From positions 2,108,001-2,172,000 of the forward strand of contig NZ_CP106855.1 in NCBI RefSeq assembly GCF_002209355.2: a stretch of DNA of 64,000 bases, in the 5' to 3' direction. Within the stretch, counting starts at the first letter, position 1. Every line of letters begins with the position of its first letter. The translations under genes and the position numbers were made by a program. The notes under the pieces are model-generated. The model worked only from the letters and a program-made list of their open reading frames with translations, did no database searches and was not told where the DNA came from. The stretch comes from Bdellovibrio sp. SKB1291214 (lineage in GTDB: Bacteria; Bdellovibrionota; Bdellovibrionia; Bdellovibrionales; Bdellovibrionaceae). Below, piece by piece: positions 1-64,000 of the stretch.

Positions 1-850
1 CGATGAAATATTTGTGCATGCATTGATCAAACAATGTTTTTCCGACCAATTCATTGCGATAGAGGTGATTCATCATTTCATAATCACCAGCGTAACCACG
101 AGGTTTGTAGTAGGCTCTTGCGGCAAACGGGGCCCCATATACGTAGTCACCGATTTGCTCTCGCATAAACTTTGTAACCCACTTGAGTTGGCTGTCAGAA
201 AGACCCGCCAGCAAAGCAGGAATTTTTGAATAAGCATAGGGCAGGGCCTGCCCCAGGTATTTCGCTAGGTTTTCCGCGATTGTTTGACGATACTCTTGAG
301 CTTCTTTAAGACTGTCTTTAGGAGTGTTAGCCTCTAACGCATCCACTTGGGCCTTCATTTTTCCCAGCCAGTCTCTCATTTCATAAACAATACTTTTAAG
401 CTCTGCAGGAAGCTCGGCTAACGCCATGGCATATTCAGTTTGGTTTTGAATAATGGTGGTCGTCGCTTGTAGCGTCTGAATTTTTTGAATCTGGATGGGT
501 TCACCGACCACTTCGAAAACCGTCAGGAGTTTTTGCTGGCCGCTATCGCTATCGAACGTTTCATCATCAATCCAACGAAGCTTGATATCTTGAGATTTAA
601 ATCCGTTAAAAGATAATGTGGCGACAGGAGTATTGTGCACACCAAAAGCAGAACGAAATGCAAAACCGTTAGCTTCTGGCATAAGAACAGAACAGCCAAA
701 TGGATTGACGTTTAAAACATCGCACTCAAAATCATTGAATACCATTTTACAGGTGTTTGATTCAAAAGATGTTCTGTCTTGGCGAATTGCGGACTTGCGT
801 TTTTCTGGAGCGACAGTGAAAAGCTCTTGCTTCAAAGCATCGGTGCTCAT
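1..850 (-). CDS. SAM-dependent methyltransferase, PhcB-like (3' end outside window)
   Basis: The gene runs off the left edge and only its first 283 codons are visible. The ATG has GAGGG four bases upstream. The first 110 or so residues look like a small beta-rich domain, possibly PilZ-like (inference). At about residues 249-260 is the motif KPRGYAGDYEMM, which I associate from memory with the methyltransferase family annotated as extracellular-factor (3-hydroxypalmitate methyl ester) biosynthesis protein, PhcB-like. The SAM-binding core would lie beyond the edge, so the enzyme activity is not shown here. No signal peptide is visible, which suggests a cytoplasmic protein. The substrate is unknown. 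Confidence 0.55.
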   Translation of the reverse strand, partial: MSTDALKQELFTVAPEKRKSAIRQDRTSFESNTCKMVFNDFECDVLNVNPFGCSVLMPEANGFAFRSAFGVHNTPVATLSFNGFKSQDIKLRWIDDETFDSDSGQQKLLTVFEVVGEPIQIQKIQTLQATTTIIQNQTEYAMALAELPAELKSIVYEMRDWLGKMKAQVDALEANTPKDSLKEAQEYRQTIAENLAKYLGQALPYAYSKIPALLAGLSDSQLKWVTKFMREQIGDYVYGAPFAARAYYKPRGYAGDYEMMNHLYRNELVGKTLFDQCMHKYFI

Positions 851-1006
851 TAATCCCTCTTTTGTTTAGTTAAGTGGGGTTATTGGACCAAAATCCAGGT
901 GTGGAATGAAACAAAAATGAGTTTTCTCGTATAAACCTAGACCTGTGTATAGTTTATTACAGAATTTTCCTTACGAAAGTTCGAAGAAAGTCGCTACTCC
1001 ATGGAG

Positions 1007-1696
1007 TCAATGTCGCGGAAACCAACACTGCGGACGAGGAGCTGCAATGGCACTTGCGACGAAAGTGTCCAACCGACATTGAGGACTGCCATATTCTAGT
1101 AAGACTGATTTTACTTTTTCAGGATCCTTATTGCTTAGGTGAGGTTCGGCAGTTTCATAGGGAAGAACTTGCCACTGAAGTTTGGCGACAATGATCCCTG
1201 CGATAAGCGCACGACGACATATTGCAAATTCAGTCTGCGAGGAACATATTTTCCGGATATCTGATTCATAATTTTGAGGAAGCGTAACTTTTTGTTCCGC
1301 AATCGTAGGAGCCAATTTATTAAAACAAGATTGAACGGAGTAATAATCAGCTGCACCTTCACCAGTGACCCAGGGAGCGGCACCCACAGCTGGGAAGTAG
1401 GGCTTTTCACCTAGATGATGTCCGATTTCATGGCACACCATCAATGTGAAGCTATCGACGGTCGTTGTTCGTTCGTGCGCAAGTCCACCGTAAATCACAA
1501 CAAGCTTGCTTTCATCAAAGCGCATCGCCTGAGCGTTCACGGTTTCGTTATCCCAACTACCTTGGATCTCGATATCGGGATAATTTTTTTGAATGATGTT
1601 AAGCAATGTCGAAAAGGCAGACTCGCTCATCGAGGCCTCAGCCGTTTGCATGAAGAAAGACGATGTCATAAATAACAGACTTAAAAGTATCTTCAT
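1007..1696 (-). CDS. secreted HExxH zinc metalloprotease-like protein
   Basis: A 229-residue protein with an N-terminal signal peptide (hydrophobic residues 3-16, likely cleavage after AEA). HEIGH lies at residues 89-93, and a candidate third zinc ligand, Glu113, sits in the segment TGEGAADYY. That spacing (HExxH, 19 residues, Glu) is typical of gluzincins. GGAGG stands four bases before the ATG. Five Cys residues in the mature part suggest a periplasmic or exported fold with disulfides. I do not recognise the exact family, and peptidase activity is inferred from the motif only. It is a monocistronic gene convergent with nothing close by; its downstream neighbour on the same strand is the PhcB-like gene. 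Confidence 0.7.
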   Translation of the reverse strand: MKILLSLLFMTSSFFMQTAEASMSESAFSTLLNIIQKNYPDIEIQGSWDNETVNAQAMRFDESKLVVIYGGLAHERTTTVDSFTLMVCHEIGHHLGEKPYFPAVGAAPWVTGEGAADYYSVQSCFNKLAPTIAEQKVTLPQNYESDIRKICSSQTEFAICRRALIAGIIVAKLQWQVLPYETAEPHLSNKDPEKVKSVLLEYGSPQCRLDTFVASAIAAPRPQCWFPRH

Positions 1697-1905
1697 GGGA
1701 CCTCCTGAAACAAAAGACCACTATAGGGTGAACCATGCTGCTGTGAAACCCCAGGAAGATTTTTTGAAATTTTTCCGAGTCCCTGTCTATGGAATGACCA
1801 ACAATTTTCGGCACCTTTGACAATCCTAACAAATGAAAATCAGCGGATTTCGAGGGGTTAAAGCGGATTTTAACCGGTCCACCCTTTGCACTAAACCGCC
1901 GAGTT

Positions 1906-3102
1906 ATGAAAAATACAGTTCAATTCCTATTGTACGTGATGCTGATTTTGATGGTCCCCGGCCGCATGGCTTTCGCCGTGGAAGGGGATCAACCTGATTC
2001 CGTGGAAACGGAGCTGGTCGAAAAAAACCTCGAGCCCGCCAAGGTCGTTACTGATGCTGATAAAGCCTCGACGGTCATTAAGTATGGCGATGGTAAGTCC
2101 ATCACGTTGGATGCTTATCCTGACGTAAATGCGATGAAGGATGCTTTGGGCCTTACGATTCCAGAAAAGGTTCGTGCCGAAATCTTAGCTCGTGGCGGAA
2201 AGGTTGAAGAGATCAATCCGCTGGAGTCCTATGAAAACCTGTCAGACGAACACAAGGCAAAATTCCAAGAAATGCGCCTGCATTTCTTAACGAACGCGGC
2301 TCGAATTTTAAATTCTACAAAGTTTGCGCTCGGTGCGGGAAGTCTAATGGGGGATGGCTTTAGCTTTATCAAAGTCAACGTCAAAAAGGTCTTCGGCAAA
2401 AACACTCCTAAAGAAGACAAAGTACGATTGACGTTTAAACAACGCAGTGACCAAGCTATTTCAAGTGTACTTAAAGGGATGGATTATAAATTGTGGTCCC
2501 AAGCCCCTTTATTGATTGATTCAAATGAATTCGGTTTGAGCGTGTCCTTAGGAATGGTGGCTGAAACCGGCGTGATGAAAAAGGGTGCTGGCGGTGCGGA
2601 AGAAGTTGGTTTCAGCATGGCTTACAGTAAAAGCAAAAAGGCCTTCGTTTTTGAAATTTTTCATAATTCGGAAAGATTCGATAACACGAAAGCTGCGATT
2701 TCTGTGATTGGTGTTGTTGCGAAGGCGGGTATGACGATGGGTCACCGTGAAGGCGCAGAAACATTGAAAGGTCATTCATTCTATCCACCGGCGATTCCGG
2801 GCTTTAGCATGAATTCCCCTGAATACTTTGCGGCAGGTTTTAGCAGCAGCTTAGGATTGCCGCCTCCGCCGTTAGCCGATCTTTTGACGTTCACGAATAA
2901 GTTTGAGCGACACTCGCTCATTCGCGTGACTGTCTCTCCACTTGTAAAGGGATTTATACGTTTAGAAGTGGGCGATGTGAAAGGCTCGTTTAAAGGAATT
3001 GCAGTGCGCTTTGCTGATATCTTTAAATCGATCGCTTATAAAGTGCATATCTTAAGACGTCCCGGCCAGTGTGCCTCGGTCTTTACCGTGGCTGCTGGAT
3101 AA
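1906..3102 (+). CDS. secreted protein of unknown function
   Basis: A 398-residue protein. Residues 1-24 form a signal peptide (FLLYVMLILMVPGRMAFA, then the mature start VEGD). The mature part begins with an acidic, low-complexity stretch. It continues into a roughly 250-residue region with alternating hydrophobic residues and few Cys, compatible with a periplasmic or surface globular fold. I recognise no catalytic motif. No clear Shine-Dalgarno sequence is seen before the ATG. The gene ends 8 bases before the next ATG (DUF454 protein), so the two may be cotranscribed. Confidence 0.6.
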   Translation: MKNTVQFLLYVMLILMVPGRMAFAVEGDQPDSVETELVEKNLEPAKVVTDADKASTVIKYGDGKSITLDAYPDVNAMKDALGLTIPEKVRAEILARGGKVEEINPLESYENLSDEHKAKFQEMRLHFLTNAARILNSTKFALGAGSLMGDGFSFIKVNVKKVFGKNTPKEDKVRLTFKQRSDQAISSVLKGMDYKLWSQAPLLIDSNEFGLSVSLGMVAETGVMKKGAGGAEEVGFSMAYSKSKKAFVFEIFHNSERFDNTKAAISVIGVVAKAGMTMGHREGAETLKGHSFYPPAIPGFSMNSPEYFAAGFSSSLGLPPPPLADLLTFTNKFERHSLIRVTVSPLVKGFIRLEVGDVKGSFKGIAVRFADIFKSIAYKVHILRRPGQCASVFTVAAG

Positions 3103-3109
3103 ACAGATC

Positions 3110-3496
3110 ATGCCCGGCCTTGTCGGAAACCCGGTATTAAGAATATTTTTATTGATACTGGGGGCGGTCTCTTTGGCAATGGGAATTATAGGTGTCTTTT
3201 TGCCGATACTTCCCACAACGCCTTTTGTGATTTTATCGGCATGGTGTTTTGTCAGAAGTTCTAAGAAAGCCCATGCGTGGCTGTATCGTCAGCCTCTGTT
3301 CGGTCCCGCCCTAAAAAATTGGGATGAAAAAAGAGCGATCTCGAGACGTGCGAAGCTTTTAGCTGTCTCAATGATACTGGTCTCGTTAACAGTGATGTGG
3401 TTACGCATTCAAAACCAAAATGTTTTGTTGGTTGCCACTGCAGTTTTGGTCAGTGTTTCGATTTTTATCGCCACTCGAAATGAGCCCACTGATTGA
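3110..3496 (+). CDS. DUF454 (YbaN-like) inner membrane protein
   Basis: A 128-residue protein with a family signature near the N-terminus: one hydrophobic helix, then the GVFLPILPTTPFVILSAW region, then a short basic segment with a conserved Cys and Arg. It ends in two closely spaced transmembrane helices (about residues 78-110). This matches the DUF454/YbaN family, whose role is not established. The ATG at 3110 was preferred over an upstream GTG at 3071 that lies inside the preceding gene and would add 13 residues before the natural first helix. It follows the secreted-protein gene by 7 bases. Confidence 0.75.
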   Translation: MPGLVGNPVLRIFLLILGAVSLAMGIIGVFLPILPTTPFVILSAWCFVRSSKKAHAWLYRQPLFGPALKNWDEKRAISRRAKLLAVSMILVSLTVMWLRIQNQNVLLVATAVLVSVSIFIATRNEPTD

Positions 3497-3527
3497 CGGT
3501 TGAGAGTGAGTATTGGACAATAGGTCC

Positions 3528-3797
3528 ATGAGCCTTGAGCAATTCTTTACAAATCTTATTGAAAAAGCTGAAGCATCCGAAGAAATTACGAATGCTGGAA
3601 CCGACGACGAGGGTTTTTATAAACCGACGCGCACTATTTTGCTTCGTCATCTTCAGCTGCTTAAGGATCTCCATAAAAAGCCTCTGGCAAAGCCCATGCT
3701 GAAACAGTCGTGGTCCTATGTCACCGAGCATGTTCCTCCGGAGTGGCTTGTTCCCAACAGCAAACAGGATCAAGAAGAACTCAAAAAAATGCTGTGA
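3528..3797 (+). CDS. small conserved-looking cytoplasmic protein, unknown function
   Basis: An 89-residue charged protein (MSLEQFFTNLIEKAEAS...) with no signal peptide or membrane segment. It is predicted by eye to be mostly helical, with a Trp/Pro-containing C-terminal part (PPEWLVPNSKQDQEEL). I recognise no family. A TTG at 3513 would add five residues; neither start has a strong ribosome-binding site, so the start is uncertain. It sits alone between the DUF454 gene and the periplasmic binding protein gene. Confidence 0.5.
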   Translation: MSLEQFFTNLIEKAEASEEITNAGTDDEGFYKPTRTILLRHLQLLKDLHKKPLAKPMLKQSWSYVTEHVPPEWLVPNSKQDQEELKKML

Positions 3798-3839
3798 TCT
3801 GTTGCATTCACAAGTTCTTAACTTAGAAACTTTCTGTGT

Positions 3840-4919
3840 ATGAATAAGCTTTCCATTTTTGTAAATCAACAAGCAAGGATTCTTGAGACTGTTTTCAAGT
3901 TGTTCATGACGTCTTGTTTGCTTGCTTCCGTTGCAAAAGCACTTCCAGACAACGGCCCGCAAGCACAACCGAACAAAAAAATTTTGTTCATCGCCTCCAA
4001 TCTGCGCAACGGGGGAGTTAAATCTGTCAGTGAGTCGTTTAAACAAGCTGGACATCACTTGAAGTGGCAGGTCGATATTGCGGATTGTGGTGGTCAAAAA
4101 AGCTGTGTTCTTTCAAACTTAAAAAAAGCACTTAAAGATGTCCCTGATGGAATTGTTTTGGGTGGGTTTGATGGTGCTGATTTTCGCGACACTTTGAAAA
4201 AAGCTCGTAAGAAAAGTGTCAAAGTCGTTGGCTGGCATGCAGCCGCTAAGTCAGGTCCTACAAGCGATATGTTCACTAATATAACGACTGATCCTATCGC
4301 CGTCGCACACACAGCTGCTGCTCAGGTTTTAAATTATGGAGCTAAAACCGGTGGCGTGATTATTTTGACAGACCGGGATTATTCCATCGCAACCACAAAA
4401 ACGTTGGCAATGAAAAAAGCGATCGAAGCTATGCCCAACTTCAAGTTGATTGCCGTCGAAGACGTGGCAATCGCTCATGCCGATAAAGAAATCCCTCATC
4501 TGATCAAAGCTTGGAATCAGCGTTACGGAAAATCATGGACTCATACGCTAGCGATTAACGATCTGTATTTTGATATGATGGCTCCGTCCTTAAAAGCCAT
4601 TCATCGTGAAGACGTTGTAGGTATCGCTGCTGGTGATGGCTCCGTTGATGGCATAGCACGGGTTGATGCTCTCAAGTCCCCGCAGTTGGTTACGGTGGCA
4701 GAGCCCCTACAGACCCAAGGGTGGCAGCTAGCCGATGAGTTAAACCGTGCCTTGGCGGGGGAGCCTGCCAGCGACTACAAGACCCAGGTTTTGGTGATCA
4801 GTAAAACGTATATGGATGGTCTTAAGAGCGGTGATATCGAAGAAAGCATCCCCTATCAGAGTTCATATCTAAAAATTTGGTATCCTGACACAGCAAAAGA
4901 AAAGACGCTTTCCCCATAA
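3840..4919 (+). CDS. type 1 periplasmic (sugar-type) substrate-binding protein
   Basis: A 359-residue protein resembling the ribose/galactose-binding (Peripla_BP) fold. Strand KKILFIASNLRNGGVKSVSESF opens domain 1. The hinge-side segment VPDGIVLGGFDGADF and the domain-2 segment AINDLYFDMMAPSLKAIHREDVVGIAAGDG are typical of LacI-type periplasmic binding proteins. The N-terminus carries an atypical long signal region (residues 1-35, with hydrophobic VFKLFMTSCLLASVAKA). No permease or ATPase gene is adjacent. It may therefore be an orphan binding protein or the sensing partner of a signalling protein (inference). The ligand is unknown. Confidence 0.75.
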   Translation: MNKLSIFVNQQARILETVFKLFMTSCLLASVAKALPDNGPQAQPNKKILFIASNLRNGGVKSVSESFKQAGHHLKWQVDIADCGGQKSCVLSNLKKALKDVPDGIVLGGFDGADFRDTLKKARKKSVKVVGWHAAAKSGPTSDMFTNITTDPIAVAHTAAAQVLNYGAKTGGVIILTDRDYSIATTKTLAMKKAIEAMPNFKLIAVEDVAIAHADKEIPHLIKAWNQRYGKSWTHTLAINDLYFDMMAPSLKAIHREDVVGIAAGDGSVDGIARVDALKSPQLVTVAEPLQTQGWQLADELNRALAGEPASDYKTQVLVISKTYMDGLKSGDIEESIPYQSSYLKIWYPDTAKEKTLSP

Positions 4920-4940
4920 AACAATGAAGCCCTTCTGAAA

Positions 4941-4998
4941 CCTGTCATAAAATTTGACAGGGCTGAAATAAATGCTGAAGGCCTCTGCTAGGGAGGCC
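4941..4998 (+). other. two consecutive hairpins in the leader of the CapA-like gene
   Basis: The 112-bp gap before the capA-like gene holds two inverted repeats. CCTGTCA/TGACAGG spans 4941-4961 and GGCCTC/GAGGCC spans 4980-4998. Neither is followed by a T-run, so neither is a standard terminator. A TATAAC hexamer at 5017-5022 lies only 10 bases before the ATG, so transcripts starting from it would be nearly leaderless. Function is not known. Confidence 0.4.
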
Positions 4999-5031
4999 AA
5001 CATCTGTAGGATATTGTATAACTCTCCTGCA

Positions 5032-6069
5032 ATGAAAATACTCTGGATCGTCCTCTCCGCTTTAAGTTTTTCGCTGTCAGCGATTGCCGCTGAAGAATCT
5101 TTTGTCACCATTTCCGCAGTGGGTGACGTGATGCTTGGAACGGATTATCCCACGGATAAACTGCCAAATGATCAAGGGCGCAAACTTTTTAAATATTCTG
5201 AAGCCTATATTAAAACCGGCGATATTCGTTTCGCTAACTTTGAAGGAACATTGTTCGACGGCTCTAAAGGTGCTGGATCAAAAAGTGAAGGTGCAAATCG
5301 CCACTTGTTCCGTACTCCCACGGAGTTCGCACGCACGTTTGCGAATGCAGGTTTCAATGTCGTGAGCTTAGCCAATAACCATGCCATGGATTTTGGTGTG
5401 GAAGGTCTTTATTCAACTCAACAGACGTTGCGTTCCTATCAAATACAGTACTCCACAAAAAGGGGAGCTGAAGTCGCCCAGTTCACCGTGCGTGGCATTC
5501 GTGTGGCTTTGATCGCAACGGATTTTTATCCGGGTCCTCGCAGTATTTCTGCTCCTGAAAAAACCTATCAAGAGATTCGAGAACTGAAAAAACGTTTTGA
5601 TGTCGTGATCGTGTCTTCTCACGCAGGTGGCGAGGGTTCCGATGCTCTCAGAACTCCCAATCAGACTGAATACTATATGGGTGAAAACCGCGGGAACTCA
5701 GTGGCCTTTGCCAGAGGAGCGATCGATGCGGGGGCAAGCTTGATCATAATGCATGGTCCTCACGTGCCTCGTGGTTTGGAAGTTTATAAAGGCCACTTGG
5801 TGGTTTATAGCATGGGAAATTTTGCGACAGAGCGTGGGATTAATATTCTAGGCACTGCAGGCCTGGCACCGCTGTTATTGATAAAGCTTGATCCTAAAGG
5901 AAAATTCCAAAAGGGCTCAATCACCTCGTTTGTTCAAAATCGCGAGCAAGGAGTGATCTATGATAAAACCATGGGCGCATTTAAGCTTATGCAAAGTCTT
6001 TCCTATCAAGACTTTGCAGCCTCAGCCCCGCAGTTCGACTCCACCACAAGTATGATTTATCCACGTTAA
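5032..6069 (+). CDS. CapA/PgsA-family secreted metallophosphoesterase-like protein
   Basis: A 345-residue protein with a signal peptide (residues 1-19, cleavage near SAIAA). The CapA family layout is clear. GDVMLGTDYP lies near the mature N-terminus, then IRFANFEGTL, then VVSLANNHAMDFGVEGL (the Asn-His-Asp-like metal site), then IVSSHAGGE, and finally IIMHGPHVPRGLEVYKGHLVVYSMGNF. Family members act in poly-gamma-glutamate or capsule synthesis or turnover; the substrate here is not known. The ATG at 5032 was chosen because it places the signal peptide at the N-terminus. No capBC genes are nearby, so a poly-glutamate system is not supported. Confidence 0.85.
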   Translation: MKILWIVLSALSFSLSAIAAEESFVTISAVGDVMLGTDYPTDKLPNDQGRKLFKYSEAYIKTGDIRFANFEGTLFDGSKGAGSKSEGANRHLFRTPTEFARTFANAGFNVVSLANNHAMDFGVEGLYSTQQTLRSYQIQYSTKRGAEVAQFTVRGIRVALIATDFYPGPRSISAPEKTYQEIRELKKRFDVVIVSSHAGGEGSDALRTPNQTEYYMGENRGNSVAFARGAIDAGASLIIMHGPHVPRGLEVYKGHLVVYSMGNFATERGINILGTAGLAPLLLIKLDPKGKFQKGSITSFVQNREQGVIYDKTMGAFKLMQSLSYQDFAASAPQFDSTTSMIYPR

Positions 6070-6166
6070 ATTTTCTTGTTACCACCAGGTAACGAAGTGT
6101 GAATTAAGTATAATTTTGATTTGGTCTATTTAAATTTTGGACGCATCCGCTTACTATCCGCGTTCT

Positions 6167-6898
6167 ATGCGTTGGATTCCTCTCTTACTTTTGATCGCCG
6201 TTTTGTCTGCGTGCAATTCCGTGAAGCCGGAAACTCGCGAGCAAAAAATGAATCGTGGTTTCGATTACCTCGATCAGCAAAACTATGATCAAGCCGTTGA
6301 TTACTTTCAAAAGCTATTGAAAGAGGACCCCCATCCCCAAGTGCGTATGGCATTGGCTTCTGCCTATGCAGCCCGTGCGGGAGTAAAATTTGATAGCATC
6401 TATAATTTTGTAGTCGTAAAGCATAAACCCGTCGTTCGCATGCAGCTGGCACAACTGAACTTTTCTGAACAAACCAACGAAGTCATTCATAACCTAGAAG
6501 ATTTCCTAGCACAGTGGGAGCAAGTTCCCAATGTCACAAAGTCGGGCCGCAGTGATCTTGATAAAGCCGTCAAAGTTTTATCTGAAACAGATAATGCGGG
6601 CGCAAGACTATATAGCGCCATTTTGCGTGTGGTGGTTCTAAAAGCCAACGTCGGTGAAGGCTTGCTTTCGTGGCAGTTACAAGCTCAAAGCGATGAAAAT
6701 AAACTGTGCCTTAAAGATATTCGTCCTTGGTGGCAATGGTGCGAAAAGGTTTTAAATTCTCTAGAAAGCTTGGGCACCGATTTGGAAAAAGCTTTTCCCA
6801 AGAAAATGGACGAGCTTAAACAGTACCGCGCGCAACTTGCATCATTTAAAACTCAAATGTCAGCCGTGTCGATTCCCTTGGGGGATGCATGCTTTTAA
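6167..6898 (+). CDS. TPR-like lipoprotein
   Basis: A 243-residue protein. A lipoprotein signal MRWIPLLLLIAVLSAC places the lipidated Cys at residue 16. The segment GFDYLDQQNYDQAVDYFQKLLKEDP is a clear tetratricopeptide helix pair, followed by longer helical stretches. The ATG at 6167 was chosen over a TTG at 6137 because it starts the lipoprotein signal directly. The 3' end overlaps the start of the next gene (6889) by 10 bases, and that gene overlaps the following one by 4 bases. The three are therefore one operon of envelope proteins. The function is not known; TPR lipoproteins often scaffold outer-membrane machines. Confidence 0.75.
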   Translation: MRWIPLLLLIAVLSACNSVKPETREQKMNRGFDYLDQQNYDQAVDYFQKLLKEDPHPQVRMALASAYAARAGVKFDSIYNFVVVKHKPVVRMQLAQLNFSEQTNEVIHNLEDFLAQWEQVPNVTKSGRSDLDKAVKVLSETDNAGARLYSAILRVVVLKANVGEGLLSWQLQAQSDENKLCLKDIRPWWQWCEKVLNSLESLGTDLEKAFPKKMDELKQYRAQLASFKTQMSAVSIPLGDACF

Positions 6899-7902
6899 GG
6901 GCGCTTGCAGCTTTCCTAGCCTTATCCTGTGTGGCACAGGCTGGGCCCTTGCCTGCCTATTTTCGTGACGGCGGAACGCGCTTTTTGTTTAGAACTTTCG
7001 GTACGGCTTGCTATTCGATGGACAGTATCGAACGCGGTCTTCCTTGCAACCCGGCCTTTATTGCTAAGAACGATGAGAAACGCTTTGATAGCGATCTTTT
7101 TCTTGGCACAAATATGGATTACCTCAGCGACGTCGATGACTTGGTAAATGGAAATGCCACTCCAGAACAAGTGAACAGAATTTTTTCCCGTCGTGATGCC
7201 TCCCAAGCCGAGGCCTCCTTAGAAGCGGCTTTTCAAGCTCGTACATGGGGTCTATCCGCTGAGCCCTATCGCTTGGTGTTTTACACAGACATCCATAATC
7301 CCTCGTTGCCTGCCATGAGCTTTATCGCTGCTGAAGAGAAAAGTTTAAAGTTGCAGTTTTCTTCGTACGTGAGCCACAATTTTTTTGCAGGTATTCAGCT
7401 TCGATACACCCACGTGAAATTCGTTGGAAACTATATCCTGTTAACCGAAGCCGTGGCGGGGGAGTCAGAAGATCTCTTCCGTGCTAGAACGCAGGATCTG
7501 TTTTATGTGGAACCTGGCTTTGTCTATGCATGGGATGATCAGGAGTGGAAGCCCCAGATTTCTGCGATGCTTTCGCAGTGGGGCTTTACTGACGAAAAGT
7601 CTGAGCAATATCCGGTGAAACCACAGGGCCTGTTAGGCGCCTCCATCAAGCCACCTACTGGTATGGGGCTATTAGAGGTCGGAACACAGTTCGCCATCAA
7701 TTCAGATACGGAACATTGGCAAGAGGCGTTTCGCGCAGCTATTTCTTATAAGTTAGGTATCTTACAGTTAGCGGTCAGTGGAGGACAGAACGACCACTCA
7801 GCAGGCTTTCTATTAGGTTATAAGAACCTCACCAGCGGACTTTCCTATTGGAGCCAGGATGACGATAGCGGCGTTTATATCTCCTTTGGAGTGACGTTAT
7901 GA
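6889..7902 (+). CDS. probable outer membrane beta-barrel protein
   Basis: A 337-residue protein with a short signal peptide (MLLRALAAFLALSCVAQA). The sequence has many alternating polar/hydrophobic strands, for example ISFGVTL at the very C-terminus and SYKLGILQLAVSGGQ and FLLGYKNLTSGLSYWSQ near the end. The terminal strand suggests an outer-membrane barrel (inference). It is the middle gene of a translationally coupled trio (start inside the TPR lipoprotein gene, end overlapping the next start as ATGA). I do not recognise a named family. Confidence 0.65.
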   Translation: MLLRALAAFLALSCVAQAGPLPAYFRDGGTRFLFRTFGTACYSMDSIERGLPCNPAFIAKNDEKRFDSDLFLGTNMDYLSDVDDLVNGNATPEQVNRIFSRRDASQAEASLEAAFQARTWGLSAEPYRLVFYTDIHNPSLPAMSFIAAEEKSLKLQFSSYVSHNFFAGIQLRYTHVKFVGNYILLTEAVAGESEDLFRARTQDLFYVEPGFVYAWDDQEWKPQISAMLSQWGFTDEKSEQYPVKPQGLLGASIKPPTGMGLLEVGTQFAINSDTEHWQEAFRAAISYKLGILQLAVSGGQNDHSAGFLLGYKNLTSGLSYWSQDDDSGVYISFGVTL

Positions 7903-8468
7903 AGGCCTTTGTGATCGCTGCTCTTGTGGCGCTTATAACAATCACGTCCCAGGCCCATGCCTTCATGAGCGATGAGAGTCATTATCAGGGGTTGCCGGAG
8001 TGGTCACAGTTTAAACAATTCATCCACGAGCAACAGCAAGAAGACGAGCGTTTGGGTCTTAGCTATATGATTTCTGGGGGGCTTGCCGCGGTCGGTGGGG
8101 TGATCGGCTATGATCTTTCTAACGATCCCTTAAGTCGCAGTGTTTATGCTTTAACTTCTACAGTCGGAATAGCTGCAATAGGGTTGGGTGCGAGCCACTA
8201 TTGGACGGGCAATGAATACGACAGTTTCTTTTTCGCCTTAGAGCACTCTAACATTTCTGTGCAGGAGAAAAACCGCATTTTGCAAAAGTATTTAGAAAAG
8301 GAACACGATAAAAGGGAGGCGCGCCGTTGGATTCGCGTTGTGACTCACTCTTTGATCGCTGTTGCCAATTTCTATAGTGCGTCCCGCGAGCCCAATGGTG
8401 ATGTAAAGCCGGTGTTTATTTTCTTAGGAACTGTGAATACGGTTCTGGCGATAAGTTATTCGTTCTAG
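7899..8468 (+). CDS. membrane-associated protein of unknown function
   Basis: A 189-residue protein with a signal peptide or first helix at residues 1-21 (FVIAALVALITITSQAHA). Three further hydrophobic segments follow, around residues 56-72, 82-100 and 147-185. A charged stretch EKNRILQKYLEKEHDKREARRW lies between the last two. It overlaps the upstream gene by ATGA, so translation is probably coupled. Its stop codon shares the palindrome CTAG with the stop of the convergent lpxR gene (8465-8468). No family recognised. Confidence 0.6.
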   Translation: MKAFVIAALVALITITSQAHAFMSDESHYQGLPEWSQFKQFIHEQQQEDERLGLSYMISGGLAAVGGVIGYDLSNDPLSRSVYALTSTVGIAAIGLGASHYWTGNEYDSFFFALEHSNISVQEKNRILQKYLEKEHDKREARRWIRVVTHSLIAVANFYSASREPNGDVKPVFIFLGTVNTVLAISYSF

Positions 8469-9415
8469 AAGCCGCGCTGGTAACTTAATGAGATATTTCC
8501 GCGGCTGTCGTCCGTCGTCTGAGTTTTAAAGCGCTTCGTGCTCATCTCATAGCTATAACCAAATTCCACATCATCAAATCTTAAAACGAAACCGGCACTC
8601 CCGGCCGTCAGCAGAGGACGCTTTTCAACTGACGGACTTTCTCCATCAGAGTTTCCATCCAAAAAAATGTCTTTAGCCACGATCTTTTCATTGATACGAA
8701 ATACCGCAAATAAAGAGAAGCGTTCATCATACGCATTGATGGCTCTATAGCCCATATCATCTGGAATATTATAGCCCCAGCGAAGGATAGCGCCAATTTC
8801 TGCATGGGTATCGACGTTTCCTAAAGAGCCCCCATAGAAATAAATGAAATCGGAATCAGCACTGCCTTCATAACGATAGGGGAGTACGGCCTGCTTGACC
8901 TTTACATTGATACCAAGCTCATTATGAAGTTGATGGTCCCATCCTTGAGCTTCATCCACCCCAATCATCCGGTGATAAGCATTCTGTGTTTCTTTTGCTA
9001 AGGCAGCAGGACCCACGACACCCAGGTCGATTGCATATATAGTTAAAAGCTTTTCTTCACGCACACCCAGCGTGCTTGTTAGGAACAACCAACCAGCATA
9101 CGGTTGGTCCGCTGGATCTGGAATCGCGAGATCGGTGTTTTCGGGCGTATAGATGAACTGTGAAATGGCCAAACTCGAATAAAGTTTCTGCGAAGAAGAA
9201 AAGTCATCTTTAAAACCGCTCGTGAATCCGAACAGCCCACTTTGAATAACACCCACAGATATATTGTTAGTCAGATGGCGATCTGAATGTTCTGGCCCTG
9301 TGAAATAGTCATTTCCAACATCTAAAATGATCTGTCTTCCACCATCATTTGCTGATGCTGAATAAACAGGCAAAATTTGTAGAAATAGAATCACCAAAAG
9401 TTTTTTTGAAGTCAC
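8465..9415 (-). CDS. lpxR: lipid A 3'-O-deacylase, LpxR family (DUF2219)
   Basis: A 316-residue outer-membrane enzyme that in characterised relatives removes the 3'-acyloxyacyl group of lipid A. The signal peptide is residues 1-22. Family landmarks appear in order: an Asn-Asp pair (NDYF, residues 35-38), QPYAGWLFL (104-112), and DLGVVGPAALAKETQNAYHR with the candidate catalytic His148. GWDHQLHNELG follows near 158. The C-terminal strand ends in Phe (SLSYQRGF), as expected for Bam-inserted barrels. The length fits the family. It could act on the cell's own lipid A or on prey lipid A; the sequence does not say which. It stands alone, convergent with the trio at 6.2-8.5 kb. Confidence 0.85.
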   Translation of the reverse strand: MTSKKLLVILFLQILPVYSASANDGGRQIILDVGNDYFTGPEHSDRHLTNNISVGVIQSGLFGFTSGFKDDFSSSQKLYSSLAISQFIYTPENTDLAIPDPADQPYAGWLFLTSTLGVREEKLLTIYAIDLGVVGPAALAKETQNAYHRMIGVDEAQGWDHQLHNELGINVKVKQAVLPYRYEGSADSDFIYFYGGSLGNVDTHAEIGAILRWGYNIPDDMGYRAINAYDERFSLFAVFRINEKIVAKDIFLDGNSDGESPSVEKRPLLTAGSAGFVLRFDDVEFGYSYEMSTKRFKTQTTDDSRGNISLSYQRGF

Positions 9416-9597
9416 AAGTCCTCGTATCTATTAGGACTTTGTAATATGTGGGGTGTCTAATTGTCGACGATAACTGCAAAGATTTCATAAATTAAGTGAA
9501 ATTTACGCGCTGTTCAAAATTGCTATTGTCTTTGTGCGTAATCGGGTGCATTTATGCGGCACAACAAAAAACAGATCCATTAACACAGGAGAAAATA

Positions 9598-10086
9598 ATG
9601 AAAAACATGATCCTTGCTATTGCCGCTCTTATCGTTGGTCAAACTGCTAACGCAGCTATCTCTGCTAACTCTTCTTGGGAAGAAATCAATGCAGCTAAAG
9701 GTCCTTATCAAATCGTAGCTCCAGTTGTATACATGGGCCGCGCTATTGATTACACTTTCGTTTGCCGTAACGGTGACACTCTTCAAACTATCAAACCAGT
9801 AGACATCGTTGAAGTTGTTCAACCAACTAACCAAAACGGTCGCACTGAATTCAAAGTTGTTGGTTCTGAAGTTCTTTCTACTTCTATCAACTACACTCAC
9901 AAAGAATCTTTCTGTGATCAAACTAAAGGTGACCGCACAGTTTGCAAAGACGTAGTTTACACTGGTACATACCCAATGACTGTTAACGTAAAAGTTTACA
10001 CTCAAGTTGGTCACAACCAACCAGCTCGTTTGCTTTTCACTAAAGCATACACAGTTCCAACTTGCGATAACGCATCTGTTAACTAA
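9598..10086 (+). CDS. small secreted protein with strongly biased codon use
   Basis: A 162-residue protein with a signal peptide (MKNMILAIAALIVGQTANA), preceded by CAGGAG at good spacing. The mature part has four Cys (near VCRNGD, SFCDQTK, TVCKD and PTCDNA), likely two disulfides, and a beta-strand pattern. Codons end in T or C with marked uniformity (repeated act, gtt, aac, cgt), unlike most neighbours, which suggests high expression (inference). A strong terminator follows at 10113. I do not recognise the family. An upstream GTG at 9496 would give a second, lipoprotein-like signal sequence in frame and is considered unlikely. Confidence 0.7.
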   Translation: MKNMILAIAALIVGQTANAAISANSSWEEINAAKGPYQIVAPVVYMGRAIDYTFVCRNGDTLQTIKPVDIVEVVQPTNQNGRTEFKVVGSEVLSTSINYTHKESFCDQTKGDRTVCKDVVYTGTYPMTVNVKVYTQVGHNQPARLLFTKAYTVPTCDNASVN

Positions 10087-10112
10087 TTATCTTAGTTAAA
10101 TTGGAATAGCTT

Positions 10113-10144
10113 AAAAAGCCCGCTGAAAAGCGGGCTTTTTTTTT
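10113..10144 (+). terminator. rho-independent terminator of the 9598 gene
   Basis: GCCCGCT, a short A-rich loop, then AGCGGGC, followed by nine T. It is preceded by an A-run, so it could also work leftward. It lies 27 bases after the stop codon. Confidence 0.9.
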
Positions 10145-10145
10145 A

Positions 10146-10200
10146 AGGTAACAGTTCCCTTTTCGTACTGCGATGCCGTACGAAAAGGGAACTGTTACCT
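10146..10200. repeat. 55-bp palindromic repeat, AGGTAACAG family, copy 1
   Basis: A perfect inverted repeat: 23-bp arms beginning AGGTAACAGTTCCC and a 9-base loop. The last base is the first base of the oppA-type stop codon on the minus strand (10200-10202). Other copies lie at 23414, 30954, 62412 and 62476. Confidence 0.9.
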
Positions 10201-11876
10201 TAGAAGTGCCAGTTTTCGATTTGTAGATATTCGGAATTATTATGGCCCGACATTTCGTATCCTTTAAGACCCTTCGGAATGATCGAAGTGTTGGAACGAT
10301 AGTAACTTGGTAATTGCGGAAGCTCTTCCGTGTAAATCTTTAAAATCTTGTGCATGATTTCGATTCTTTTTTTCTGATCGAATTCTTCTCCAGCTTGTAC
10401 AAGTAGTTTATCCACTTCTTTGTTTTTCCAGCCGGAACGATTGTGGCCTGACCACCCATTTCCTTTGGAAGGTACCATTTCGGAACTCATAGTTCCTTGC
10501 GGGACCATGTTCGGGGACTCGACCCAGGTTAATGCTGCCATCTCAAACTTTCTTTGGCGCAAAATCTCTCCAAAGAACACACGGCCTGGGAAGCTTTTTA
10601 GAATCACCTCAAGTCCCAGTTGTTTCCATTGACCTTGCAGATAAACCGCAATCATTTCATTCATCTTATTGTCGGCAACGTTGGTCATCGTCAGGCTCAT
10701 TTTTTTGCCGTCTTTATAGCGATAGCCATCGGGCCCCATTTTCCAGCCAGCTTCATCCAACATTCGTTGGGCTTTCATTTTGCTGTAAGGGTAAATCGTC
10801 ACAAGCTTGGGATCGTCCGTGAACCATTCATCCAGGGGAGTGGAAAAATGAATGGCGGGAGGTTGTTTCCCATCAAAAAAAGATTTGCCCATTTCACTGC
10901 GGTTAAAACCAAGAAGCAGAGCTTGGCGGACCTTAAGGTCCTTCAAGATGGAGTTATCTAGATTCAGTTCGATATGTGCATACATGGATCCAGCCACATA
11001 TTTCACTTCGTAAGGCAGATTCTGGGCTTTTACTTTTTTTTCGAAAGCTAAGGTCTGATCAAAGCTCATTCCTGATGAAGATGTCATATCGACATTTCCG
11101 CTCATCAAATTTGCTTCCATGGATGTGGAATTTAAAATGAATTTAAAGATCACTTTTTTAAAGTAAGGTTTAGTTCCATAGAATTTTTCATTCGGAACGA
11201 GGACGACGTGGCTGCCTTGTTTTAATTCACTGACTCTGTAAGGACCATTATACAATCCCGGCTCCGTTATTTTTGAAGAGTACAAAGAATTGCGTTCGTA
11301 AGCCAGAACGTGACCCTTGTGTTTTTCAAAAATGGGTAGCTCAAGATGGGCGGGCAGCAGACGAGGGAATGAGACATAATAGTTGTATTGAGGTCTTTTA
11401 AAAATAATTGAACATTTTTTTGGATTGGCGTTATCGATCACGATGTCTTGAACGTTGTCGTAATCATCGCGATTTGGTGTCGCGACTAAATCGTTGCTGC
11501 CGACTTTCCATCCCGCGTGCAAGTCTTTACATGTCACCGGCTTGCCATCGCCCCACATGGCGTTGTCGATGAATTCCACATCCGCTTTAAGATGCTTGCC
11601 GGTTTTATCTGTGAATAAACGGGCTTTCTTGTTTTCGATCGTGGGAATCTCTTTGATCAGGACCGCCTTTGGTTTGCCCTGGGGAGTGATCATTACTAAC
11701 GGACGCATGATCGCGTCTTGTATCAAGCCTCCAGCGGCCATGGTGTTGACCAGAGGATGAATGGTGTCGAACTCGGCATTCACAGCAATTTTTAATTCAT
11801 CTTTCGGGGCTGACCATGTAGTCGCCGTGAAAACTGTTGCCAGTGAAAAAGAAATCAAAGTGAACTTGTGAATCAT
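10200..11876 (-). CDS. OppA/DppA-type ABC transporter peptide-binding protein
   Basis: A 558-residue periplasmic solute-binding protein of family 5 (SBP_bac_5). The signal peptide is residues 1-22 (FTLISFSLATVFTATTWSA). The family features are ELKIAVNAEFDTIHPL at the mature start, MWGDGKPVTCKDLHAGW (the WSDGxPxTAxD-like motif), GLYNGPYRVSELKQGSHVVLVPNEKFYG, and VRQALLLGFNRSEM. AGGAG stands upstream of the ATG at 11876. A longer reading frame upstream to 11933 lacks a signal at its start. No permease or ATPase genes are adjacent, so the transporter partners must be elsewhere or absent. The stop codon abuts a dispersed palindrome. Confidence 0.85.
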   Translation of the reverse strand: MIHKFTLISFSLATVFTATTWSAPKDELKIAVNAEFDTIHPLVNTMAAGGLIQDAIMRPLVMITPQGKPKAVLIKEIPTIENKKARLFTDKTGKHLKADVEFIDNAMWGDGKPVTCKDLHAGWKVGSNDLVATPNRDDYDNVQDIVIDNANPKKCSIIFKRPQYNYYVSFPRLLPAHLELPIFEKHKGHVLAYERNSLYSSKITEPGLYNGPYRVSELKQGSHVVLVPNEKFYGTKPYFKKVIFKFILNSTSMEANLMSGNVDMTSSSGMSFDQTLAFEKKVKAQNLPYEVKYVAGSMYAHIELNLDNSILKDLKVRQALLLGFNRSEMGKSFFDGKQPPAIHFSTPLDEWFTDDPKLVTIYPYSKMKAQRMLDEAGWKMGPDGYRYKDGKKMSLTMTNVADNKMNEMIAVYLQGQWKQLGLEVILKSFPGRVFFGEILRQRKFEMAALTWVESPNMVPQGTMSSEMVPSKGNGWSGHNRSGWKNKEVDKLLVQAGEEFDQKKRIEIMHKILKIYTEELPQLPSYYRSNTSIIPKGLKGYEMSGHNNSEYLQIENWHF

Positions 11877-11934
11877 CCGCTCGCTCCTGTTATTAGAAAA
11901 ACTATATAGGGCCAAGCTTTGATTGCAACACATA

Positions 11935-11967
11935 ACAAAAAGCTCCCACTGTTTATGCAGTGGGAGC
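11935..11967 (-). terminator. rho-independent terminator of the OmpA-type lipoprotein gene
   Basis: GCTCCCACTG (11942-11951), loop TTTATG, CAGTGGGAGC (11958-11967). On the minus strand it is followed by TTTTTG. It lies 38 bases after the minus-strand gene ending at 12005. Confidence 0.85.
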
Positions 11968-12004
11968 AGGGTATTTCCAAGTGAACTTTTAAATTTTCAG
12001 ATGA

Positions 12005-12661
12005 TTAGTGAGCGTTAGCTTGTTTTGGAACTTTGGATTCGTCCACAGTGATTTCGATTTCAACGCGACGATTTTTTGAACGTGCTTCCGCTGTTTTTGC
12101 AGGGTCAACGGGGTTCGTTGCACCCATACCTATAGAAGTGATTGTGTTTGCAGGAACACCACTTGCGATCAACTGGGCGCGAACTGCTTCAGCGCGATCT
12201 TTGGAAAGTGGATTGTTTTTAACTGCAGTTCCTGTGTCATCAGTATAACCGCGAACAGTCAAAATGTTCTCTGGGTATTTTTTCATGATTTGTGCAAGCT
12301 CTGAGATGTTAGATTGAGCTGCTGGTTTCAAAGTTGATTTACCAGTGTCGAACAAGATGTCTGATTTCAATTTGGTGATCAAACCTTGTTCAGTTCTTTT
12401 AGTTTCAGCGATTTTTGCCAATTCTTTAGCTTGTTGATCCATACGATGACCAACGCCACCACCGATACCAGCACCGAGAGCGGCACCGATCAAGGCACCT
12501 TCATTACGTTTACCAGTTTGGTGACCAATCACTGCACCAGCCACCGCGCCGATCGCGGCACCAATACCAGCGCCTTTAGCCGCATTTGGATTTTCATTCG
12601 CTGTCGCACAACCTGTAGCTATCATTGCTACTGCGGTACCGATAAGAACCATTCTTTTCAT
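12005..12661 (-). CDS. OmpA-family lipoprotein with glycine-zipper domain (YiaD-like)
   Basis: A 218-residue protein. The lipobox IATGC puts the lipid-anchored Cys at residue 18. Residues 30-75 are a glycine-zipper region (GAGIGAAIGAVAGAVIGHQTG, then GALIGAALGAGIGGGVGH). The C-terminal OmpA-like peptidoglycan-binding domain has ILFDTGKSTLKPAAQ, VRGYTDDTG and LSKDRAEAVRAQLIASGV, ending SKNRRVEIEI. It likely anchors the outer membrane to peptidoglycan. GGAG precedes the ATG. It is divergent from the SIMPL-domain gene with a 123-bp shared promoter region, and is followed by a strong terminator. Confidence 0.9.
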   Translation of the reverse strand: MKRMVLIGTAVAMIATGCATANENPNAAKGAGIGAAIGAVAGAVIGHQTGKRNEGALIGAALGAGIGGGVGHRMDQQAKELAKIAETKRTEQGLITKLKSDILFDTGKSTLKPAAQSNISELAQIMKKYPENILTVRGYTDDTGTAVKNNPLSKDRAEAVRAQLIASGVPANTITSIGMGATNPVDPAKTAEARSKNRRVEIEITVDESKVPKQANAH

Positions 12662-12784
12662 AATTAGAACTCCTTCAATTATTTTGTGAACAGACAGATT
12701 TTGCCAAGCTGCGCGATATCCGTCAATCCCCTTGGAGCTCATATATTTTTTGATTTAATCTTGGAGCAGAACGAAGGAGCGTTT

Positions 12785-13498
12785 ATGAGCAAAATGGTAA
12801 AAACATTAGTACTGGCAGTTACACTTTGTGCCACTATGGCACACGGAGCAGATCGTACAATCGTAGTCAGTGGAACATCTGAAAAAGGCTTGGATCCAAA
12901 CATGGTCAGTATGACTGTCGAAGTCTGGAGCAAGGCTCAAACTGCAAAACAAGCTCAGCAATCTGCGGCGAATCAGTTCAAAAATGTTAAGAAAGTCTTT
13001 GAAGACTTTAAAGTTAAAAAAGAAGACATCCAGACAGACAACTACAGTTTGAATCCCGAATACGTTTATGATCAGAAAACGCAGACTAATAAAATGGTTG
13101 GTTTCCGCGTTGTACAATCCTTAGTCGTAACTTTGCGGAAAGTCGATGAGGCGGGGCCATTCCTGGATGCTTTAGTTACTGACAAAAAGTCTACAGATTC
13201 TGGTGTGAACGTGAATTCAATCAACTGGGATTCAGATAAGCGTTCCGCAACTGAAACATCAGCTTTGGGAGATGCTGTTCGAAATACTAGAATAAAAGCA
13301 GAAGAAATCGCAAAAGCAGCCGGCGTTAAAATCAAAGGTGTCTCAAGAATTTCTCACGGAGTATCAGCAGTTCAACCACCAGTTCCAATGGTGCGTAACT
13401 TTGCTATGAAAGCGATGGCAGATTCTGCGCCGACGGAGCTTAGCGCAGGACAAATCAAAGTCCGCGTAGAAGTAACGGCAGAGTACGAAATCAATTAG
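12785..13498 (+). CDS. SIMPL-domain (DUF541) periplasmic protein
   Basis: A 237-residue protein with a signal peptide (residues 1-22, cleavage near AHGA). The SIMPL domain is clear: RTIVVSGTSEKGLDPNMVSMTVEV at the mature N-terminus, KKEDIQTDNYSLNPEY, GFRVVQSLVVTLRKVDEAG, and the Ala/Lys-rich helix AVRNTRIKAEEIAKAAGV. Members (YggE-like) are linked to oxidative stress responses, but the mechanism is not settled. GAAGGAG lies before the ATG. Divergent from the OmpA-type lipoprotein. Confidence 0.85.
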   Translation: MSKMVKTLVLAVTLCATMAHGADRTIVVSGTSEKGLDPNMVSMTVEVWSKAQTAKQAQQSAANQFKNVKKVFEDFKVKKEDIQTDNYSLNPEYVYDQKTQTNKMVGFRVVQSLVVTLRKVDEAGPFLDALVTDKKSTDSGVNVNSINWDSDKRSATETSALGDAVRNTRIKAEEIAKAAGVKIKGVSRISHGVSAVQPPVPMVRNFAMKAMADSAPTELSAGQIKVRVEVTAEYEIN

Positions 13499-13507
13499 GA
13501 CTTAACT

Positions 13508-13909
13508 TTACAGGTTGGGCTTCATATAGAAGCCCAAAAGTTCACTGGTGCTGACGAAGTTGCCATCTTTAAAAGTGCAACGATCCAGTCGGTACCAGTC
13601 TGGCCCGGCCTTAAATTCCACGATCTGTGGGATCCCCTCAAGTTCGCGGCAAAGATTGAAACCAGGATTGCTGCTTGTACTTTGAACTTTTGATTTATCG
13701 ATGAATTTAGTTTTTCGGAAAGCTATTTTACAATCTAATTTTCCGCAGCCTTTAGAAGCTAGGATTGTCTTGTCATCGTTAAAGCAATAAGTCGCTTTGA
13801 TTTCACTTGTTTTTCCATTAGTGGTTTCACGCAACAAACCCTTTTCACAAGTTAGCGGAGCTTGGGCAAAGGAGAATGTTGTAGCAAGAATCAACAGACT
13901 ATTTAACAT
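13508..13909 (-). CDS. small secreted Cys-containing protein, partner of the papain-like protease
   Basis: A 133-residue protein with a signal peptide (MLNSLLILATTFSFAQA). The mature part has six Cys (LTCEKG, ATYCFND, SKGCGKLDCK, FNLCRE, DRCTF), consistent with disulfides. Its start lies inside the end of the C1-like protease gene (11-base overlap), so the two are translationally coupled and probably act together. Whether it is an inhibitor, substrate or unrelated passenger cannot be told. No family recognised. Confidence 0.65.
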   Translation of the reverse strand: MLNSLLILATTFSFAQAPLTCEKGLLRETTNGKTSEIKATYCFNDDKTILASKGCGKLDCKIAFRKTKFIDKSKVQSTSSNPGFNLCRELEGIPQIVEFKAGPDWYRLDRCTFKDGNFVSTSELLGFYMKPNL

Positions 13910-15212
13910 AGGTCACATCCCATGTACGTTGCAGAAGATCTGCTTTGGGCATCCAAAACTGACCCTGGCTGCATTCATATTTTTTATCGTAAGTCGAGCA
14001 GCCCTTGCCCCAGGAATTTTTAATTTTATATTCGCATTGACCGGTTTTTTCATTGAAACGTCTTCCGGCTAAAACAACGGCGTGGGCCCCGACGGTGTCG
14101 GGCGTTGATGCTGGAGTTCTGCGATCATAAAAAGCATACGCGTCGACGGCGACGCTCACAGGGTTTTTCTTAGTCAGCTGTTCATCGATGATATCTGCAT
14201 ATTTTTTGTCGTCCACAGCTCTGCTGATCAAATCGTTGTATCCGTTGTAAAATCCTTTGCGCTGATAGGAGACGGCCTCTGGAGCTTCGTGAATTCTGTT
14301 TTTGCAGGATTTATTGCGCAGATTCAGAATGAATTCGTCTTCAACAGATTTTTTTACGACGTCTTGAACATCACCGACGTTAATTTTGGGAAACATTTTC
14401 TTAGCCTCAGAATACAAGTCATCGCAAGCTAGACTCTGCGACATCACTTGATTTCGGCCCATTCTGTCCAAGGCACGCATGTTGTCGGCAAAGTTTCCGC
14501 CTGAATTGTCTTCGCTAGGTAATTCACTTTCTAAGCAAAAGCCGTTTTTTGCAGCTTTAGAGATGGCTTTATCAGTAAATCCCCCGTTGATATCGGCTGT
14601 CGACGTGCCCAATATTCCTCGGTTCATTCCATCCAGCCAGTCATCTTGATAATTTAAGGCAATGTCTGCGGCCGAAATGTTCTTTTTTAATTTGTAAGAC
14701 ATTAAATCAGCGGCGGCGAAGGCGTAACACCAACCCACGGAATCCTGATTGCGAGTTGCTGGCAGATCTTTACTCATGTCGACAGCCGTGCAGGATTTGC
14801 GTTCGACCGCCATAGCTTCAAGGCCCTGCTTTTTCTTTTCAGCTAGATAGTTCTTGTAGTCATCAAAACCAAACTCTTTGGCGTATTCTGTGAACTCTTT
14901 TTCATACTCTTTCGTATCACCGTGCTGGGCCGAGGCATCCAGATCATTTTTGACCCGTAAAAATTCCCGCTTGCGGGATTCTTTGGCCATGCTATCCAGG
15001 AACTTGTCATCGACCCCTAAAAGTTGTTGGGTCGTTTGCCCACAAGATCTGACGGTGGTTTTAAGCTGCTGTACCGTTTTAGTGACGATTGTTTTGTCGT
15101 AAGAGAGTTTAATTCCCTCGTACAGTTCCTTGGCTTCGGCGCAAACCGCCGATTGGGCATTGGAAACGCTGGGGAATAAAAAGGGCAGGCACAGCAGAGG
15201 TAAGTACTTCAT
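13899..15212 (-). CDS. secreted papain-like (C1 family) cysteine protease
   Basis: A 437-residue protein with a signal peptide (MKYLPLLCLPFLFPSVSNA). A charged helical region of about 120 residues precedes the catalytic domain. The active site is visible: Gln156 and Cys162 in TRNQDSVGWCYAFA, His377 in VGAHAVVLAGRRF, and Asn399 in KIKNSWGKGC. The spacing Cys to His (215) exceeds plain papain, so there is an insertion in the middle. It probably acts in the periplasm or outside the cell. The start at 15212 was chosen because it opens with the signal peptide; an upstream frame extends to 15320. Coupled to the 13508 gene. Confidence 0.85.
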   Translation of the reverse strand: MKYLPLLCLPFLFPSVSNAQSAVCAEAKELYEGIKLSYDKTIVTKTVQQLKTTVRSCGQTTQQLLGVDDKFLDSMAKESRKREFLRVKNDLDASAQHGDTKEYEKEFTEYAKEFGFDDYKNYLAEKKKQGLEAMAVERKSCTAVDMSKDLPATRNQDSVGWCYAFAAADLMSYKLKKNISAADIALNYQDDWLDGMNRGILGTSTADINGGFTDKAISKAAKNGFCLESELPSEDNSGGNFADNMRALDRMGRNQVMSQSLACDDLYSEAKKMFPKINVGDVQDVVKKSVEDEFILNLRNKSCKNRIHEAPEAVSYQRKGFYNGYNDLISRAVDDKKYADIIDEQLTKKNPVSVAVDAYAFYDRRTPASTPDTVGAHAVVLAGRRFNEKTGQCEYKIKNSWGKGCSTYDKKYECSQGQFWMPKADLLQRTWDVTYVK

Positions 15213-15372
15213 TCGTTCATTATCAGATGAACAGTCTTGGAAGGGGAGTAATTTAATGGGAGAATTCTTAACATTTTTGAATGGAAATGAAGCATTGAGT
15301 GATGGAATTTCAGTGGTCAAAGTAAATGCCGTCCTTTAGCGTATCAGACACACGACTAAAGGAGTGCTCAGC

Positions 15373-16134
15373 ATGATCGAAATGCTTTCGAATCCGCAGA
15401 TATGGATCGCGTTTTTTACTTTGTTCGCTTTGGAACTTGTTCTTGGTATTGACAACGTTATTTTTATTTCAATTCTAGCTGGCAAACTTCCTAAAGAGCA
15501 GCAGGACAGAGCCCGTGTCACCGGGTTGGCTTTAGCGGTCATCACGCGAGTGATTTTACTCTTCTCTTTAAGTTGGATTATCGGTCTTACAGAACCGTTG
15601 TTTGCTGTTTTCGGGCAAGAAATTTCCGGTCGCGACTTGATCTTGTTGCTGGGTGGTTTGTTCTTGATCGTTAAAAGCACCATGGAGATCAATCATAAAT
15701 TGGAAGGGGTCGAGGGCAGTCAATCAAATCACGTTGCCCACTCGTTCAGTGCGGTGATCTTTCAGATTCTTTTATTGGACGTAGTATTCTCGTTGGATTC
15801 AGTGATCACCGCAGTGGGTATGGTCAGTGAAATCGGTGTTATGGTCGCAGCAGTTGTTGTCTCTGCGGTTGTGATGATCGTGTCAGCAAAATCAATCAGT
15901 AACTTCGTAGACTCTCATCCATCACTTAAAATTTTGGCATTGAGCTTCTTGTTAATGATTGGTTTCACTTTGATCGTTGAATCCTTGGAAGTTCACATCC
16001 CGAAAGGCTACGTTTACTTCGCAATGGCCTTCTCGGTGGGTGTTGAGATGTTAAACATTCGCATGCGTAAGAAAAAACCGAAAGAGCCAGTTAAGCTTCG
16101 CGAACGTTTTGCTGAAGACGACGCAAAAAAATAA
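15373..16134 (+). CDS. TerC-family integral membrane protein
   Basis: A 253-residue protein with about seven transmembrane helices. TerC hallmarks are LFALELVLGIDNVIFISILAGKLP, with the membrane-embedded acidic residues of EL.LGIDN, and the second half LLLDVVFSLDSVITAVGM. The motif pair ELVLGIDN and DVVFSLDS is diagnostic. Related proteins (Alx, MeeY/MeeF-type) have been linked to manganese or metal export during exoenzyme metalation; the substrate here is inferred only. AAAGGAG precedes the ATG. It shares a bidirectional terminator with the convergent gene at 16171. Confidence 0.9.
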   Translation: MIEMLSNPQIWIAFFTLFALELVLGIDNVIFISILAGKLPKEQQDRARVTGLALAVITRVILLFSLSWIIGLTEPLFAVFGQEISGRDLILLLGGLFLIVKSTMEINHKLEGVEGSQSNHVAHSFSAVIFQILLLDVVFSLDSVITAVGMVSEIGVMVAAVVVSAVVMIVSAKSISNFVDSHPSLKILALSFLLMIGFTLIVESLEVHIPKGYVYFAMAFSVGVEMLNIRMRKKKPKEPVKLRERFAEDDAKK

Positions 16135-16140
16135 ATTAAA

Positions 16141-16170
16141 AAAAAAGCCGCTTTTCGAAGCGGCTTTTTT
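16141..16170. terminator. bidirectional rho-independent terminator
   Basis: Six A, GCCGCTT, loop TTCG, AAGCGGC, six or more T. It sits between the convergent TerC-family gene (ends 16134) and the GyrI-like gene (ends 16171) and serves both strands. Confidence 0.9.
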
Positions 16171-16716
16171 TTATTTGTTTTTTACTGGGAACAAGTACGT
16201 TGTTGTCATGGCTGCTTTTTCTGTGATCGAGTGGATCTCGTAGATTTCAACAGCGGCTCCCGTTTGTTCTAGTTTTTTTTCCAGAAGGTAAGCCTCAACT
16301 CGGGGATAGACTTTCAAGGGGCCGATGCCAGGAGAACCGGTGAATACTGCCTGCACATAGGTACGTGCTGGAATTTCGCCTTCTTTCATGTTCTCTGGTG
16401 CACCTTCAGGCATTTTTTCAATCAAGCAACCCACTTTAGAGCGAAGACGTGCTTCTTCAACTTGGCGGGGATCATCAAGATATTCACCGAAAGTACGTTG
16501 GCATGTGACGCCTTTTTCTTTCATGAATTTTTCAACTTTTTCGATCACTTTATTAACTTTGTGGTACGGGCCGACGTGTTCGATATAAATAGTTTTGTAA
16601 GGACCCAGTTGTTGCGCATCAGAAAGCTGTACGCCTTTGAATGCACCCAAATATGTCGCCAGGTAAACCCCGAAAGAAATAACCATCACCACGACGAAAA
16701 CAATCATATATCTCAT
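16171..16716 (-). CDS. membrane-anchored GyrI-like small-molecule-binding domain protein
   Basis: A 181-residue protein. Residues 3-24 form one transmembrane anchor (MIVFVVVMVISFGVYLATYLG). The rest resembles the GyrI-like/SOUL effector-binding fold: GPYKTIYIEHVGPYHKVNKVIEKVEKF, FGEYLDDPRQV, ARTYVQAVFTGSPGIG, VEAYLLEKKL, and a final beta strand. Such domains bind small molecules or, in stand-alone forms, hydrolyse or scavenge toxic compounds. The ligand is unknown. GGAAG precedes the ATG at 16716. The gene starts 4 bases after the stop of the thioredoxin-fold gene, so they form an operon. Confidence 0.7.
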   Translation of the reverse strand: MRYMIVFVVVMVISFGVYLATYLGAFKGVQLSDAQQLGPYKTIYIEHVGPYHKVNKVIEKVEKFMKEKGVTCQRTFGEYLDDPRQVEEARLRSKVGCLIEKMPEGAPENMKEGEIPARTYVQAVFTGSPGIGPLKVYPRVEAYLLEKKLEQTGAAVEIYEIHSITEKAAMTTTYLFPVKNK

Positions 16717-16720
16717 TGTA

Positions 16721-17269
16721 CTACTTCCATTTAATTGAACAGCCCATTGAAGCTGTTTGTTCATCAGAAACTTTTTGATTTTTTAATAGCGTTTGCACAG
16801 CTTCATACAACTCACGTTGAGTTACTTTGCTAGCATCCTTCCAAGAATTATCCAGGCGTCCGCGGTAAGAAAGCTTTAAATCTCCACCATACACAAAGAA
16901 GTCAGGTGTGCAAACAGCGCCAAAGGCCTTGGCCACGGTCTGAGTTTCATCCACCAGATAAGTGAAGGAATAGTTTTTTTCTTTCGAACGTATTGCCAGG
17001 GCCTCAAAAGAATCCTCGGGATGGTCTTTGGGATCATTCGAGCAAATACCGACGACATTCACATCCATCTTTTTAAGATCAGTCCCCAACTGAATAAGAC
17101 GATCTTCCACCGCTTGAACATAGGGGCAGTGAGCGCAAATGAACATCACAACAAGCGGCTTCCCGTTTGAGAAATCCTTCAAAGAGTAGGTTTTGCCATC
17201 CACTCCTGGTAATTTAAAGTCCGGAACCGAATTCCCTAAATCAGGAAACGGAGTAAAAGTAGTCGCCAT
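16721..17269 (-). CDS. thioredoxin-fold (AhpC/TSA-redoxin) family protein
   Basis: A 182-residue cytoplasmic protein. PDFKLPGVDGKTYSLKDF followed by KPLVVMFICAHCPYVQAVEDRL is the redoxin layout, with a CxxC centre (CAHC, near residues 48-51). It continues with DVNVVGICSNDP, YLVDETQTVAKAFGAVCTPDFFV (the cis-Pro side) and YRGRLDNS. This type is often annotated as a thioredoxin family protein with a CxHC-P motif; the partner is unknown. GGAGG lies 9 bases before the ATG at 17269. First gene of a pair with the GyrI-like protein. Confidence 0.85.
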   Translation of the reverse strand: MATTFTPFPDLGNSVPDFKLPGVDGKTYSLKDFSNGKPLVVMFICAHCPYVQAVEDRLIQLGTDLKKMDVNVVGICSNDPKDHPEDSFEALAIRSKEKNYSFTYLVDETQTVAKAFGAVCTPDFFVYGGDLKLSYRGRLDNSWKDASKVTQRELYEAVQTLLKNQKVSDEQTASMGCSIKWK

Positions 17270-17301
17270 TTTAAACAACCTCCATTTTCATTCCCGAGTT
17301 T

Positions 17302-18069
17302 CTAAAGATCGGCCCAGCTGATCTTTTTAGCTCCCATATAAAGAGAGCCGTCAGCTTCCATCGCTGTGTATTTTTCTTTAAGCAAAGGGTGCAGGTTCAG
17401 AGCCGTCAGCAACGACAGCTGTTCTGTGGGACTTAAAGGTTGATCGCAGTGAGAAGCTGCATCCGACAGCTCGAACGCCAAACGATCCAAGAATCCTGTA
17501 TAATCTTCGCCCAACAGGGGAGCGCCCTCTGGAAGCGATTCTAAAACGCTTGTTGAAGTTTCAACTGATTCCGGAGATGACGTGATATTGACACCAAGAC
17601 CAATGATAAAACGAACCTCATCACCTTGCGCGACGTTTTCTAAAAGAATGCCTGCCACTTTTTTGTCACCGATGTAGATGTCATTCGGTGCTTTTAAATT
17701 CCATTTTAAAAATGGCCAAGTTGTTGAGCACGCGCGATACACAGCTAAGCCCACTAAGCAGGAAGCCGTGGGTTGTGGCATGATGGGCAAAAGATAAGAC
17801 CATGAACTTAACAGGGCAGAACCCACTTGGTCCGTCGTCCAAGTGTTTTTACCTCGGCCACGGCCTGCTGTTTGCTGATCTGTTATGAATAAACACAGGG
17901 CTTGCTCTAACAAATCTTCCTCGAACGCCAATTCTTTGGCAGTGGCATTCGTGCTTTCTGTTTGAGCTTTGTATTCCACGTGCAGGTGATTGTTGCGAGC
18001 CCACTTGGCTGTCACGTCACCGATACGGATTTCGCTCATCGGGTTTTCGGAAGTCATGTTTTTAGCCAC
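17302..18069 (-). CDS. birA: biotin--[acetyl-CoA-carboxylase] ligase
   Basis: A 255-residue protein lacking the N-terminal DNA-binding domain of bifunctional BirA, so it is a class I ligase that joins biotin to the carboxylase carrier protein. The motif TDQQTAGRGRGKNTW holds the biotinoyl-AMP loop (GRGRRG-like). LLSSWSYLLP follows, then KWNLKAPNDIYIGDKKVAGILLE, which matches KWPNDi... but with three extra residues, and then FIIGLGVNI. A GTG start at 18069 is favoured because it overlaps the nadC stop as TAGTG; an in-frame ATG lies at 18057. The C-terminal domain is poorly conserved, as is common. Confidence 0.9.
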   Translation of the reverse strand: MAKNMTSENPMSEIRIGDVTAKWARNNHLHVEYKAQTESTNATAKELAFEEDLLEQALCLFITDQQTAGRGRGKNTWTTDQVGSALLSSWSYLLPIMPQPTASCLVGLAVYRACSTTWPFLKWNLKAPNDIYIGDKKVAGILLENVAQGDEVRFIIGLGVNITSSPESVETSTSVLESLPEGAPLLGEDYTGFLDRLAFELSDAASHCDQPLSPTEQLSLLTALNLHPLLKEKYTAMEADGSLYMGAKKISWADL

Positions 18070-18893
18070 TATTCCTCCCAAGCAAAGATCAAAGAAACGT
18101 CAGCAACGGGAGCTGAATGTGTCAAAGCTCCAACAGAGATAAAGCTTACACCACACTCTGCCACGGATTTGACACGCGCTAAACTCATATTGCCACTGGC
18201 CTCCGTATGAACGCCTTCGGGAATCAATGCCAAAGCTTGTTTCAACATCTCGTTATCCATGTTGTCCAAAAGCAGGTGCTTCACATTCAGTCCAACAGCT
18301 TCTTTAACCTCAGCCAATGTTCGCGTTTCAACTTCCATGGGAAGATTCGAGTGTTCACGGACGCGATTCACAGCATTCGTAATACCACCCATAACAGAGA
18401 TATGATTGTCTTTGATTAAGATGGCTGTACTAAGATTCATGCGGTGATTGACGCCACCACCATGAAGGACTGCTTTTTTTTCAAGCTCGCGATAACCGGG
18501 AGTTGTTTTACGAGTATCAAGGATTTTAGTTTTTGTGTGCTCGACTTGTTTTACAAAACGGCGAGTCACCGTCGCAATACCAGAAAGATGACCCAAGAAG
18601 TTCAAAGCCACACGCTCCGCTTTCAAAATCTGCACAAGGTCACCCTCGATAGTGCAGATGATTTGACCATTCAAAATTTCTTGGCCTTCTTCGAAATGCC
18701 ATTTCACGCGGCAGTTCGGTTCAAGTAATTGCATTGTTTGTTCAAAAGGAGCAGCACCAGAAAGCACAAGATCTTCTTTTGCTTTTAAGCGAGCACGACC
18801 TACTTTGGGAGTTAGTGCAAGGGACTCTGTCGTGACATCGCCATGGGGCATGTCTTCTTTGATAGCTGCGCGGATTAGATCAATCAGTGTCAT
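18069..18893 (-). CDS. nadC: nicotinate-nucleotide pyrophosphorylase (quinolinate phosphoribosyltransferase)
   Basis: A 274-residue enzyme that converts quinolinate and PRPP to nicotinate mononucleotide in de novo NAD synthesis. Characteristic stretches are GDVTTESL near the N-terminus, RVALNFLGHLSGIAT, KTKILDTRKTTPGYRELEK, VLHGGGVNHRMNLSTAILIKDNHI, EVETRTLAEV, LLLDNMDNE, EASGNMSL and FISVGALTHSAP. The length fits the family. It overlaps birA by one base. nadA and nadB are not in the window. Confidence 0.97.
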   Translation of the reverse strand: MTLIDLIRAAIKEDMPHGDVTTESLALTPKVGRARLKAKEDLVLSGAAPFEQTMQLLEPNCRVKWHFEEGQEILNGQIICTIEGDLVQILKAERVALNFLGHLSGIATVTRRFVKQVEHTKTKILDTRKTTPGYRELEKKAVLHGGGVNHRMNLSTAILIKDNHISVMGGITNAVNRVREHSNLPMEVETRTLAEVKEAVGLNVKHLLLDNMDNEMLKQALALIPEGVHTEASGNMSLARVKSVAECGVSFISVGALTHSAPVADVSLIFAWEE

Positions 18894-18941
18894 AGAACCT
18901 CACATAGGTGTACCTGGTGTGAGGCGGGCAGAAAAAAGGTA

Positions 18942-20084
18942 CTAGATGGATTTTTCTGTTTCGCGCATGAGTTTACTTAACTCTTCGCGAACAATGCGCT
19001 CTGCAATCTCGGGAAGCAATTTCCAACAAACGGATTCAATCACTTCGCGAGCTTCCTCACGGACAATCTTTTCCATCATTTCGCTGGACAAGTCCACCTT
19101 GGATTGGGTTTTACCCTGAGCATTAGCCGGAGTTGGTTTTGCCCCTGCAGCAGTCGGTTGCGCTTTAGGTGCAGAAGGACCTTTGTTTAAGGTCTCCATC
19201 ATTTGATCTTTTACAGATTTTTCCACTTTTCCTAAGAATGAATCCTCAGGCAAAGTCTTCGGCGGAGCTTTGGCTGCAACTGGCGCAGGTTTTTGCGTCA
19301 AATCGGGGCTGGCTTCGTCAAAGCTGATCTCTTCAAAGTTTCCCGAAACTTCGATATGTGCGTTTGATAGGTCCTCATCTTGAGGGATTACAAACTTGGA
19401 AGCGAAGTCTTCGGTTTCATTTTGAGGGATGTTTAATTTAAACTTTGTTAAATCTTGGTGAGCCCAGCCACCTTCGTCCATTTCGTCTTCGCCTTTAGGT
19501 GACGTCAATGGAACAGAAGTGAATTCCTCTCCCGGGATATCAAGGCTGAGGGCCTCGTCTTCGCTGATTTCGGGAATAGAATCCAAAGTGTTCAATTCGG
19601 GATCAGCATAAGCGACCTCTGCAGCAGACTGATCCGCGGCAGGAGTTTCATTGGGCATTTCTTCGAATTCAGGCATCTCTGGGAATGTCAGGTATTGGCT
19701 GACTGGATTCTCAGAGGTCTTTTTAACAAGTTTATTTACCAAGCCACGCAGATGTTCGGCATCGAATGGTTTTTCCAGGCGGTCATCGGCGCGGGATTCG
19801 GTAACTTTGCCCTCGTCGATTTCCATGAAACCACTCCACATCAAAACGACGGGAATGTTGGAAGTTTCGGGATCGTTTTTAAGCTCAAGGCTGACTTCAT
19901 AGCCGTTTCTTTTTGTCAAAAGTACGTCTGCGAAAATGATATCGGGCTTAAAGCTTTTTGTGACTGGCAATACATCAAGTCCCACGGGAACTGCCTTAAC
20001 TTCGACAGCGAAGTCAGACAATGCCAGTTGCATTACTTTTTTGATTGTGGAACTCTCATCTGCAAGTAAGACGCGTAAAGCCAT
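18942..20084 (-). CDS. response regulator with disordered linker and conserved C-terminal tail
   Basis: A 380-residue protein. The N-terminal receiver domain has acidic residues Asp9-Glu10, phospho-acceptor Asp54 (IIFADVLLTKRNGYEVS), Ser84 in place of the usual Thr (LMWSG) and Lys105 (RLEKPF). Residues 125-320 are acidic and then Ala/Pro/Lys-rich, likely disordered. The last 55 residues (MMEKIVREEAREVIESVCWKLL...EIAERIVREELSKLM) form amphipathic helices and look conserved. The architecture resembles the polarity protein RomR and, in the tail only, PopZ-like helical tails (inference). No kinase gene is adjacent. Divergent from the LptF/G-type gene. Confidence 0.75.
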   Translation of the reverse strand: MALRVLLADESSTIKKVMQLALSDFAVEVKAVPVGLDVLPVTKSFKPDIIFADVLLTKRNGYEVSLELKNDPETSNIPVVLMWSGFMEIDEGKVTESRADDRLEKPFDAEHLRGLVNKLVKKTSENPVSQYLTFPEMPEFEEMPNETPAADQSAAEVAYADPELNTLDSIPEISEDEALSLDIPGEEFTSVPLTSPKGEDEMDEGGWAHQDLTKFKLNIPQNETEDFASKFVIPQDEDLSNAHIEVSGNFEEISFDEASPDLTQKPAPVAAKAPPKTLPEDSFLGKVEKSVKDQMMETLNKGPSAPKAQPTAAGAKPTPANAQGKTQSKVDLSSEMMEKIVREEAREVIESVCWKLLPEIAERIVREELSKLMRETEKSI

Positions 20085-20132
20085 AATCAAAGTTAAATAG
20101 GATTTTGGACGTGAGTCAAGGAAACTCTAAGA

Positions 20133-21212
20133 ATGAACAGAATTGATCGTTATACATCTTGGCTTTTCTTCGGTTACTTTCTTGGTGGCCTTTTAGTTTT
20201 CTTAACCTTGTTCACTGCGGTCGATGCCATGTCGACGGTTTCTCAGTACAAGGGTGTCAGCACGGCGACGATTTTCAGTTACTATCTTTACTCTTTTCCA
20301 GACATCATTTCGAAACTTCTTCCAGTTGCTTGTTTGTTGGGCACGATTTTGACTTTGACGAATTTGAATAAGGCCAATGAACTCGTTGCGTTATTTTCTG
20401 CGGGCATGAGCCTGCTTCGCATTGCTACTCCGACTTTGCTGTGGGTGATTCTGATTTCTGTGGGTGGCTATTTCATGACGGACCGCTTGGTTCCACGAGC
20501 CAACACCCAAAAGAACTACATCTTTTACTATGAGCTTAAAAAAGAGCCGCACCGCTTTTCGACGGTTAAGACTAATAAGATTTGGTATCGCACCAAGGAC
20601 TCTATTTTTAATATCAAAACATTAAGTGCGAAGGGTGATAAGGCCCAAGGCTTAACGATGTATTTCTTTAGTGATGATTGGGATTTGATCCAAATGATCA
20701 CGGCTCGCGATGTGGAAATTCAAGGCAGTCAATGGGCCTTGAATCAGGGGACTGTGACACTGTTTACGAAGGATTCAAGCTTTCCGTTAACCACTGATTT
20801 TAAGACTAAAAACATCGTGATGGCTGAAGACTCCAAGGACTTGCAAAGTGCGGGGCAAACAGCGGAAATGATGTCCCAGGGCGAGCTTAAGCACTTTATC
20901 GCTAAAAACAAAGATGCCGGTCTGGATACTATTGCTTACGAAGTGGGCTATCAGTCGAAGTACAGCTTTGCCTTTGCGGGCCTGGTGATGTGCCTTTTGG
21001 GTCTGCCATTCAGTGTTGGCAGGGGGCGTTCCGGTGGTACCATGCTTAATTTGGGTATCTGTTTGGCCTTGGTTTTTGGCTATTACGTTCTGTATTCCTC
21101 TGGAATCACTCTGGGGCAGCATGGCTCGATACCCCCGGTATTAGCGGCTTGGGCTCCTAATATCTTAATGACCGGGTTGGCCTTGGTCCTTCTCAAAAGG
21201 CTGAAATACTGA
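20133..21212 (+). CDS. LptF/LptG family lipopolysaccharide export permease
   Basis: A 359-residue inner-membrane protein with the YjgP/YjgQ layout: two N-terminal helices (WLFFGYFLGGLLVFLTLFTAVDA), a third around VACLLGTILTLT, a fourth near TLLWVILISVGGYF, and a periplasmic jellyroll of about 150 residues. Three C-terminal helices complete it, including LVMCLLGLPFSVGRGRSGG. The NKANELVALFSAGMS segment is the coupling helix. It would form the LptB2FG transporter that extracts LPS. F or G cannot be told with confidence; LptG is slightly favoured by the SGG loop. It begins a tight array with def, fmt and rpe. Confidence 0.9.
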   Translation: MNRIDRYTSWLFFGYFLGGLLVFLTLFTAVDAMSTVSQYKGVSTATIFSYYLYSFPDIISKLLPVACLLGTILTLTNLNKANELVALFSAGMSLLRIATPTLLWVILISVGGYFMTDRLVPRANTQKNYIFYYELKKEPHRFSTVKTNKIWYRTKDSIFNIKTLSAKGDKAQGLTMYFFSDDWDLIQMITARDVEIQGSQWALNQGTVTLFTKDSSFPLTTDFKTKNIVMAEDSKDLQSAGQTAEMMSQGELKHFIAKNKDAGLDTIAYEVGYQSKYSFAFAGLVMCLLGLPFSVGRGRSGGTMLNLGICLALVFGYYVLYSSGITLGQHGSIPPVLAAWAPNILMTGLALVLLKRLKY

Positions 21213-21217
21213 TATAA

Positions 21218-21240
21218 TGGGGGCCTCTCTGGAGGCCCTA
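21218..21240 (+). promoter_or_regulatory. hairpin enclosing the def ribosome-binding site
   Basis: GGGCCTC, loop TCTG, GAGGCCC directly before the def start. The only good Shine-Dalgarno match (GGAGG) is in the right arm, so it would be paired in free mRNA. This could make def translation depend on ribosomes arriving from upstream (inference). Confidence 0.45.
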
Positions 21241-21854
21241 TGATCATGAAAATCCTCACTTTCCCTGACCCGAGACTTCGCGAAGTTGCAGAACCTGTGA
21301 AGCTCTCCGAGTTCGGCACACCTGAGCTTAAAAAGCTTCAAGAGGACATGATTGAAACGATGTACGATGCTCACGGCATCGGCTTAGCTGCCCCGCAAGT
21401 GGGTGAGTTGGTTCGTATGATCGTGATCGACACTCGTCCTAAAGACGACAAAGGTCGCCGTTATAAGGATCAAGAAATGACGGATCTTGAAAAGGCCGTT
21501 GAACAACCCCTTGTATTAATCAATCCAGAAATCGTTAAAGGCGAAGGTAAAACGACGTTTGACGAAGGTTGCTTGTCAGTTCCTGGCTATTACGAAACGG
21601 TTGAGCGTTATGATTACATAGAAATGAAAGCTTTCGATGTGAACGGCAAAGAATTCATCGTGAAAACAGACGGCTTGCTTGCGATTTGTATGCAGCATGA
21701 GTTGGATCACCTTGAAGGAACATTGTTTATCGATCATTTGAGCTTTGTGAAATCTAACAAGATCAAAAAACAAATCCAAAAACATGGTTATCCGACCAAG
21801 GAAGAAATGGAAAGAGCCCGCTCTAAGCAAGTTGAAGGCAACGAGCGTGAGTAA
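21240..21854 (+). CDS. def: peptide deformylase
   Basis: A 204-residue metal-dependent enzyme that removes the N-formyl group from nascent proteins. All three motifs are present: GIGLAAPQVG (residues 46-55), EGCLS (109-113, metal ligand Cys111) and HELDH (153-157). An insert of about 15 charged residues around DTRPKDDKGRRYKDQEM lies between motifs 1 and 2. Starts at 21240 or 21246 are both possible. It overlaps fmt by 8 bases, the classic def-fmt pair. Confidence 0.98.
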   Translation: MIMKILTFPDPRLREVAEPVKLSEFGTPELKKLQEDMIETMYDAHGIGLAAPQVGELVRMIVIDTRPKDDKGRRYKDQEMTDLEKAVEQPLVLINPEIVKGEGKTTFDEGCLSVPGYYETVERYDYIEMKAFDVNGKEFIVKTDGLLAICMQHELDHLEGTLFIDHLSFVKSNKIKKQIQKHGYPTKEEMERARSKQVEGNERE

Positions 21855-22791
21855 GGTCCGCGTCTGCTTTCTGGGAACACCAGAATTTGCTGTTACATCT
21901 TTGAAGGCCCTACTAGCAGATGAACATTTTGAAGTTGTCGGAGTTGTGACTCAGCCGGATCGCCCGGCGGGTCGCAAAATGCAACTCACTCCAAGTCCGG
22001 TGAAAGTTCTAGCTCTTGAACACGGACTTAAAGTTCTTACACCTGAATCCCTGAAAAAAGATCCTGCGGCCGTTGAAGAAATTCGCTCCTGGGGAGCGGA
22101 AGTCGGCATCGTTGTGGCCTTTGGGCAAATCTTAACGGAAGACTTTATGTCGTCCTTCCGCTTTGGTTGCGTGAACGTGCACGGTTCGATTTTACCTCGC
22201 TGGCGTGGGGCGGCTCCCATTCAACGTGCGATTGAAGCGGGCGATGCAGAGTCCGGGGTGGCTTTGCAAAAAATGGTTAAAAAATTAGACGCCGGTGACA
22301 TCATCGGTATTCGTAAAGTGACGATCACTCCCGAAATGCACGCGTTGCAGTTGCACGATGTGCTGGCTGATTTGGGTGCTGATTTGTTGCGAGTGGAATT
22401 GATGGATTATGTGCGCGGAAATTTAGCGCCCGTACCTCAAGACGAGTCGCAAGTGACGGTGGCTCCAAAAATCGACAAGGCAGAGTCTTTGGTTGATTGG
22501 AGTAAGTCCGCGAAGTCCATCGATGGTAAAGTTCGTGGCTTTGTCTATGGCCCGGGAACTTACACTTTGCTAGACGGTAAAAAACTAAAACTGCATGTGG
22601 TACGTCCGATTGCCGCGACTTCAAACGCGGCACCTGGAACGGTGACCGCGGTTGACGCAGATTCGTTCACTGTCGCAACGGGCGACGGACTTTTGAAATT
22701 GCTTGAAGTTCAGCCTGAATCCCGCAATCGTATGAAGGTGTCTGATTTCTTAAAGGGACACAATTTGAAACCTGGAGATCACATTGGCTAA
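21847..22791 (+). CDS. fmt: methionyl-tRNA formyltransferase
   Basis: A 314-residue enzyme that formylates initiator Met-tRNA. The N-terminal fold begins KVRVCFLGTPEFAV. The catalytic segment VNVHGSILPRWRGAAPIQRAI has the Asn110 and His112 pair, and KKLDAGDIIG carries the catalytic Asp side. The C-terminal OB-like domain starts around FVYGPGTYTLLDGKKLKLH. The GTG at 21847 overlaps the def stop. The gene ends by an 8-base overlap with rpe. Confidence 0.97.
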   Translation: MSKVRVCFLGTPEFAVTSLKALLADEHFEVVGVVTQPDRPAGRKMQLTPSPVKVLALEHGLKVLTPESLKKDPAAVEEIRSWGAEVGIVVAFGQILTEDFMSSFRFGCVNVHGSILPRWRGAAPIQRAIEAGDAESGVALQKMVKKLDAGDIIGIRKVTITPEMHALQLHDVLADLGADLLRVELMDYVRGNLAPVPQDESQVTVAPKIDKAESLVDWSKSAKSIDGKVRGFVYGPGTYTLLDGKKLKLHVVRPIAATSNAAPGTVTAVDADSFTVATGDGLLKLLEVQPESRNRMKVSDFLKGHNLKPGDHIG

Positions 22792-23419
22792 AATGGTTGC
22801 CCCTTCGATTTTGTCAGCAGACTTTGCAAACCTTGAAAAAGAGGTGAAAGCAATCGCCGCTGCCGGAGCTGACTGGGCCCATGTTGATGTTATGGACGGG
22901 CACTTTGTTCCAAACCTGACGATCGGTATTCCGGTGGTGAAGGCGCTTAAGAAAGTTTCCCCGATTCCTTTAGATGTTCACTTGATGATCACTGAACCCG
23001 AAAAATATGTCGCAGATTTTGTAAAAGCTGGCGCCGACTATTTGACGATTCACGTGGAATCCACAAAAGATCCTGCAACAGTACTTCGTCAAATTACTTC
23101 ATTGGGAGCGAAGGCGGGGATCACACTTCGTCCCGGGACCCCGGTTGAATCTATTTTGCCACTGTTGCCACTTTGCGAATTGGTGTTGGTAATGACAGTG
23201 GAGCCTGGTTTCGGTGGTCAATCGTTCATGGCAGATCAAATCGCAAAGATCTCTGTGTTGCGCTCTGAAATTTCTAAGAAAAATCTAAAATGCTTGATCG
23301 AAGTCGACGGCGGCATCAACGCCGAAACAGCGAAGCTTTGTCACGAAGCCGATGTATTCGTAGCGGGCAGCTACGTCTTCGGCAAAGACTACGCCCAAGC
23401 CATCGCCTCCCTCAGGTAA
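22784..23419 (+). CDS. rpe: ribulose-phosphate 3-epimerase
   Basis: A 211-residue TIM-barrel enzyme interconverting ribulose 5-phosphate and xylulose 5-phosphate. Motifs are VAPSILSADFANL, WAHVDVMDGHFVPNLTIG, PLDVHLMI, TVEPGFGGQSFM, EVDGGINAETAKLC and VAGSYVFG. The TTG start at 22784 has GGAG six bases upstream; an ATG at 22793 would remove three residues. The stop codon (23417-23419) lies inside a half copy of the AGGTAACAG repeat, so the last codons come from or abut the repeat. Confidence 0.97.
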   Translation: MAKMVAPSILSADFANLEKEVKAIAAAGADWAHVDVMDGHFVPNLTIGIPVVKALKKVSPIPLDVHLMITEPEKYVADFVKAGADYLTIHVESTKDPATVLRQITSLGAKAGITLRPGTPVESILPLLPLCELVLVMTVEPGFGGQSFMADQIAKISVLRSEISKKNLKCLIEVDGGINAETAKLCHEADVFVAGSYVFGKDYAQAIASLR

Positions 23420-23431
23420 CAGTTCCCTTTT
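23414..23431. repeat. half copy of the AGGTAACAG palindromic repeat
   Basis: AGGTAACAGTTCCCTTTT matches the left arm of the 55-bp element; no matching right arm is visible within 60 bases. It contains the rpe stop codon. Confidence 0.8.
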
Positions 23432-23466
23432 TTAGTTTTTGCAACAACTTACCTTTCGGAGGTACC

Positions 23467-23814
23467 ATGAAAAGTCTTTTAGTATTTGGTCTTGTGTTGG
23501 GTTCTCAGCTTTCGTTTGCGGAGTCTGTTCCTGTAGCGAAGTTTGAAACGGCGAGGAATATTTCTAAGGTTATGAAATCCTCGATTGAAGCCAAAGATGC
23601 TCCAGCCACTTGTTGGATATTGGGGAGAGTTCATGGGTATGCCTTGGCGATGAAACAGTTGGGGGATACAAGAGCTGCTAAACTTGTCGAGTTTGTCGAT
23701 AAGGGCGCAGGGAAATGTGGTGGGAAGAACACCTTGAATTTGCAGGAGACATTTACGCAGGAAGAATGGACAAGATTGTCTGAACTTCAGAAGCAAATTG
23801 AAAATTTCAATTAG
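23467..23814 (+). CDS. small secreted protein of unknown function
   Basis: A 115-residue protein with a signal peptide (MKSLLVFGLVLGSQLSFA). The mature part is charged and helical with two Cys (ATCWILG, GKCGGK) that could form one disulfide. TTTCGGAGGTACC precedes the ATG (good ribosome-binding site). A terminator follows 9 bases after the stop. No family recognised. Confidence 0.6.
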   Translation: MKSLLVFGLVLGSQLSFAESVPVAKFETARNISKVMKSSIEAKDAPATCWILGRVHGYALAMKQLGDTRAAKLVEFVDKGAGKCGGKNTLNLQETFTQEEWTRLSELQKQIENFN

Positions 23815-23822
23815 TTAAGTCA

Positions 23823-23850
23823 AAAGCCCTCGGAAGAGGGCTTTTTGTTT
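23823..23850. terminator. rho-independent terminator between convergent genes
   Basis: AAAGCCCTC, loop GGAA, GAGGGCTTT, then a T-rich run, placed between the 23467 gene and the convergent amidotransferase gene (ends 23851). Confidence 0.85.
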
Positions 23851-24660
23851 TTAGCAAAGAATTTTTTCTTTGGGACCCGAGATCGTGTCTTTGCTATCAA
23901 GCACATGTCCGTCGCGAAAAAGCCAAAGACTTCCGGGTTTCATCGCAGTCCATTGTTCGTTATTCGTTAAAGGGACCGTTGCGATGATGGCAACGCGGTC
24001 TAAGGGCGTGGTCAAAGAATTGAAGTCGACTTTTAGGTCTTCATCTTTCAGTTCTGCTGTTGGGAAGGGGGCTTTACGAACAATATACGTCAAGTTCGTC
24101 GACGAATGAGCGATCAGGAAATCCCCATTGGTCAAAAGGAAGTTGAATTCACCGTGCGGGCAAATATCTAATGTCAGTTGGTGGATCGCCGAGAAAAGGT
24201 CTTCTTTAGATGGAAAAACGTCGCCGAACTTTTTTTGCAGTCCCTGCATAATCCAGCAAAATGCTTTTTCGCTATCGGTTGAACCAACAGGTCTGAATGT
24301 TCCGTCAAGAATCGGATCAAAATTTAAAATGTTACCGTTGTGGGCGAAGACCCAATAGCTTCCCCAAAGTTCGCGCATGAAGGGATGTGTATTTTCTAAA
24401 GAAACAATTCCCTGAGTGGCTTTGCGAATATGTGCGATGACGTTCGTCGATTTGATGGGATAGTTTCGGACAAGCTCAGCCACCGGCGAGTGGGCAGAAG
24501 GCAAAGGATCCAAAAATTGACGAACACCTTTACCCTCAAAAAAAGCAATTCCCCAACCATCTTGATGGATGTCTGTTCGACCGCCGCGAGCTTTGAAGCC
24601 TGTAAATGAAAAACAAATATCGGTGGGGACGTTGCAATTCATGCCTAGCAGTTGGCACAT
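23851..24660 (-). CDS. class II glutamine amidotransferase (YafJ family)
   Basis: A 269-residue protein with an N-terminal nucleophile Cys2 (MCQLLGMNCN) exposed after Met removal. FKARGGRTDIHQDGWGIAFFEGKGV is typical of the GATase_4/YafJ type, as are STNVIAHIRKATQG, NTHPFMRELWGSYWVFAHNGNI and PVGSTDSEKAFCWIM. Such proteins hydrolyse glutamine or related gamma-glutamyl substrates; EgtC-like and DUG3-like relatives exist, so the substrate is open. The gene stands alone, divergent from the amylase gene across a 226-bp gap. Confidence 0.9.
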   Translation of the reverse strand: MCQLLGMNCNVPTDICFSFTGFKARGGRTDIHQDGWGIAFFEGKGVRQFLDPLPSAHSPVAELVRNYPIKSTNVIAHIRKATQGIVSLENTHPFMRELWGSYWVFAHNGNILNFDPILDGTFRPVGSTDSEKAFCWIMQGLQKKFGDVFPSKEDLFSAIHQLTLDICPHGEFNFLLTNGDFLIAHSSTNLTYIVRKAPFPTAELKDEDLKVDFNSLTTPLDRVAIIATVPLTNNEQWTAMKPGSLWLFRDGHVLDSKDTISGPKEKILC

Positions 24661-24731
24661 GGTTCACTCCTGAAAAGTCCGGTTGCTTTTTAATCGTATG
24701 TTACCGGTCTTAACGAAATCTTAAAATTGAA

Positions 24732-24747
24732 TTGAAGAATTCTTCAA
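24732..24747. promoter_or_regulatory. 16-bp perfect palindrome in the amidotransferase-amylase intergenic region
   Basis: TTGAAGAATTCTTCAA is self-complementary over all 16 bases. It lies 72 bp upstream of the amidotransferase start and 140 bp upstream of the amylase start. It is a candidate operator for one or both; no regulator gene is adjacent. Confidence 0.45.
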
Positions 24748-24886
24748 GCGTTTTGCGAGTTCTTTATAGAGCAATCACTTGAGCAGTGTTTTTGCGAATT
24801 GCGCGGAACATAAATGCAGAAAAATTAAATTTCTTAAATGACCATTTGGAAATTCTTTGTGAAAGTTTTTTTCCGGAGGGGCTACT

Positions 24887-26539
24887 ATGCGATTTTTTCT
24901 ATTAGCATTTTCGGTAACGATGATTTTTTCGCAGATCACTCAAGCAGGAGTGATGTTGCAAGGGTTTTATTGGGAGGCAGAATCTACTCCTGAAAAGCCA
25001 TGGTGGGATAAACTTTCAGCGCAAAGCAATGAATTGGCCAAGGCGGGGTTTACAGCGCTGTGGATTCCCCCGGTGTTAAAAAGTGCTTCAGGTGGGTTGT
25101 CTCGGGGCTATGATCCCTATGATGATTATGATCTTGGTTCTAAAGACCAACGTGGCACCATTCCCACTCATTGGGGAACCCGCGATCAGTTGCAAAGAAC
25201 GGTTGCAATGTCTCGTGCGAACGGCATGCAAGTTGTTTTGGATTTGAATGTCAGCCACCGCGCAGGTGATGCTGGTGATAAGAAATATTCCTATAAAGAT
25301 GCTTATGGCGTGGATGGCAAAGGTCGCTTCCCTAAAGGCCCCGATGATTTCAGCCGCGATTTCCCTTATGGTCGGGTTTTTAATTTTAATTCCAACTATG
25401 TGATGGATGGACTTAGAGCTTCATGTGACTGGTTGGTGAAGGCCCTGGGTACACAAGGCTTCCGTATTGATTCAGCTAAAGAGATTCCTTTTGATTTTTT
25501 AAAAAACTTATTAAGTCATGGTGAACTTCAAAAACAATACGTCGTCGTCGAAAACTGGGATGGCACGGATGTTCTTTATAACTATGTTAAGAATGGTTTG
25601 AATTCACGCGCTGGTGCCTTTGACTTCCCACTGTGGTCGACTCTTCGTGATATGGCATCGGGCGCGGGGTTGTTCGACATGAAACGCTTGGTGAAGGCGG
25701 GCTTGTTAGGGCGCGCTCCCGATTTGGCCGTAACCTTTGCTGAAAATGACGACACAGATCGTGGTTTTCCAACGATTAAGAATAAAGAACTTAGTTATGT
25801 CTATATTCTAACCTCTGAAGGCTACCCAAGTGTTTACTGGAAAGACTATTTTGTCTATGGAATGAAAAACCATATTGATCGCTTGATGTGGATCAATGGA
25901 GCGTTGGCAAATGGTGCGACAGAGTATCGTTGGGCTGATGATGATCTGTTGGTGTACGAGCGCACGGGGTCGCCAGGTGTTGTGGTCGGCATGAACGATA
26001 ATATGCAAAGTTCACGCACCGAAACGGTTCAAACTCACTTTGGCCCGAATGTGGAGTTGCAGGATTATTCCGGGGGGCAACCGAATGTGAAAACAGATGG
26101 CGAGGGGAAAGCTAGAATCACAGTTCCACCGAATGGCTATGTTGCTTATTCCGTGCCGAATGTGCAGTATGCTCCGCAAATTATTCCTTACTCCGTGACT
26201 CAGGAGTTTGCAGGGGCCAATGATTTGGATATTTTGCCTGCCCAAAACGGCAAATGGAATAAGACGGGTTATATCTATGCCCAAGAAGGAACTCTGCTTG
26301 AATGGGAAATTAATTATGAGCGCAATAACTGGAAGCAGTCTTCGCAATATTTGATGAGGATTTCCGGACCAGATAACAAAGTCGTGGTGGAAAAAGCCTA
26401 CGACGGGGCAACCCAAGTGGCGAAGGGCTCTATCAAGGCACCGGCCACAGGTTGGTACTTGTTAGAATCTGCAGCCAAGGATGTGGCAGAGCCAGTTCGT
26501 TTCTGGTGGAAGCAAACTTACCAAGCTCCGCAGTTATAG
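24887..26539 (+). CDS. secreted GH13 alpha-amylase-family protein
   Basis: A 550-residue protein with a signal peptide (residues 1-20). The (beta/alpha)8 barrel runs from QGFYWEA to about residue 400. The conserved regions are visible: region I DLNVSH (119-124), region II GFRIDSAKE with nucleophile Asp195, region III VVVENWDG with acid/base Glu222, and region IV FAENDDT with the stabiliser Asp289. Region IV normally reads NHD; here the His is Asp288. The last 110 residues (IIPYSVTQEFAGANDLDILPAQNGKW...) look like a separate beta-sandwich domain. It likely cleaves alpha-glucans such as starch or glycogen. TCCGGAGGGG precedes the ATG. Its stop is adjacent to the stop of the convergent kinase gene. 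Confidence 0.88.
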   Translation: MRFFLLAFSVTMIFSQITQAGVMLQGFYWEAESTPEKPWWDKLSAQSNELAKAGFTALWIPPVLKSASGGLSRGYDPYDDYDLGSKDQRGTIPTHWGTRDQLQRTVAMSRANGMQVVLDLNVSHRAGDAGDKKYSYKDAYGVDGKGRFPKGPDDFSRDFPYGRVFNFNSNYVMDGLRASCDWLVKALGTQGFRIDSAKEIPFDFLKNLLSHGELQKQYVVVENWDGTDVLYNYVKNGLNSRAGAFDFPLWSTLRDMASGAGLFDMKRLVKAGLLGRAPDLAVTFAENDDTDRGFPTIKNKELSYVYILTSEGYPSVYWKDYFVYGMKNHIDRLMWINGALANGATEYRWADDDLLVYERTGSPGVVVGMNDNMQSSRTETVQTHFGPNVELQDYSGGQPNVKTDGEGKARITVPPNGYVAYSVPNVQYAPQIIPYSVTQEFAGANDLDILPAQNGKWNKTGYIYAQEGTLLEWEINYERNNWKQSSQYLMRISGPDNKVVVEKAYDGATQVAKGSIKAPATGWYLLESAAKDVAEPVRFWWKQTYQAPQL

Positions 26540-29011
26540 TTTTTTTTGTGACTGAGTAAGCCAGTATTCTAGCTTTTCTTTAAAGATAGCTACCTTCACT
26601 AGCTTACTTAGCATATCGTCCATCCCAGCATCCAAACACACCTGACGATTGTCGTTTTCGGTATTTGCCGTGAGCGCAATGATAGGAATTCTGAAGTCCT
26701 GAGATTCCTTTTTACGAATTTGTCGAGTTGCCTCAAATCCATCCATTATAGGCATCTGGCAATCCATTAAAATCAGACAGAATTTTCCCTCTTCAAAAAT
26801 ATTCACCGCTTCCTGTCCGTCGTTGACAACTTTACTCGTATATTCAAGTTTTTTTAATAGAGCTTCTGTTAATACCTGGTTAACAAAGTTATCTTCTACG
26901 ACCAGAATCGGCAGAGTCACTTTCGGTGTAGTAGGGATAACCACTGGCGGAGCTATTGACTGTGGTGCAGCTCCAAATCCCAAATTAATTTCAAACCAAA
27001 ATTCCGAGCCCTCGCCAGGAATACTTTTTACTCCGACGGTACCATTCATCAGAGTCACAAAGGATTTTACGATGTAAAGCCCCAAACCGGCGCCGCCATA
27101 TTGTCGGGACATTGACATGTCGGCTTGAGTGAACGGTTGGAACAGTCGTGACTGAGCTTCTTCGGATATTCCGATACCTTGGTCTTTAACCACAAAGCGT
27201 ATGCGGCGGGTGTTTTCGGAACGACCGACTTCATTGACAGTGATTAGCACCGAACCCATGTCAGAGAATTTTAAGGCATTACTAATCAGATTATTTAATA
27301 TTTGTTTTAAACGATCTGGGTCACCAACGAAGGGACGTTCCTCCTCGGTAACAGAGCTTTCCATGTCGATGGGAATGCCTTTTTGTTTGGCCACAAAGTG
27401 ATTCAATGTATACACGTCTTCTAAAAGTTTATTCAGACTGAACTCAACCTCGGCAAGTTCCATTTTCTTCGCGTCAATTTTTGAAACGTCCAAGACTTGA
27501 TTAACAATGGCCAGCAGACTATTCCCAGATTCGGTAATTAAGTTCGCGTATTTGCGCTGTTCGTCTGTCAAGTTTGTATCATTTAAGAAATGGGTCATCC
27601 CTAAGATCCCATTTAGCGGAGTTTTCATTTCGTGGCTGATGTTGGCCACGAAATCAGATTTGACTCGCGCGGCTTCGATAGCTTTGTTCATGGCATCGTG
27701 GCTTTCTGCCCGTGAGATTCCCAGATTGTAAGTCATTTCATTAAATGCATCGCCCAAAATTTCAAATTCGTCGCGGGTTCGCATAGTGACCTTAGCACCG
27801 AGGTCGCCAGCACTGACTTGCTGGACGGTGGTAACCAAGCTTTTCAAAGGTCTTGCTAGTTTTTCTTTTAGAAGTCGCATCATGAGGAAAAGTTCTAAAA
27901 TCAAACTGATACAACCAAAAAATAAAATATAGCGACTGGAATTGAATGCTGCTGTTTGAATTAATGATTTTGGATAAAGCGTCACTAGGTACCAATTAGG
28001 TCCTTTGACTTTACCGATGGCGATCAGATCTTTTGATCCAAGGTCAAAAACATGCCCGTCATGGTCATCTTTTTCAAAGGGGAGTTCTTTTTTAGCCGTT
28101 AGAAAGATTTTTTCCATTAATGGATCTTTGTCTTTAAGATCTGATACCTTTAAAAGCGCGTCGGATTGTTTGATCTGATCCTGAAGTTTAGGGTGGGCGA
28201 CCATATAGCCCTCGGAATTGATCACCAGGTTTTTGGTTCCGCTGAGTTTGAACTTCATAATTCGATCGAGCATCTGGCCAACGAAAATATCATTACCAAT
28301 GGCTCCCGTGAATTTACCGTCAACGACAATGGGAGTCGCCAGAGTGATCATCCAAACTTGCCAAGCGGGATCGTAATATGTTTTGGTCCATTTCTGTTCA
28401 AGGTTGGGATTGTTCTCTGGAATAATATTTTGCATCCAGATTTGATCCATATTTTTAAAATCCCCAGGGATTTTCGCTGAGTATCCTACTTCTTCCTCCA
28501 ATAATGTGCCAAGAGATCCCCAAGCGTCGGCCACCCAGCAATCTGAGAATGTAGCAGTACTCAAAAAGCATTCGCGATCCAAAAAGTCATACATGATGAT
28601 GGATCGTTCCTTGGTGGCTTTATCGATTTTTTGAAAGTTGGGTAAGAAGTAACTGGGATGAAGCTTGTTATCTATCTCGTCTTTTTCTCGAGTAGCCCCG
28701 TCAGGATATTTCCTAAATATTTTATTAAATCTTTCGTCAACGCGGTCTAATCCGTTTTTTAAATGCCACTCTAAACGATGAGCCAAAATTTGCTGATTTT
28801 TAGTGGCAAGTCTGAAAACCTGGCTTTCACGATCACTGCGAACCTCGATGTACTTATCCAGATTTTCCATGACCAAACTAGTGACGATAGACGTGATATG
28901 CAGATAACTGAAAAAAGTGGCTAGGGCGGTTATAATGAAAAGCCAAACCGCCAAAGTAAGCGTTATTTTTTCAGAAATCTTTCTGTAAGTCTTTTTTTCC
29001 ATCCCTTTCAT
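26534..29011 (-). CDS. hybrid sensor histidine kinase with periplasmic Cache-type sensor
   Basis: About 825 residues. A first transmembrane helix lies around residues 17-43 and a periplasmic sensor spans about 45-360. The sensor has dCache features: WQVWMITLATPIVVDGKFTGAIGNDI, LVINSEGYMVAHP and NWYLVTLYPKS. A second helix lies around 361-380 and a HAMP around 385-435. HisKA follows with phospho-His460 (ANISHEMKTPLNGILGM). The HATPase has N box (LNNLISNALKF), G1 (DQGIGIS) and G2 (GGAGLGL). The C-terminal receiver has Asp750 (LILMDCQMPIMDG). The receiver Lys is followed by Leu, not the usual Pro. Start codons at 29011 and 29002 are equally possible. No output gene is adjacent. Confidence 0.92.
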   Translation of the reverse strand: MKGMEKKTYRKISEKITLTLAVWLFIITALATFFSYLHITSIVTSLVMENLDKYIEVRSDRESQVFRLATKNQQILAHRLEWHLKNGLDRVDERFNKIFRKYPDGATREKDEIDNKLHPSYFLPNFQKIDKATKERSIIMYDFLDRECFLSTATFSDCWVADAWGSLGTLLEEEVGYSAKIPGDFKNMDQIWMQNIIPENNPNLEQKWTKTYYDPAWQVWMITLATPIVVDGKFTGAIGNDIFVGQMLDRIMKFKLSGTKNLVINSEGYMVAHPKLQDQIKQSDALLKVSDLKDKDPLMEKIFLTAKKELPFEKDDHDGHVFDLGSKDLIAIGKVKGPNWYLVTLYPKSLIQTAAFNSSRYILFFGCISLILELFLMMRLLKEKLARPLKSLVTTVQQVSAGDLGAKVTMRTRDEFEILGDAFNEMTYNLGISRAESHDAMNKAIEAARVKSDFVANISHEMKTPLNGILGMTHFLNDTNLTDEQRKYANLITESGNSLLAIVNQVLDVSKIDAKKMELAEVEFSLNKLLEDVYTLNHFVAKQKGIPIDMESSVTEEERPFVGDPDRLKQILNNLISNALKFSDMGSVLITVNEVGRSENTRRIRFVVKDQGIGISEEAQSRLFQPFTQADMSMSRQYGGAGLGLYIVKSFVTLMNGTVGVKSIPGEGSEFWFEINLGFGAAPQSIAPPVVIPTTPKVTLPILVVEDNFVNQVLTEALLKKLEYTSKVVNDGQEAVNIFEEGKFCLILMDCQMPIMDGFEATRQIRKKESQDFRIPIIALTANTENDNRQVCLDAGMDDMLSKLVKVAIFKEKLEYWLTQSQKKL

Positions 29012-29132
29012 TGCCAGGGCGCCCGAATTTCTCGTAAATATCAAAAAGTTTGCATGAGAAATTCTTGCGCGTTACCAAATAAAAGGCCTTGTACTTGTAA
29101 AATGACTTCCAGATTTCTTGATCCTAATCGAA

Positions 29133-30272
29133 TTAGGATTTCACGCTTGTGAAAAAATCAACCAAAGTCTCGGGTGCATTTTCTCCGAATAAGATCTCAT
29201 GCATGCGCAAAGACTCTCGGGCCTCAGCTGTACTTCGCGGGAAAAGTTCTTTCTCATAGGCAGCAAGGGCGGCCTCGATATTTCCCGGATGGGCGACAAT
29301 CGCTTTTCCAAGTTCTGCGCCGTCAAGCATCGCAAGGTTCGCACCCTCACCCGAAGGAATCATCAGGTGGGCCGCATCACCCAGCAGAGTAACCCCAGGA
29401 ATTCGTTCCCACTTCACATCGACGGGTAGGGTGTGCAGAGGGCGTGCAATAGGCTTCGTTTCGCCACAGGTAATCAAGGCTGTAAGTTCTGGTGCCCATC
29501 CTTTAAATTCTTCAGCGATGCGAGAAAGCGCTTGTTCGGATTTATCGAAATCAATGGTGGCAAACCATTCTAAGGGTTTACTTAAAGCAATATAAGTATG
29601 CAATGTGCCGCCATGTTCACGATGAGCCAAAATACCTTTACCTGGCGCCGTGGAAAAAAGAGAACCTTCGCCCACAGCTTTGGCGCTTGTTCTATAATTC
29701 TTGTCTGCTTCGTGCAAATAAGTCTCAATGAATGTCGTACCGGAATATGATGGTTTTTCCTTACAGAGCAAAGGGCGAACTTTGGACCAAGCGCCATCGG
29801 CACCGATCAAAAGATCAGTTGTGATAGTTTTGCCATTAGCAAAGTTTACTTGGTGTTTGCCTTCTCCTAACGAGGTGACAGAGGTGATCTTGTGATTCCA
29901 AACCACAGTTCCAGCGGGTAGGGATTCGAGCAAAATACGACGAAGCTCGCCGCGTTTTACTTCGGGCCTTCCGCCCGTGCCATCATCGGGTTCGTCGACT
30001 AAAACTTTTCCGTCTTTGCCAAGAACTCGAGTGGCCTGACCTCCCTGCATGATCAGTTCTAAAAACTTTTCGTAAAGGCCCGCATCCTTTAAAGCGATTT
30101 GTCCATTGTGTTCGTGAATGTCCAGCATTCCGCCCTGTGAGCGTGCATTCGGGGAGGCTTCCTCTTCATAGACCACGGATTTGATTCCGTGAATATACAA
30201 AACGCGGGCTAATGTCAGACCACCTAGACCGGCGCCAATGATAGTTATGGAAGTTTGATTGCTTTGCTGCAT
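29133..30272 (-). CDS. FAD-dependent monooxygenase, TetX-like
   Basis: A 379-residue flavoprotein. The Rossmann GxGxxG is ITIIGAGLGGLTLARVL. GGMLDIHEHNGQIALKDAGL, EVKRGELRRILLESL, LLIGADGAWSKVRPLL and GVTLLGDAAHLMIPSGEGANLAMLDGAEL follow the layout of Tet(X) and related class A flavin hydroxylases. Tet(X) hydroxylates tetracyclines, but many relatives act on other aromatics, so resistance cannot be claimed. It is divergent from a TetR-type regulator with an operator-like palindrome between them. Confidence 0.88.
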   Translation of the reverse strand: MQQSNQTSITIIGAGLGGLTLARVLYIHGIKSVVYEEEASPNARSQGGMLDIHEHNGQIALKDAGLYEKFLELIMQGGQATRVLGKDGKVLVDEPDDGTGGRPEVKRGELRRILLESLPAGTVVWNHKITSVTSLGEGKHQVNFANGKTITTDLLIGADGAWSKVRPLLCKEKPSYSGTTFIETYLHEADKNYRTSAKAVGEGSLFSTAPGKGILAHREHGGTLHTYIALSKPLEWFATIDFDKSEQALSRIAEEFKGWAPELTALITCGETKPIARPLHTLPVDVKWERIPGVTLLGDAAHLMIPSGEGANLAMLDGAELGKAIVAHPGNIEAALAAYEKELFPRSTAEARESLRMHEILFGENAPETLVDFFTSVKS

Positions 30273-30319
30273 GGGAGTCTCCTTGACTGAGTACAGTATA
30301 TGCTCTGCGCGTCAAAAAG

Positions 30320-30349
30320 TATAGTGACTTAAAAATTTAACTGACTATA
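30320..30349. promoter_or_regulatory. candidate TetR operator overlapping a -10 box
   Basis: A 30-bp imperfect palindrome whose outer arms are TATAGT and ACTATA, with TTAAA/TTTAA inside (12 of 15 positions symmetric). A perfect -10 hexamer TATAAT at 30346-30351 on the plus strand overlaps its right end, 48 bases before the tetR start. Binding there would repress tetR and probably the divergent monooxygenase gene. Confidence 0.6.
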
Positions 30350-30398
30350 ATAATTGAAATGGCGTTTAATTTGATTTGAACGCCGGAGGTGTCTGAAT

Positions 30399-30959
30399 AT
30401 GGGATTGAGAGAAGAAAAAAAGAAACAAACTCGGAAAGCTATTTCAGATATGGCGACAGTCCTTTTTATAGAGCGGGGTTATGACAGTGTTACGACTGCA
30501 GAAATCGCAGAGCGTGCCAAAGTTTCGGTGCCCACTCTTTTTAATTATTTTCCGAATAAAGAGTCCCTGGTTTTCGATGACGATGCTGAACAGGAAGCAC
30601 AACTCGTGGATGCGGTCATGAATAGGAAAAAAGGACAGAGTGTTTATGAGGCGCTTTTGGAAGCAGGACTTGAACATCTGGATTCCATCAAAGATGAGCA
30701 AAGAAAAAATTTTAAATCGTTTATGAATCTAATTGAAAGCACGCCGGCACTAAATTTGTACTCGAAGCAGATGTGGATGCGACATGAAAAGGCTTTGGCG
30801 GATGCCATTCGCAAAGAGTCCAAACAGAAACTGAATCCCATTGAAGCTGGCGCCATCGCGAGATTTGTATTAGACGCTTACCATCGGTCCTTAGGGGCGA
30901 GCAATCCCAAGGCAGCACTGAAATCCCTTTTCAAAATTTTGTCCTACAGGTACAGGTAA
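30399..30959 (+). CDS. TetR-family transcriptional regulator
   Basis: A 186-residue protein. The N-terminal helix-turn-helix is KQTRKAISDMATVLFIERGYDSVTTAEIAERAKVSVPTLFNYFPNKESLV in shortened form: TTAEIAERAKVSVPTLFNYF at about residues 29-48. The C-terminal all-helical ligand domain is less conserved. It is divergent from the TetX-like monooxygenase and presumably its repressor, with a shared palindrome at 30320. GCCGGAGG precedes the start. The stop TAA (30957-30959) is inside a 55-bp palindromic repeat. Confidence 0.93.
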   Translation: MGLREEKKKQTRKAISDMATVLFIERGYDSVTTAEIAERAKVSVPTLFNYFPNKESLVFDDDAEQEAQLVDAVMNRKKGQSVYEALLEAGLEHLDSIKDEQRKNFKSFMNLIESTPALNLYSKQMWMRHEKALADAIRKESKQKLNPIEAGAIARFVLDAYHRSLGASNPKAALKSLFKILSYRYR

Positions 30960-31008
30960 CAGTTCCCTTTTTGTACTGCAACGCAGTCCAAAAAGGGAAC
31001 TGTTACCT
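30954..31008. repeat. 55-bp palindromic repeat, AGGTAACAG family, copy 3
   Basis: Perfect 20-bp outer arms (AGGTAACAGTTCCCTTTTTG and its complement), one mismatch, then five further pairs and a short loop. It holds the tetR stop (TAA 30957-30959), and its last two bases form the nudix stop (TAG, 31007-31009) on the other strand. Confidence 0.9.
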
Positions 31009-31516
31009 AAAGGGGAAGGTCTCTGGGAGGGATTCTGCCGTCTTCGAGGTAGACCATTACGTAATTTTCGGTGACGGCTTTCAATGCGCTTTGCACGCGA
31101 CGGGAAATGGCCGGGACTAGCATTGAATAAGCGATATCCATGTCGACGAATTTATAGTCTTTGATATCTTTCAGTGAAATCGAAATATTTTGCACTTGCT
31201 GTTCGCTAAGGTCGATCGCGCCAAAGAGAAAGCTTAAGTATTCACCTTTGACATCTTTGTTCGGAATGTAATCAATGGCCAAGACGTGGGTCGGGGTGAT
31301 GACGATTCCCAGATTTTCTCTCACTTCGCGGATAAGTCCCTCCATCGGAGATTCTTCGGCTTCCACCGTGCCACCCGGCAGAATCCAGCCGCCAGAATAA
31401 CTTGGCTGAACAAGCAGCGCTTGGTTTTTATAAAACAACAATACACCTGTGCTGATGCGTTTGCCGGGGAGTGATTCATAATATTCTTTGTCGTCTCTAA
31501 AGGCGGGTCGGGCCAT
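31007..31516 (-). CDS. Nudix hydrolase-like protein with an altered Nudix box
   Basis: A 169-residue protein. The Nudix box is GTVEAEESPMEGLIREVREN then LGI: G-x5-E-x7-R-E-V-x-E-N-x-G-I. The second Glu of the metal-binding EE pair is Asn, which may weaken activity or change specificity. RISTGVLLFYKNQALLVQPSYSGGWILPGG before it and IDYIPN..YLSFLFGA after it complete the fold. The substrate is unknown. The stop codon is formed by the edge of the neighbouring repeat. It is convergent with tetR. Confidence 0.85.
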   Translation of the reverse strand: MARPAFRDDKEYYESLPGKRISTGVLLFYKNQALLVQPSYSGGWILPGGTVEAEESPMEGLIREVRENLGIVITPTHVLAIDYIPNKDVKGEYLSFLFGAIDLSEQQVQNISISLKDIKDYKFVDMDIAYSMLVPAISRRVQSALKAVTENYVMVYLEDGRIPPRDLPL

Positions 31517-31600
31517 AGCGTCTCCTTGACGTTATCTACAGGTGCTTCCAGAATTGTAGTGCAAGTGTAATTATTTTTGGTGTTACAAAAGGAGAAGATG

Positions 31601-32146
31601 ATGAAAAAAATGTGGCTCGTTTTAGCTTTATTCTTGGGATTTTCGGGTGCCGCACATGCTGGTGTGATGATCGAACCTTATTTGGGTTACGAAATGGGCA
31701 GTCACACGGATGTAAATCCAACTGCAAAAACTGAACTTGTAAATATGGGTGCGCGTCTTGCTTGGACAGCTCCAGCTTTGTTGTGGTTGGGTGTTGATTA
31801 TAATTTGGGTGTTAGCGGAAAATATAAACCAGATGGCCAAACAAATTCAGATGCGAAACGTAACACTCTGTACGCTGTCGCAGGTATTGATTTTCCAATT
31901 TTGCTAAGAGGTTGGATTGGTTACGGTCTTTCCAGCGAAATTAAAACGGACAGTCCTTCTGACACGTCTTTCAAAGGCAAACCAGTCAAAGTAGGTGTGG
32001 CTTTCACAGGTCTTCCATTCCTATCACTAAATTTTGAATACATCATGGAGAACTTGGATAAGAGCACATCTGGTGGCGTTGATAACAACAGCCCAGGCAA
32101 AATGGACTCTTACATGTTGTCAGTGTCTTTGCCTCTTCACTTCTAA
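31601..32146 (+). CDS. small outer membrane beta-barrel protein
   Basis: A 181-residue protein with a signal peptide (MKKMWLVLALFLGFSGAAHA). The mature part alternates as amphipathic strands (VMIEPYLGYEMG, NMGARLAWTAPALLWLGVDYNLGV, TLYAVAGIDFPILLRGWIGYGLS, VKVGVAFTGLPFLSLNFEYIMENL). It ends with a terminal strand SYMLSVSLPLHF carrying the C-terminal Phe typical of Bam substrates. An 8-strand barrel is likely. GGAG lies 6 bases before the ATG at 31601. A terminator follows at 32171. No specific function. Confidence 0.8.
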   Translation: MKKMWLVLALFLGFSGAAHAGVMIEPYLGYEMGSHTDVNPTAKTELVNMGARLAWTAPALLWLGVDYNLGVSGKYKPDGQTNSDAKRNTLYAVAGIDFPILLRGWIGYGLSSEIKTDSPSDTSFKGKPVKVGVAFTGLPFLSLNFEYIMENLDKSTSGGVDNNSPGKMDSYMLSVSLPLHF

Positions 32147-32170
32147 TTTCGTTCTCGCAAATTCAGAGTA

Positions 32171-32200
32171 AAAAAAAGCCGGTTCGTAGCCGGCTTTTTT
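32171..32200 (+). terminator. rho-independent terminator of the 31601 gene
   Basis: A-run, AAGCCGG, loop TTCGTAG, CCGGCTT, T-run. It lies 25 bases after the stop and isolates the barrel gene from hutH. Confidence 0.9.
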
Positions 32201-32270
32201 ATTTGATTGGGCGGGGCGTTATCGGTAAAGTCGGGACCTCATTTTAGAATGAAACTGAAAGGTCTCCACC

Positions 32271-33812
32271 ATGCAACTTACAGGTGAAAATATCACGATT
32301 GAAAATCTCTATAAAGCGGCCCACACACCTTCCATGAAAGTGGAACTGGCTGATTCAGCTCGTGCTGCCATGAAAAAGTCTCGTGACTATATCGAAGGCC
32401 GTATTTCTGGTGGCGAAGTCATGTACGGTGTGAACACAGGCTTTGGTGCTTTTTCGTCTGTTCGTATCTCTGATTCCGAAATTGAACAATTGCAAAGAAA
32501 CCTGATCCGTTCGCACTCCATGGGAATCGGTGCTCCTTTCACAAAAACGGAAACACGCGCGATGATGATCTTGCGTGCGAATGCTTTAGCGAAAGGTCAC
32601 AGCGGCATTCGCCCGACGGTGGTTGATAAAATTTTGGAATTTCTAAATAACGACATCATCCCTGTGGTTCCTTCTCAAGGTTCCGTGGGGGCATCGGGGG
32701 ACTTGGCTCCGCTGTCGCATTTGGCACTGACAATCATCGGTGAAGGCGAAGCATGGGGACCTGATCACAAGCCCGTTCACGTTAAAGAGCTTTTGGAAAA
32801 GAAAAAAATCACCGCACTTGAATTGAAAGCCAAAGAAGGTCTTTCAATGATCAACGGTTGCCAGGTGATGACATCTATCGGACTTCTTTCATTGTGGGAG
32901 GCGCGTCGTCTGCTTTGGATGGCAGATCTTGCGGGTGCAATGACAGTTGAAGGGATGAGAGGTTCCAGAAAACCTTTTGATCCATTGATTCAAGCCAGCC
33001 GCCCTCACTCGGGTGAAGGTAAAACAGGTCGCAACTTGATTAAAATCATGGGCGAGATGAGTGAAATCGGTGAGGCGCATTTGCATGAATACCAAGATCA
33101 CCGTGTTCAAGATGCTTACTCACTTCGCTGTATGCCGGCAGTTCATGGTGCCGCGAAAGATGGTATTCGCTACGCTGTGAAAGTTCTGGAAACTGAAGCG
33201 AACTCTTCGACGGACAATCCGTTGGTATTTGCTGATGCGAATAAAGTTCTTTCCTGCGGTAACTTCCACGGTATGCCAGTGGCGCACGCGATGGATTTTG
33301 CGGGTATCGTGATTTCCTCTCAAGCAAGTATTTCTGAGTGCCGCATTTCTAAATTAATTTCGACACAAATGAGTGACCTTCCTCCGTTCTTGACACCCAA
33401 TGGCGGTTTGAATTCTGGGCACATGATCGTGCAAGTGGCGGCGGCGTCTTTAGTCAGCGAAAACAAAGTTTTGGCTCATCCAGCATCTGTGGATTCAATT
33501 CCAACTTCGGCTGAAAAAGAAGACCACGTTTCCATGGGAACCATTGCAGCAAGAAAATTTGCACAAATCCTAAGAAACGCAGAACATGTGGTTGCGATGG
33601 AACTTCTATCTGGTGCCCAAGCCCTTGATTTGATTGCGCCCCTGAAGCCAGCTGCGGCCGTCAAAGCTGTGCATGATCACATTAGAAAAACAGTTCCGTT
33701 CGCAAAAGAGGATCGCATCTTCCACAAAGACGTCGAAGCAATCAAAGCAATGATGGTCTCTGGTGAATTAATGAACGTCGTCGAAAATACAGTCGGCGAA
33801 CTAGAGTGGTAA
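32271..33812 (+). CDS. hutH: histidine ammonia-lyase
   Basis: A 513-residue enzyme that deaminates L-histidine to trans-urocanate, the first step of histidine use. The MIO cofactor arises from Ala141-Ser142-Gly143 in GSVGASGDLAPLSH, and the catalytic Tyr52 lies in MYGVNTGFG. QDAYSLRCMPAVHG, SSTDNPLV and HGMPVAHAMDFAGI are further family segments. The length matches the family. hutU follows about 3.4 kb later on the same strand, separated by unrelated genes, and hutI lies at 62.5 kb, so the pathway is split. AAAGG precedes the ATG. Confidence 0.98.
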   Translation: MQLTGENITIENLYKAAHTPSMKVELADSARAAMKKSRDYIEGRISGGEVMYGVNTGFGAFSSVRISDSEIEQLQRNLIRSHSMGIGAPFTKTETRAMMILRANALAKGHSGIRPTVVDKILEFLNNDIIPVVPSQGSVGASGDLAPLSHLALTIIGEGEAWGPDHKPVHVKELLEKKKITALELKAKEGLSMINGCQVMTSIGLLSLWEARRLLWMADLAGAMTVEGMRGSRKPFDPLIQASRPHSGEGKTGRNLIKIMGEMSEIGEAHLHEYQDHRVQDAYSLRCMPAVHGAAKDGIRYAVKVLETEANSSTDNPLVFADANKVLSCGNFHGMPVAHAMDFAGIVISSQASISECRISKLISTQMSDLPPFLTPNGGLNSGHMIVQVAAASLVSENKVLAHPASVDSIPTSAEKEDHVSMGTIAARKFAQILRNAEHVVAMELLSGAQALDLIAPLKPAAAVKAVHDHIRKTVPFAKEDRIFHKDVEAIKAMMVSGELMNVVENTVGELEW

Positions 33813-33843
33813 TACCCGCGCAGCGGGAACATAAGGAGTGTTT

Positions 33844-34230
33844 ATGAATGCATTAATGAGTTTTGTCTTGATGAGTTTCTTGGTTGTTCCTGCATTCGCG
33901 AAAAAAACGATTTGGGTGACGGGTACGGGAAGCGCTTCTGGTTCATGCAAGGGCGGGGATTCTTTTTGCCCACGCAACCTTCAATCGCGCGCGGAAAGCA
34001 CGGCGAAAAATAATGCAAGTTCAACTTGCTCGATCAAAGGTGGCGTTTCCATGGGAATGCCTTCTTGTTCTTCGCATTGCTCTCCGGGATATATTTCTCC
34101 GGGTAACAGCGCGTGGGTAAGTTGCAATGCTAGCTGTCGTATCAGCTGCCGAGTGGACGATAATGTTCCAGGCTTCGGTTTACAACCAAATGGATTCTTC
34201 GAAGGTTCCGACGAAGAAGAAATTTACTAG
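33844..34230 (+). CDS. small secreted Cys-rich protein
   Basis: A 128-residue protein with a signal peptide (MNALMSFVLMSFLVVPAFA). The mature part has ten Cys in a short span (GSCKGG, SFCPRN, STCSIK, SCSSHCSP, SCNASCRISC), so it is strongly disulfide-bonded, and it ends in an acidic tail (GSDEEEIY). AAGGAG lies 5 bases before the ATG. It follows hutH by 31 bp and may be cotranscribed, although no functional tie is evident. No family recognised. Confidence 0.6.
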   Translation: MNALMSFVLMSFLVVPAFAKKTIWVTGTGSASGSCKGGDSFCPRNLQSRAESTAKNNASSTCSIKGGVSMGMPSCSSHCSPGYISPGNSAWVSCNASCRISCRVDDNVPGFGLQPNGFFEGSDEEEIY

Positions 34231-34240
34231 CATAGACTTT

Positions 34241-34269
34241 AAAAAGCGATCCTTCGGGATCGCTTTTTA
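34241..34269 (+). terminator. rho-independent terminator after the Cys-rich protein gene
   Basis: AAAAAGCGATCC, loop TTC, GGGATCGCTTTTT. It ends the hutH-side transcription unit 11 bases after the stop at 34230. Confidence 0.9.
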
Positions 34270-34646
34270 GTTTGAGCCTAAGACTTCATAAACAAAAAAA
34301 TCTTCAAAGCTAAATAGGTATCGTGATCACCGCTTGCGCGGTTCACGTCTGAAAACTTGTTAAATAACTCATTCCCAGACTAAAGCTCTCATCCGATGTA
34401 AGTTTGCAATTTGAATCGGAATCCGTTCTTGCAACTTCCATGAAATCCGAAAGTCTCTTGTCTCGTATTATGTTTGATATCCATAGCCTGTTCTGCAGGT
34501 GACTAAGCGCTTGACTGTTTAGCGATGACGGCAGGAGCGTATAAACACGGAAACATAAACCCTGGGGCTGATGAGGTCGTATGATATCTCGAAGATATCA
34601 AGCATGGCTGTATGCAGTCTCATTTCAATTCATACAAGGATGATTT
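34270..34646 (+). other. 377-bp gene-free leader of the tailspike-like gene with hairpins
   Basis: No open frame of note. An inverted repeat at about 34399-34436 (AAGTTTGCAA...TTGCAACTT with an inner CGGAATCCG stem) is followed by a perfect hairpin TGATATCT/AGATATCA at 34582-34600 and a small stem GCAT/ATGC at 34602-34615. None has a T-run. The last 20 bases hold a weak ribosome-binding site AAGGATGATTT before the start. It may be a structured 5' untranslated region; I could not match it to a known riboswitch class. Confidence 0.4.
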
Positions 34647-36503
34647 ATGAAAAGAAGACAAGTCTTGCAGTCCGCAGCCTCCTCTTTGGTAACCGTTCTG
34701 TCAGTCAGTACTGTTTCTAGATATGCCGAAGCAAGTGAACCACACGCTTCGAAAGCTCTTGTTCCTTCCAATGTGTCGGCAAGTGCCTCTCAGGGAGAAG
34801 TAGCCTCTGTAGAAGAGTTGCGTAAAACACGCCCTACATCTTCTGGTATTACGATTAAATTAAGAAGCTGGCACAAGGGGCTGGATGTGGGTGGTGGTGA
34901 GTTTGTCGGTTCCTTGGCAAGTGGGAAAGATGATGGGGGAGTGGTCTTTGCTGGCAGTGGTTTTGCATGGCGTCGTGTGGTGGATGATTTTAATAGTCTG
35001 AATATTTTTGATTTTGGTGCAATCGCCGATGGGAAAACCGATGCGGCGGCTGCAATCATGGCGATGTATCAATGGTCAAAAAGCAACAATCCGGCAATTG
35101 GCGTTCAGTTTCCTGCGGGTACTTTCTATGTGTCTGCTTGTGACTTTGGAACGCAAGAGCAGTCGTTGTTTCGGTTGTCGGGAGCGATGGTAAATTTCGG
35201 CTATTTCCCAGCGACAACACTGGTATCGAATGGTGCTTCCAAATTCTTGTTTCAGGTCAACGCACGCAGGACCGAGATTGCCAATTTAGTCTTTAACGGC
35301 AGAGCCAGCAGCACGCCCAATCAACAAGGTTTTTTTAATAATACTTGTATCGGGGGGCAATTTTTCCGAGGCGCCTGTTTGCGCTTTACCCAAGTCGGAG
35401 GGGTTTCTTTAAGTCTTGTTGATACGATAGATTGTAAAATCGATCAATGGTACGCCAGCGGCTGCCTGGGAGATGTGATTAAAGCCACTTGGTCAGGACG
35501 AGAAGCGGGAAGTTGGGATCACAGCACTGCGATTGAGCTATCCAACTTCAATGCTCAAAACTGCAGAGGCGGAAAAGTTCTAAACTTGCCTCGTTGTACT
35601 CAATCGCTCATTTATAACGGGTGGATTGAGCACTCAGATTATCCGGGGGATATCTCCAACGGCCAATGGATTATCGATGCCTTAAGTCTTGAAGATTGTA
35701 AGAATCCGTTGATCGCGCACTACTCGCGAATGAATGCGCGTCAGATTAATTTGCAATCCGGCAGTTCGATCGACAATTCCCAGCAGGGTGATAGCTGGCT
35801 TAGTATTTGGGAGATAGGTTCCTCTAGGATTGAGTCCTTTGGTGCGGCCATTGATGGCAGTCTAAAATACGGCCACCTTACTTCGCGTTTTAGATTGAGT
35901 AACAATGTCAATCAAGCGACGTGGTTTGAGTTAGGTAATTTCTATTCACCTTCCGTCGGGGACAGTTGGGAAATCGAAGTTTTTGGTCAAGCGCAGTATA
36001 CCAGCGGAACCAACAGTGAACCATTGATGAATCTGATCGGTGGAAGAAACACTGCCGGGCGCGCAATCATTAATTTACAACGCAAAACCGATAATGCGGA
36101 AGCAAGTTGGTCCGCAGAAGGAAGTGCTCCCGTAGTGGAAGTTCGACTTGAACCCCGGTCTGCCACAGATACCAGAGTCTTCGTTAAGCTCGCGAGCTGG
36201 ACACCATCGGTTGTCGTGTTATTGAAAAGCAACGGGAAGGATCGTTTTCTGGCGGGTCAATGCACACGTGTCGACGCCGTCATGGCAGTGGGGACTCCCG
36301 CGAATAACAGTGAAGTGGCTCCTCAGCGCTTTAGCTTGCACAATGGGAAAGCCGGAATTGGTGGTAATGAGCAGGGTGATTTGTTGGTTGCAACGCGGCT
36401 TCTGAATACTTCACAGGTCGACACGAGCAAACCCAAAGGGTATGTGTCTGTCGTGATTAACGGTCAAGCCTCTGCTGTGCCTTATTATGGTCTGAAGGCA
36501 TGA
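34647..36503 (+). CDS. Tat-exported pectate-lyase-3 / phage tailspike-like beta-helix protein
   Basis: A 618-residue protein. The N-terminus MKRRQVLQSAASSLVTVLSV carries twin Arg and a weakly hydrophobic stretch, suggesting Tat export. At about residues 117-165, LNIFDFGAIADGKTDAAAAIMAMYQW and QFPAGTFYVSACDF match the opening of pectate_lyase_3 / tailspike beta-helix domains (DFGA.GDG.TD..AI; P.G.Y). A long middle region is repetitive in strand pattern. The last 220 residues (TWFELGNFYSPSVGDSW..., NLQRKTDNAEASW, RFSLHNGKAGIGGNEQGDLL) resemble phage tailspike C-terminal parts from memory. It may bind or cut a polysaccharide. The gene ends within the convergent DTW-domain gene (47-bp overlap). 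Confidence 0.7.
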   Translation: MKRRQVLQSAASSLVTVLSVSTVSRYAEASEPHASKALVPSNVSASASQGEVASVEELRKTRPTSSGITIKLRSWHKGLDVGGGEFVGSLASGKDDGGVVFAGSGFAWRRVVDDFNSLNIFDFGAIADGKTDAAAAIMAMYQWSKSNNPAIGVQFPAGTFYVSACDFGTQEQSLFRLSGAMVNFGYFPATTLVSNGASKFLFQVNARRTEIANLVFNGRASSTPNQQGFFNNTCIGGQFFRGACLRFTQVGGVSLSLVDTIDCKIDQWYASGCLGDVIKATWSGREAGSWDHSTAIELSNFNAQNCRGGKVLNLPRCTQSLIYNGWIEHSDYPGDISNGQWIIDALSLEDCKNPLIAHYSRMNARQINLQSGSSIDNSQQGDSWLSIWEIGSSRIESFGAAIDGSLKYGHLTSRFRLSNNVNQATWFELGNFYSPSVGDSWEIEVFGQAQYTSGTNSEPLMNLIGGRNTAGRAIINLQRKTDNAEASWSAEGSAPVVEVRLEPRSATDTRVFVKLASWTPSVVVLLKSNGKDRFLAGQCTRVDAVMAVGTPANNSEVAPQRFSLHNGKAGIGGNEQGDLLVATRLLNTSQVDTSKPKGYVSVVINGQASAVPYYGLKA

Positions 36504-37113
36504 GGTTTTCAAGCTTGATACCGCGACCTTGAAGTGTGCCTTCGAGTTTTGCGCGATATAATTTCATTAAGGATTCTTTGGGGGCGTCACCTTCAATGAC
36601 GCCGATTGCCTCGGCAATGGCCTGCAAAGTTGCCATGCCTTCGGCCGTATTTTCTGCACGCATGTGCACAGGGGACTGATTTGGAGTTTTGATCATCACT
36701 CGCGGAACGTCTTTCAGTTCACGATGGCGATAATGAACTTTGCTGGCTTGGCGCCAATTTCCGTCTGGGACAATTAATTGAATCGGGCGTGGATCTTGGG
36801 CGACGAACTCTGGCGTCAATTCCTTGGCGTCATCTGAGGGGTAAAACATGACGGTGCGATATTGGGGTGTCAGTAAGTCGCTTAAGTCCACTGCGTTCTG
36901 ATCGGCTCCACGGATACGCATTTCGCTGTTCAGCAGGGCTTGTATCGCCAGTCTGCCGGTGTTGGTGGTGCGTTTTAATTCTTTGGCATGAACCACCAAG
37001 CACAAGCGTGTTTTTAGATTCAATTTTGGGATCAAGGCACAGACACAGCGGCTTTTATTTAAAAAGCAAACGGGGCAGGGGTCTTTGGTTTTTCTTTTGC
37101 GATCCGGAGTCAT
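36457..37113 (-). CDS. DTW-domain tRNA-uridine aminocarboxypropyltransferase (TapT/YfiP-like)
   Basis: A 218-residue protein. The N-terminus has a CxxC...CxC zinc site (CPVCFLNKSRCVC). RLCLVVHAKELKRTTNTGRLA is the typical motif 1, and LIVPDGNWRQASKV holds the DTW-like motif (here DGNW). PRVMIKTPNQSPVHMRAENTAEGMATLQAIAEAI closes the domain. In E. coli the family member makes acp3U47 in tRNA. The function is therefore well supported, but the target position here is inferred. It is convergent with the tailspike-like gene, overlapping its 3' end. Confidence 0.88.
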   Translation of the reverse strand: MTPDRKRKTKDPCPVCFLNKSRCVCALIPKLNLKTRLCLVVHAKELKRTTNTGRLAIQALLNSEMRIRGADQNAVDLSDLLTPQYRTVMFYPSDDAKELTPEFVAQDPRPIQLIVPDGNWRQASKVHYRHRELKDVPRVMIKTPNQSPVHMRAENTAEGMATLQAIAEAIGVIEGDAPKESLMKLYRAKLEGTLQGRGIKLENLMPSDHNKAQQRLDR

Positions 37114-37174
37114 GGCGTATGTCTATCGCGTCGCTTAGGACAGTCAATTGATCCTTCCTTGCCGCGCCGCACCT

Positions 37175-37199
37175 CCGAGAGGTACGGCGTACCTTTCGG
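37175..37199. repeat. short palindrome with AGGTAC/GTACCT core
   Basis: CCGAGAGGTACG, one base, CGTACCTTTCGG: 12-bp arms with one mismatch. It lies between the divergent DTW-domain gene and hutU. It resembles the core of the larger palindrome at 54497. Confidence 0.55.
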
Positions 37200-37247
37200 G
37201 CTTATTCTTTGCTAGGTTCGAGCTCTTCGTAATTCAAAGGAGAGCAT

Positions 37248-38894
37248 ATGTCTCGCGTCGTTAAAGCCCCAACGGGTAATAAGATGGTTTGTAAAGGCTG
37301 GCTTCAAGAAGCCGCTTACCGCATGATTCAAAACAATTTGGATCCTTCAATTGCTGAACATCCAGAAAACCTGGTGGTCTATGGTGGTATCGGTAAAGCG
37401 GCACGTAACTGGGAATGCTTCGACAAAATTCTGGAAGCCCTTAAAGAGTTAGAAAACGACGAAACACTTTTAGTGCAGTCTGGTAAGCCGATCGGCATTT
37501 TGAAAACTCACGAAGATGCTCCTCGTGTTTTGCTTGCGAATTCAAACCTTGTTCCTAAGTGGTCTACTTGGGAAGTCTTTAACGAATTGGATAAAAAGGG
37601 TTTGATGATGTACGGCCAAATGACGGCGGGTTCTTGGATTTATATCGGAACTCAAGGAATCATCCAAGGTACTTATGAGTCGTTTGTGGAAGCGGGTCGC
37701 CAGTACTTCAATGGCGATTTAAAAGGCCGCGTTATCTTGACTGCTGGGTTGGGCGGTATGGGTGGAGCACAACCGCTTGCAGGTGTGTTTGCTGGTGCTT
37801 GCGTTCTGGCGGTTGAAATTGATCCGACTCGTATTCAAAAACGTCTTGAAACAAAATACATTGATGAAGTTGCAACTGACATCGATGATGCAATTGCTCG
37901 TATTAAAAAATACACAGCCGCGGGCGAGGCGAAATCCGTGGCTCTTCTTGGTAACATGGCAACAGTCATTCACCAATTGATCGACAAGGGTTTCACGCCA
38001 GATCTTTTGACAGACCAAACTTCAGCCCATGATCCATTGGTGGGTTATATCCCTGAAGGTTACACGGTCGACACAGCAAAAACTTTCCGCGAGAAAGATC
38101 AAACGGCTTACTTGAAAGCAGCTTACGATTCTATGGCAAAACACGTTCGTGGTATGCTTGCGATGAAAGACAAGGGTGCTGTGACTTTTGATTACGGCAA
38201 TAACTTGCGTGCACGTGCTCAAGAAGCGGGTGTTGAAAATGCATTTGATTACCCAGGATTTGTTCCTGCGTTCATTCGTCCATTGTTCTGCAAAGGCTCT
38301 GGTCCATTCCGTTGGGTGGCACTTTCTGGTGACCCCGCTGATATCAAAGTGACAGACGATGCGATGAGAAAACTTTTCCCTCATAAAAAAGATCTTTTGC
38401 GTTGGTTGGACATGGCTGAAGAGCGTATTGCCTTCCAAGGCTTGCCAGCGCGTATTTGCTGGTTGGAGTACGGCGAGCGTGCGAAAGCGGGTGCTATGCT
38501 GAACCAACTTGTGAAAGAAGGAAAAGTAAAAGCCCCGATCGTTATCGGTCGTGATCATTTGGATTGCGGTTCTGTGGCTTCACCAAATCGTGAAACAGAA
38601 GCGATGAAAGACGGCTCGGATGCAGTCAGTGACTGGGCGTTGCTAAATGCGATGGTAAACACGGCGTGTGGTGCTACATGGGTAAGCCTGCATCACGGTG
38701 GCGGTGTGGGCATGGGTTATAGTCAACACGCAGGCCAGGTGATCGTGGCTGACGGGACGGAAAAAGCCGCAGCACGCCTGGAAAGAGTGCTAACTGCCGA
38801 CCCAGCAATGGGTGTCTTCAGACACTTGGATGCGGGATATGACCTTGCAAAACAAACCGCGCAAGAGCGTGGCGTGAACAGCTGCTGGTTGTAA
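37248..38894 (+). CDS. hutU: urocanate hydratase
   Basis: A 548-residue NAD-dependent enzyme converting urocanate to 4-imidazolone-5-propionate, the second step of histidine breakdown. NAD-binding motif [15 protein letters not shown] is at about 165-179. [24 protein letters not shown]-type segment [20 protein letters not shown] and [23 protein letters not shown] (with the conserved Cys) are family signatures. The length fits. AAAGGAGAG precedes the ATG. A strong terminator follows at 38937, so the ABC importer genes have their own promoter. Confidence 0.98.
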
Positions 38895-38936
38895 TCACTG
38901 CTCAACATAATACTTCAAAAATCTTGTTAGTTAACT

Positions 38937-38970
38937 GGCCGAAGTGTTCGATCACTTCGGCCTTTTTTCT
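38937..38970 (+). terminator. rho-independent terminator of hutU
   Basis: GGCCGAAGTG, loop TTCGAT or TTCG, CACTTCGGCC, T-run. It lies 43 bases after the hutU stop. Confidence 0.9.
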
Positions 38971-39100
38971 CATATTAGCAATGTCTCTGATTGATAAATT
39001 CACTCTGAAAGGAAAGCTGCTTAATCTCAGCTAAATCAAGTTTGCATTCTTTTGCCATAGGGCAGACCATTAAGTGATGGTCCAAAACCTGGAGGTCTTC

Positions 39101-40090
39101 ATGATGTCTCACAAGATTATTTTCAGCACGATTCTGGCTTCACTTTCCTTGGCACCTTTAAGCTTTGCCAATGCGGCCCCTGATGTAGTTCGCGTGGGCA
39201 ATTTGAAATTCGCGCATTATGGTGCCATCAGCTACATGCAGGAACACTGCAGTAAGTATAATCTCAAAGTTCAAGAGCGTGTGTTCGCCAAAGGTATCGA
39301 TATTATGCCAGCAATTATCGCGGGCGAAATCGACGTGGCTGCAAGTGCGGCGGATGCGGCGATTGCAGGTCGCGCATCGAAAGTTCCAATCTACGCGGTG
39401 GCGGGTTTTGCTGAAGGTGGCGCTCGTATTGTCGTAGGTAAAGATTCAAATATTAAATCGGTTAAAGAGTTCAAAGGTAAAAAAGTTGGCGTTGCTCGTG
39501 GCGGTGCTCAAGAATTGCTTTTATTAGCAGAGCTTTCCAAAAATGGTCTGACTTGGTCTGATAAACCAGGCAAAGACGTCACCATCGTTTACATGGCCTT
39601 TGCGGATTTGAATCAAGCCCTGGCAGCAAAACAGATCGACGCTATGGCACAAAGTGAACCGCAATCTTCACAAGCGATTAACAAAGGCTGGGGAACGGAG
39701 TTGTTAAAACCCTATGACACGGAAATGGGAAAACCGATTCGTACTCTTGTCATGACAGAAAAAATGTATAACGAGAAAAAACCCATCGCAGAAAGATTCA
39801 TTAAATGTTTCGTGGAAGCCACTCAGCTTTTCATGGATAAACCAGATGTGGCGGAAAAATTCGTGATCGAAAAAATGTTTAAAGGGCAAATCACGTCCCA
39901 AGATTTTAAAGACGCTATCGGAAATTCTCCATACGTTTATCACTTAACTGCGGAGCACATCCAAATCACGACAGACTTTATGCAAAAATATGGTGTGGGT
40001 AAAATGCAAACTCCACCGAAAGCAACAGACTGGGTAAAACTAGATTTATTAGAAGAAGCTAAAAAATCGTTGGGTGTAACGGGTAAATAG
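39101..40090 (+). CDS. NitT/TauT-type ABC transporter substrate-binding protein
   Basis: A 329-residue protein with a signal peptide (IIFSTILASLSLAPLSFANA). It follows the NMT1/THI5-like layout: VVRVGNLKFAHYGAISYMQEH, GEIDVAASAADAAIAG, VGVARGGAQELLLLAELSKNGL, and VYMAFADLNQALAAKQIDAMAQSEPQSSQAI. The ligand could be nitrate, sulfonate, thiamine precursor, or another anion; a histidine- or urocanate-derived ligand is suggested only by the position after hutU. GGAGG lies 5 bases before the ATG. It begins an operon with the permease and ATPase. Confidence 0.88.
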   Translation: MMSHKIIFSTILASLSLAPLSFANAAPDVVRVGNLKFAHYGAISYMQEHCSKYNLKVQERVFAKGIDIMPAIIAGEIDVAASAADAAIAGRASKVPIYAVAGFAEGGARIVVGKDSNIKSVKEFKGKKVGVARGGAQELLLLAELSKNGLTWSDKPGKDVTIVYMAFADLNQALAAKQIDAMAQSEPQSSQAINKGWGTELLKPYDTEMGKPIRTLVMTEKMYNEKKPIAERFIKCFVEATQLFMDKPDVAEKFVIEKMFKGQITSQDFKDAIGNSPYVYHLTAEHIQITTDFMQKYGVGKMQTPPKATDWVKLDLLEEAKKSLGVTGK

Positions 40091-40098
40091 GGGCTTTG

Positions 40099-40926
40099 AT
40101 GGCTAAGGCTAAAAATGATTTTCTTTCACGAATCAAAGGTATCTGGGTTCCTCTTTTATTCTTAGCAATTTGGGAGGGAGTCGTCCGCATCGGGTGGGTG
40201 AACCCCCAAGTTTTACCTGCGCCATCAGCGGTTCTCGTCAGATGGTATCAGTACCTCATGCCACAAGAAGCCTATGATCCTGCATCGGGCATGTCGAAGC
40301 TTACTTGGGCCTTTTCTGGAGAGCTTGTTCACGATTTGTGGGCAAGCTTTTACCGTGTGGTTTTAGGATGTTTCATCGGGGGAGTGTTGGCCTTGCCCAT
40401 TGGTCTATTGATGGGGCAAAGCCGCAGAGTTTATGATTATCTAAATCCTCTGGTGCAAGTACTTCGTCCGATTCCACCGATTGCTTATATTCCGCTCGCG
40501 ATCTTGTGGTTTGGTTTGGGAAATCCTCCCGCAGTGTTCTTGATTGCCCTGGGTGCATTCTTTCCAATCTTAATGAATACCATTGTTGGCGTCAGAGCGG
40601 TTGATTCTATCTATATCCGTGCAGCTCAAAACATGGGGGCAGGATCTTTCCTTATGTTCAGAAAAGTCATCGTTCCAGCGGCGATGCCTTATATCTTGAG
40701 TGGTATCCGCATTGGTATCGGAACAGGTTTCATCTGTATGATCGTTGCAGAAATGATCGCGGTGAATAGTGGACTTGGTTATCGTATCTTGGAAGCGCGG
40801 GAATATTTCTGGTCTGATAAAATTATCGCAGGGATGTTTTCGATCGGTCTTTTGGGACTCGCGATTGATACCGTGGTCGATAAATTGAATAACTATTTGT
40901 TACGTTGGCACCGAGGTCTTGAATAA
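40099..40926 (+). CDS. NitT/TauT-type ABC transporter permease
   Basis: A 275-residue protein with six predicted transmembrane helices: VPLLFLAIWEGVVRIGW first, then helices starting near residues 80, 115, 140, 205 and 240. The ATPase-contact loop EAA-like motif is RAAQNMGAGSFLMFRKVIVPAAMPYILSGIRIGIG, at about residues 176-210. It matches the SsuC/TauC/NrtB class. It is 8 bases after the binding-protein stop and overlaps the ATPase gene by one base (TAATG). Confidence 0.92.
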   Translation: MAKAKNDFLSRIKGIWVPLLFLAIWEGVVRIGWVNPQVLPAPSAVLVRWYQYLMPQEAYDPASGMSKLTWAFSGELVHDLWASFYRVVLGCFIGGVLALPIGLLMGQSRRVYDYLNPLVQVLRPIPPIAYIPLAILWFGLGNPPAVFLIALGAFFPILMNTIVGVRAVDSIYIRAAQNMGAGSFLMFRKVIVPAAMPYILSGIRIGIGTGFICMIVAEMIAVNSGLGYRILEAREYFWSDKIIAGMFSIGLLGLAIDTVVDKLNNYLLRWHRGLE

Positions 40927-41735
40927 TGGCAAATACAGAAACTCAAATCAAAGTTCAAGGTGTCGATAAAATCTTCGTCGGTGGCGAAGAAGGTAAAGAC
41001 GTTATTGCTCTGAAAGACATCAATCTGGAAATCCCGCGCGGGCAATTCCTGTGTCTGTTGGGACCTTCTGGTTGCGGCAAAAGTACTTTACTAAATGCGA
41101 TTGCAGGATTTTCTTTACCCACCAACGGACAAGTTCTGGTGGAAGGTAAAGAGATCGAAGAACCCGGTCCCGATCGCGGCATGGTTTTTCAGGAGTACGC
41201 TTTATTTCCGTGGATGTCGGTTGAAGACAACATCGTCTTCGGACTAAGAATTAAAAAAGCTCCCGAAGAACAAATTCAAAAAACCTTAGAATCACTGCTT
41301 GAAAAACTGAAGCTCACAGAGTTCCGCAAACGTTATCCTAAGGACCTATCAGGTGGTATGCGCCAACGTGTGGCTATTGCGCGCGTGTTGGCATTTGATC
41401 CACCGATCATGTTGATGGATGAGCCTTTCGGTGCACTGGATGCATTGACTCGCAGAAGCTTGCAAGACGAGCTGATCAAGCTGTGGCAAGAAACTAAAAA
41501 AACCGTCGTATTCGTAACTCACAGTATGGAAGAAGCGATTTATTTGGCGGACCGTATTGTAGTTATGACCTACCGACCAGGCACTGTGAAAAAAGACCTG
41601 ATAGTCGATTTGCCTCGTCCAAGAAATCCAGCGGCTAATGATTTCAATGCCCTTAAGCGCGAAATCAGCGACATGGTTATGGCGGAGCAAAACCGATTCC
41701 AGAATGCCCAACTCCGCGGCTCTACAGGGGACTAG
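40926..41735 (+). CDS. NitT/TauT-type ABC transporter ATPase
   Basis: A 269-residue protein with Walker A GPSGCGKST (46-54), Q-loop MVFQEYALFPW, signature LSGGMRQRV and Walker B PIMLMDEPFGALD. The H-loop is VFVTHSMEEAIYLADRIVVM. It belongs to the SsuB/TauB/NrtD class. It completes the importer and directly precedes the methyltransferase gene in the same operon. Confidence 0.95.
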   Translation: MANTETQIKVQGVDKIFVGGEEGKDVIALKDINLEIPRGQFLCLLGPSGCGKSTLLNAIAGFSLPTNGQVLVEGKEIEEPGPDRGMVFQEYALFPWMSVEDNIVFGLRIKKAPEEQIQKTLESLLEKLKLTEFRKRYPKDLSGGMRQRVAIARVLAFDPPIMLMDEPFGALDALTRRSLQDELIKLWQETKKTVVFVTHSMEEAIYLADRIVVMTYRPGTVKKDLIVDLPRPRNPAANDFNALKREISDMVMAEQNRFQNAQLRGSTGD

Positions 41736-41846
41736 TTGGCAAGTGGCACGGATTCATCTGTTGCCACACAAGAGGACTTCAATTTCGGATGTGAACGAGT
41801 TGAAGTTAATGACAGCGAATTTTCCGGTGGCTATCGTCGTAATATC

Positions 41847-42779
41847 ATGGACTCATCAGTCACTATTTCTTCAATTGTAGAAGTTGGCAGCTTTTTAAAA
41901 GAGCATCACTATCACTTTACGGCTGTGACACCCGAGTCTCATCGCCGAGTCCTTGCGCGGAACTGTCATTTTAATACAATGAAATCCACTGACATCTATC
42001 GCCATTTTTTTGGCTGGAATCGAGCGGTGCCTTCGGCTTTGATTGCTCCCCAAGTGTTAAAGCCTTTAAAGGCAGCGAATTTAATTGTAGCGGATGGCCC
42101 GGCGGTCAAAAGTTTGGTTCGCTTTGCCACCTTGGATGACAAAATTTTTGCTCATTCGGGTTTTCCCACAGATGATGAACAGTCCGTTTTCTTTGGACCA
42201 GATTCCTATCGCTTCATCAACTTTCTAAAGCAAAGTGCACTGAATGCTCGCCGAGTATTGGATGTCGGCTGCGGTTCGGGAGTTGGAGCATTGGCTTTTT
42301 CGGCTCACTCCGGATTAAAAGGACTTTGTGATATCAATGACAGGGCTTTATCTTATTCCAAGGCAAACGCTGTCCTTAATTCGTGTCAGAACGTGGAAGT
42401 GTTCCAGTCGGATATTTTAAAAAATGTCCCTGAAGGATTCGATCTGCTGATTGCGAATCCGCCGTTCATTATGGATTCGCGCAAGCGTCAGTATCGTCAT
42501 GGTGGCAATCATTGTGGCTCCGAAATGTCTTTGAAAATAATTGATCAGGCCATGAGCTATTTGCAACCAGGCGGTCGTTTAGCGATGTATACGGGCAGTT
42601 GCATCGTCGCAGGAGAAGACACATTTTTAAAACTGTGCAAAGAGCTGGTGCCAAGAAATGGTTTCAACCTGAGCTATCAAGAAATAGATCCCGATATTTT
42701 CGGTGAGGAATTGTCTCAAGCCTCGTACAGCCATGTAGATAGAATCGCAGCGGTTGGTTTGGTTTTAGAGAAGGTATAG
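41847..42779 (+). CDS. class I SAM-dependent methyltransferase (small-MT/HemK-like)
   Basis: A 310-residue protein. The N-terminal domain (EHHYHFTAVTPESHRRVLAR ... FGWNRAVP) precedes the Rossmann part: RVLDVGCGSGVGALAFS (motif I) and LLIANPPFIMD (NPPF, the N-methyltransferase type active site). NPPF suggests modification of a planar amino group in protein or nucleic acid; the target is unknown. A TTG start at 41736 directly after the ATPase stop would add 37 residues with no recognisable fold. The ATG at 41847 is preferred because the conserved part begins soon after. It is probably cotranscribed with the transporter. Confidence 0.75.
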   Translation: MDSSVTISSIVEVGSFLKEHHYHFTAVTPESHRRVLARNCHFNTMKSTDIYRHFFGWNRAVPSALIAPQVLKPLKAANLIVADGPAVKSLVRFATLDDKIFAHSGFPTDDEQSVFFGPDSYRFINFLKQSALNARRVLDVGCGSGVGALAFSAHSGLKGLCDINDRALSYSKANAVLNSCQNVEVFQSDILKNVPEGFDLLIANPPFIMDSRKRQYRHGGNHCGSEMSLKIIDQAMSYLQPGGRLAMYTGSCIVAGEDTFLKLCKELVPRNGFNLSYQEIDPDIFGEELSQASYSHVDRIAAVGLVLEKV

Positions 42780-42785
42780 TAACGA

Positions 42786-42811
42786 AAAAGGGAGCTCTTA
42801 CGCTCCCTTCT
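42786..42811 (-). terminator. terminator for the minus-strand gene ending at 42838
   Basis: GGGAGC, loop TCTTAC, GCTCCC. On the minus strand it is followed by TTTTTCG, so it serves that strand better than the plus strand. Confidence 0.65.
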
Positions 42812-42837
42812 AAAATCCATTTTCAATTATCATGGGG

Positions 42838-43530
42838 CTACTGCCCACACTGGCAGTCTGTATACAGGCAAGAAAGAACTTTGCCGTGGTTGTTGAATTG
42901 GAACTGAAAGACTTTGTTGTCGTGCATTTCCAAGCTCACGGATGAATCGTCTTTCAGTTTTAGATCCATCTTTTTCTCTGCCTTTGTGACTTTTCCTGTC
43001 GCCAAAAGTTTTTCCACCGTATCGTCAGCTTTCAACGGAAGTTCTTCTGGAAGGTCTTGAGCGTCCAATTTATAGAACTTCACAGTTTTTTTATTTTTAG
43101 AATTCGTGTTATCAGCACCAATCACATGGATGCGACGTTTTGAACCATCTGCTGAATCCAGGTGATAGTTTTCAAGTGTCGTCTCTTCGGATTTAACGCC
43201 CAAGCTTTTGCGCAAATACTCCATCAAGGCTTCCGGTGTTGCCACCGCTTGAGCTGCGATTTCGGGAGCACAAGCCTTCAGTGAGTCATTGAAAGTATCT
43301 TTGCCAGTATTCACTGCGGGAGCAACGCCTGCCTCGCCATGCAGAGTGCTGTCCATGTGAGTCGCTGTGGCCATTGCGCCTGGTGACGGTTGTTGTTCCG
43401 TCACGGCACCGTTTAAGATGTCTTGTTTTTTGGGAAAAAGAATATGCAGGAAGTAATAGTCAGCGGCCACACCCAGTACGAAAAGTACAACAGCCCACAT
43501 AAACCAATGCTTAAATTTAATCTCTTTCAT
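42838..43530 (-). CDS. membrane-anchored periplasmic protein of unknown function
   Basis: A 230-residue protein with a single N-terminal transmembrane anchor (HWFMWAVVLFVLGVAADYYFLHILF), so the rest is periplasmic. A low-complexity Ala/Ser/Pro linker leads to a C-terminal domain with Cys pairs near SCLYTDCQCGQ at the end. GGAA precedes the ATG at 43530. It starts 8 bases after the stop of the papain-fold gene 43539 and is probably its partner. No family recognised. Confidence 0.6.
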   Translation of the reverse strand: MKEIKFKHWFMWAVVLFVLGVAADYYFLHILFPKKQDILNGAVTEQQPSPGAMATATHMDSTLHGEAGVAPAVNTGKDTFNDSLKACAPEIAAQAVATPEALMEYLRKSLGVKSEETTLENYHLDSADGSKRRIHVIGADNTNSKNKKTVKFYKLDAQDLPEELPLKADDTVEKLLATGKVTKAEKKMDLKLKDDSSVSLEMHDNKVFQFQFNNHGKVLSCLYTDCQCGQ

Positions 43531-43538
43531 AGTTCCTT

Positions 43539-44843
43539 TTAATCCTGTTTCAGATTCGGAACCCAAACATCCCACGATTGACAGCTTCTTGCACGCTGCG
43601 AAGGTCCACGAAGGTGACCCCAGCGGTATTGCGCATCGTCCATAGGATTATTGGAAATCATGCCCGCAAACAGTCGACGTTTAAACTCAGCCAAGTCCAT
43701 GTACTGTCCCGGCAAGTACTCAGTAGTACAAACGGACAACCCATCAACACTGACTGGAGCCATTTTGCGAGTCTCGCTAACCATGCTTTCTTCGATGTAC
43801 GGGAAGATTTTGTTTAAACGGACTCGCAAATCTAAGCTCAAGTCTGCCGCATTGTTGGCAACCATATCGCGATAAGTTTTTCGTAATGTCACATAATCAT
43901 CAAACACGCGTTGGTCACGGCTTGGGGTTGAATAGGTGTCATAGTCTGCGTACTTCATACAACCGCGAGTTGATTTCAAAGCACGCAAACCATCATTCAC
44001 AGCATGCACGCGACCCTGTAAACCCTGGCACGTTACTTTCAACAGGCGGGTCATCATTTGCTCGTCTGTTTCATTGCGCAAAGCCAAACGACTTTGGGCA
44101 TACTTCACCCAACGTTTCAAAGGAACTTTATATTGTTCTTCACTATATCCAGGAACTTTCCAAACCGGTTGATTTAAATACTCCGCAGGTCTCCAGTAGC
44201 GGAAACCAGCGCCACCGGCTGCAGTTTGATCCCCCTCAAAAACCCATTCAGGATTTGGCCAAGATTGTCGTTCTTGCAACATAGAACCAGAAGTACGACC
44301 CACCGTGGAGTTGTACACCAAGTGCGGAACACCGATTGGAAGCATTTCTTTAATGGTCCAAGAGTGATGATTCACAGCTGTTGTTAGGATTAAAGATCCG
44401 GCACGAACAGTGTTGCGCGAAATCGCAATAGGAAAGGTGTCGTTCGCAACCGATTTTGTGCTGACCATATCATAGATATACAGCAAAAAGTTTTTAACAC
44501 GGGTTTCTTCGTTAAGACGATCAAACCGTTTCATTTGATTGGAAATAGTTTTGCCGTAAGCCGTCGGGTCTTGAATGACGAAGGGTAATTTATTTTCGTA
44601 AGCAAAGATCAAGCGCATTGAATAAACAGTGTCAGCGCAGTCCGTGCGCAGACCATAATAAGGATTGCTCTGACCATTCGGAAGTTTTTTGCGGGCGAAA
44701 AAATCAATTTGCCAGTTATTTTGAACCCACTCGGAAAAGCGGTCTTCCCAAGCTGGTGACCAAGAATTTACATCTGTCCACACGGCCGCGTGGGCAAAAT
44801 TAAATGAGAGCAGAACCACAAGAAGCAAAATCAAACGTTGCAT
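43539..44843 (-). CDS. secreted papain-fold (NlpC/P60 or transglutaminase-like) protein
   Basis: A 434-residue protein with a signal peptide (MQRLILLLVVLLSFNFAHA). A possible catalytic Cys69 lies in YGLRTDCADTVYSMRLIFA, similar to the DC of NlpC/P60, and His159/His160 in AVNHHSWTI are the likely base. The Cys-His spacing of about 90 fits a papain-like fold. The C-terminal half carries four more Cys and is unassigned. It might act on peptidoglycan or protein; activity is inferred from these residues only. It leads a two-gene operon with the anchored protein. Confidence 0.6.
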   Translation of the reverse strand: MQRLILLLVVLLSFNFAHAAVWTDVNSWSPAWEDRFSEWVQNNWQIDFFARKKLPNGQSNPYYGLRTDCADTVYSMRLIFAYENKLPFVIQDPTAYGKTISNQMKRFDRLNEETRVKNFLLYIYDMVSTKSVANDTFPIAISRNTVRAGSLILTTAVNHHSWTIKEMLPIGVPHLVYNSTVGRTSGSMLQERQSWPNPEWVFEGDQTAAGGAGFRYWRPAEYLNQPVWKVPGYSEEQYKVPLKRWVKYAQSRLALRNETDEQMMTRLLKVTCQGLQGRVHAVNDGLRALKSTRGCMKYADYDTYSTPSRDQRVFDDYVTLRKTYRDMVANNAADLSLDLRVRLNKIFPYIEESMVSETRKMAPVSVDGLSVCTTEYLPGQYMDLAEFKRRLFAGMISNNPMDDAQYRWGHLRGPSQRARSCQSWDVWVPNLKQD

Positions 44844-45046
44844 AACGACTCCATCAATTACACATGGGAAACGCTACCTTGCGGATTTTTAAGACTCAAA
44901 CAAAATGCTCTGCGGCCAAAGCCCATTTTCCCTAGCGGTGACGTGTCATAAAACTCGGGCGAGTGCGTATTGAATTTCATTTGCCGAGTCATAAAATAAA
45001 GAGGTCAGCAATCCTGGGGTTGCGACAACTTCTGAAGGAGTTAACT

Positions 45047-45475
45047 ATGAAAAACTTGAAGTGGTTCTTAGGTCTTGTGTTCCTTGTGGGGACGGCAAAC
45101 GCGGCCATTCGAGAAATTCCTGTGAACAGTGGCCGCAGTATTCGCGCACAAATTGATACGTACGCAGAGCTTTTGCAAAAGGAGCTCGATATGGCCAAAA
45201 ACAACAAGGAGCGCTTCAGAGCCATCCGACGCGTCACTGACGAAATAAAAGTCGTCCGTGAAAATAATATGCCTCAGTCTGCAGCTGACGAAGCCTACAT
45301 GGACTTAATGTTAACGGTTTTTGAGTCGGTGCCTACCGAGAAGAACTTCAAAAAAAGCGACTGTTCCCGCTATGAGTACGAGATCTTGAACCAATATGAG
45401 CCCACGGCTGAAATGGAGCCGGTAGAGCCTGCTGTGAAGCCCGGTTGGAATGCCATCTCTTCACTCTGTAGATAA
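45047..45475 (+). CDS. small secreted protein of unknown function
   Basis: A 142-residue protein with a signal peptide (MKNLKWFLGLVFLVGTANA). The mature part is helical with a heptad-like stretch (AQIDTYAELLQKELDMAKNN) and two Cys near the end. AAGGAG precedes the ATG at 45047; an upstream frame beginning at 44963 was rejected because it lacks a ribosome-binding site. No family recognised. Confidence 0.6.
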   Translation: MKNLKWFLGLVFLVGTANAAIREIPVNSGRSIRAQIDTYAELLQKELDMAKNNKERFRAIRRVTDEIKVVRENNMPQSAADEAYMDLMLTVFESVPTEKNFKKSDCSRYEYEILNQYEPTAEMEPVEPAVKPGWNAISSLCR

Positions 45476-45552
45476 TGCCTGTTGTGATTTGCGCTCAAAT
45501 CCTGTAGTTCCTTGGGGGGCTTACTTACTAACCGATAACTGGGGGATTTAGA

Positions 45553-45993
45553 GTGAAAAAGATCGTACTGATGATCGCAATGATGGTTTCTTCTTCAGCG
45601 TTCGCAAACACACCAGAATTCGTTGATGGCTTGGTGTACGTGATCAATCAGCAATTGGCTGTGGTCAACAAACAGCGCGCGCAAGATGGCGAAAAGCTTT
45701 ATTGTACTGAGTTGGATGGCAAGCAAGCGACTTTGATCGCCTCTTACTTCCGTAACAAAAAAGCGAATGCTTGGTTAACATTGGATTCCGTGAATGCAAG
45801 CCGATTCATCGACCTAGCGGGTGCTAATCTTTCATGCTTTCCAAAACCTTGCAAAAACTACGACGATTTGGTTCACGGCATCTGCAACATGAAATCCTAT
45901 AAAATGGACCGCCTTCTTTTAAGATCCGCACTTGAGCAAATCAAAGGTGGCAAGGTCTATATCAACGACACGATGGCGGACATCGCAAAATAA
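45553..45993 (+). CDS. small secreted protein of unknown function
   Basis: A 146-residue protein with a GTG start preceded by GGGGGA and a signal peptide (MKKIVLMIAMMVSSSAFA). The mature part has four Cys (LYCTEL, LSCFPKPCKNY, GICNMK), and no known fold is evident. It sits in a cluster of small secreted genes with the 45047 gene, both facing the same way, and ends before the terminator at 46042. Confidence 0.6.
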   Translation: MKKIVLMIAMMVSSSAFANTPEFVDGLVYVINQQLAVVNKQRAQDGEKLYCTELDGKQATLIASYFRNKKANAWLTLDSVNASRFIDLAGANLSCFPKPCKNYDDLVHGICNMKSYKMDRLLLRSALEQIKGGKVYINDTMADIAK

Positions 45994-45999
45994 ATCTTC

Positions 46000-46022
46000 A
46001 AAGGTACGGACTTACTTTGTCC
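46000..46022. repeat. degenerate half copy of the AAAGGTAC palindrome
   Basis: AAAGGTACGGACTTACTT matches the left arm of the palindrome at 54497 at most positions, starting six bases after the 45553 gene stop. Confidence 0.45.
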
Positions 46023-46041
46023 ATTATCTAGAAAGTTAATC

Positions 46042-46067
46042 AAGGGTTCCTATGGGAACCCTTTTTT
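46042..46067 (+). terminator. rho-independent terminator after the 45553 gene
   Basis: AAGGGTTCC, loop TAT, GGGAACCCTTTTTT. It lies just beyond the 45553 gene and before the ATP-grasp gene. Confidence 0.85.
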
Positions 46068-46123
46068 ATTGAATCTTGTTTGCCGTCTTGCCGTGCCTTC
46101 TTTGAAGGCGCTAGAATTTCAAT

Positions 46124-47197
46124 ATGAACAAAATTGCCGTGTTTTTTCAAAGCGAAGCTCCACCTGTGGTCGATGGAATTAAAAAACCGTTTAAGCCCGG
46201 AGGCTATAGTGACAGTGGGGCAGACATTGCCTTCACTCTAAAAAAACAGGGTCATGAGGTTGTGGTGCCAGTGCCTGCGCCTCACGCCGAGGCCGATATG
46301 GACTGGGTGTTTCCAGATACTCTGCAAGGTTTCGCCAAGGCCTATGAAGCAGGGGCACGAATTTTTTGGCTGAACACTGTACTGTATGTGGGACATCCCG
46401 TTGAAAAATTAAAATATCCTGACGTTCGATTTGTGGGACAGTTGCCATCTGATGTGCAGACGTTCGACGATAAATTTGCGACAAATAAGTTTTTAAAACA
46501 GCGCAAACTTCCGGTCGCTTCTTCAGATATGGTGAGGCTCTCCGATTGGAAGATGATTGATTTTAGCTCTCCAAAGGTGATCAAGCCCATTCGTGGGCGT
46601 GGCAGTCAGGGTGTCGAAATCGTACAAGACGCAACGGGGATGAGTGCCTTGGTAGATCGCTGGAGAGCCTCGGGTGAATTCGGCGACGCTGTCATGGTCG
46701 AAGAATATCTGACGGGCCAAGAGATTACGATCACTGTCATGCCGCCGGGTTCCTACAATATTGACGGCAAGGTTGTGCAAAAGGATCTTGCTTGGGCATT
46801 GCCTCCGGTTAAGCGCTTTAATCATCAGAATGGAATCGCACCCTATAATGGTGTTGTTGCCGTCACTGCGAACAGCACTTTGTTAACCGAGCAAGAAGCC
46901 GCAACCCCTGCAGTACGAGCCGCTATGGCCGCCTGTGAACGGGCAGGAACGCTGATTGAAAACCGCGCACTGATTCGCATAGATTGTCGTCAGAATCGTG
47001 CCGGGGAGTATTTGCTTTTCGATTTAAATATGAAACCCAATATGACGGGGAGTGGACGACCTGGCAGAGATGACCAAGACAGTTTGTCTGGAATCGCCGC
47101 CCGTGGCATTGGTTGGGATTACAAAGACTTGTTAGAGGCGATGCTTTCCCAATCCTGGCAGGGAATTATTAATAGCCAAGGATATCTACGTAAGTAA
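46124..47197 (+). CDS. ATP-grasp enzyme (D-Ala-D-Ala ligase / carboxylase-like fold)
   Basis: A 357-residue protein. The ATP-grasp core is recognisable: TFDDKFATNKFLKQRKLPVASSD, then KVIKPIRGRGSQGVEIVQ (glycine-rich ATP loop), then VMVEEYLTGQEITITVMPPG, and ALIRIDCRQ followed by FDLNMKPNMTGSGRPG (metal-binding Asp/Asn). It probably ligates a carboxylate to an amine or thiol; the substrates are unknown. The start is well placed, with a terminator upstream. It converges with the S4-domain gene, overlapping by 29 bp. Confidence 0.8.
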   Translation: MNKIAVFFQSEAPPVVDGIKKPFKPGGYSDSGADIAFTLKKQGHEVVVPVPAPHAEADMDWVFPDTLQGFAKAYEAGARIFWLNTVLYVGHPVEKLKYPDVRFVGQLPSDVQTFDDKFATNKFLKQRKLPVASSDMVRLSDWKMIDFSSPKVIKPIRGRGSQGVEIVQDATGMSALVDRWRASGEFGDAVMVEEYLTGQEITITVMPPGSYNIDGKVVQKDLAWALPPVKRFNHQNGIAPYNGVVAVTANSTLLTEQEAATPAVRAAMAACERAGTLIENRALIRIDCRQNRAGEYLLFDLNMKPNMTGSGRPGRDDQDSLSGIAARGIGWDYKDLLEAMLSQSWQGIINSQGYLRK

Positions 47198-47441
47198 TAC
47201 CTTTAGCAACACTCGAAGAAACTTTAGCGCGTTGGCCTTTGATTTGGATTCTGCCATCCAAGAACAACTGTTTGAACGTTGTGCGAGTGATGTTGAACAG
47301 ATTCAAATTTTCTTTTTGATTTCTAAGAGCATTCAAAAGAACCACATCCAAACGTTTCGCTGAACGGTGAAGTTCGATCGTCACGCGGAATGATTTAGGT
47401 GGTTGTGGGGGAACGTGATTTACGCCTTGATATGGTTCCAT
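47169..47441 (-). CDS. small S4-like RNA-binding protein
   Basis: A 90-residue protein. RLDVVLLNAL and ITRTTFKQLFLDGRIQIKGQRAKVSSSVAKGITYVDI resemble the S4 domain of the RluD/ribosomal S4 type: RLD...L, S/TR, LI..G.V.VNG, K.S..V..GD.I. It likely binds structured RNA. GGAG lies five bases before the ATG at 47441. It overlaps the ATP-grasp gene at its 3' end. The short length suggests a stand-alone accessory factor. Confidence 0.65.
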   Translation of the reverse strand: MEPYQGVNHVPPQPPKSFRVTIELHRSAKRLDVVLLNALRNQKENLNLFNITRTTFKQLFLDGRIQIKGQRAKVSSSVAKGITYVDILGY

Positions 47442-47575
47442 GGATTCTCCGAATTTAATAAGGCCGGAGATTGCCACGGGAGGGACGCATTTGTCCATTT
47501 TCTTTGAGATTTAGGGCCCTTATGGGGTAAGAGCCCTAAAAAAATGCCATGAAAAGGGCTGAACTCGAACGTAAC

Positions 47576-48028
47576 TTATTTGCCGTTAGGGGCGTCAAAC
47601 GAAGTTCTGCAAATAAACGTTAGTTTTTGGCCCGGTACCAAGCCCAATTGTTCTCGGACCTCGGCGTTTACGGCGGTCACCTTTGCGACTCTGACAGACA
47701 GCTCAACCCATCCTTCCCAACCGTCTTCGTTGTAAGAGCTTTTCTGGGTAATTTTGGATGAAAGCGTTTTTAAGGTCAAAATCGTATCCGAGCCATCACC
47801 ATCGTTACCCATTGTAGCGCCGATAAAATTTACGAATGGCATCTTGTTAGGATCTTTCATTTCGAATTTTAATACATGGGGATTTGCTGGTCGGCTGTTC
47901 GCAATTGAAATCTTGATCTCGCTGTTGTTGAGTGTGTAGGCGATACAGTCATCATCGGCATAAAGATGGGCTGCCATTGCTGATTGTGAACCGATTAGAA
48001 GAGCCATAATAGCGATTACTAATTTCAT
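47576..48028 (-). CDS. small secreted protein of unknown function
   Basis: A 150-residue protein with a signal peptide (MKLVIAIMALLIGSQSAMA). CAGGAG precedes the ATG. The mature part has beta-strand character with two Cys (DDDCIAY and TFICRTSF), perhaps one disulfide linking the ends. No family recognised. Confidence 0.6.
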   Translation of the reverse strand: MKLVIAIMALLIGSQSAMAAHLYADDDCIAYTLNNSEIKISIANSRPANPHVLKFEMKDPNKMPFVNFIGATMGNDGDGSDTILTLKTLSSKITQKSSYNEDGWEGWVELSVRVAKVTAVNAEVREQLGLVPGQKLTFICRTSFDAPNGK

Positions 48029-48117
48029 AAATACTCCTGTTTGTTTTTTTAATTCGTTGTGTTCGTAAGGCAAAATAAGGGATCAACATTTAAATGGGTG
48101 AGAAAACTCTCGCATCG

Positions 48118-48405
48118 TTACGTTAGCAACGAACCTAGGTGGGAACGCAGTTCCCCAAGGGCCATCTCAACTTCTTCAAGTTTGATGAAAAGATCCGCGC
48201 GGTTAGGTTTTCTGCCTGTCAAAAGTTCAAACAAAGTGACGTCCAAGGCATGGGCAAGTTTTTCATAGGGCTCGCCCAAAATCTGACGGCCGTTTTCCCA
48301 TTCACGATAAGTGGTCACGGGGATTCCCGCGAGGTCTGCGACTTGTTGAGCGGACATGTCTTTATCTGAGCGTAGTCTTTTAAGGCGCTTGCCTAATGTT
48401 TCCAT
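48118..48405 (-). CDS. XRE-family helix-turn-helix regulator
   Basis: A 95-residue protein. The Cro/C1-type helix-turn-helix is KRLKRLRSDKDMSAQQVADLAGIPVTTYREWENGRQ followed by PYEKLAHALDVTLFELLTG. The C-terminal 30 residues are charged and may dimerise. GGAG lies six bases before the ATG at 48405 (an earlier frame to 48438 lacks a ribosome-binding site). The target is unknown, and it is not clearly paired with a toxin. Confidence 0.85.
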   Translation of the reverse strand: METLGKRLKRLRSDKDMSAQQVADLAGIPVTTYREWENGRQILGEPYEKLAHALDVTLFELLTGRKPNRADLFIKLEEVEMALGELRSHLGSLLT

Positions 48406-48497
48406 AACGTTCTCCGTGAGAGACGTTTTAGTCGCCATGCTGCCATGTGTAAATTAGAATGATTCGATATGATCTATCGAAAAAATGGAATGTTACA

Positions 48498-48552
48498 AGG
48501 TGCCAGGTCCTATTTACGGGAGCAGTGCTCCCAGAAATAGGACCTGGCACCT
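48498..48552. repeat. 55-bp palindromic repeat, AGGTGCCAGG family
   Basis: Perfect 18-bp outer arms AGGTGCCAGGTCCTATTT, a two-base mismatch, then GGGAGCA/TGCTCCC around a single base. Its total length is 55, the same as the AGGTAACAG copies at 10146 and 30954. Its last two bases begin the radical SAM stop codon (TAG at 48551-48553, minus). Confidence 0.9.
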
Positions 48553-49402
48553 ATTGGAAACGAGTGATGTATTGGCAGCGTTGGCAGAGGTTTTCGACAA
48601 GTTTATTGTCTTTAAAGCCTTTTAAAATTTTTGAGGCGCGCTCTGAGCCCAAGATAGTTTCTACAGAGTTGTCTTTAATATTGCCAAGTGGAACCTTGCC
48701 TTCTTTGTCTAAGCAGCAAGGAACAAGAGTTCCATCTGCAAGAACGCCAAAGTGACTGGATAATCCATAACATGTGCCCTTGGTTCCAAGGAGGGGAAGT
48801 TCCACAGAAGGCCACGTGAACTCTGTATCAAAGTGTAAATACAAGCGGTCTTGAATGCGGATGCTTTTGTTTCTGCGTACGTCGATCGCTTCGTTGAAAT
48901 TAAAGCCGAACTCGGCGCACACGCGATCCAGCATCGAGCGATTGTGCTCACCCGTTCCCAATGGAGCGTCTAAGTTCCACAGACGGTAATTCAAATACAA
49001 ATCAGGACGCTCGGCCATTGCACGGCGAGTGTAGTTAAAGATTTTATTCAAATAAATCGTCGGATCTTTGTCGCCGTAATTGTCATGGAAACTGTGCAAA
49101 GAGAAATTCACCTGGCGCAAGATCGGATGAAGCAATAGGTCTTCTCGTGCGGAGTTCATCAAAACGCCGTTGGTAACTAGGAACACCGGCACTTGATGAG
49201 TCGCGCAGATATTAATGAACTCTGCCAATTTTGGATGAACCAAAGGGTCGCCCATTAAATGCAAAGTCACCTGGTCCGTCAGAGGGGCTACTTGCGAAAC
49301 CACGCTCTCAAAGACTTCCAGGCTCATCATTTTTTTCTCGCGCTCCACAGGCGGACAAAAGCTACACTGCAGATTGCAGATGTTGCTGATCTCGATATTC
49401 AC
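48551..49402 (-). CDS. radical SAM protein with C-terminal cluster-binding region
   Basis: A 283-residue (or longer) protein. The radical SAM motif CNLQCSFC is at residues 9-16 (Cys9, Cys13, Cys16). The C-terminal part has Cys residues in TCYGLSSHFGVLADGTLVPCCLD and NLCQRCQYI, which fits a SPASM/twitch-like second cluster. Such proteins make peptide or cofactor modifications. The GTG at 49402 has no ribosome-binding site and leaves very little before the first Cys; an AAGGG lies 7 bases before an in-frame ATC at 49429. The start is therefore uncertain. The stop codon is formed with the 55-bp repeat. It lies downstream of lpd, after a terminator. Confidence 0.8.
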   Translation of the reverse strand: MNIEISNICNLQCSFCPPVEREKKMMSLEVFESVVSQVAPLTDQVTLHLMGDPLVHPKLAEFINICATHQVPVFLVTNGVLMNSAREDLLLHPILRQVNFSLHSFHDNYGDKDPTIYLNKIFNYTRRAMAERPDLYLNYRLWNLDAPLGTGEHNRSMLDRVCAEFGFNFNEAIDVRRNKSIRIQDRLYLHFDTEFTWPSVELPLLGTKGTCYGLSSHFGVLADGTLVPCCLDKEGKVPLGNIKDNSVETILGSERASKILKGFKDNKLVENLCQRCQYITRFQ

Positions 49403-49444
49403 CTTGTTAAAGCGTTTTGTGCGTTTGATAGCGGTACCCTTAAA

Positions 49445-49480
49445 AACGAAAAAAGCCCCCGGAGTCTCAACCCCGGGGGC
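49445..49480 (-). terminator. rho-independent terminator of lpd
   Basis: On the minus strand: GCCCCCGG, loop, CCGGGGGC then TTTTTTCG. It separates lpd from the radical SAM gene. Confidence 0.85.
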
Positions 49481-49498
49481 CCTGGATTTGCAGATCTC

Positions 49499-50908
49499 TT
49501 ACATCTGACGAGCGCGTTTTTCAACAGCTAGAGCAGCTTCACGTACAACTTCAGATAAAGTAGGGTGGGCGTGGAAAGATCGTGCAAGATCTTCACTGCT
49601 GCCACCGAATTCCATACAGACGATCACTTCGTGGATAAGCTCAGAAACGCCAGGACCCACCATGTGAGCACCCAAAAGCTTATCTGTTTTCTTATCCGCG
49701 ATGATTTTCACGAAACCTTCTGTGAAGCCTTTCGCGCGAGCACGGCCGTTCGCTAGGAACGGGAATTTACCCACGTTGATTTCAACGCCTTTTTCTTTGG
49801 CTTGTTCTTCTGTGATGCCCACTGTGGCAACTTCTGGGTGAGTATAAATAACGCCCGGAACTGTGTTGTAGTTTACGTGACCAGCGCCCCCAGCCAGCAT
49901 TTCTGCCACTGCAACACCTTCTTCTTCCGCTTTGTGAGCAAGCATCGGACCCGCGATAACGTCACCGATTGCATACACACCTGGAACGGAAGTTTGATAG
50001 TGGCTATCCACGATCACGCGACCTTGTGGATCTTTTTGGATACCACAGTCTTCAAGGCCCAAGCCTGTCGTGAACGGTTTGCGACCTGTTGCAACTAGTA
50101 CAACTTCGGCTTTTGTCGTTGTTGTTTTACCGTCTGTCAAAGATTCGTAAGTCAACTCAACGCCATCACCTACAACGTTGGAACCGGTAACTTTTGTCGA
50201 AAGAAGGAACTTCATACCTTCTTTTTCCAAGTTGCGTTTAAGTACATTCATGCAGTCTTGGTCAGTTGGACCGCCCAATCGGTTTGTGTACTCGATCACT
50301 GTGACTTCAGCACCAAGGCGTTGCCATACGGAACCCAACTCAAGACCGATCACACCACCACCAACAACGATCATTGTTTTTGGAACTTTAGGGATGATCA
50401 AGGCACCGGTGTTAGAGAGGATGCGTTTTTCGTCGTACTTCAAGAAGGGAAGTTCAACTGGAACGGAACCAGACGCAATCAAAATAGATTTCGTCGTGAT
50501 CACTTCAGTTTTGCCGTCGTCAGATTTTACTTCGACTTTGCCAGCGCCTAAAATTTTACCGAAACCATTGATTCCTGTGATTTTATTTTTCTTAAACAAG
50601 AAAGCGATGCCTTCTGTGTTTTGTTTTACAACTTTGTCTTTACGAGCAAGCATTGTATCCAGATCAAGTTCCACTTTTGGAACTTTGATACCATGAGCAG
50701 CAAAGTCGTGTTGAGCCGCTGTGTAGTGCTCGGAACTTTCAAGAAGTGCTTTTGAAGGAATACAACCTACGTTTAAGCAAGTGCCGCCATAAGTTTTGTC
50801 TTTTTCAACGACAGCAACTTTAAGACCCAGTTGCGCCGCGCGAATGGCGCCGACATAACCACCGGGACCCGAACCAATAACAATAAGATCAAATTGAGCG
50901 TCTGCCAT
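49499..50908 (-). CDS. lpd: dihydrolipoamide dehydrogenase (E3)
   Basis: A 469-residue FAD enzyme that reoxidises lipoamide in 2-oxo acid dehydrogenase complexes. FAD-binding IVIGSGPGGYVGAI comes first, then the redox disulfide Cys44/Cys49 in GGTCLNVGCIPSKALL. NAD-binding MIVVGGGVIGLELGSVW, GVYAIGDVIAGPMLAHKAEEEG and active-site His in HAHPTLSEVV complete it. The length fits. It supplies E3 to SucA/SucB, whose genes lie about 4 kb away on the same strand, separated by the SDR-DoxX and LysR genes. AAGGAATTT precedes the ATG. Confidence 0.98.
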   Translation of the reverse strand: MADAQFDLIVIGSGPGGYVGAIRAAQLGLKVAVVEKDKTYGGTCLNVGCIPSKALLESSEHYTAAQHDFAAHGIKVPKVELDLDTMLARKDKVVKQNTEGIAFLFKKNKITGINGFGKILGAGKVEVKSDDGKTEVITTKSILIASGSVPVELPFLKYDEKRILSNTGALIIPKVPKTMIVVGGGVIGLELGSVWQRLGAEVTVIEYTNRLGGPTDQDCMNVLKRNLEKEGMKFLLSTKVTGSNVVGDGVELTYESLTDGKTTTTKAEVVLVATGRKPFTTGLGLEDCGIQKDPQGRVIVDSHYQTSVPGVYAIGDVIAGPMLAHKAEEEGVAVAEMLAGGAGHVNYNTVPGVIYTHPEVATVGITEEQAKEKGVEINVGKFPFLANGRARAKGFTEGFVKIIADKKTDKLLGAHMVGPGVSELIHEVIVCMEFGGSSEDLARSFHAHPTLSEVVREAALAVEKRARQM

Positions 50909-51126
50909 ACGTAAATTCCTTTGATGTGCACAGAACAGAGTTTTTAATGACTCTATTTTTATACGCTATCTTAGCATGGAAGGTCACTTAGAATTCATGA
51001 CACGCGTCATGATGGGCGTGTGAGAAAACAACGGATTATCAGGTACTTAGGGCTGGAATGAAACCAGGGCATTTCTAAGGTTCTGGACCCCCAAAGTCGC
51101 CTTTGGAGGTCGTTCTTGAAAACTGT

Positions 51127-51915
51127 TTAAACCATCGTTTTTAACAGGCCGCCTTCGACTCGCATAGCGGAGCCCGTGATGGCCGAGGCTTCATCGGAGG
51201 CCATGAAAGCTACGACATTGCCGATTTCTTCAGTGCGGATGAAGCGTTGGATAATGGAAGTCGGGCGAGCTGTTTTAAAGAAGCTTTCTTCTACTTGTTT
51301 TTCCGTCAAACCGTCTTTTTCAGCCAGTTGTTTTAGGAAAGTTCCAACACCTTCAGATTTCGTCGGGCCAACAAGCACCGAATTCACAGTGACGTTTGTG
51401 TGAGCGGCTGTTTCAGCCATGCCGCGAGCCAAGGCGACTTGGGCTGTTTTTGAAACTCCATAATGTATCATCTCTGTTGGGATTTGCAGAGCAGATTCAC
51501 TCGAGATGAAAATCACACGACCCGCATTCTTTTTGATCATGCGTGGGAAGTAATGACGAGACAATCTCGCTCCCGACATGAAATTTCCATTCCACATTTT
51601 TTCCCAGTCATCGTCGGTGATATCGGCGAATTCTTTTGGTTCAAAAATACCAAAGTTATTTACCAGGACATCCACTTCCGGGAAAAGTTCTGTGACTTTT
51701 GAAATCCCTGCAGTTGTAGTCAGGTCGGCAGCCACTCCGTGAAGAGAGGCTTTATTGGCACCTGATTTGATAAGTTCGTTAATAGCATTGTTCACGCGCT
51801 CTTCCGAACGACCATTGACGATCACATCGAAGCCTTTTTTTGTAAGACTTTGTGCGATGGCGAAACCGATACCAGCAGTGGAGCCCGTGACTAAGGCCAA
51901 TTTATTTTTTTTCAT
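51127..51915 (-). CDS. short-chain dehydrogenase/reductase
   Basis: A 262-residue NAD(P)-dependent oxidoreductase. Cofactor motif LVTGSTAGIGFAIA is at residues 8-21, then VLVNNFGIFEP, then the catalytic Ser (FISSESAL) and YGVSK. SAITGSAMRVEGGLL closes the fold. It overlaps nothing but lies 7 bases after the DoxX gene on the same strand and is probably cotranscribed with it. The substrate is unknown. Confidence 0.92.
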   Translation of the reverse strand: MKKNKLALVTGSTAGIGFAIAQSLTKKGFDVIVNGRSEERVNNAINELIKSGANKASLHGVAADLTTTAGISKVTELFPEVDVLVNNFGIFEPKEFADITDDDWEKMWNGNFMSGARLSRHYFPRMIKKNAGRVIFISSESALQIPTEMIHYGVSKTAQVALARGMAETAAHTNVTVNSVLVGPTKSEGVGTFLKQLAEKDGLTEKQVEESFFKTARPTSIIQRFIRTEEIGNVVAFMASDEASAITGSAMRVEGGLLKTMV

Positions 51916-51922
51916 AAGACAC

Positions 51923-52333
51923 CTATTTTTTTCTGACTAAAACGTCGACTGAATAGTGATTGTAATTAAGGAAGAACAAAACAACGGAGTAAAGTAAAAT
52001 GTAGATCATTTGAATGCCTACGATCTCCCAATTTTGAATCAAGCAACTGCCTGCCATCAGCACGATCATGACTGCAAGGCCCGCAATAATCGTTGGGAGC
52101 AAGAAAACACCGGCGATCAGCAACAAACCAATCGTGAATTCTAGGGGAGGAAGGGCGTAAGCAAACGCCTGAACTGCAAATGTCGGGAGGGGGGCGTCTT
52201 TGAAAGTATCCATGATCCATGCGACAAATTTGGAATAGTTCGCACCGAATCTGACCGCGCCGTGGAGGAATATGTTAATTCCCAGGGCGATTCTCAGGAT
52301 GGAGACTGCTAAATCTTGATGCTTGATGTTCAT
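51923..52333 (-). CDS. DoxX/DoxD-like integral membrane protein
   Basis: A 136-residue protein with four transmembrane helices: ILRIALGINIFLHGAVRF, AYALPPLEFTIGLLLIAGVFLL, LAVMIVLMAGSCLI and IQMIYILLYSVVLFFLNY. The G..FL.HG..... and P..E...G..L..G signature fits the DoxX family. It is first in an operon with the SDR and is divergent from a LysR regulator, the usual arrangement for a regulated redox operon. CAGGAGCCCAGC lies before the ATG. Confidence 0.85.
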   Translation of the reverse strand: MNIKHQDLAVSILRIALGINIFLHGAVRFGANYSKFVAWIMDTFKDAPLPTFAVQAFAYALPPLEFTIGLLLIAGVFLLPTIIAGLAVMIVLMAGSCLIQNWEIVGIQMIYILLYSVVLFFLNYNHYSVDVLVRKK

Positions 52334-52405
52334 GCTGGGCTCCTGTTTTCTTAAAACGTGCTTATAGGAGTCATAATAGACCTTTTCTGATGCGGTGATA
52401 AGAGG

Positions 52406-52418
52406 TTGTTTTAAACAA
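52406..52418. promoter_or_regulatory. palindrome TTGTTTTAAACAA in the doxX-lysR intergenic region
   Basis: A 13-bp odd-centred perfect palindrome in the 108-bp gap between divergent genes. It is a candidate LysR-binding site. Confidence 0.5.
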
Positions 52419-52424
52419 ACATAT

Positions 52425-52439
52425 TTTCTAAATTAGAAA
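52425..52439. promoter_or_regulatory. palindrome TTTCTAAATTAGAAA next to the lysR start
   Basis: A 15-bp odd-centred perfect palindrome ending two bases before the LysR ATG. With the site at 52406 it makes a tandem pair, suggesting autoregulation or control of both divergent units. Confidence 0.5.
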
Positions 52440-52441
52440 TA

Positions 52442-53338
52442 ATGAAAATTCAGAATCTTGAAGACATTGTGGCCTTTTTATCTGTCGCGGACGCTCAAGG
52501 GTTTACCCAGGCGGCTCGAAAAATGGACATTCCGGTTTCTATTTTAAGTAAACGTGTCGCGCGCTTAGAAGACGATCTTGGAGTTCGATTGTTTCAGCGA
52601 TCCACTCGAGCTGTTTCCTTGACCGAAGAAGGTAAAACTCTCATTCCTCAAGCGCGTCGCCTGCTAGGGGACATTCGCGAGATGGAAGAGCAGTTTTCTG
52701 AAGGTGATGAACTTAAAGGTCCCATCCGAATGACAATGCCATGGGGTTTAACACAAGGCCCAGTCGCTAAAATTCTGACTGATTTCCGAAAAGAAAATCC
52801 CGGCGTGGAAGTGGACGTTCACTTTAGTGACACTTACGAGCGTTTGGTAGAATCCGGATTTGATTTGGCGATTCGTTTTTCAACTCTTGAGGACTCTTCG
52901 ATGATTGCCCGCAGGCTGGGGCCCAACTATCTTAAAATGGTAGCAACCGCTGCTTATTTAAAGCAAAACGGTATTCCGAAAACAGTGAAGGACTTAAAAG
53001 AACATCCACTGTTAATGATCGGTGTTCATCGTCATCGTAAATTTATGAAGTCAGGATTGTCGCTGAATGAAATTGCCAACGCCTCTTCAGTAATTTCCAA
53101 TAACGGCTTATTTTTAACAGACATTGCAAAAGCAGGCGGGGGGATTGCCATCCGCTCGCATTGGGATATCGCCGAAGCCATCCGCAGAAAAGATTTGGTG
53201 GAGGTTGTTATTAACGATCGATTGGAATCAGGCAATGATGCCTATATCGTCACACCATCGAATCGTTATATGTCGAAACGTGTTCGTGCCTTGATGGATA
53301 CGCTCGTTAAAGAATTTCCGAAATTTCTTAAAGAATAA
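52442..53338 (+). CDS. LysR-family transcriptional regulator
   Basis: A 298-residue protein with the N-terminal winged helix-turn-helix: IQNLEDIVAFLSVADAQGFTQAARKMDIPVSILSKRVARLEDDLGVRLFQRS, shown at residues 2-53. The effector-binding domain follows from about residue 90 (GPIRMTMPWG...). Divergent from doxX-SDR, it is presumably their regulator. Two adjacent palindromes lie between the genes. Confidence 0.95.
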   Translation: MKIQNLEDIVAFLSVADAQGFTQAARKMDIPVSILSKRVARLEDDLGVRLFQRSTRAVSLTEEGKTLIPQARRLLGDIREMEEQFSEGDELKGPIRMTMPWGLTQGPVAKILTDFRKENPGVEVDVHFSDTYERLVESGFDLAIRFSTLEDSSMIARRLGPNYLKMVATAAYLKQNGIPKTVKDLKEHPLLMIGVHRHRKFMKSGLSLNEIANASSVISNNGLFLTDIAKAGGGIAIRSHWDIAEAIRRKDLVEVVINDRLESGNDAYIVTPSNRYMSKRVRALMDTLVKEFPKFLKE

Positions 53339-53349
53339 TTTGCCCAAAG

Positions 53350-53374
53350 AAAAACCGCACCATCATTGGTGCGG
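53350..53374 (-). terminator. rho-independent terminator of the 53410 lipoprotein gene
   Basis: CCGCACCA, loop TCAT, TGGTGCGG. On the minus strand it is followed by TTTTTC, so it serves the gene ending at 53410. Confidence 0.75.
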
Positions 53375-53409
53375 CTGGGCCTAAATATTTGATTGAAGTT
53401 GTCTTGCGA

Positions 53410-54216
53410 TTAGTAGGACGACATCAGTCCTTGGAAGTTTGTGTAGCTTTCAACTTTTTTGAAATCGAATTCACCCTTTTTAGTCAGATCACTGGCGATG
53501 TAAGCGATCGATCCCGGGGATTGTGAATTCACTTTCGCTAAATGATAGCCCACGTATTTTGGTGATGTGATCGACATTGTATAGTTGTCGACGATTTCCC
53601 ACTGAACATTCACTTCGAAATCCATGATCTCTTTGATTTTATCAGTGTTGATGGCGATCAAACCACCTTTAGAGTTTTTAAATTGGAATTCCATTTTATC
53701 GACACGCAATGCTTGCCGGATAAAGCTGCCACCATTTTGCAGGTAAGTGCGGCACGCTTCTGACATACCACTATAAACCCACATGCTAAATGCGATTTCA
53801 TCTAAGTACTCAATGGAAGCGCCCTCAATATGAACATCCAATGTTTTCAATTGAGTGTAGCTGGTTTTTAGTTTGAACAGGGGAGTACCACTCGCAGCCA
53901 AAAAGTTTGCATCCATGCCAGCGCTGATCGACATTTTTTTAGAGATCTCTGGCAATTGAGTGGCGACGGATTGGTACAGCTCTGTGCTTGCACCATTATA
54001 GGAAGCCGGGAAACATGTTTTTGCTGGAGAGATGATGCGCAGTTGATCCGGAGATCCTGCCAGCAAAGCACCTACACCCACATCAGCTAGTGGCTGTTGA
54101 AAAGGTATGTAACCCTGATCAGCAATAAAGTTTTCATACGTAGATTTCGGACTGCATGCAACCATGCTCCCGAAAACCAAGCTCACCAAAACTAATTTTA
54201 CGCCCATAGAATCCAT
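53410..54216 (-). CDS. lipoprotein of unknown function
   Basis: A 268-residue protein. GVKLVLVSLVFGSMVAC gives a lipobox with the modified Cys at about residue 20. GGAGG lies five bases before the ATG at 54216 (two adjacent ATGs; 54219 is the alternative). The mature part mixes helices and strands with two more Cys (KTCFPAS and EACRTYL). No family recognised. The 410 bp upstream holds no gene. Confidence 0.65.
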   Translation of the reverse strand: MDSMGVKLVLVSLVFGSMVACSPKSTYENFIADQGYIPFQQPLADVGVGALLAGSPDQLRIISPAKTCFPASYNGASTELYQSVATQLPEISKKMSISAGMDANFLAASGTPLFKLKTSYTQLKTLDVHIEGASIEYLDEIAFSMWVYSGMSEACRTYLQNGGSFIRQALRVDKMEFQFKNSKGGLIAINTDKIKEIMDFEVNVQWEIVDNYTMSITSPKYVGYHLAKVNSQSPGSIAYIASDLTKKGEFDFKKVESYTNFQGLMSSY

Positions 54217-54496
54217 CATGTCCTCCCGACGAGGAAAACTATCGGCCGGAAGTTTGACGACTTTAGTCTGGGTGTTTTTGATCAAAGTTTTTACACTTCA
54301 GATCTAGCTGCAATTGATTGCATTTGAAGAACTCGCGGCAGTCAAAGTTTGAAAAGTTGATTACTCGTTGGATGAAATATCTGGAATAGGCACCTAAGTA
54401 CTCAACGCATGCAAGTGATCTTCGTAAAAATATTTTTTCGAATGTGTGATCTAAGTAGTTAACGTTCGAATTCTTGAAACTCACCAATCCAAACAA

Positions 54497-54536
54497 AAAG
54501 GTACGTCCTTACTTGTGCAGGTAAGGACGTACCTTT
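54497..54536. repeat. 40-bp palindrome, AAAGGTACGTCC family
   Basis: Perfect 16-bp arms AAAGGTACGTCCTTAC and complement around an 8-base loop. Its inner ends are AGGTAC/GTACCT, like the short palindrome at 37175 and the half copy at 46000. Confidence 0.85.
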
Positions 54537-54566
54537 AAAAAGAAAAGCCCCGCTTGTGAGCGGGGC
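54537..54566 (-). terminator. rho-independent terminator of sucB
   Basis: On the minus strand GCCCCGC, loop TCACAA, GCGGGGC then CTTTTCTTTTT. Confidence 0.8.
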
Positions 54567-54629
54567 CTTAAATATTTTTGCGCTGCTTCTGCAAAAAGTG
54601 GTAGGCACCTTTTGCATTGGCCCGAATTT

Positions 54630-55958
54630 TTAAACCTCTAGAAGAAGTCTTTCTGGATCTTCTACAAGCTCCTTGATCTTAACAAGGAAGCTGACGGCTT
54701 CTTTACCGTCGATGATTCTGTGATCGTAAGTCAACGCCACGTACATCATTGGGCGGATTTCAACTTTGCCATTTACTGCCATCGGGCGATCTTGGATTTT
54801 ATGCAAACCCATGATTGCTGATTGAGGGAAGTTTACGATCGGAGTGGAAAGCAATGAGCCGAATACACCGCCGTTTGTGATGGAGAATGTGCCGCCACCC
54901 AAATCATTTGGAGAGATTTTGCCATCGCGGCCTTTCGTCGCTAAATCACGGATCGCAAGTTCGATACCTGCCAAAGACAAAGTATCAGCGTCTTTAACAT
55001 TTGGAACCATTAGACCTTTTTCCGTCGATACCGCGATACCGATGTTGTAGTAGTTGTGGTATTCGATATCAGTTCCCACGATCCATGCGTTTACCGCTGG
55101 GAATGCTTTCAACGCTTCGACAGAGGCTTTCACAAAGAAACCATTGAAACCAAGGTTCAAGCCGTATTTTTCTTTGAACTTATCTTTGTATTTCGCACGA
55201 AGCTCCATAACTTTCGTCATGTCGATTTCGTTGAAAGTTGTCAAAAGCGCTGCAGTGTTTTGCGCTTCTTTCAATTTTTCAGAAATACGTTTGCGGATCG
55301 TCGTCATGGCAACAAGTTTTTTGTCGCCTTGTTTTGAAGGACCCGTTGCAACCGGCACTACCGTCGGAGCTGCTGCTGGTTTAGCAGGAGCTGGAGCTGC
55401 CGCTGGCGTCGGTGCAGAAGGAGCTGCCGCAGGAGCTGGAGCCGCGGGAGCAGCTTGGTTTGCCGTGCCCGGAGTTGCCGCAAGAACATCCCCCTTCGTC
55501 AAACGACCGTCTTTACCAGTGCCTTGCACTTGGTTTGGATCGATTAAGTTTTCACGAACGATTCTTTGAACCGCTGGAGAAAGGTTTGGATTTGATTCGC
55601 TAGCGGCTGCCTGTTGAGCTTGCGCTGGAGAAGCAGAAGTTTGAGCCGCTGGAGCTGCAGGAGGCGGAGGAGGAGTTGCACCTGCCGCAGGAGCCGGAGC
55701 CGATGCGCCTGCTTTTGCATCCGTATCAAGAGTTGCGACTGTAGCACCGATCAAAACAGTGGCACCAGCTTCGTTACCTGGAAGGATCGTCAGAACGCCG
55801 TCGTTTTCCGCGACAACTTCAACGCTCGCTTTATCAGTTTCAAGAAGCATCAATACGTCATTGCGCTTTACGAAGTCGCCAGATTTTTTAGTCCAGCTGC
55901 CGATCGTCGCCTCGGTGATAGATTCGCCCACTGCGGGAACTTTAATCTCTTGTTTCAT
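54630..55958 (-). CDS. sucB: dihydrolipoyllysine succinyltransferase (E2)
   Basis: A 442-residue E2 of the 2-oxoglutarate dehydrogenase complex. The lipoyl domain has the attachment Lys43 in [10 protein letters not shown]. It is followed by a long Ala/Pro-rich linker (about residues 85-125). The E3-binding segment is [32 protein letters not shown] (about 130-160), and a second Ala/Pro linker precedes the catalytic domain, which ends with [14 protein letters not shown]. It is 12 bases downstream of sucA. The two linkers are unusually Ala/Pro-rich. Confidence 0.98.
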
Positions 55959-55970
55959 GTTGCTTATCCT

Positions 55971-58685
55971 TTAGCTAAAGATGCTTTTAATAATGTCTGC
56001 TTGTTCCGCTTTGTGTCTGTGGATTGAGCCCACCGCTGGGGAAGCCTTTTCAGGTCGACCCGCGTACTCAAAGCGAAGTTGCAATCCAGCTTTTTGAACC
56101 ACTTCAATGAACTTGAAGTAAACATGTTGGAATGCACCCATGTTTTTTGGCTCTTCCTGGGCCCAGATAAGTGTCTTAGCGTTAGGGTAACCCTTAAGCA
56201 CTTCAGCCACTTGACGAGCAGGGAATGGATAGATCTGCTCAAGACGAACCAGAGCGATGTTTTCCTTTTTAGATTTTTCTCTTTCTTCCAAAAGTTCGTA
56301 ATAGAACTTACCGGAAACAAATACCACTGTATCGACTTTGGATTTTTCAATTGTATCTGCAAGAACCGGTTGGAAAGAACCATTTGCCAAATCTTCGATT
56401 GGTGAAACAGCTTTTGGATGTCTCAACAAAGATTTCGGCGTCATGATTACAAGCGGTTTTCTGTAATCGCGAACCACTTGGCGACGAAGCGCATGGAAGA
56501 TCTGTGCAGGCGTCGTTAGGTTGCACACTTGCATGTTGTACAAAGCGCAGCTTTGCAAGAAGCGCTCAAGACGTGCCGAGCTGTGCTCTGGCCCTTGGCC
56601 TTCGTAACCGTGCGGAAGTAACAACGTCAAACCTGACATTTGTTGCCATTTGGATTCAGCAGCAGCGATGTATTGGTCAATCACGATTTGTGCGCCATTG
56701 ACGAAGTCACCGAACTGAGCTTCCCACATAACCAAAGAATTTGGATCTTGAACTGTGTAACCGTATTCGTAACCCATCACGCCGTACTCAGACAGAATAG
56801 ACTCTGCCACCAAAAGTTTTGCTTTCGGATTTGTATCAGCCAGAGGGAAGAATGCTTTGTTTGTTTTTACATCGTACATACCCGCATGGCGGTGAGTGAA
56901 AGTACCGCGAACGCAGTCTTCACCTGTCAAACGAACTGATTTACCTTCAGATAGCAAAGAGCCGTAAGCCAAAAGCTCGCCCATACCCCAATCAACCGGA
57001 GTTTTGCCAGAAGCCATATCTTTACGGCTTTCCAAAAGCTTGATCAATTTTGGGTGCGGAGTAAAGTCAGCAGGATAAGACGCTGCTTTTTCGCCAATCT
57101 GTTTCAATTTTGTTAAGTCAAAGCCCGTGTTCACTGGCTTATCAGCATCTGCTTCGACACCTTTACGAAGACCTGCCCAAGCGCCTTCGAACTTAAAGTT
57201 TTTAAGCTTCGGTGGAGACTTTTTCGTGTCTTCAAAAATTTGTTGCAAGCGATCCATCGCGCCTTGGTAAAGGCCGTCGGCCGTTTTCTGATCAACAGAG
57301 TTTTCGCCGGCCAATTTTTGAGCATAAAGTTCACGCACCGTTGCGTGAGTTTTGATCAGATCGTACATCAAAGGTTGAGTGAATGCTGGTTCGTCACCTT
57401 CGTTGTGACCGTACTTACGGTAGCAAATTAAATTTAGAACAACGTCTTTATTGAACTGTTGACGATAGCGAAGAGCGATATCCATACCACGAACGCATGA
57501 CTCAACATCATCGCCGTTCACGTGGATCACTGGAGTGAACGTCATTTTAGCGGGATCAGAGGCATAGCGAGTGGAACGTGTATCTTTAGAGCCTGTAGTG
57601 AAGCCAACTTGGTTGTCGATGATGATATGGATCGTACCACCTGTTGTGTGCGAATGAACGCCAGCCAATTGCAAAGTCTCTTGGATGATACCTTGACCTG
57701 CGAAAGCCGCATCACCATGAACTAAAACGCAGACAGCAGATTTTCTGTCGCCCCCGTTTTGGTCTTGAGCTGCGCGAGCAATACCCAACGCCACTGCATT
57801 CACAGTTTCCAAGTGAGAAGGGTTGTAAGCCAAAGTGGCCTTAACAGTAGAACCGTTCGCCGCTTTCTTTTCAGCTTTATAACCCAAGTGATATTTTACG
57901 TCGCCGTCGAAGTCTTCGACAGGTTTTTCAAGTTCCAATGGACCGTTGAAATCACCGAAGACGTATTCCTCTGATTTGCCGAAGAAGTTCACCAGCATAT
58001 TTACACGACCACGATGGGCCATACCCATGTGAATTTCTTTGATACCTGCTTGAGAACCACGGTCTACCAAAGTATCCATCATCGGCAAGATAGAATCAGC
58101 ACCCTCGACAGAGAAGCGCTTTGTTCCCACGTAACGTGTGTGAACGAATTTTTCCAAAGTTTCAGCTTTCGTTAAAGAAGCTAAAACGTTTTTCTTTTCA
58201 TCAACGGAAAGCTTAAATGATGGAGTTTCAAACTCCTGCACCAACCATTTGTATTCAGCAGCTGCTGCATCAGAAGCTTGAAGTGCGATTTTACCGCAAT
58301 AAGCTTTTTGCAAGTGTGCGATGATCTCAGACAAAGAGGCATTTTGTTTGCCAACGATAGCGCCGATCTGGAATTTCGCACTCAAGTCTTTGTCGCCGAG
58401 ACCGAAAGTTTTCAGATTCAATGCTTCGCTAGCGGTTGGTTTGTAAAGTGGGTTCAAATCCGCTTCAAGATGTCCTTGAGAACGGTAGGCTTGAATCAAC
58501 TGAAAAACAGAAAGCTCTTTGTCAGACATTCCGAATTTGCCTGATTGAGCAAATTCAACACCTTCAAAAAAACTTCTCCACTCGGGAGCTAGTGTTTCAG
58601 GTTTTGCTTTGAAGTCACCATAGAGGGCTTCAATGTATTCAAGATTTGAGCTGTTGATACCATTGTTGTTCACGAAATTCCTCAC
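55971..58685 (-). CDS. sucA: 2-oxoglutarate dehydrogenase E1 component
   Basis: A 904-residue thiamine diphosphate enzyme that decarboxylates 2-oxoglutarate. IEALYGDFKAKPETLAPEWRSFF is the N-terminal segment, then MGMAHRGRVNMLVNFFGK, HLGYKAEKK, LVHGDAAFAGQGI and IIDNQVGFTT. NLICYRKYGHNEGDEPAFTQPLMYD covers the diphosphate and Mg site. The length matches the family. The GTG at 58685 or a second GTG at 58673 could start it. It precedes sucB by 12 bases, so they form an operon with E3 supplied by lpd. Confidence 0.98.
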   Translation of the reverse strand: MRNFVNNNGINSSNLEYIEALYGDFKAKPETLAPEWRSFFEGVEFAQSGKFGMSDKELSVFQLIQAYRSQGHLEADLNPLYKPTASEALNLKTFGLGDKDLSAKFQIGAIVGKQNASLSEIIAHLQKAYCGKIALQASDAAAAEYKWLVQEFETPSFKLSVDEKKNVLASLTKAETLEKFVHTRYVGTKRFSVEGADSILPMMDTLVDRGSQAGIKEIHMGMAHRGRVNMLVNFFGKSEEYVFGDFNGPLELEKPVEDFDGDVKYHLGYKAEKKAANGSTVKATLAYNPSHLETVNAVALGIARAAQDQNGGDRKSAVCVLVHGDAAFAGQGIIQETLQLAGVHSHTTGGTIHIIIDNQVGFTTGSKDTRSTRYASDPAKMTFTPVIHVNGDDVESCVRGMDIALRYRQQFNKDVVLNLICYRKYGHNEGDEPAFTQPLMYDLIKTHATVRELYAQKLAGENSVDQKTADGLYQGAMDRLQQIFEDTKKSPPKLKNFKFEGAWAGLRKGVEADADKPVNTGFDLTKLKQIGEKAASYPADFTPHPKLIKLLESRKDMASGKTPVDWGMGELLAYGSLLSEGKSVRLTGEDCVRGTFTHRHAGMYDVKTNKAFFPLADTNPKAKLLVAESILSEYGVMGYEYGYTVQDPNSLVMWEAQFGDFVNGAQIVIDQYIAAAESKWQQMSGLTLLLPHGYEGQGPEHSSARLERFLQSCALYNMQVCNLTTPAQIFHALRRQVVRDYRKPLVIMTPKSLLRHPKAVSPIEDLANGSFQPVLADTIEKSKVDTVVFVSGKFYYELLEEREKSKKENIALVRLEQIYPFPARQVAEVLKGYPNAKTLIWAQEEPKNMGAFQHVYFKFIEVVQKAGLQLRFEYAGRPEKASPAVGSIHRHKAEQADIIKSIFS

Positions 58686-58822
58686 TTTGAGCAGGCCCTT
58701 GTTTTTTCCAAAATCTCGCGCGTTTGTAACGTGTTAATGCGTAGCAAAAATCGAGAGTTTTCATGTTCAAGGATGCACGGTCATGTTAGCTCTTATTTTA
58801 TTGAAAATGAAGGAGTTTAAGC

Positions 58823-59569
58823 GTGTATAAGTTGGTGCTAATTAGACACGGTGAGAGTGTTTGGAATCAAGAGAATCGCTTCACAGGTTGGCAAGACGTT
58901 GATCTTTCCGAAAAAGGTCGTGCCGAAGCTGCAAAAGGAGGCAAATCCCTCAACGACAAAGGCTTCAAATTTGACGTGGCCTATACTAGCGTTCTTAAAC
59001 GTGCGATCAAAACCCTCAATTTCGTTTTGGACGAGATCGATCAAGTGTGGCTTCCTGTCCACAAAGATTGGCGCTTGAATGAACGCCACTATGGCGCACT
59101 TCAAGGTCTTAACAAGTCTGAAACTGCGGCCCGTCATGGCGAAGAGCAAGTTAAGATCTGGCGTCGTAGCTACGATGTTATGCCACCTGCTATGGAAAAC
59201 AATGATCCACGTCATCCTTCGCACGATCCGCGCTACAAAAATGTGCCCGCAAGCCTTTTGCCTAGCACGGAATCCCTAAAAGAGACGGTGGCTCGCTTCC
59301 TGCCACTTTGGAACGAAACTATTGCTCCTAAAATTAAAACGGGCCAAAAAGTATTGATCGTGGCCCACGGCAACAGTTTGCGTGCATTAATGCAACATCT
59401 TGAAAACATGACACCCGACGAGATCATGGGCGTGAATATGCCAACGGGAATTCCCCTGGTCTATGAACTTGATAAAGATCTAAAAGTGATTGGCAAAGAG
59501 TTTGTCGGCGACCCAGACGAAGTAAAGGCAGCTATGGAAGCTGTCGCAAATCAGGGTAAAGCCAAGTAG
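58823..59569 (+). CDS. gpmA: 2,3-bisphosphoglycerate-dependent phosphoglycerate mutase
   Basis: A 248-residue glycolytic enzyme interconverting 3- and 2-phosphoglycerate. The phospho-His9 motif [20 protein letters not shown] is followed by [19 protein letters not shown], the second catalytic His in [18 protein letters not shown], and the C-terminal GIPLVYELD. The GTG start has AAGGAG seven bases upstream. A bidirectional terminator follows. Confidence 0.97.
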
Positions 59570-59614
59570 AGCCATAACTGGCTTTCAATTAAAGTAGTTA
59601 ACAAAAAATAAGTT

Positions 59615-59650
59615 TAAAAAAGGGGGAATTCGAAAATTCCCCTTTTTTTT
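59615..59650 (+). terminator. rho-independent terminator of gpmA
   Basis: A-run, AGGGGGAATT, loop, AATTCCCCTT, eight T. Confidence 0.85.
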
Positions 59651-59669
59651 AAGCCTGCCTTGACAGTTT

Positions 59670-59700
59670 TCTGATCGATTCCATATTGAGTGTGAGAAGT
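59670..59700 (+). promoter_or_regulatory. candidate heat-shock-like promoter of the small heat-shock gene
   Basis: CTTGACA, 15 bases, CCATATT. TTGACA with a 17-base spacer to ATATTG is also compatible with a standard promoter, so a heat-shock sigma factor reading is a possibility only. It is about 90-120 bases before the hsp20 start. Confidence 0.4.
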
Positions 59701-59728
59701 GATCCGGAAGCTTCCTCGACTGTAAGCA

Positions 59729-59745
59729 CTCCAGCTTTGCTGGAG
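59729..59745 (+). promoter_or_regulatory. hairpin in the hsp20 leader
   Basis: CTCCAGC, loop TTT, GCTGGAG, ahead of the real ribosome-binding site (AGGAGG, 46 bases before the ATG is not included). It could be a thermometer element, but the real Shine-Dalgarno site is outside the stem. Confidence 0.35.
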
Positions 59746-59791
59746 GAGATATCTGCATAGCAGAGTTTAACGTTTATATTAGGAGGATTTT

Positions 59792-60229
59792 ATGTCAATG
59801 CGTTCATTATCACCATGGTCAGCTCGTCGTCCCGTAGGCAGCGACATCTTTAATCAATTTGAAGAACTTTTTAACCAATTCGATCGAGGATTCACTCCTG
59901 CGGCTCGAGAGACAATGGATTTTTCTCCTTCAGTAGACATTGAAGAAAAAGAAAACGCCTATATCGTAACAACGGATTTGCCGGGTTTCAAAAAAGAGGA
60001 CATAAAAATTGAAATGGCAGACAACGTTCTGACAATTTCAGGCGAAAGAATTAAAGAAGCAGGAGACAAAAAATACTCTGAGCGTTCTTACGGCAAATTC
60101 CAAAGAACTTTCAGTCTGCCAGTCCACGTGGCTGCAGATAAAATCGAAGCCGCCTACAAAGACGGAGTGCTTGAAGTGACTCTGCCAAAAGCAGAAAACG
60201 CAAAAAGCCGTTCGATTAAAGTTCAATAA
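59792..60229 (+). CDS. small heat-shock protein, Hsp20 family
   Basis: A 145-residue chaperone with an alpha-crystallin domain. The N-terminal arm (SPWSARRPVGSDIFNQFEELFNQFD) precedes DFSPSVDIEEKENAYIVTTDLPG, FKKEDIKIEMADNVLTISGER, and KFQRTFSLPVHV with GVLEVTLPK at the end. It holds unfolding proteins in a refoldable state. AGGAGG lies six bases before the ATG. Confidence 0.95.
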   Translation: MSMRSLSPWSARRPVGSDIFNQFEELFNQFDRGFTPAARETMDFSPSVDIEEKENAYIVTTDLPGFKKEDIKIEMADNVLTISGERIKEAGDKKYSERSYGKFQRTFSLPVHVAADKIEAAYKDGVLEVTLPKAENAKSRSIKVQ

Positions 60230-60318
60230 ATAGAAGGTATAAACTCGCTGGCCTCGACAGGGACTTATCGGTTTGAGGTTATCGAGGTTTGGCCCGCCAT
60301 CGCTTAGGTGGTGGCGGG

Positions 60319-60501
60319 GTATTTAGCTAAAATTTGGGGTTGGTAAGACAGGTTCTTGAACTTTCCTCCAGGGGCTACCTCTCTAAAATTTTCCTTCCGC
60401 AGTTCGTTTTTCTGTTTCTTCCTTTCCCTTCTTCGACTCTTTTTTAGCCTCGAAGTTTTCCGAGAATCTGCTTTATCAACTCCCAAGTTTTAGCTAAATA
60501 C
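60319..60501. repeat. 183-bp inverted-repeat unit (20-bp arms, one mismatch, extended similarity)
   Basis: GTATTTAGCTAAAATTTGGG (60319-60338) and its near-complement at 60482-60501 (19 of 20 positions). Weaker complementarity extends inward for roughly 15 more bases per side (TTGGTAAGACAG against CTGCTTTATCAA). The interior is strongly pyrimidine-rich on the plus strand. Confidence 0.7.
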
Positions 60502-60530
60502 GCCTCGATTTTTTCGAGGCGTAATGTTTT
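60501..60530 (+). terminator. possible terminator after the inverted-repeat region
   Basis: CGCCTCGA, T-rich loop, TCGAGGCG, followed by TAATGTTTTT. The T-run is displaced, so it is a weak candidate. Confidence 0.45.
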
Positions 60531-60651
60531 TAAAACTGGCTAAGTTTTTGTCACCCTCTCGAAATGACTGACTCAAGAAGAGCGAAATTAGCTACCTACA
60601 AAATCTTGAGGTATCGTGGTTGAAGTGTTTCGTCGTTCACCAGGAGGGTGT

Positions 60652-61461
60652 ATGAGTAATTTCCTATCTAAGATCACGGTGACAGCAGGGATGGTTTTTG
60701 TCGGCGCCTGCAGTCCGCAATCTGTTTCCAACTCTGCGTCGGTTGGGTCGTCATCATTGAGTGTAGATGCCTCAAAACAGGCCGCTGTGAGTTTCAAATT
60801 AGTGGATGCTCCTAATAAGGAAATAAAATCTGTGGTCGTAGATATCGATCATCTTGAAGTCCTTGTTGCGGGGGCTTCAAAGTCGGGCCGTCTGCAGTTA
60901 GCAAAAGGACTGGGGCCAGTGGACCTTCTTAAATTGCAAAATGGGGTGAGCTTGCCTTTGCAAGACATCGTAGCTCCAGATGGTTTGCAGATTCAGCAGA
61001 TTCGTTTGATTTTAAAAGACTCGGGTCACTATATCGTGAAAGAAGACGATTCGATCTGTGAATTGAAAACTCCAAGTGCGCAAAAAACAGGAGTGAAGAT
61101 CATCCTCACCAATAAGGTCCAGTTCGAAGCAGGTCACCAATATAACGTCACAGTGGACTTTGATGCGAATAAGTCGGTAGTTCTTCAAGGGAACGGCGGA
61201 TGTCTGTTGAAACCAGTCTTGAAGCTGATTTCTGTGACAAAGCAGGAATTGCCAGAAGTGATCGATCCTCAACCAACTGTTTCACCTTCACCAAGCGCAA
61301 GTCCCTCTCCTGCGGTCAGTCCTTCCCCATCGCCAGAACCACCGGTTGAGATCATAACAACACCGGATGAAAACGATTCGTCGGGTGATGGTTGGGATTA
61401 CACTCCAATCGTTGATGGACAAGAGCCCATTGTCGATGAAAGTCAGTTGTCAGAGCTTTAA
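60652..61461 (+). CDS. DUF4382-type lipoprotein with Pro/Ser-rich linker
   Basis: A 269-residue protein. The lipobox VFVGAC gives the lipidated Cys near residue 20. Residues 45-200 (VSFKLVDAPNKEIKSVVVDIDHLEV ... LIILTNKVQFEAGHQYNVTVDFDANKSVVLQG) match the DUF4382 fold. A repetitive linker then follows (PSPSASPSPAVSPSPSPEPP, about 218-237), and an acidic tail ends it. AGGAGGG lies 6 bases before the ATG. The role is unknown; such proteins are often surface-exposed. Confidence 0.75.
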   Translation: MSNFLSKITVTAGMVFVGACSPQSVSNSASVGSSSLSVDASKQAAVSFKLVDAPNKEIKSVVVDIDHLEVLVAGASKSGRLQLAKGLGPVDLLKLQNGVSLPLQDIVAPDGLQIQQIRLILKDSGHYIVKEDDSICELKTPSAQKTGVKIILTNKVQFEAGHQYNVTVDFDANKSVVLQGNGGCLLKPVLKLISVTKQELPEVIDPQPTVSPSPSASPSPAVSPSPSPEPPVEIITTPDENDSSGDGWDYTPIVDGQEPIVDESQLSEL

Positions 61462-61476
61462 TTTAACGGAGCATCT

Positions 61477-62373
61477 TTGAATAGCATGGATAAAAACATC
61501 ATCTTAGGCACCATTGACGAAACTCTTGAGGAACATTTCGCAAATAAAAAAGAAGAAGTGACGGGATTCGTTCACCGTCACTTCGGTCTTCAGGAAGCTT
61601 TGAAAATTCAAAAACAGTCATTGGCATTAGACTTGGTTTACTACCCACTGAATACCCTGTGGTCGGTTCCATATCTTACCCTTAAAAAAGTAGCAGAGAC
61701 TTTAGATAAGCTTGGGTGGGGACGTGCCAACAAGCTTGTTAAACATATTCCTGCAAGTTTTAAAACGCGTTATCAAAAATCTGCGGAAAGAATATTACTG
61801 ACAGAACTTTTAAATAGTTCACAAGCCGACGTCTTTGCCTCGTTAGAGGCCAAGCTGCATTTAAGACGTTATTTTTCGGGGGCAGAGTTCGAAGACTTGC
61901 AAAGAAAAGTTTCTGCCGTTTATACCGAAGAGGTCGATAAATTTTCTTCGGCTCAGGTGTTAGTTACGGACCTGATCGCGACTTTTCTGACGGTCTGTGC
62001 TGGAAAACTTTTCTTTCACAATAGCTCTTTGGGTGTGGCAGGAATGGGCTCAAAGATCGCACGAAAATTTGCCAATGATGATGCCGCTGAACGATTCTTT
62101 CTGGGAAAAAAAGCGGGCTCTGCGTTTTACAGCGTTTTCCCCGTGGCTCCCACGCAAACACAAATATACATGGCCACGATTGGTATAGGACTGCTATTGA
62201 CGGTGATGAGTATCGCGGTTGCTGCTTTTAGTGATCCCGTGCGAAAGTCTTTGGGTATTCAAGACTACAAATTGCGGGGATTGTTAACCTCTCTGGAGCA
62301 GAATTTATACCAGCTTTTTAAAGAAGAAATTAAATCCAAAGTAAAACGCGAAACCTTTAAAACGGCTGCATAG
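61477..62373 (+). CDS. protein of unknown function with one or two membrane segments
   Basis: A 298-residue protein. The TTG start has GGAG five bases upstream, while an ATG nine bases later has poorer spacing, so the TTG is favoured. A hydrophobic helix near residues 158-180 (LVTDLIATFLTVCAGKLFF) and a stronger one near 228-250 (IYMATIGIGLLLTVMSIAVAAF) suggest an integral or amphipathic membrane protein. The N-terminal half is charged and helical. It follows the DUF4382 gene by 15 bp and is likely cotranscribed. No family recognised. Confidence 0.55.
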   Translation: MNSMDKNIILGTIDETLEEHFANKKEEVTGFVHRHFGLQEALKIQKQSLALDLVYYPLNTLWSVPYLTLKKVAETLDKLGWGRANKLVKHIPASFKTRYQKSAERILLTELLNSSQADVFASLEAKLHLRRYFSGAEFEDLQRKVSAVYTEEVDKFSSAQVLVTDLIATFLTVCAGKLFFHNSSLGVAGMGSKIARKFANDDAAERFFLGKKAGSAFYSVFPVAPTQTQIYMATIGIGLLLTVMSIAVAAFSDPVRKSLGIQDYKLRGLLTSLEQNLYQLFKEEIKSKVKRETFKTAA

Positions 62374-62411
62374 GGCGGCGGACTTCTGCGTTGTTGCATG
62401 GTTTGGCCCTT

Positions 62412-62463
62412 AGGTAGTTCCCTTTTTGGACTGCAGCGCATTCCAAAAGGGGAACTGTTACCT
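62412..62463. repeat. AGGTAACAG palindromic repeat, 52-bp deletion variant
   Basis: Starts AGGTAGTTCCC, lacking the ACA of the other copies (three bases), and ends GGGGAACTGTTACCT. It lies 38 bases after the 61477 gene. Confidence 0.8.
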
Positions 62464-62475
62464 ATAGAAACGACC

Positions 62476-62508
62476 TTGCGTTGCGTTCCAAAAAGGGAAC
62501 TGTTACCT
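62476..62508. repeat. right half of the AGGTAACAG palindromic repeat
   Basis: The right arm ends AAAAAGGGAACTGTTACC plus T. The hutI start lies seven bases downstream, so the leader of hutI is made of repeat sequence. Confidence 0.75.
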
Positions 62509-62514
62509 TAGGTC

Positions 62515-63750
62515 ATGATTTTAATTCGTGATATTTCGACATTGTTGACGATGGCGGGGGCCGCCGCAAATGAGGGCCGCCGCGTGACTGAGGCTGATTT
62601 GGGTATTTCCCAAAGGCAGGCGATTTTGATCGATAAAGGTGTCATCCAATGGATCGGTGCTTCCGGTAAAGTTCCGAAGCAGTATGCGAAGTCTAAAATC
62701 AAAGAGGTCAACGCCAAGGGTTTGACTGTGTTGCCCGGATTCATCGAGTGCCACACGCATTTGATTTATGCCGGTAATCGCGCCGCTGAATTTGAAATGC
62801 GCAATCAAGGTGTTTCGTATCAAGAGATCGCTGCGAAGGGCGGCGGTATTTTGTCGACGATGAAAAACACTCGTCAATCTTCCATCGCTGAACTCGTGCG
62901 CACGGGGCAGGAGCGCATGGATCACTTTGTCTCTCAAGGTGTCACGACGGTTGAAATCAAATCCGGATATGCACTTAACTTAAAAGATGAACTCAAGGTT
63001 TTACAAAGTGTGCAAAAACTAGAAGGCGCGCGAACGGTGGCGACTTTCTTGGGTGCTCATGCTTTGCCACCAGAATTTAAAACTTACGAAAGTTATCTGC
63101 AACATCTCGGCGACGTGGTTTTACCGCAAGTGAAGAAAAAGAAGCTCGCAAGTCGAGTGGATGTGTTTATTGAAAAAGGCTTTTTCCCGCTTGAGGAATC
63201 CGAAAAGTATCTGCGTAAAGCCCAAGCGTTGGGTTTTGATGTTTTGATCCATGCCGATCAAATGACATTGTCGGGTGGTGCGGACCTGGCAGTTAAGCTT
63301 GGGGCCTTGTCAGGTGACCATCTTTTGCAAATCACTCAAAAGGAAATCAAAAATCTGGCAAACTCAAATGTCACTTGCGTGATGTTGCCAGCGGCTGACC
63401 TTTATACGAAAACAAATTACCCCAAAGCCAAAGAGTTGATCGAGGCGGGGGCTCGCGTGGCTCTTGCAACAGATTTCAATCCGGGCACTTCGCCGACTCA
63501 AGATTTGAATTTGGTGGGATTGCTTGCTCGTCTGGAAATGAAGATGACACTGCCTCAAGTGATTGGTGCTTACACCGTTGGAGCCGCTCACGCACTGAAC
63601 ATGCACAAGGAGCTGGGGTCTTTAGAGGTAGGGAAGTCTGCTGATATTTTATGCATCGATCAAAGCTGGGATTGTCTGTTCTATAGCGTGGGGGAGCGTC
63701 CTAAAAAGATGGTTTTCTCTCGAGGAAAGAAGATTTACGACAGTCTCTAA
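62515..63750 (+). CDS. hutI: imidazolonepropionase
   Basis: A 411-residue zinc/iron amidohydrolase converting 4-imidazolone-5-propionate to N-formimino-L-glutamate, the third step of histidine breakdown. Metal ligands are His80 and His82 (ECHTHLIYAGNR), His246 (LIHADQMTLSGG) and Asp320 (ALATDFNPGTSPTQDL). The length fits. The gene is 23.6 kb from hutU and follows two repeat copies with only a weak ribosome-binding site, so expression may be separate from hutHU. Confidence 0.97.
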   Translation: MILIRDISTLLTMAGAAANEGRRVTEADLGISQRQAILIDKGVIQWIGASGKVPKQYAKSKIKEVNAKGLTVLPGFIECHTHLIYAGNRAAEFEMRNQGVSYQEIAAKGGGILSTMKNTRQSSIAELVRTGQERMDHFVSQGVTTVEIKSGYALNLKDELKVLQSVQKLEGARTVATFLGAHALPPEFKTYESYLQHLGDVVLPQVKKKKLASRVDVFIEKGFFPLEESEKYLRKAQALGFDVLIHADQMTLSGGADLAVKLGALSGDHLLQITQKEIKNLANSNVTCVMLPAADLYTKTNYPKAKELIEAGARVALATDFNPGTSPTQDLNLVGLLARLEMKMTLPQVIGAYTVGAAHALNMHKELGSLEVGKSADILCIDQSWDCLFYSVGERPKKMVFSRGKKIYDSL

Positions 63751-63860
63751 TGATTCGTGGTGTCAGAAAATTTAAGAATCTTACATAAAATAGTAATTTT
63801 TGTTTGAACTCCAAGCGCTTTTCTTTCTAGTCTTGTGTTGTGACCGGGGGGGAGCAACAA

Positions 63861-64000
63861 GTGAGATCATCATATACGACGTTGATGCAGTCGAAGTATT
63901 TTAATCCTGCGTTTAACAGCGCTATCTTTGACGGTCCTGTGCGAATTTACTTCGCTCAGTTTCACGAAGCGTTGGCATTGAAGGTTTACTTCATGATCCA
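63861..64000 (+). CDS. N-terminal fragment of a gene cut by the window edge
   Basis: A GTG start preceded by GGGGGGAG at good spacing opens a frame of 46 codons to the edge (SKYFNPAFNSAIFDGPVRIYF...). It has no signal peptide and is Phe/Tyr-rich. Family not recognised; the remainder lies outside. Confidence 0.6.
   Translation, partial: MRSSYTTLMQSKYFNPAFNSAIFDGPVRIYFAQFHEALALKVYFMI

Follow-up and report, generated by a model that had tools for sequence, protein, structure and literature searches.

Long hairpin behind hsp20

What occupies the interval between hsp20 and the gene for a DUF4382 lipoprotein, where no credible protein-coding gene is found? In the window, the whole 64-kb stretch of DNA analysed here, the gene coordinates confirmed that 422 bp (60230-60651) separate the hsp20 stop (60229) from the lipoprotein ATG (60652). 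The neighbouring genes encode a histidine-phosphatase (GpmA-like), HSP20, DUF4382, DUF6635 and amidohydrolase proteins. The original prediction had placed a possible structured RNA in this interval, with several stems, an inverted repeat and a pyrimidine-rich plus-strand interior. We found the inverted repeat (60316-60338 with 60482-60504, 91% over 23 nt), but the arm length of 20 bp given for it was too short, as pairing of the hairpin runs inward to 41 bp. The several stems were also recovered: two lie upstream of the long hairpin and a terminator-like stem closes the series (Table 1). The interior is pyrimidine-rich as claimed, with 72% pyrimidine in the loop at 60352-60467 (C 28%, T 44%).

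Folding statistics set this hairpin apart from its background. The segment 60316-60504 alone folded at -68.8 kcal/mol (z = -7.7), and none of 200 shuffles was as stable; on the plus strand, 60230-60535 gave -117.8 kcal/mol (z = -7.2, 0 of 100 shuffles). The minus strand of the whole interval gave a z of only -4.0, compared with -7.2 for the plus strand. Because the minus-strand fold is clearly less special, and because of the terminator, we take the plus strand to be the RNA strand. A scan of the 64 kb for inverted repeats (arms of at least 18 nt, complementarity above 85%, spacer of 60-300 nt) returned the hairpin as the sole repeat of this kind. We regard the feature as genuine and not as a product of chance.

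The window also contains a family of palindromic repeats (AGGTAACAGTTCCCTTTTTG...) that form near-perfect hairpins, with at least three copies (10141-10205, 30954-31008 and 62416-62501), and two more tight, near-perfect palindromes with arms of 19-27 bp (48498-48552 and 54497-54536).

The long helix does not itself look like an intrinsic terminator: its loop is about 100 nt, and the combination of a short GC-rich stem, a 3-8-nt loop and a T tract was found only at 60499-60523. The window RNA starts 86 nt past the hsp20 stop on the same strand. As no terminator-like site was found between the two, co-transcription of the RNA with hsp20 is likely. We rejected a protein-coding reading, because the long open frames in the RNA reflect its pyrimidine bias and an insertion breaks them in one related genome (G011).

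Table 1 Features of the hsp20-DUF4382 interval in the window
Feature	Coordinates	Strand	Basis
hsp20 (Hsp20/alpha-crystallin), upstream same-strand gene	59792..60229	+	Pfam HSP20 5.7e-28
Stem A, small, between hsp20 and long hairpin	60244..60286	+	Fold
Stem B, small, GC-rich	60293..60318	+	Fold
Conserved RNA with long helix around its pyrimidine-rich loop	60316..60504	+	Fold, homologues, covariation
P1 long helix (41 bp), 5' arm	60316..60358	+	Inverted repeat, fold, covariation
Pyrimidine-rich loop region with conserved CCTCCAGGGGC segment	60359..60460	+	Composition, alignment
Inner hairpin CTTCGA...TCGAAG	60431..60455	+	Invariant across four species
P1 long helix, 3' arm	60461..60504	+	Inverted repeat, fold, covariation
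Intrinsic terminator-like stem (60499-60523) and T tract	60499..60531	+	Terminator scan

Conservation of the window RNA

The search for other genomic copies that the original prediction had proposed showed that the window RNA occurs once in its own 3.68-Mb genome, and that relatives which carry it also have one copy per genome. A BLASTN search of 23 congeners detected it in three (G012, G022 and G011), at 67-73% identity. A covariance model of the window RNA, R1, recovered the same four genomes (the window's own, G000, with G012, G022 and G011) but nothing credible elsewhere in the order; a match in G065 (26 bits) lacked the long arms by eye and was taken as chance. Exact-pattern scans of genome contigs and viral contigs with the window arm gave no match.

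The RNA lies behind hsp20 in all four genomes. DUF4382 and DUF6635 genes come next after it in G000, G012 and G022; in G011 an acetyltransferase gene stands in that place, and the RNA persists. Where the site could be located in other congeners, hutI (imidazolonepropionase-like) in most cases comes directly after hsp20, with only a short terminator between them. The sequence of stem A is not kept in relatives, and at the position of stem B sister species have another GC-rich stem. A REP-like GC-rich cruciform (TCCGCCTTCGCCAAGGCTACGGCG...) lies between hsp20 and the RNA in sister species (L005 1429-1500, L007 1429-1510). The hsp20 gene of G011 (L034) is disrupted, either by a stop codon or by a frameshift (one internal TAA), and the adjoining RNA is intact.

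We aligned the four sequences and found the helices paired in 98.8% of cells, as against 28-48% when they were slid by 1-3 columns. Six pairs are changed on both sides, and none of 500 shuffles reached the observed pairing; the structure that RNAalifold itself derived from the four sequences has eight pairs with changes on both sides. With only four sequences, and with 25 of the 38 P1 pairs invariant across them, this covariation support is good and not overwhelming alone. The inner hairpin is without such evidence, because its pairs never vary. By the criterion set in the original prediction, one conserved syntenic copy, here with compensatory helix changes, supports the structured RNA. On its own, the window RNA would count as a structured RNA that has not been described before and has a narrow range.

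Comparison with Rfam, also suggested earlier, produced nothing above the gathering thresholds across the 64-kb window. A hit to the rimP leader model, at 29.7 bits where the cut-off is 47, covered the terminator stem and was rejected. The original prediction had been reminded of 6S RNA in outline only, and the RNA does fit that outline in its size (about 189 nt) and in forming a long, irregular hairpin, but the 6S model (RF00013) had no match in the window and the genome has its proper 6S gene elsewhere (G000:C1:1481455-1481630, 67 bits). Membership of 6S is refuted, and the chance that the RNA belongs to this or any other known Rfam family is negligible.

A family of long-arm hairpins

In G010, a near relative, the gap between hsp20 and hutI contains a different long hairpin (z = -9.3), whose parts follow in the same order as in the window: small stem, perfect helix, pyrimidine-rich loop and terminator. 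Its loop sequence has one to three further matches in most congeners, and nearly all of the places matched are long hairpins with unrelated arms. These hairpins form a family with a common core, CAGTCCTCG...TGYGGANCTYG, or in fuller form (C/T)TCGGACAGTCCTCGCTCG ... CTGCGGAACTCG, of which the G010 hairpin, 28 nt past hsp20, is a canonical member. Family loops are mostly 59-69 or 94-99 nt long. The core pattern is found in 23 of 24 genus members at 2-13 copies each (the window's genome has eight); outside the genus, five genomes of the order carry it. Its backward control had no match in 144 genomes. Two matches in 225 further genomes of the phylum are at chance level, so we do not place the family outside the order. 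Viral copies were likewise rejected: 118 pattern matches in IMG/VR are about what we would expect by chance on our own estimate, and 20 viral loci tested with the family model, R2, scored below the canonical range (best 18.8 bits).

Rfam gave no match to 20 family-bearing stretches except to a neighbouring tRNA, and the core letters were found in no paper of the literature searched. We know of no described class that combines a conserved core with long, locus-private arms rewritten in step. The long-arm hairpin family is previously undescribed.

The arms of the family are 20-56 bp long. For the 20 innermost arm positions, 63 copies gave 94% Watson-Crick pairing between the two arms of a single copy, and only 33% when the arms came from different copies in one genome. 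Among the 17 consensus pairs of the short-loop alignment, 12 have changes in both partners, and many of the pairs occur in all four Watson-Crick types. At orthologous sites the arms are rewritten, with double changes outnumbering single ones: 13 against 1 behind a TPM-domain gene (35 pairs), 16 against 3 at a second site (33 pairs) and 10 against 2 behind lgt (33 pairs). These patterns suggest that the arms act only as a double strand, whose sequence is free if both arms change together. The outnumbering of single by double changes fits template switching during replication, which has been proposed to cause multibase compensatory change with few intermediates (PMC8794818). Because of such multibase changes, the covariation of the arms may partly reflect the mutation mechanism and not selection only. 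Helices of 20-56 bp whose pairing stays perfect while the sequence is replaced provide a clean natural test of how compensatory change comes about.

Family copies closely follow genes and tRNAs and share the strand of the gene. In 27 of 66 copies the end of a same-strand frame of 100 codons or more falls -17 to +28 nt from the 5' arm, and the upstream genes identified include rpoN, lgt, ahcY, fxsA, dus, hsp20 (in G010) and those for a penicillin-binding protein and a topoisomerase VI A-like protein. Other copies adjoin tRNA-Leu(UAA), tRNA-Leu(GAG) or tRNA-Arg(UCU), with the 3' end of the tRNA inside the 5' arm. About 12 of 21 species have the element at the tRNA-Leu(UAA) site; the rest, the window's species included, lack it. 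Each gene of a convergent pair can own a copy, and a few copies stand behind a TATAAT-like site without a gene (for example, L251). The consistent strand of the copies argues for a role at the RNA level.

Several copies depart from the common form. In two, the 5' arm is lost: behind rpoN in the window's genome (L233 580-700) and behind the topoisomerase VI A-like gene in G012 (L273 670-800); both have ACATTT just upstream of the core. The loops of L227, L229, L243 and L254, behind ahcY and other genes, contain a terminator-like stem, (A)GGGAGCC...GGCTCCCTTTTTTT, that is conserved in many species. Much longer hairpins in G089 and G053 (L265, L267-L270), genomes of one family of the order, repeat the reverse complement of the core outside the arms, so that both DNA strands carry the core. 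At the tRNA-Leu(UAA) site of G001 and G019 (L291, L292), runs of N exactly fill the loop between intact arms, through masking or an assembly gap.

Relation of the window RNA to the family

Is the window RNA a member of this family? The core, CAGTCCTCG ... TGYGGANCTYG, is absent from it, and position-specific scores failed to detect either core half. The family model R2 recovered all tested copies, including decayed ones and those from other genera, and had no match at 60316-60504. The window model R1 matched four family loci, in alignments that share the helix architecture and not the core. In its arms the window RNA does fit the family architecture, taken as near-perfect arms of at least 20 bp around a loop of 60-130 nt: its own helix is 41 bp. 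It also lies directly behind a same-strand gene. The likeness extends to gene order, a near-perfect long helix, a pyrimidine-rich loop, a same-strand place behind a gene and the hsp20-hutI site of G010, whereas the window RNA differs in having no core sequence and a longer loop.

Because a core match is absent, the relation of the window RNA to the family rests on site and architecture. We estimated roughly that the two would share the hsp20 gap by chance with a probability below 1%, given about 12 copies in G010 and some thousands of intergenic gaps. As chance sharing is unlikely and the core tests failed, we call the window RNA a positional, divergent relative of the long-arm hairpin family at most, and not a member. 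A broader reading, to which we give even odds, is that Bdellovibrio-like bacteria have a large undescribed RNA family in which a conserved core lies between helices of free sequence, rewritten wholesale and pairwise between strains, and which marks housekeeping genes and tRNAs at their 3' ends; the window RNA would then be a variant that keeps the helix, loop type and site and has exchanged the core.

Possible origin and function

In the explanation that we favour, with a probability of roughly 40%, the 3' region of the hsp20 transcript contains the window RNA as a structured element, a divergent positional relative of the family. This RNA would be transcribed together with the upstream gene, and its long helix would be cut by RNase III, as happens in pre-rRNA processing stems. 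The cut would free the 3' end of the upstream transcript and release a stable hairpin RNA, the core of which may be the functional part. An RNase III gene is present in the genome. Three observations count against this processing model. The terminators in ahcY-type loops (GGGAGCC...GGCTCCCTTTTTTT) should stop transcription before the 3' arm; the 5' arm has been lost in two copies; and the eight attack-phase sRNA coordinates of the published study (PMC3627812) do not overlap family copies in G006, which we presume to be HD100.

The strongest rival is an origin in a mobile, or once-mobile, DNA element, with a 60-100-bp core inserting at the 3' ends of genes and tRNAs, arms formed as inverted copies of the flank through insertion or template switching, and the window RNA left as an old, diverged relic. 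Such an element would account for the differences in sites between species, of which the variable presence at tRNA-Leu(UAA) is an example, and for the copy of a tRNA end in an arm: the 5' arm there includes the tRNA's own CCA end, which makes the 3' arm the copy. G015 has a second remnant of the 3' arm downstream at this site, and the inverted core copies in G053 and G089 are nested. We nevertheless consider this origin less likely than the processing model, as many copies share their site across several species, compensatory changes keep the arms perfect long after they arose, and there is one copy per site with no link to a transposase found. The small mobile element that had been suggested for the window itself finds no favour in the data either, because the window sequence is single copy and not one of several copies with common terminal repeats; it is the related hairpin family that is multi-copy, and for the family a mobile origin keeps some probability. 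No integron attC R boxes (RYYYAAC / GTTRRRY) were seen by eye at the ends of the window-hairpin arms.

A purely cis-acting 3'-end device would need no released RNA: the helix would block 3' exonucleases or aid termination and so stabilize the upstream mRNA or tRNA precursor. The position of copies directly behind genes on the gene's strand, the separate copies of convergent genes and the terminator adjoining the window helix all agree with it, but it does not account for the strong conservation of the unpaired family core, and copies such as L251 follow a TATAAT-like site instead of a gene. We regard it as rather improbable. It would be more surprising still if the arms were guides that, as locus-private double strands, pair with other transcripts in an antisense or siRNA-like manner. 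Although each locus has arms of its own, which overlap the 3' ends of host genes, the arms of the window and G010 hairpins have no match in their own genomes beyond the partner arm, and arms are replaced wholesale between orthologous copies. The sites behind tRNA-Leu, tRNA-Arg, rpoN, lgt, ahcY and hsp20 suggest a hitherto unknown RNA-processing layer or the domestication of mobile elements in predatory bacteria.

Comparison with known systems

Like the attack-phase sRNAs and merRNA of B. bacteriovorus, the hairpins described here are intergenic structured RNAs of the same bacterial group, but none of the eight attack-phase coordinates falls on a family copy in the presumed HD100 genome (PMC3627812). 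The window RNA is similar to 6S RNA (RF00013) in length and hairpin outline and differs in having no match to its model, the 6S gene of the genome being a separate locus. With REP elements and MITEs the hairpins share the character of intergenic palindromic DNA at the 3' ends of genes; MITEs have conserved terminal repeats and many copies, whereas the arms here are locus-private and the window sequence is single copy. Pre-rRNA processing stems are RNase III substrates that flank 16S and 23S rRNA, and their arms need only be double-stranded. They resemble the hairpins in having long, variable, perfectly paired arms around a conserved RNA. The differences are that the core here measures only 60-100 nt in family copies and about 100 nt in the window RNA, that it lies behind mRNAs and tRNAs, and that cutting by RNase III would here be a predicted step.
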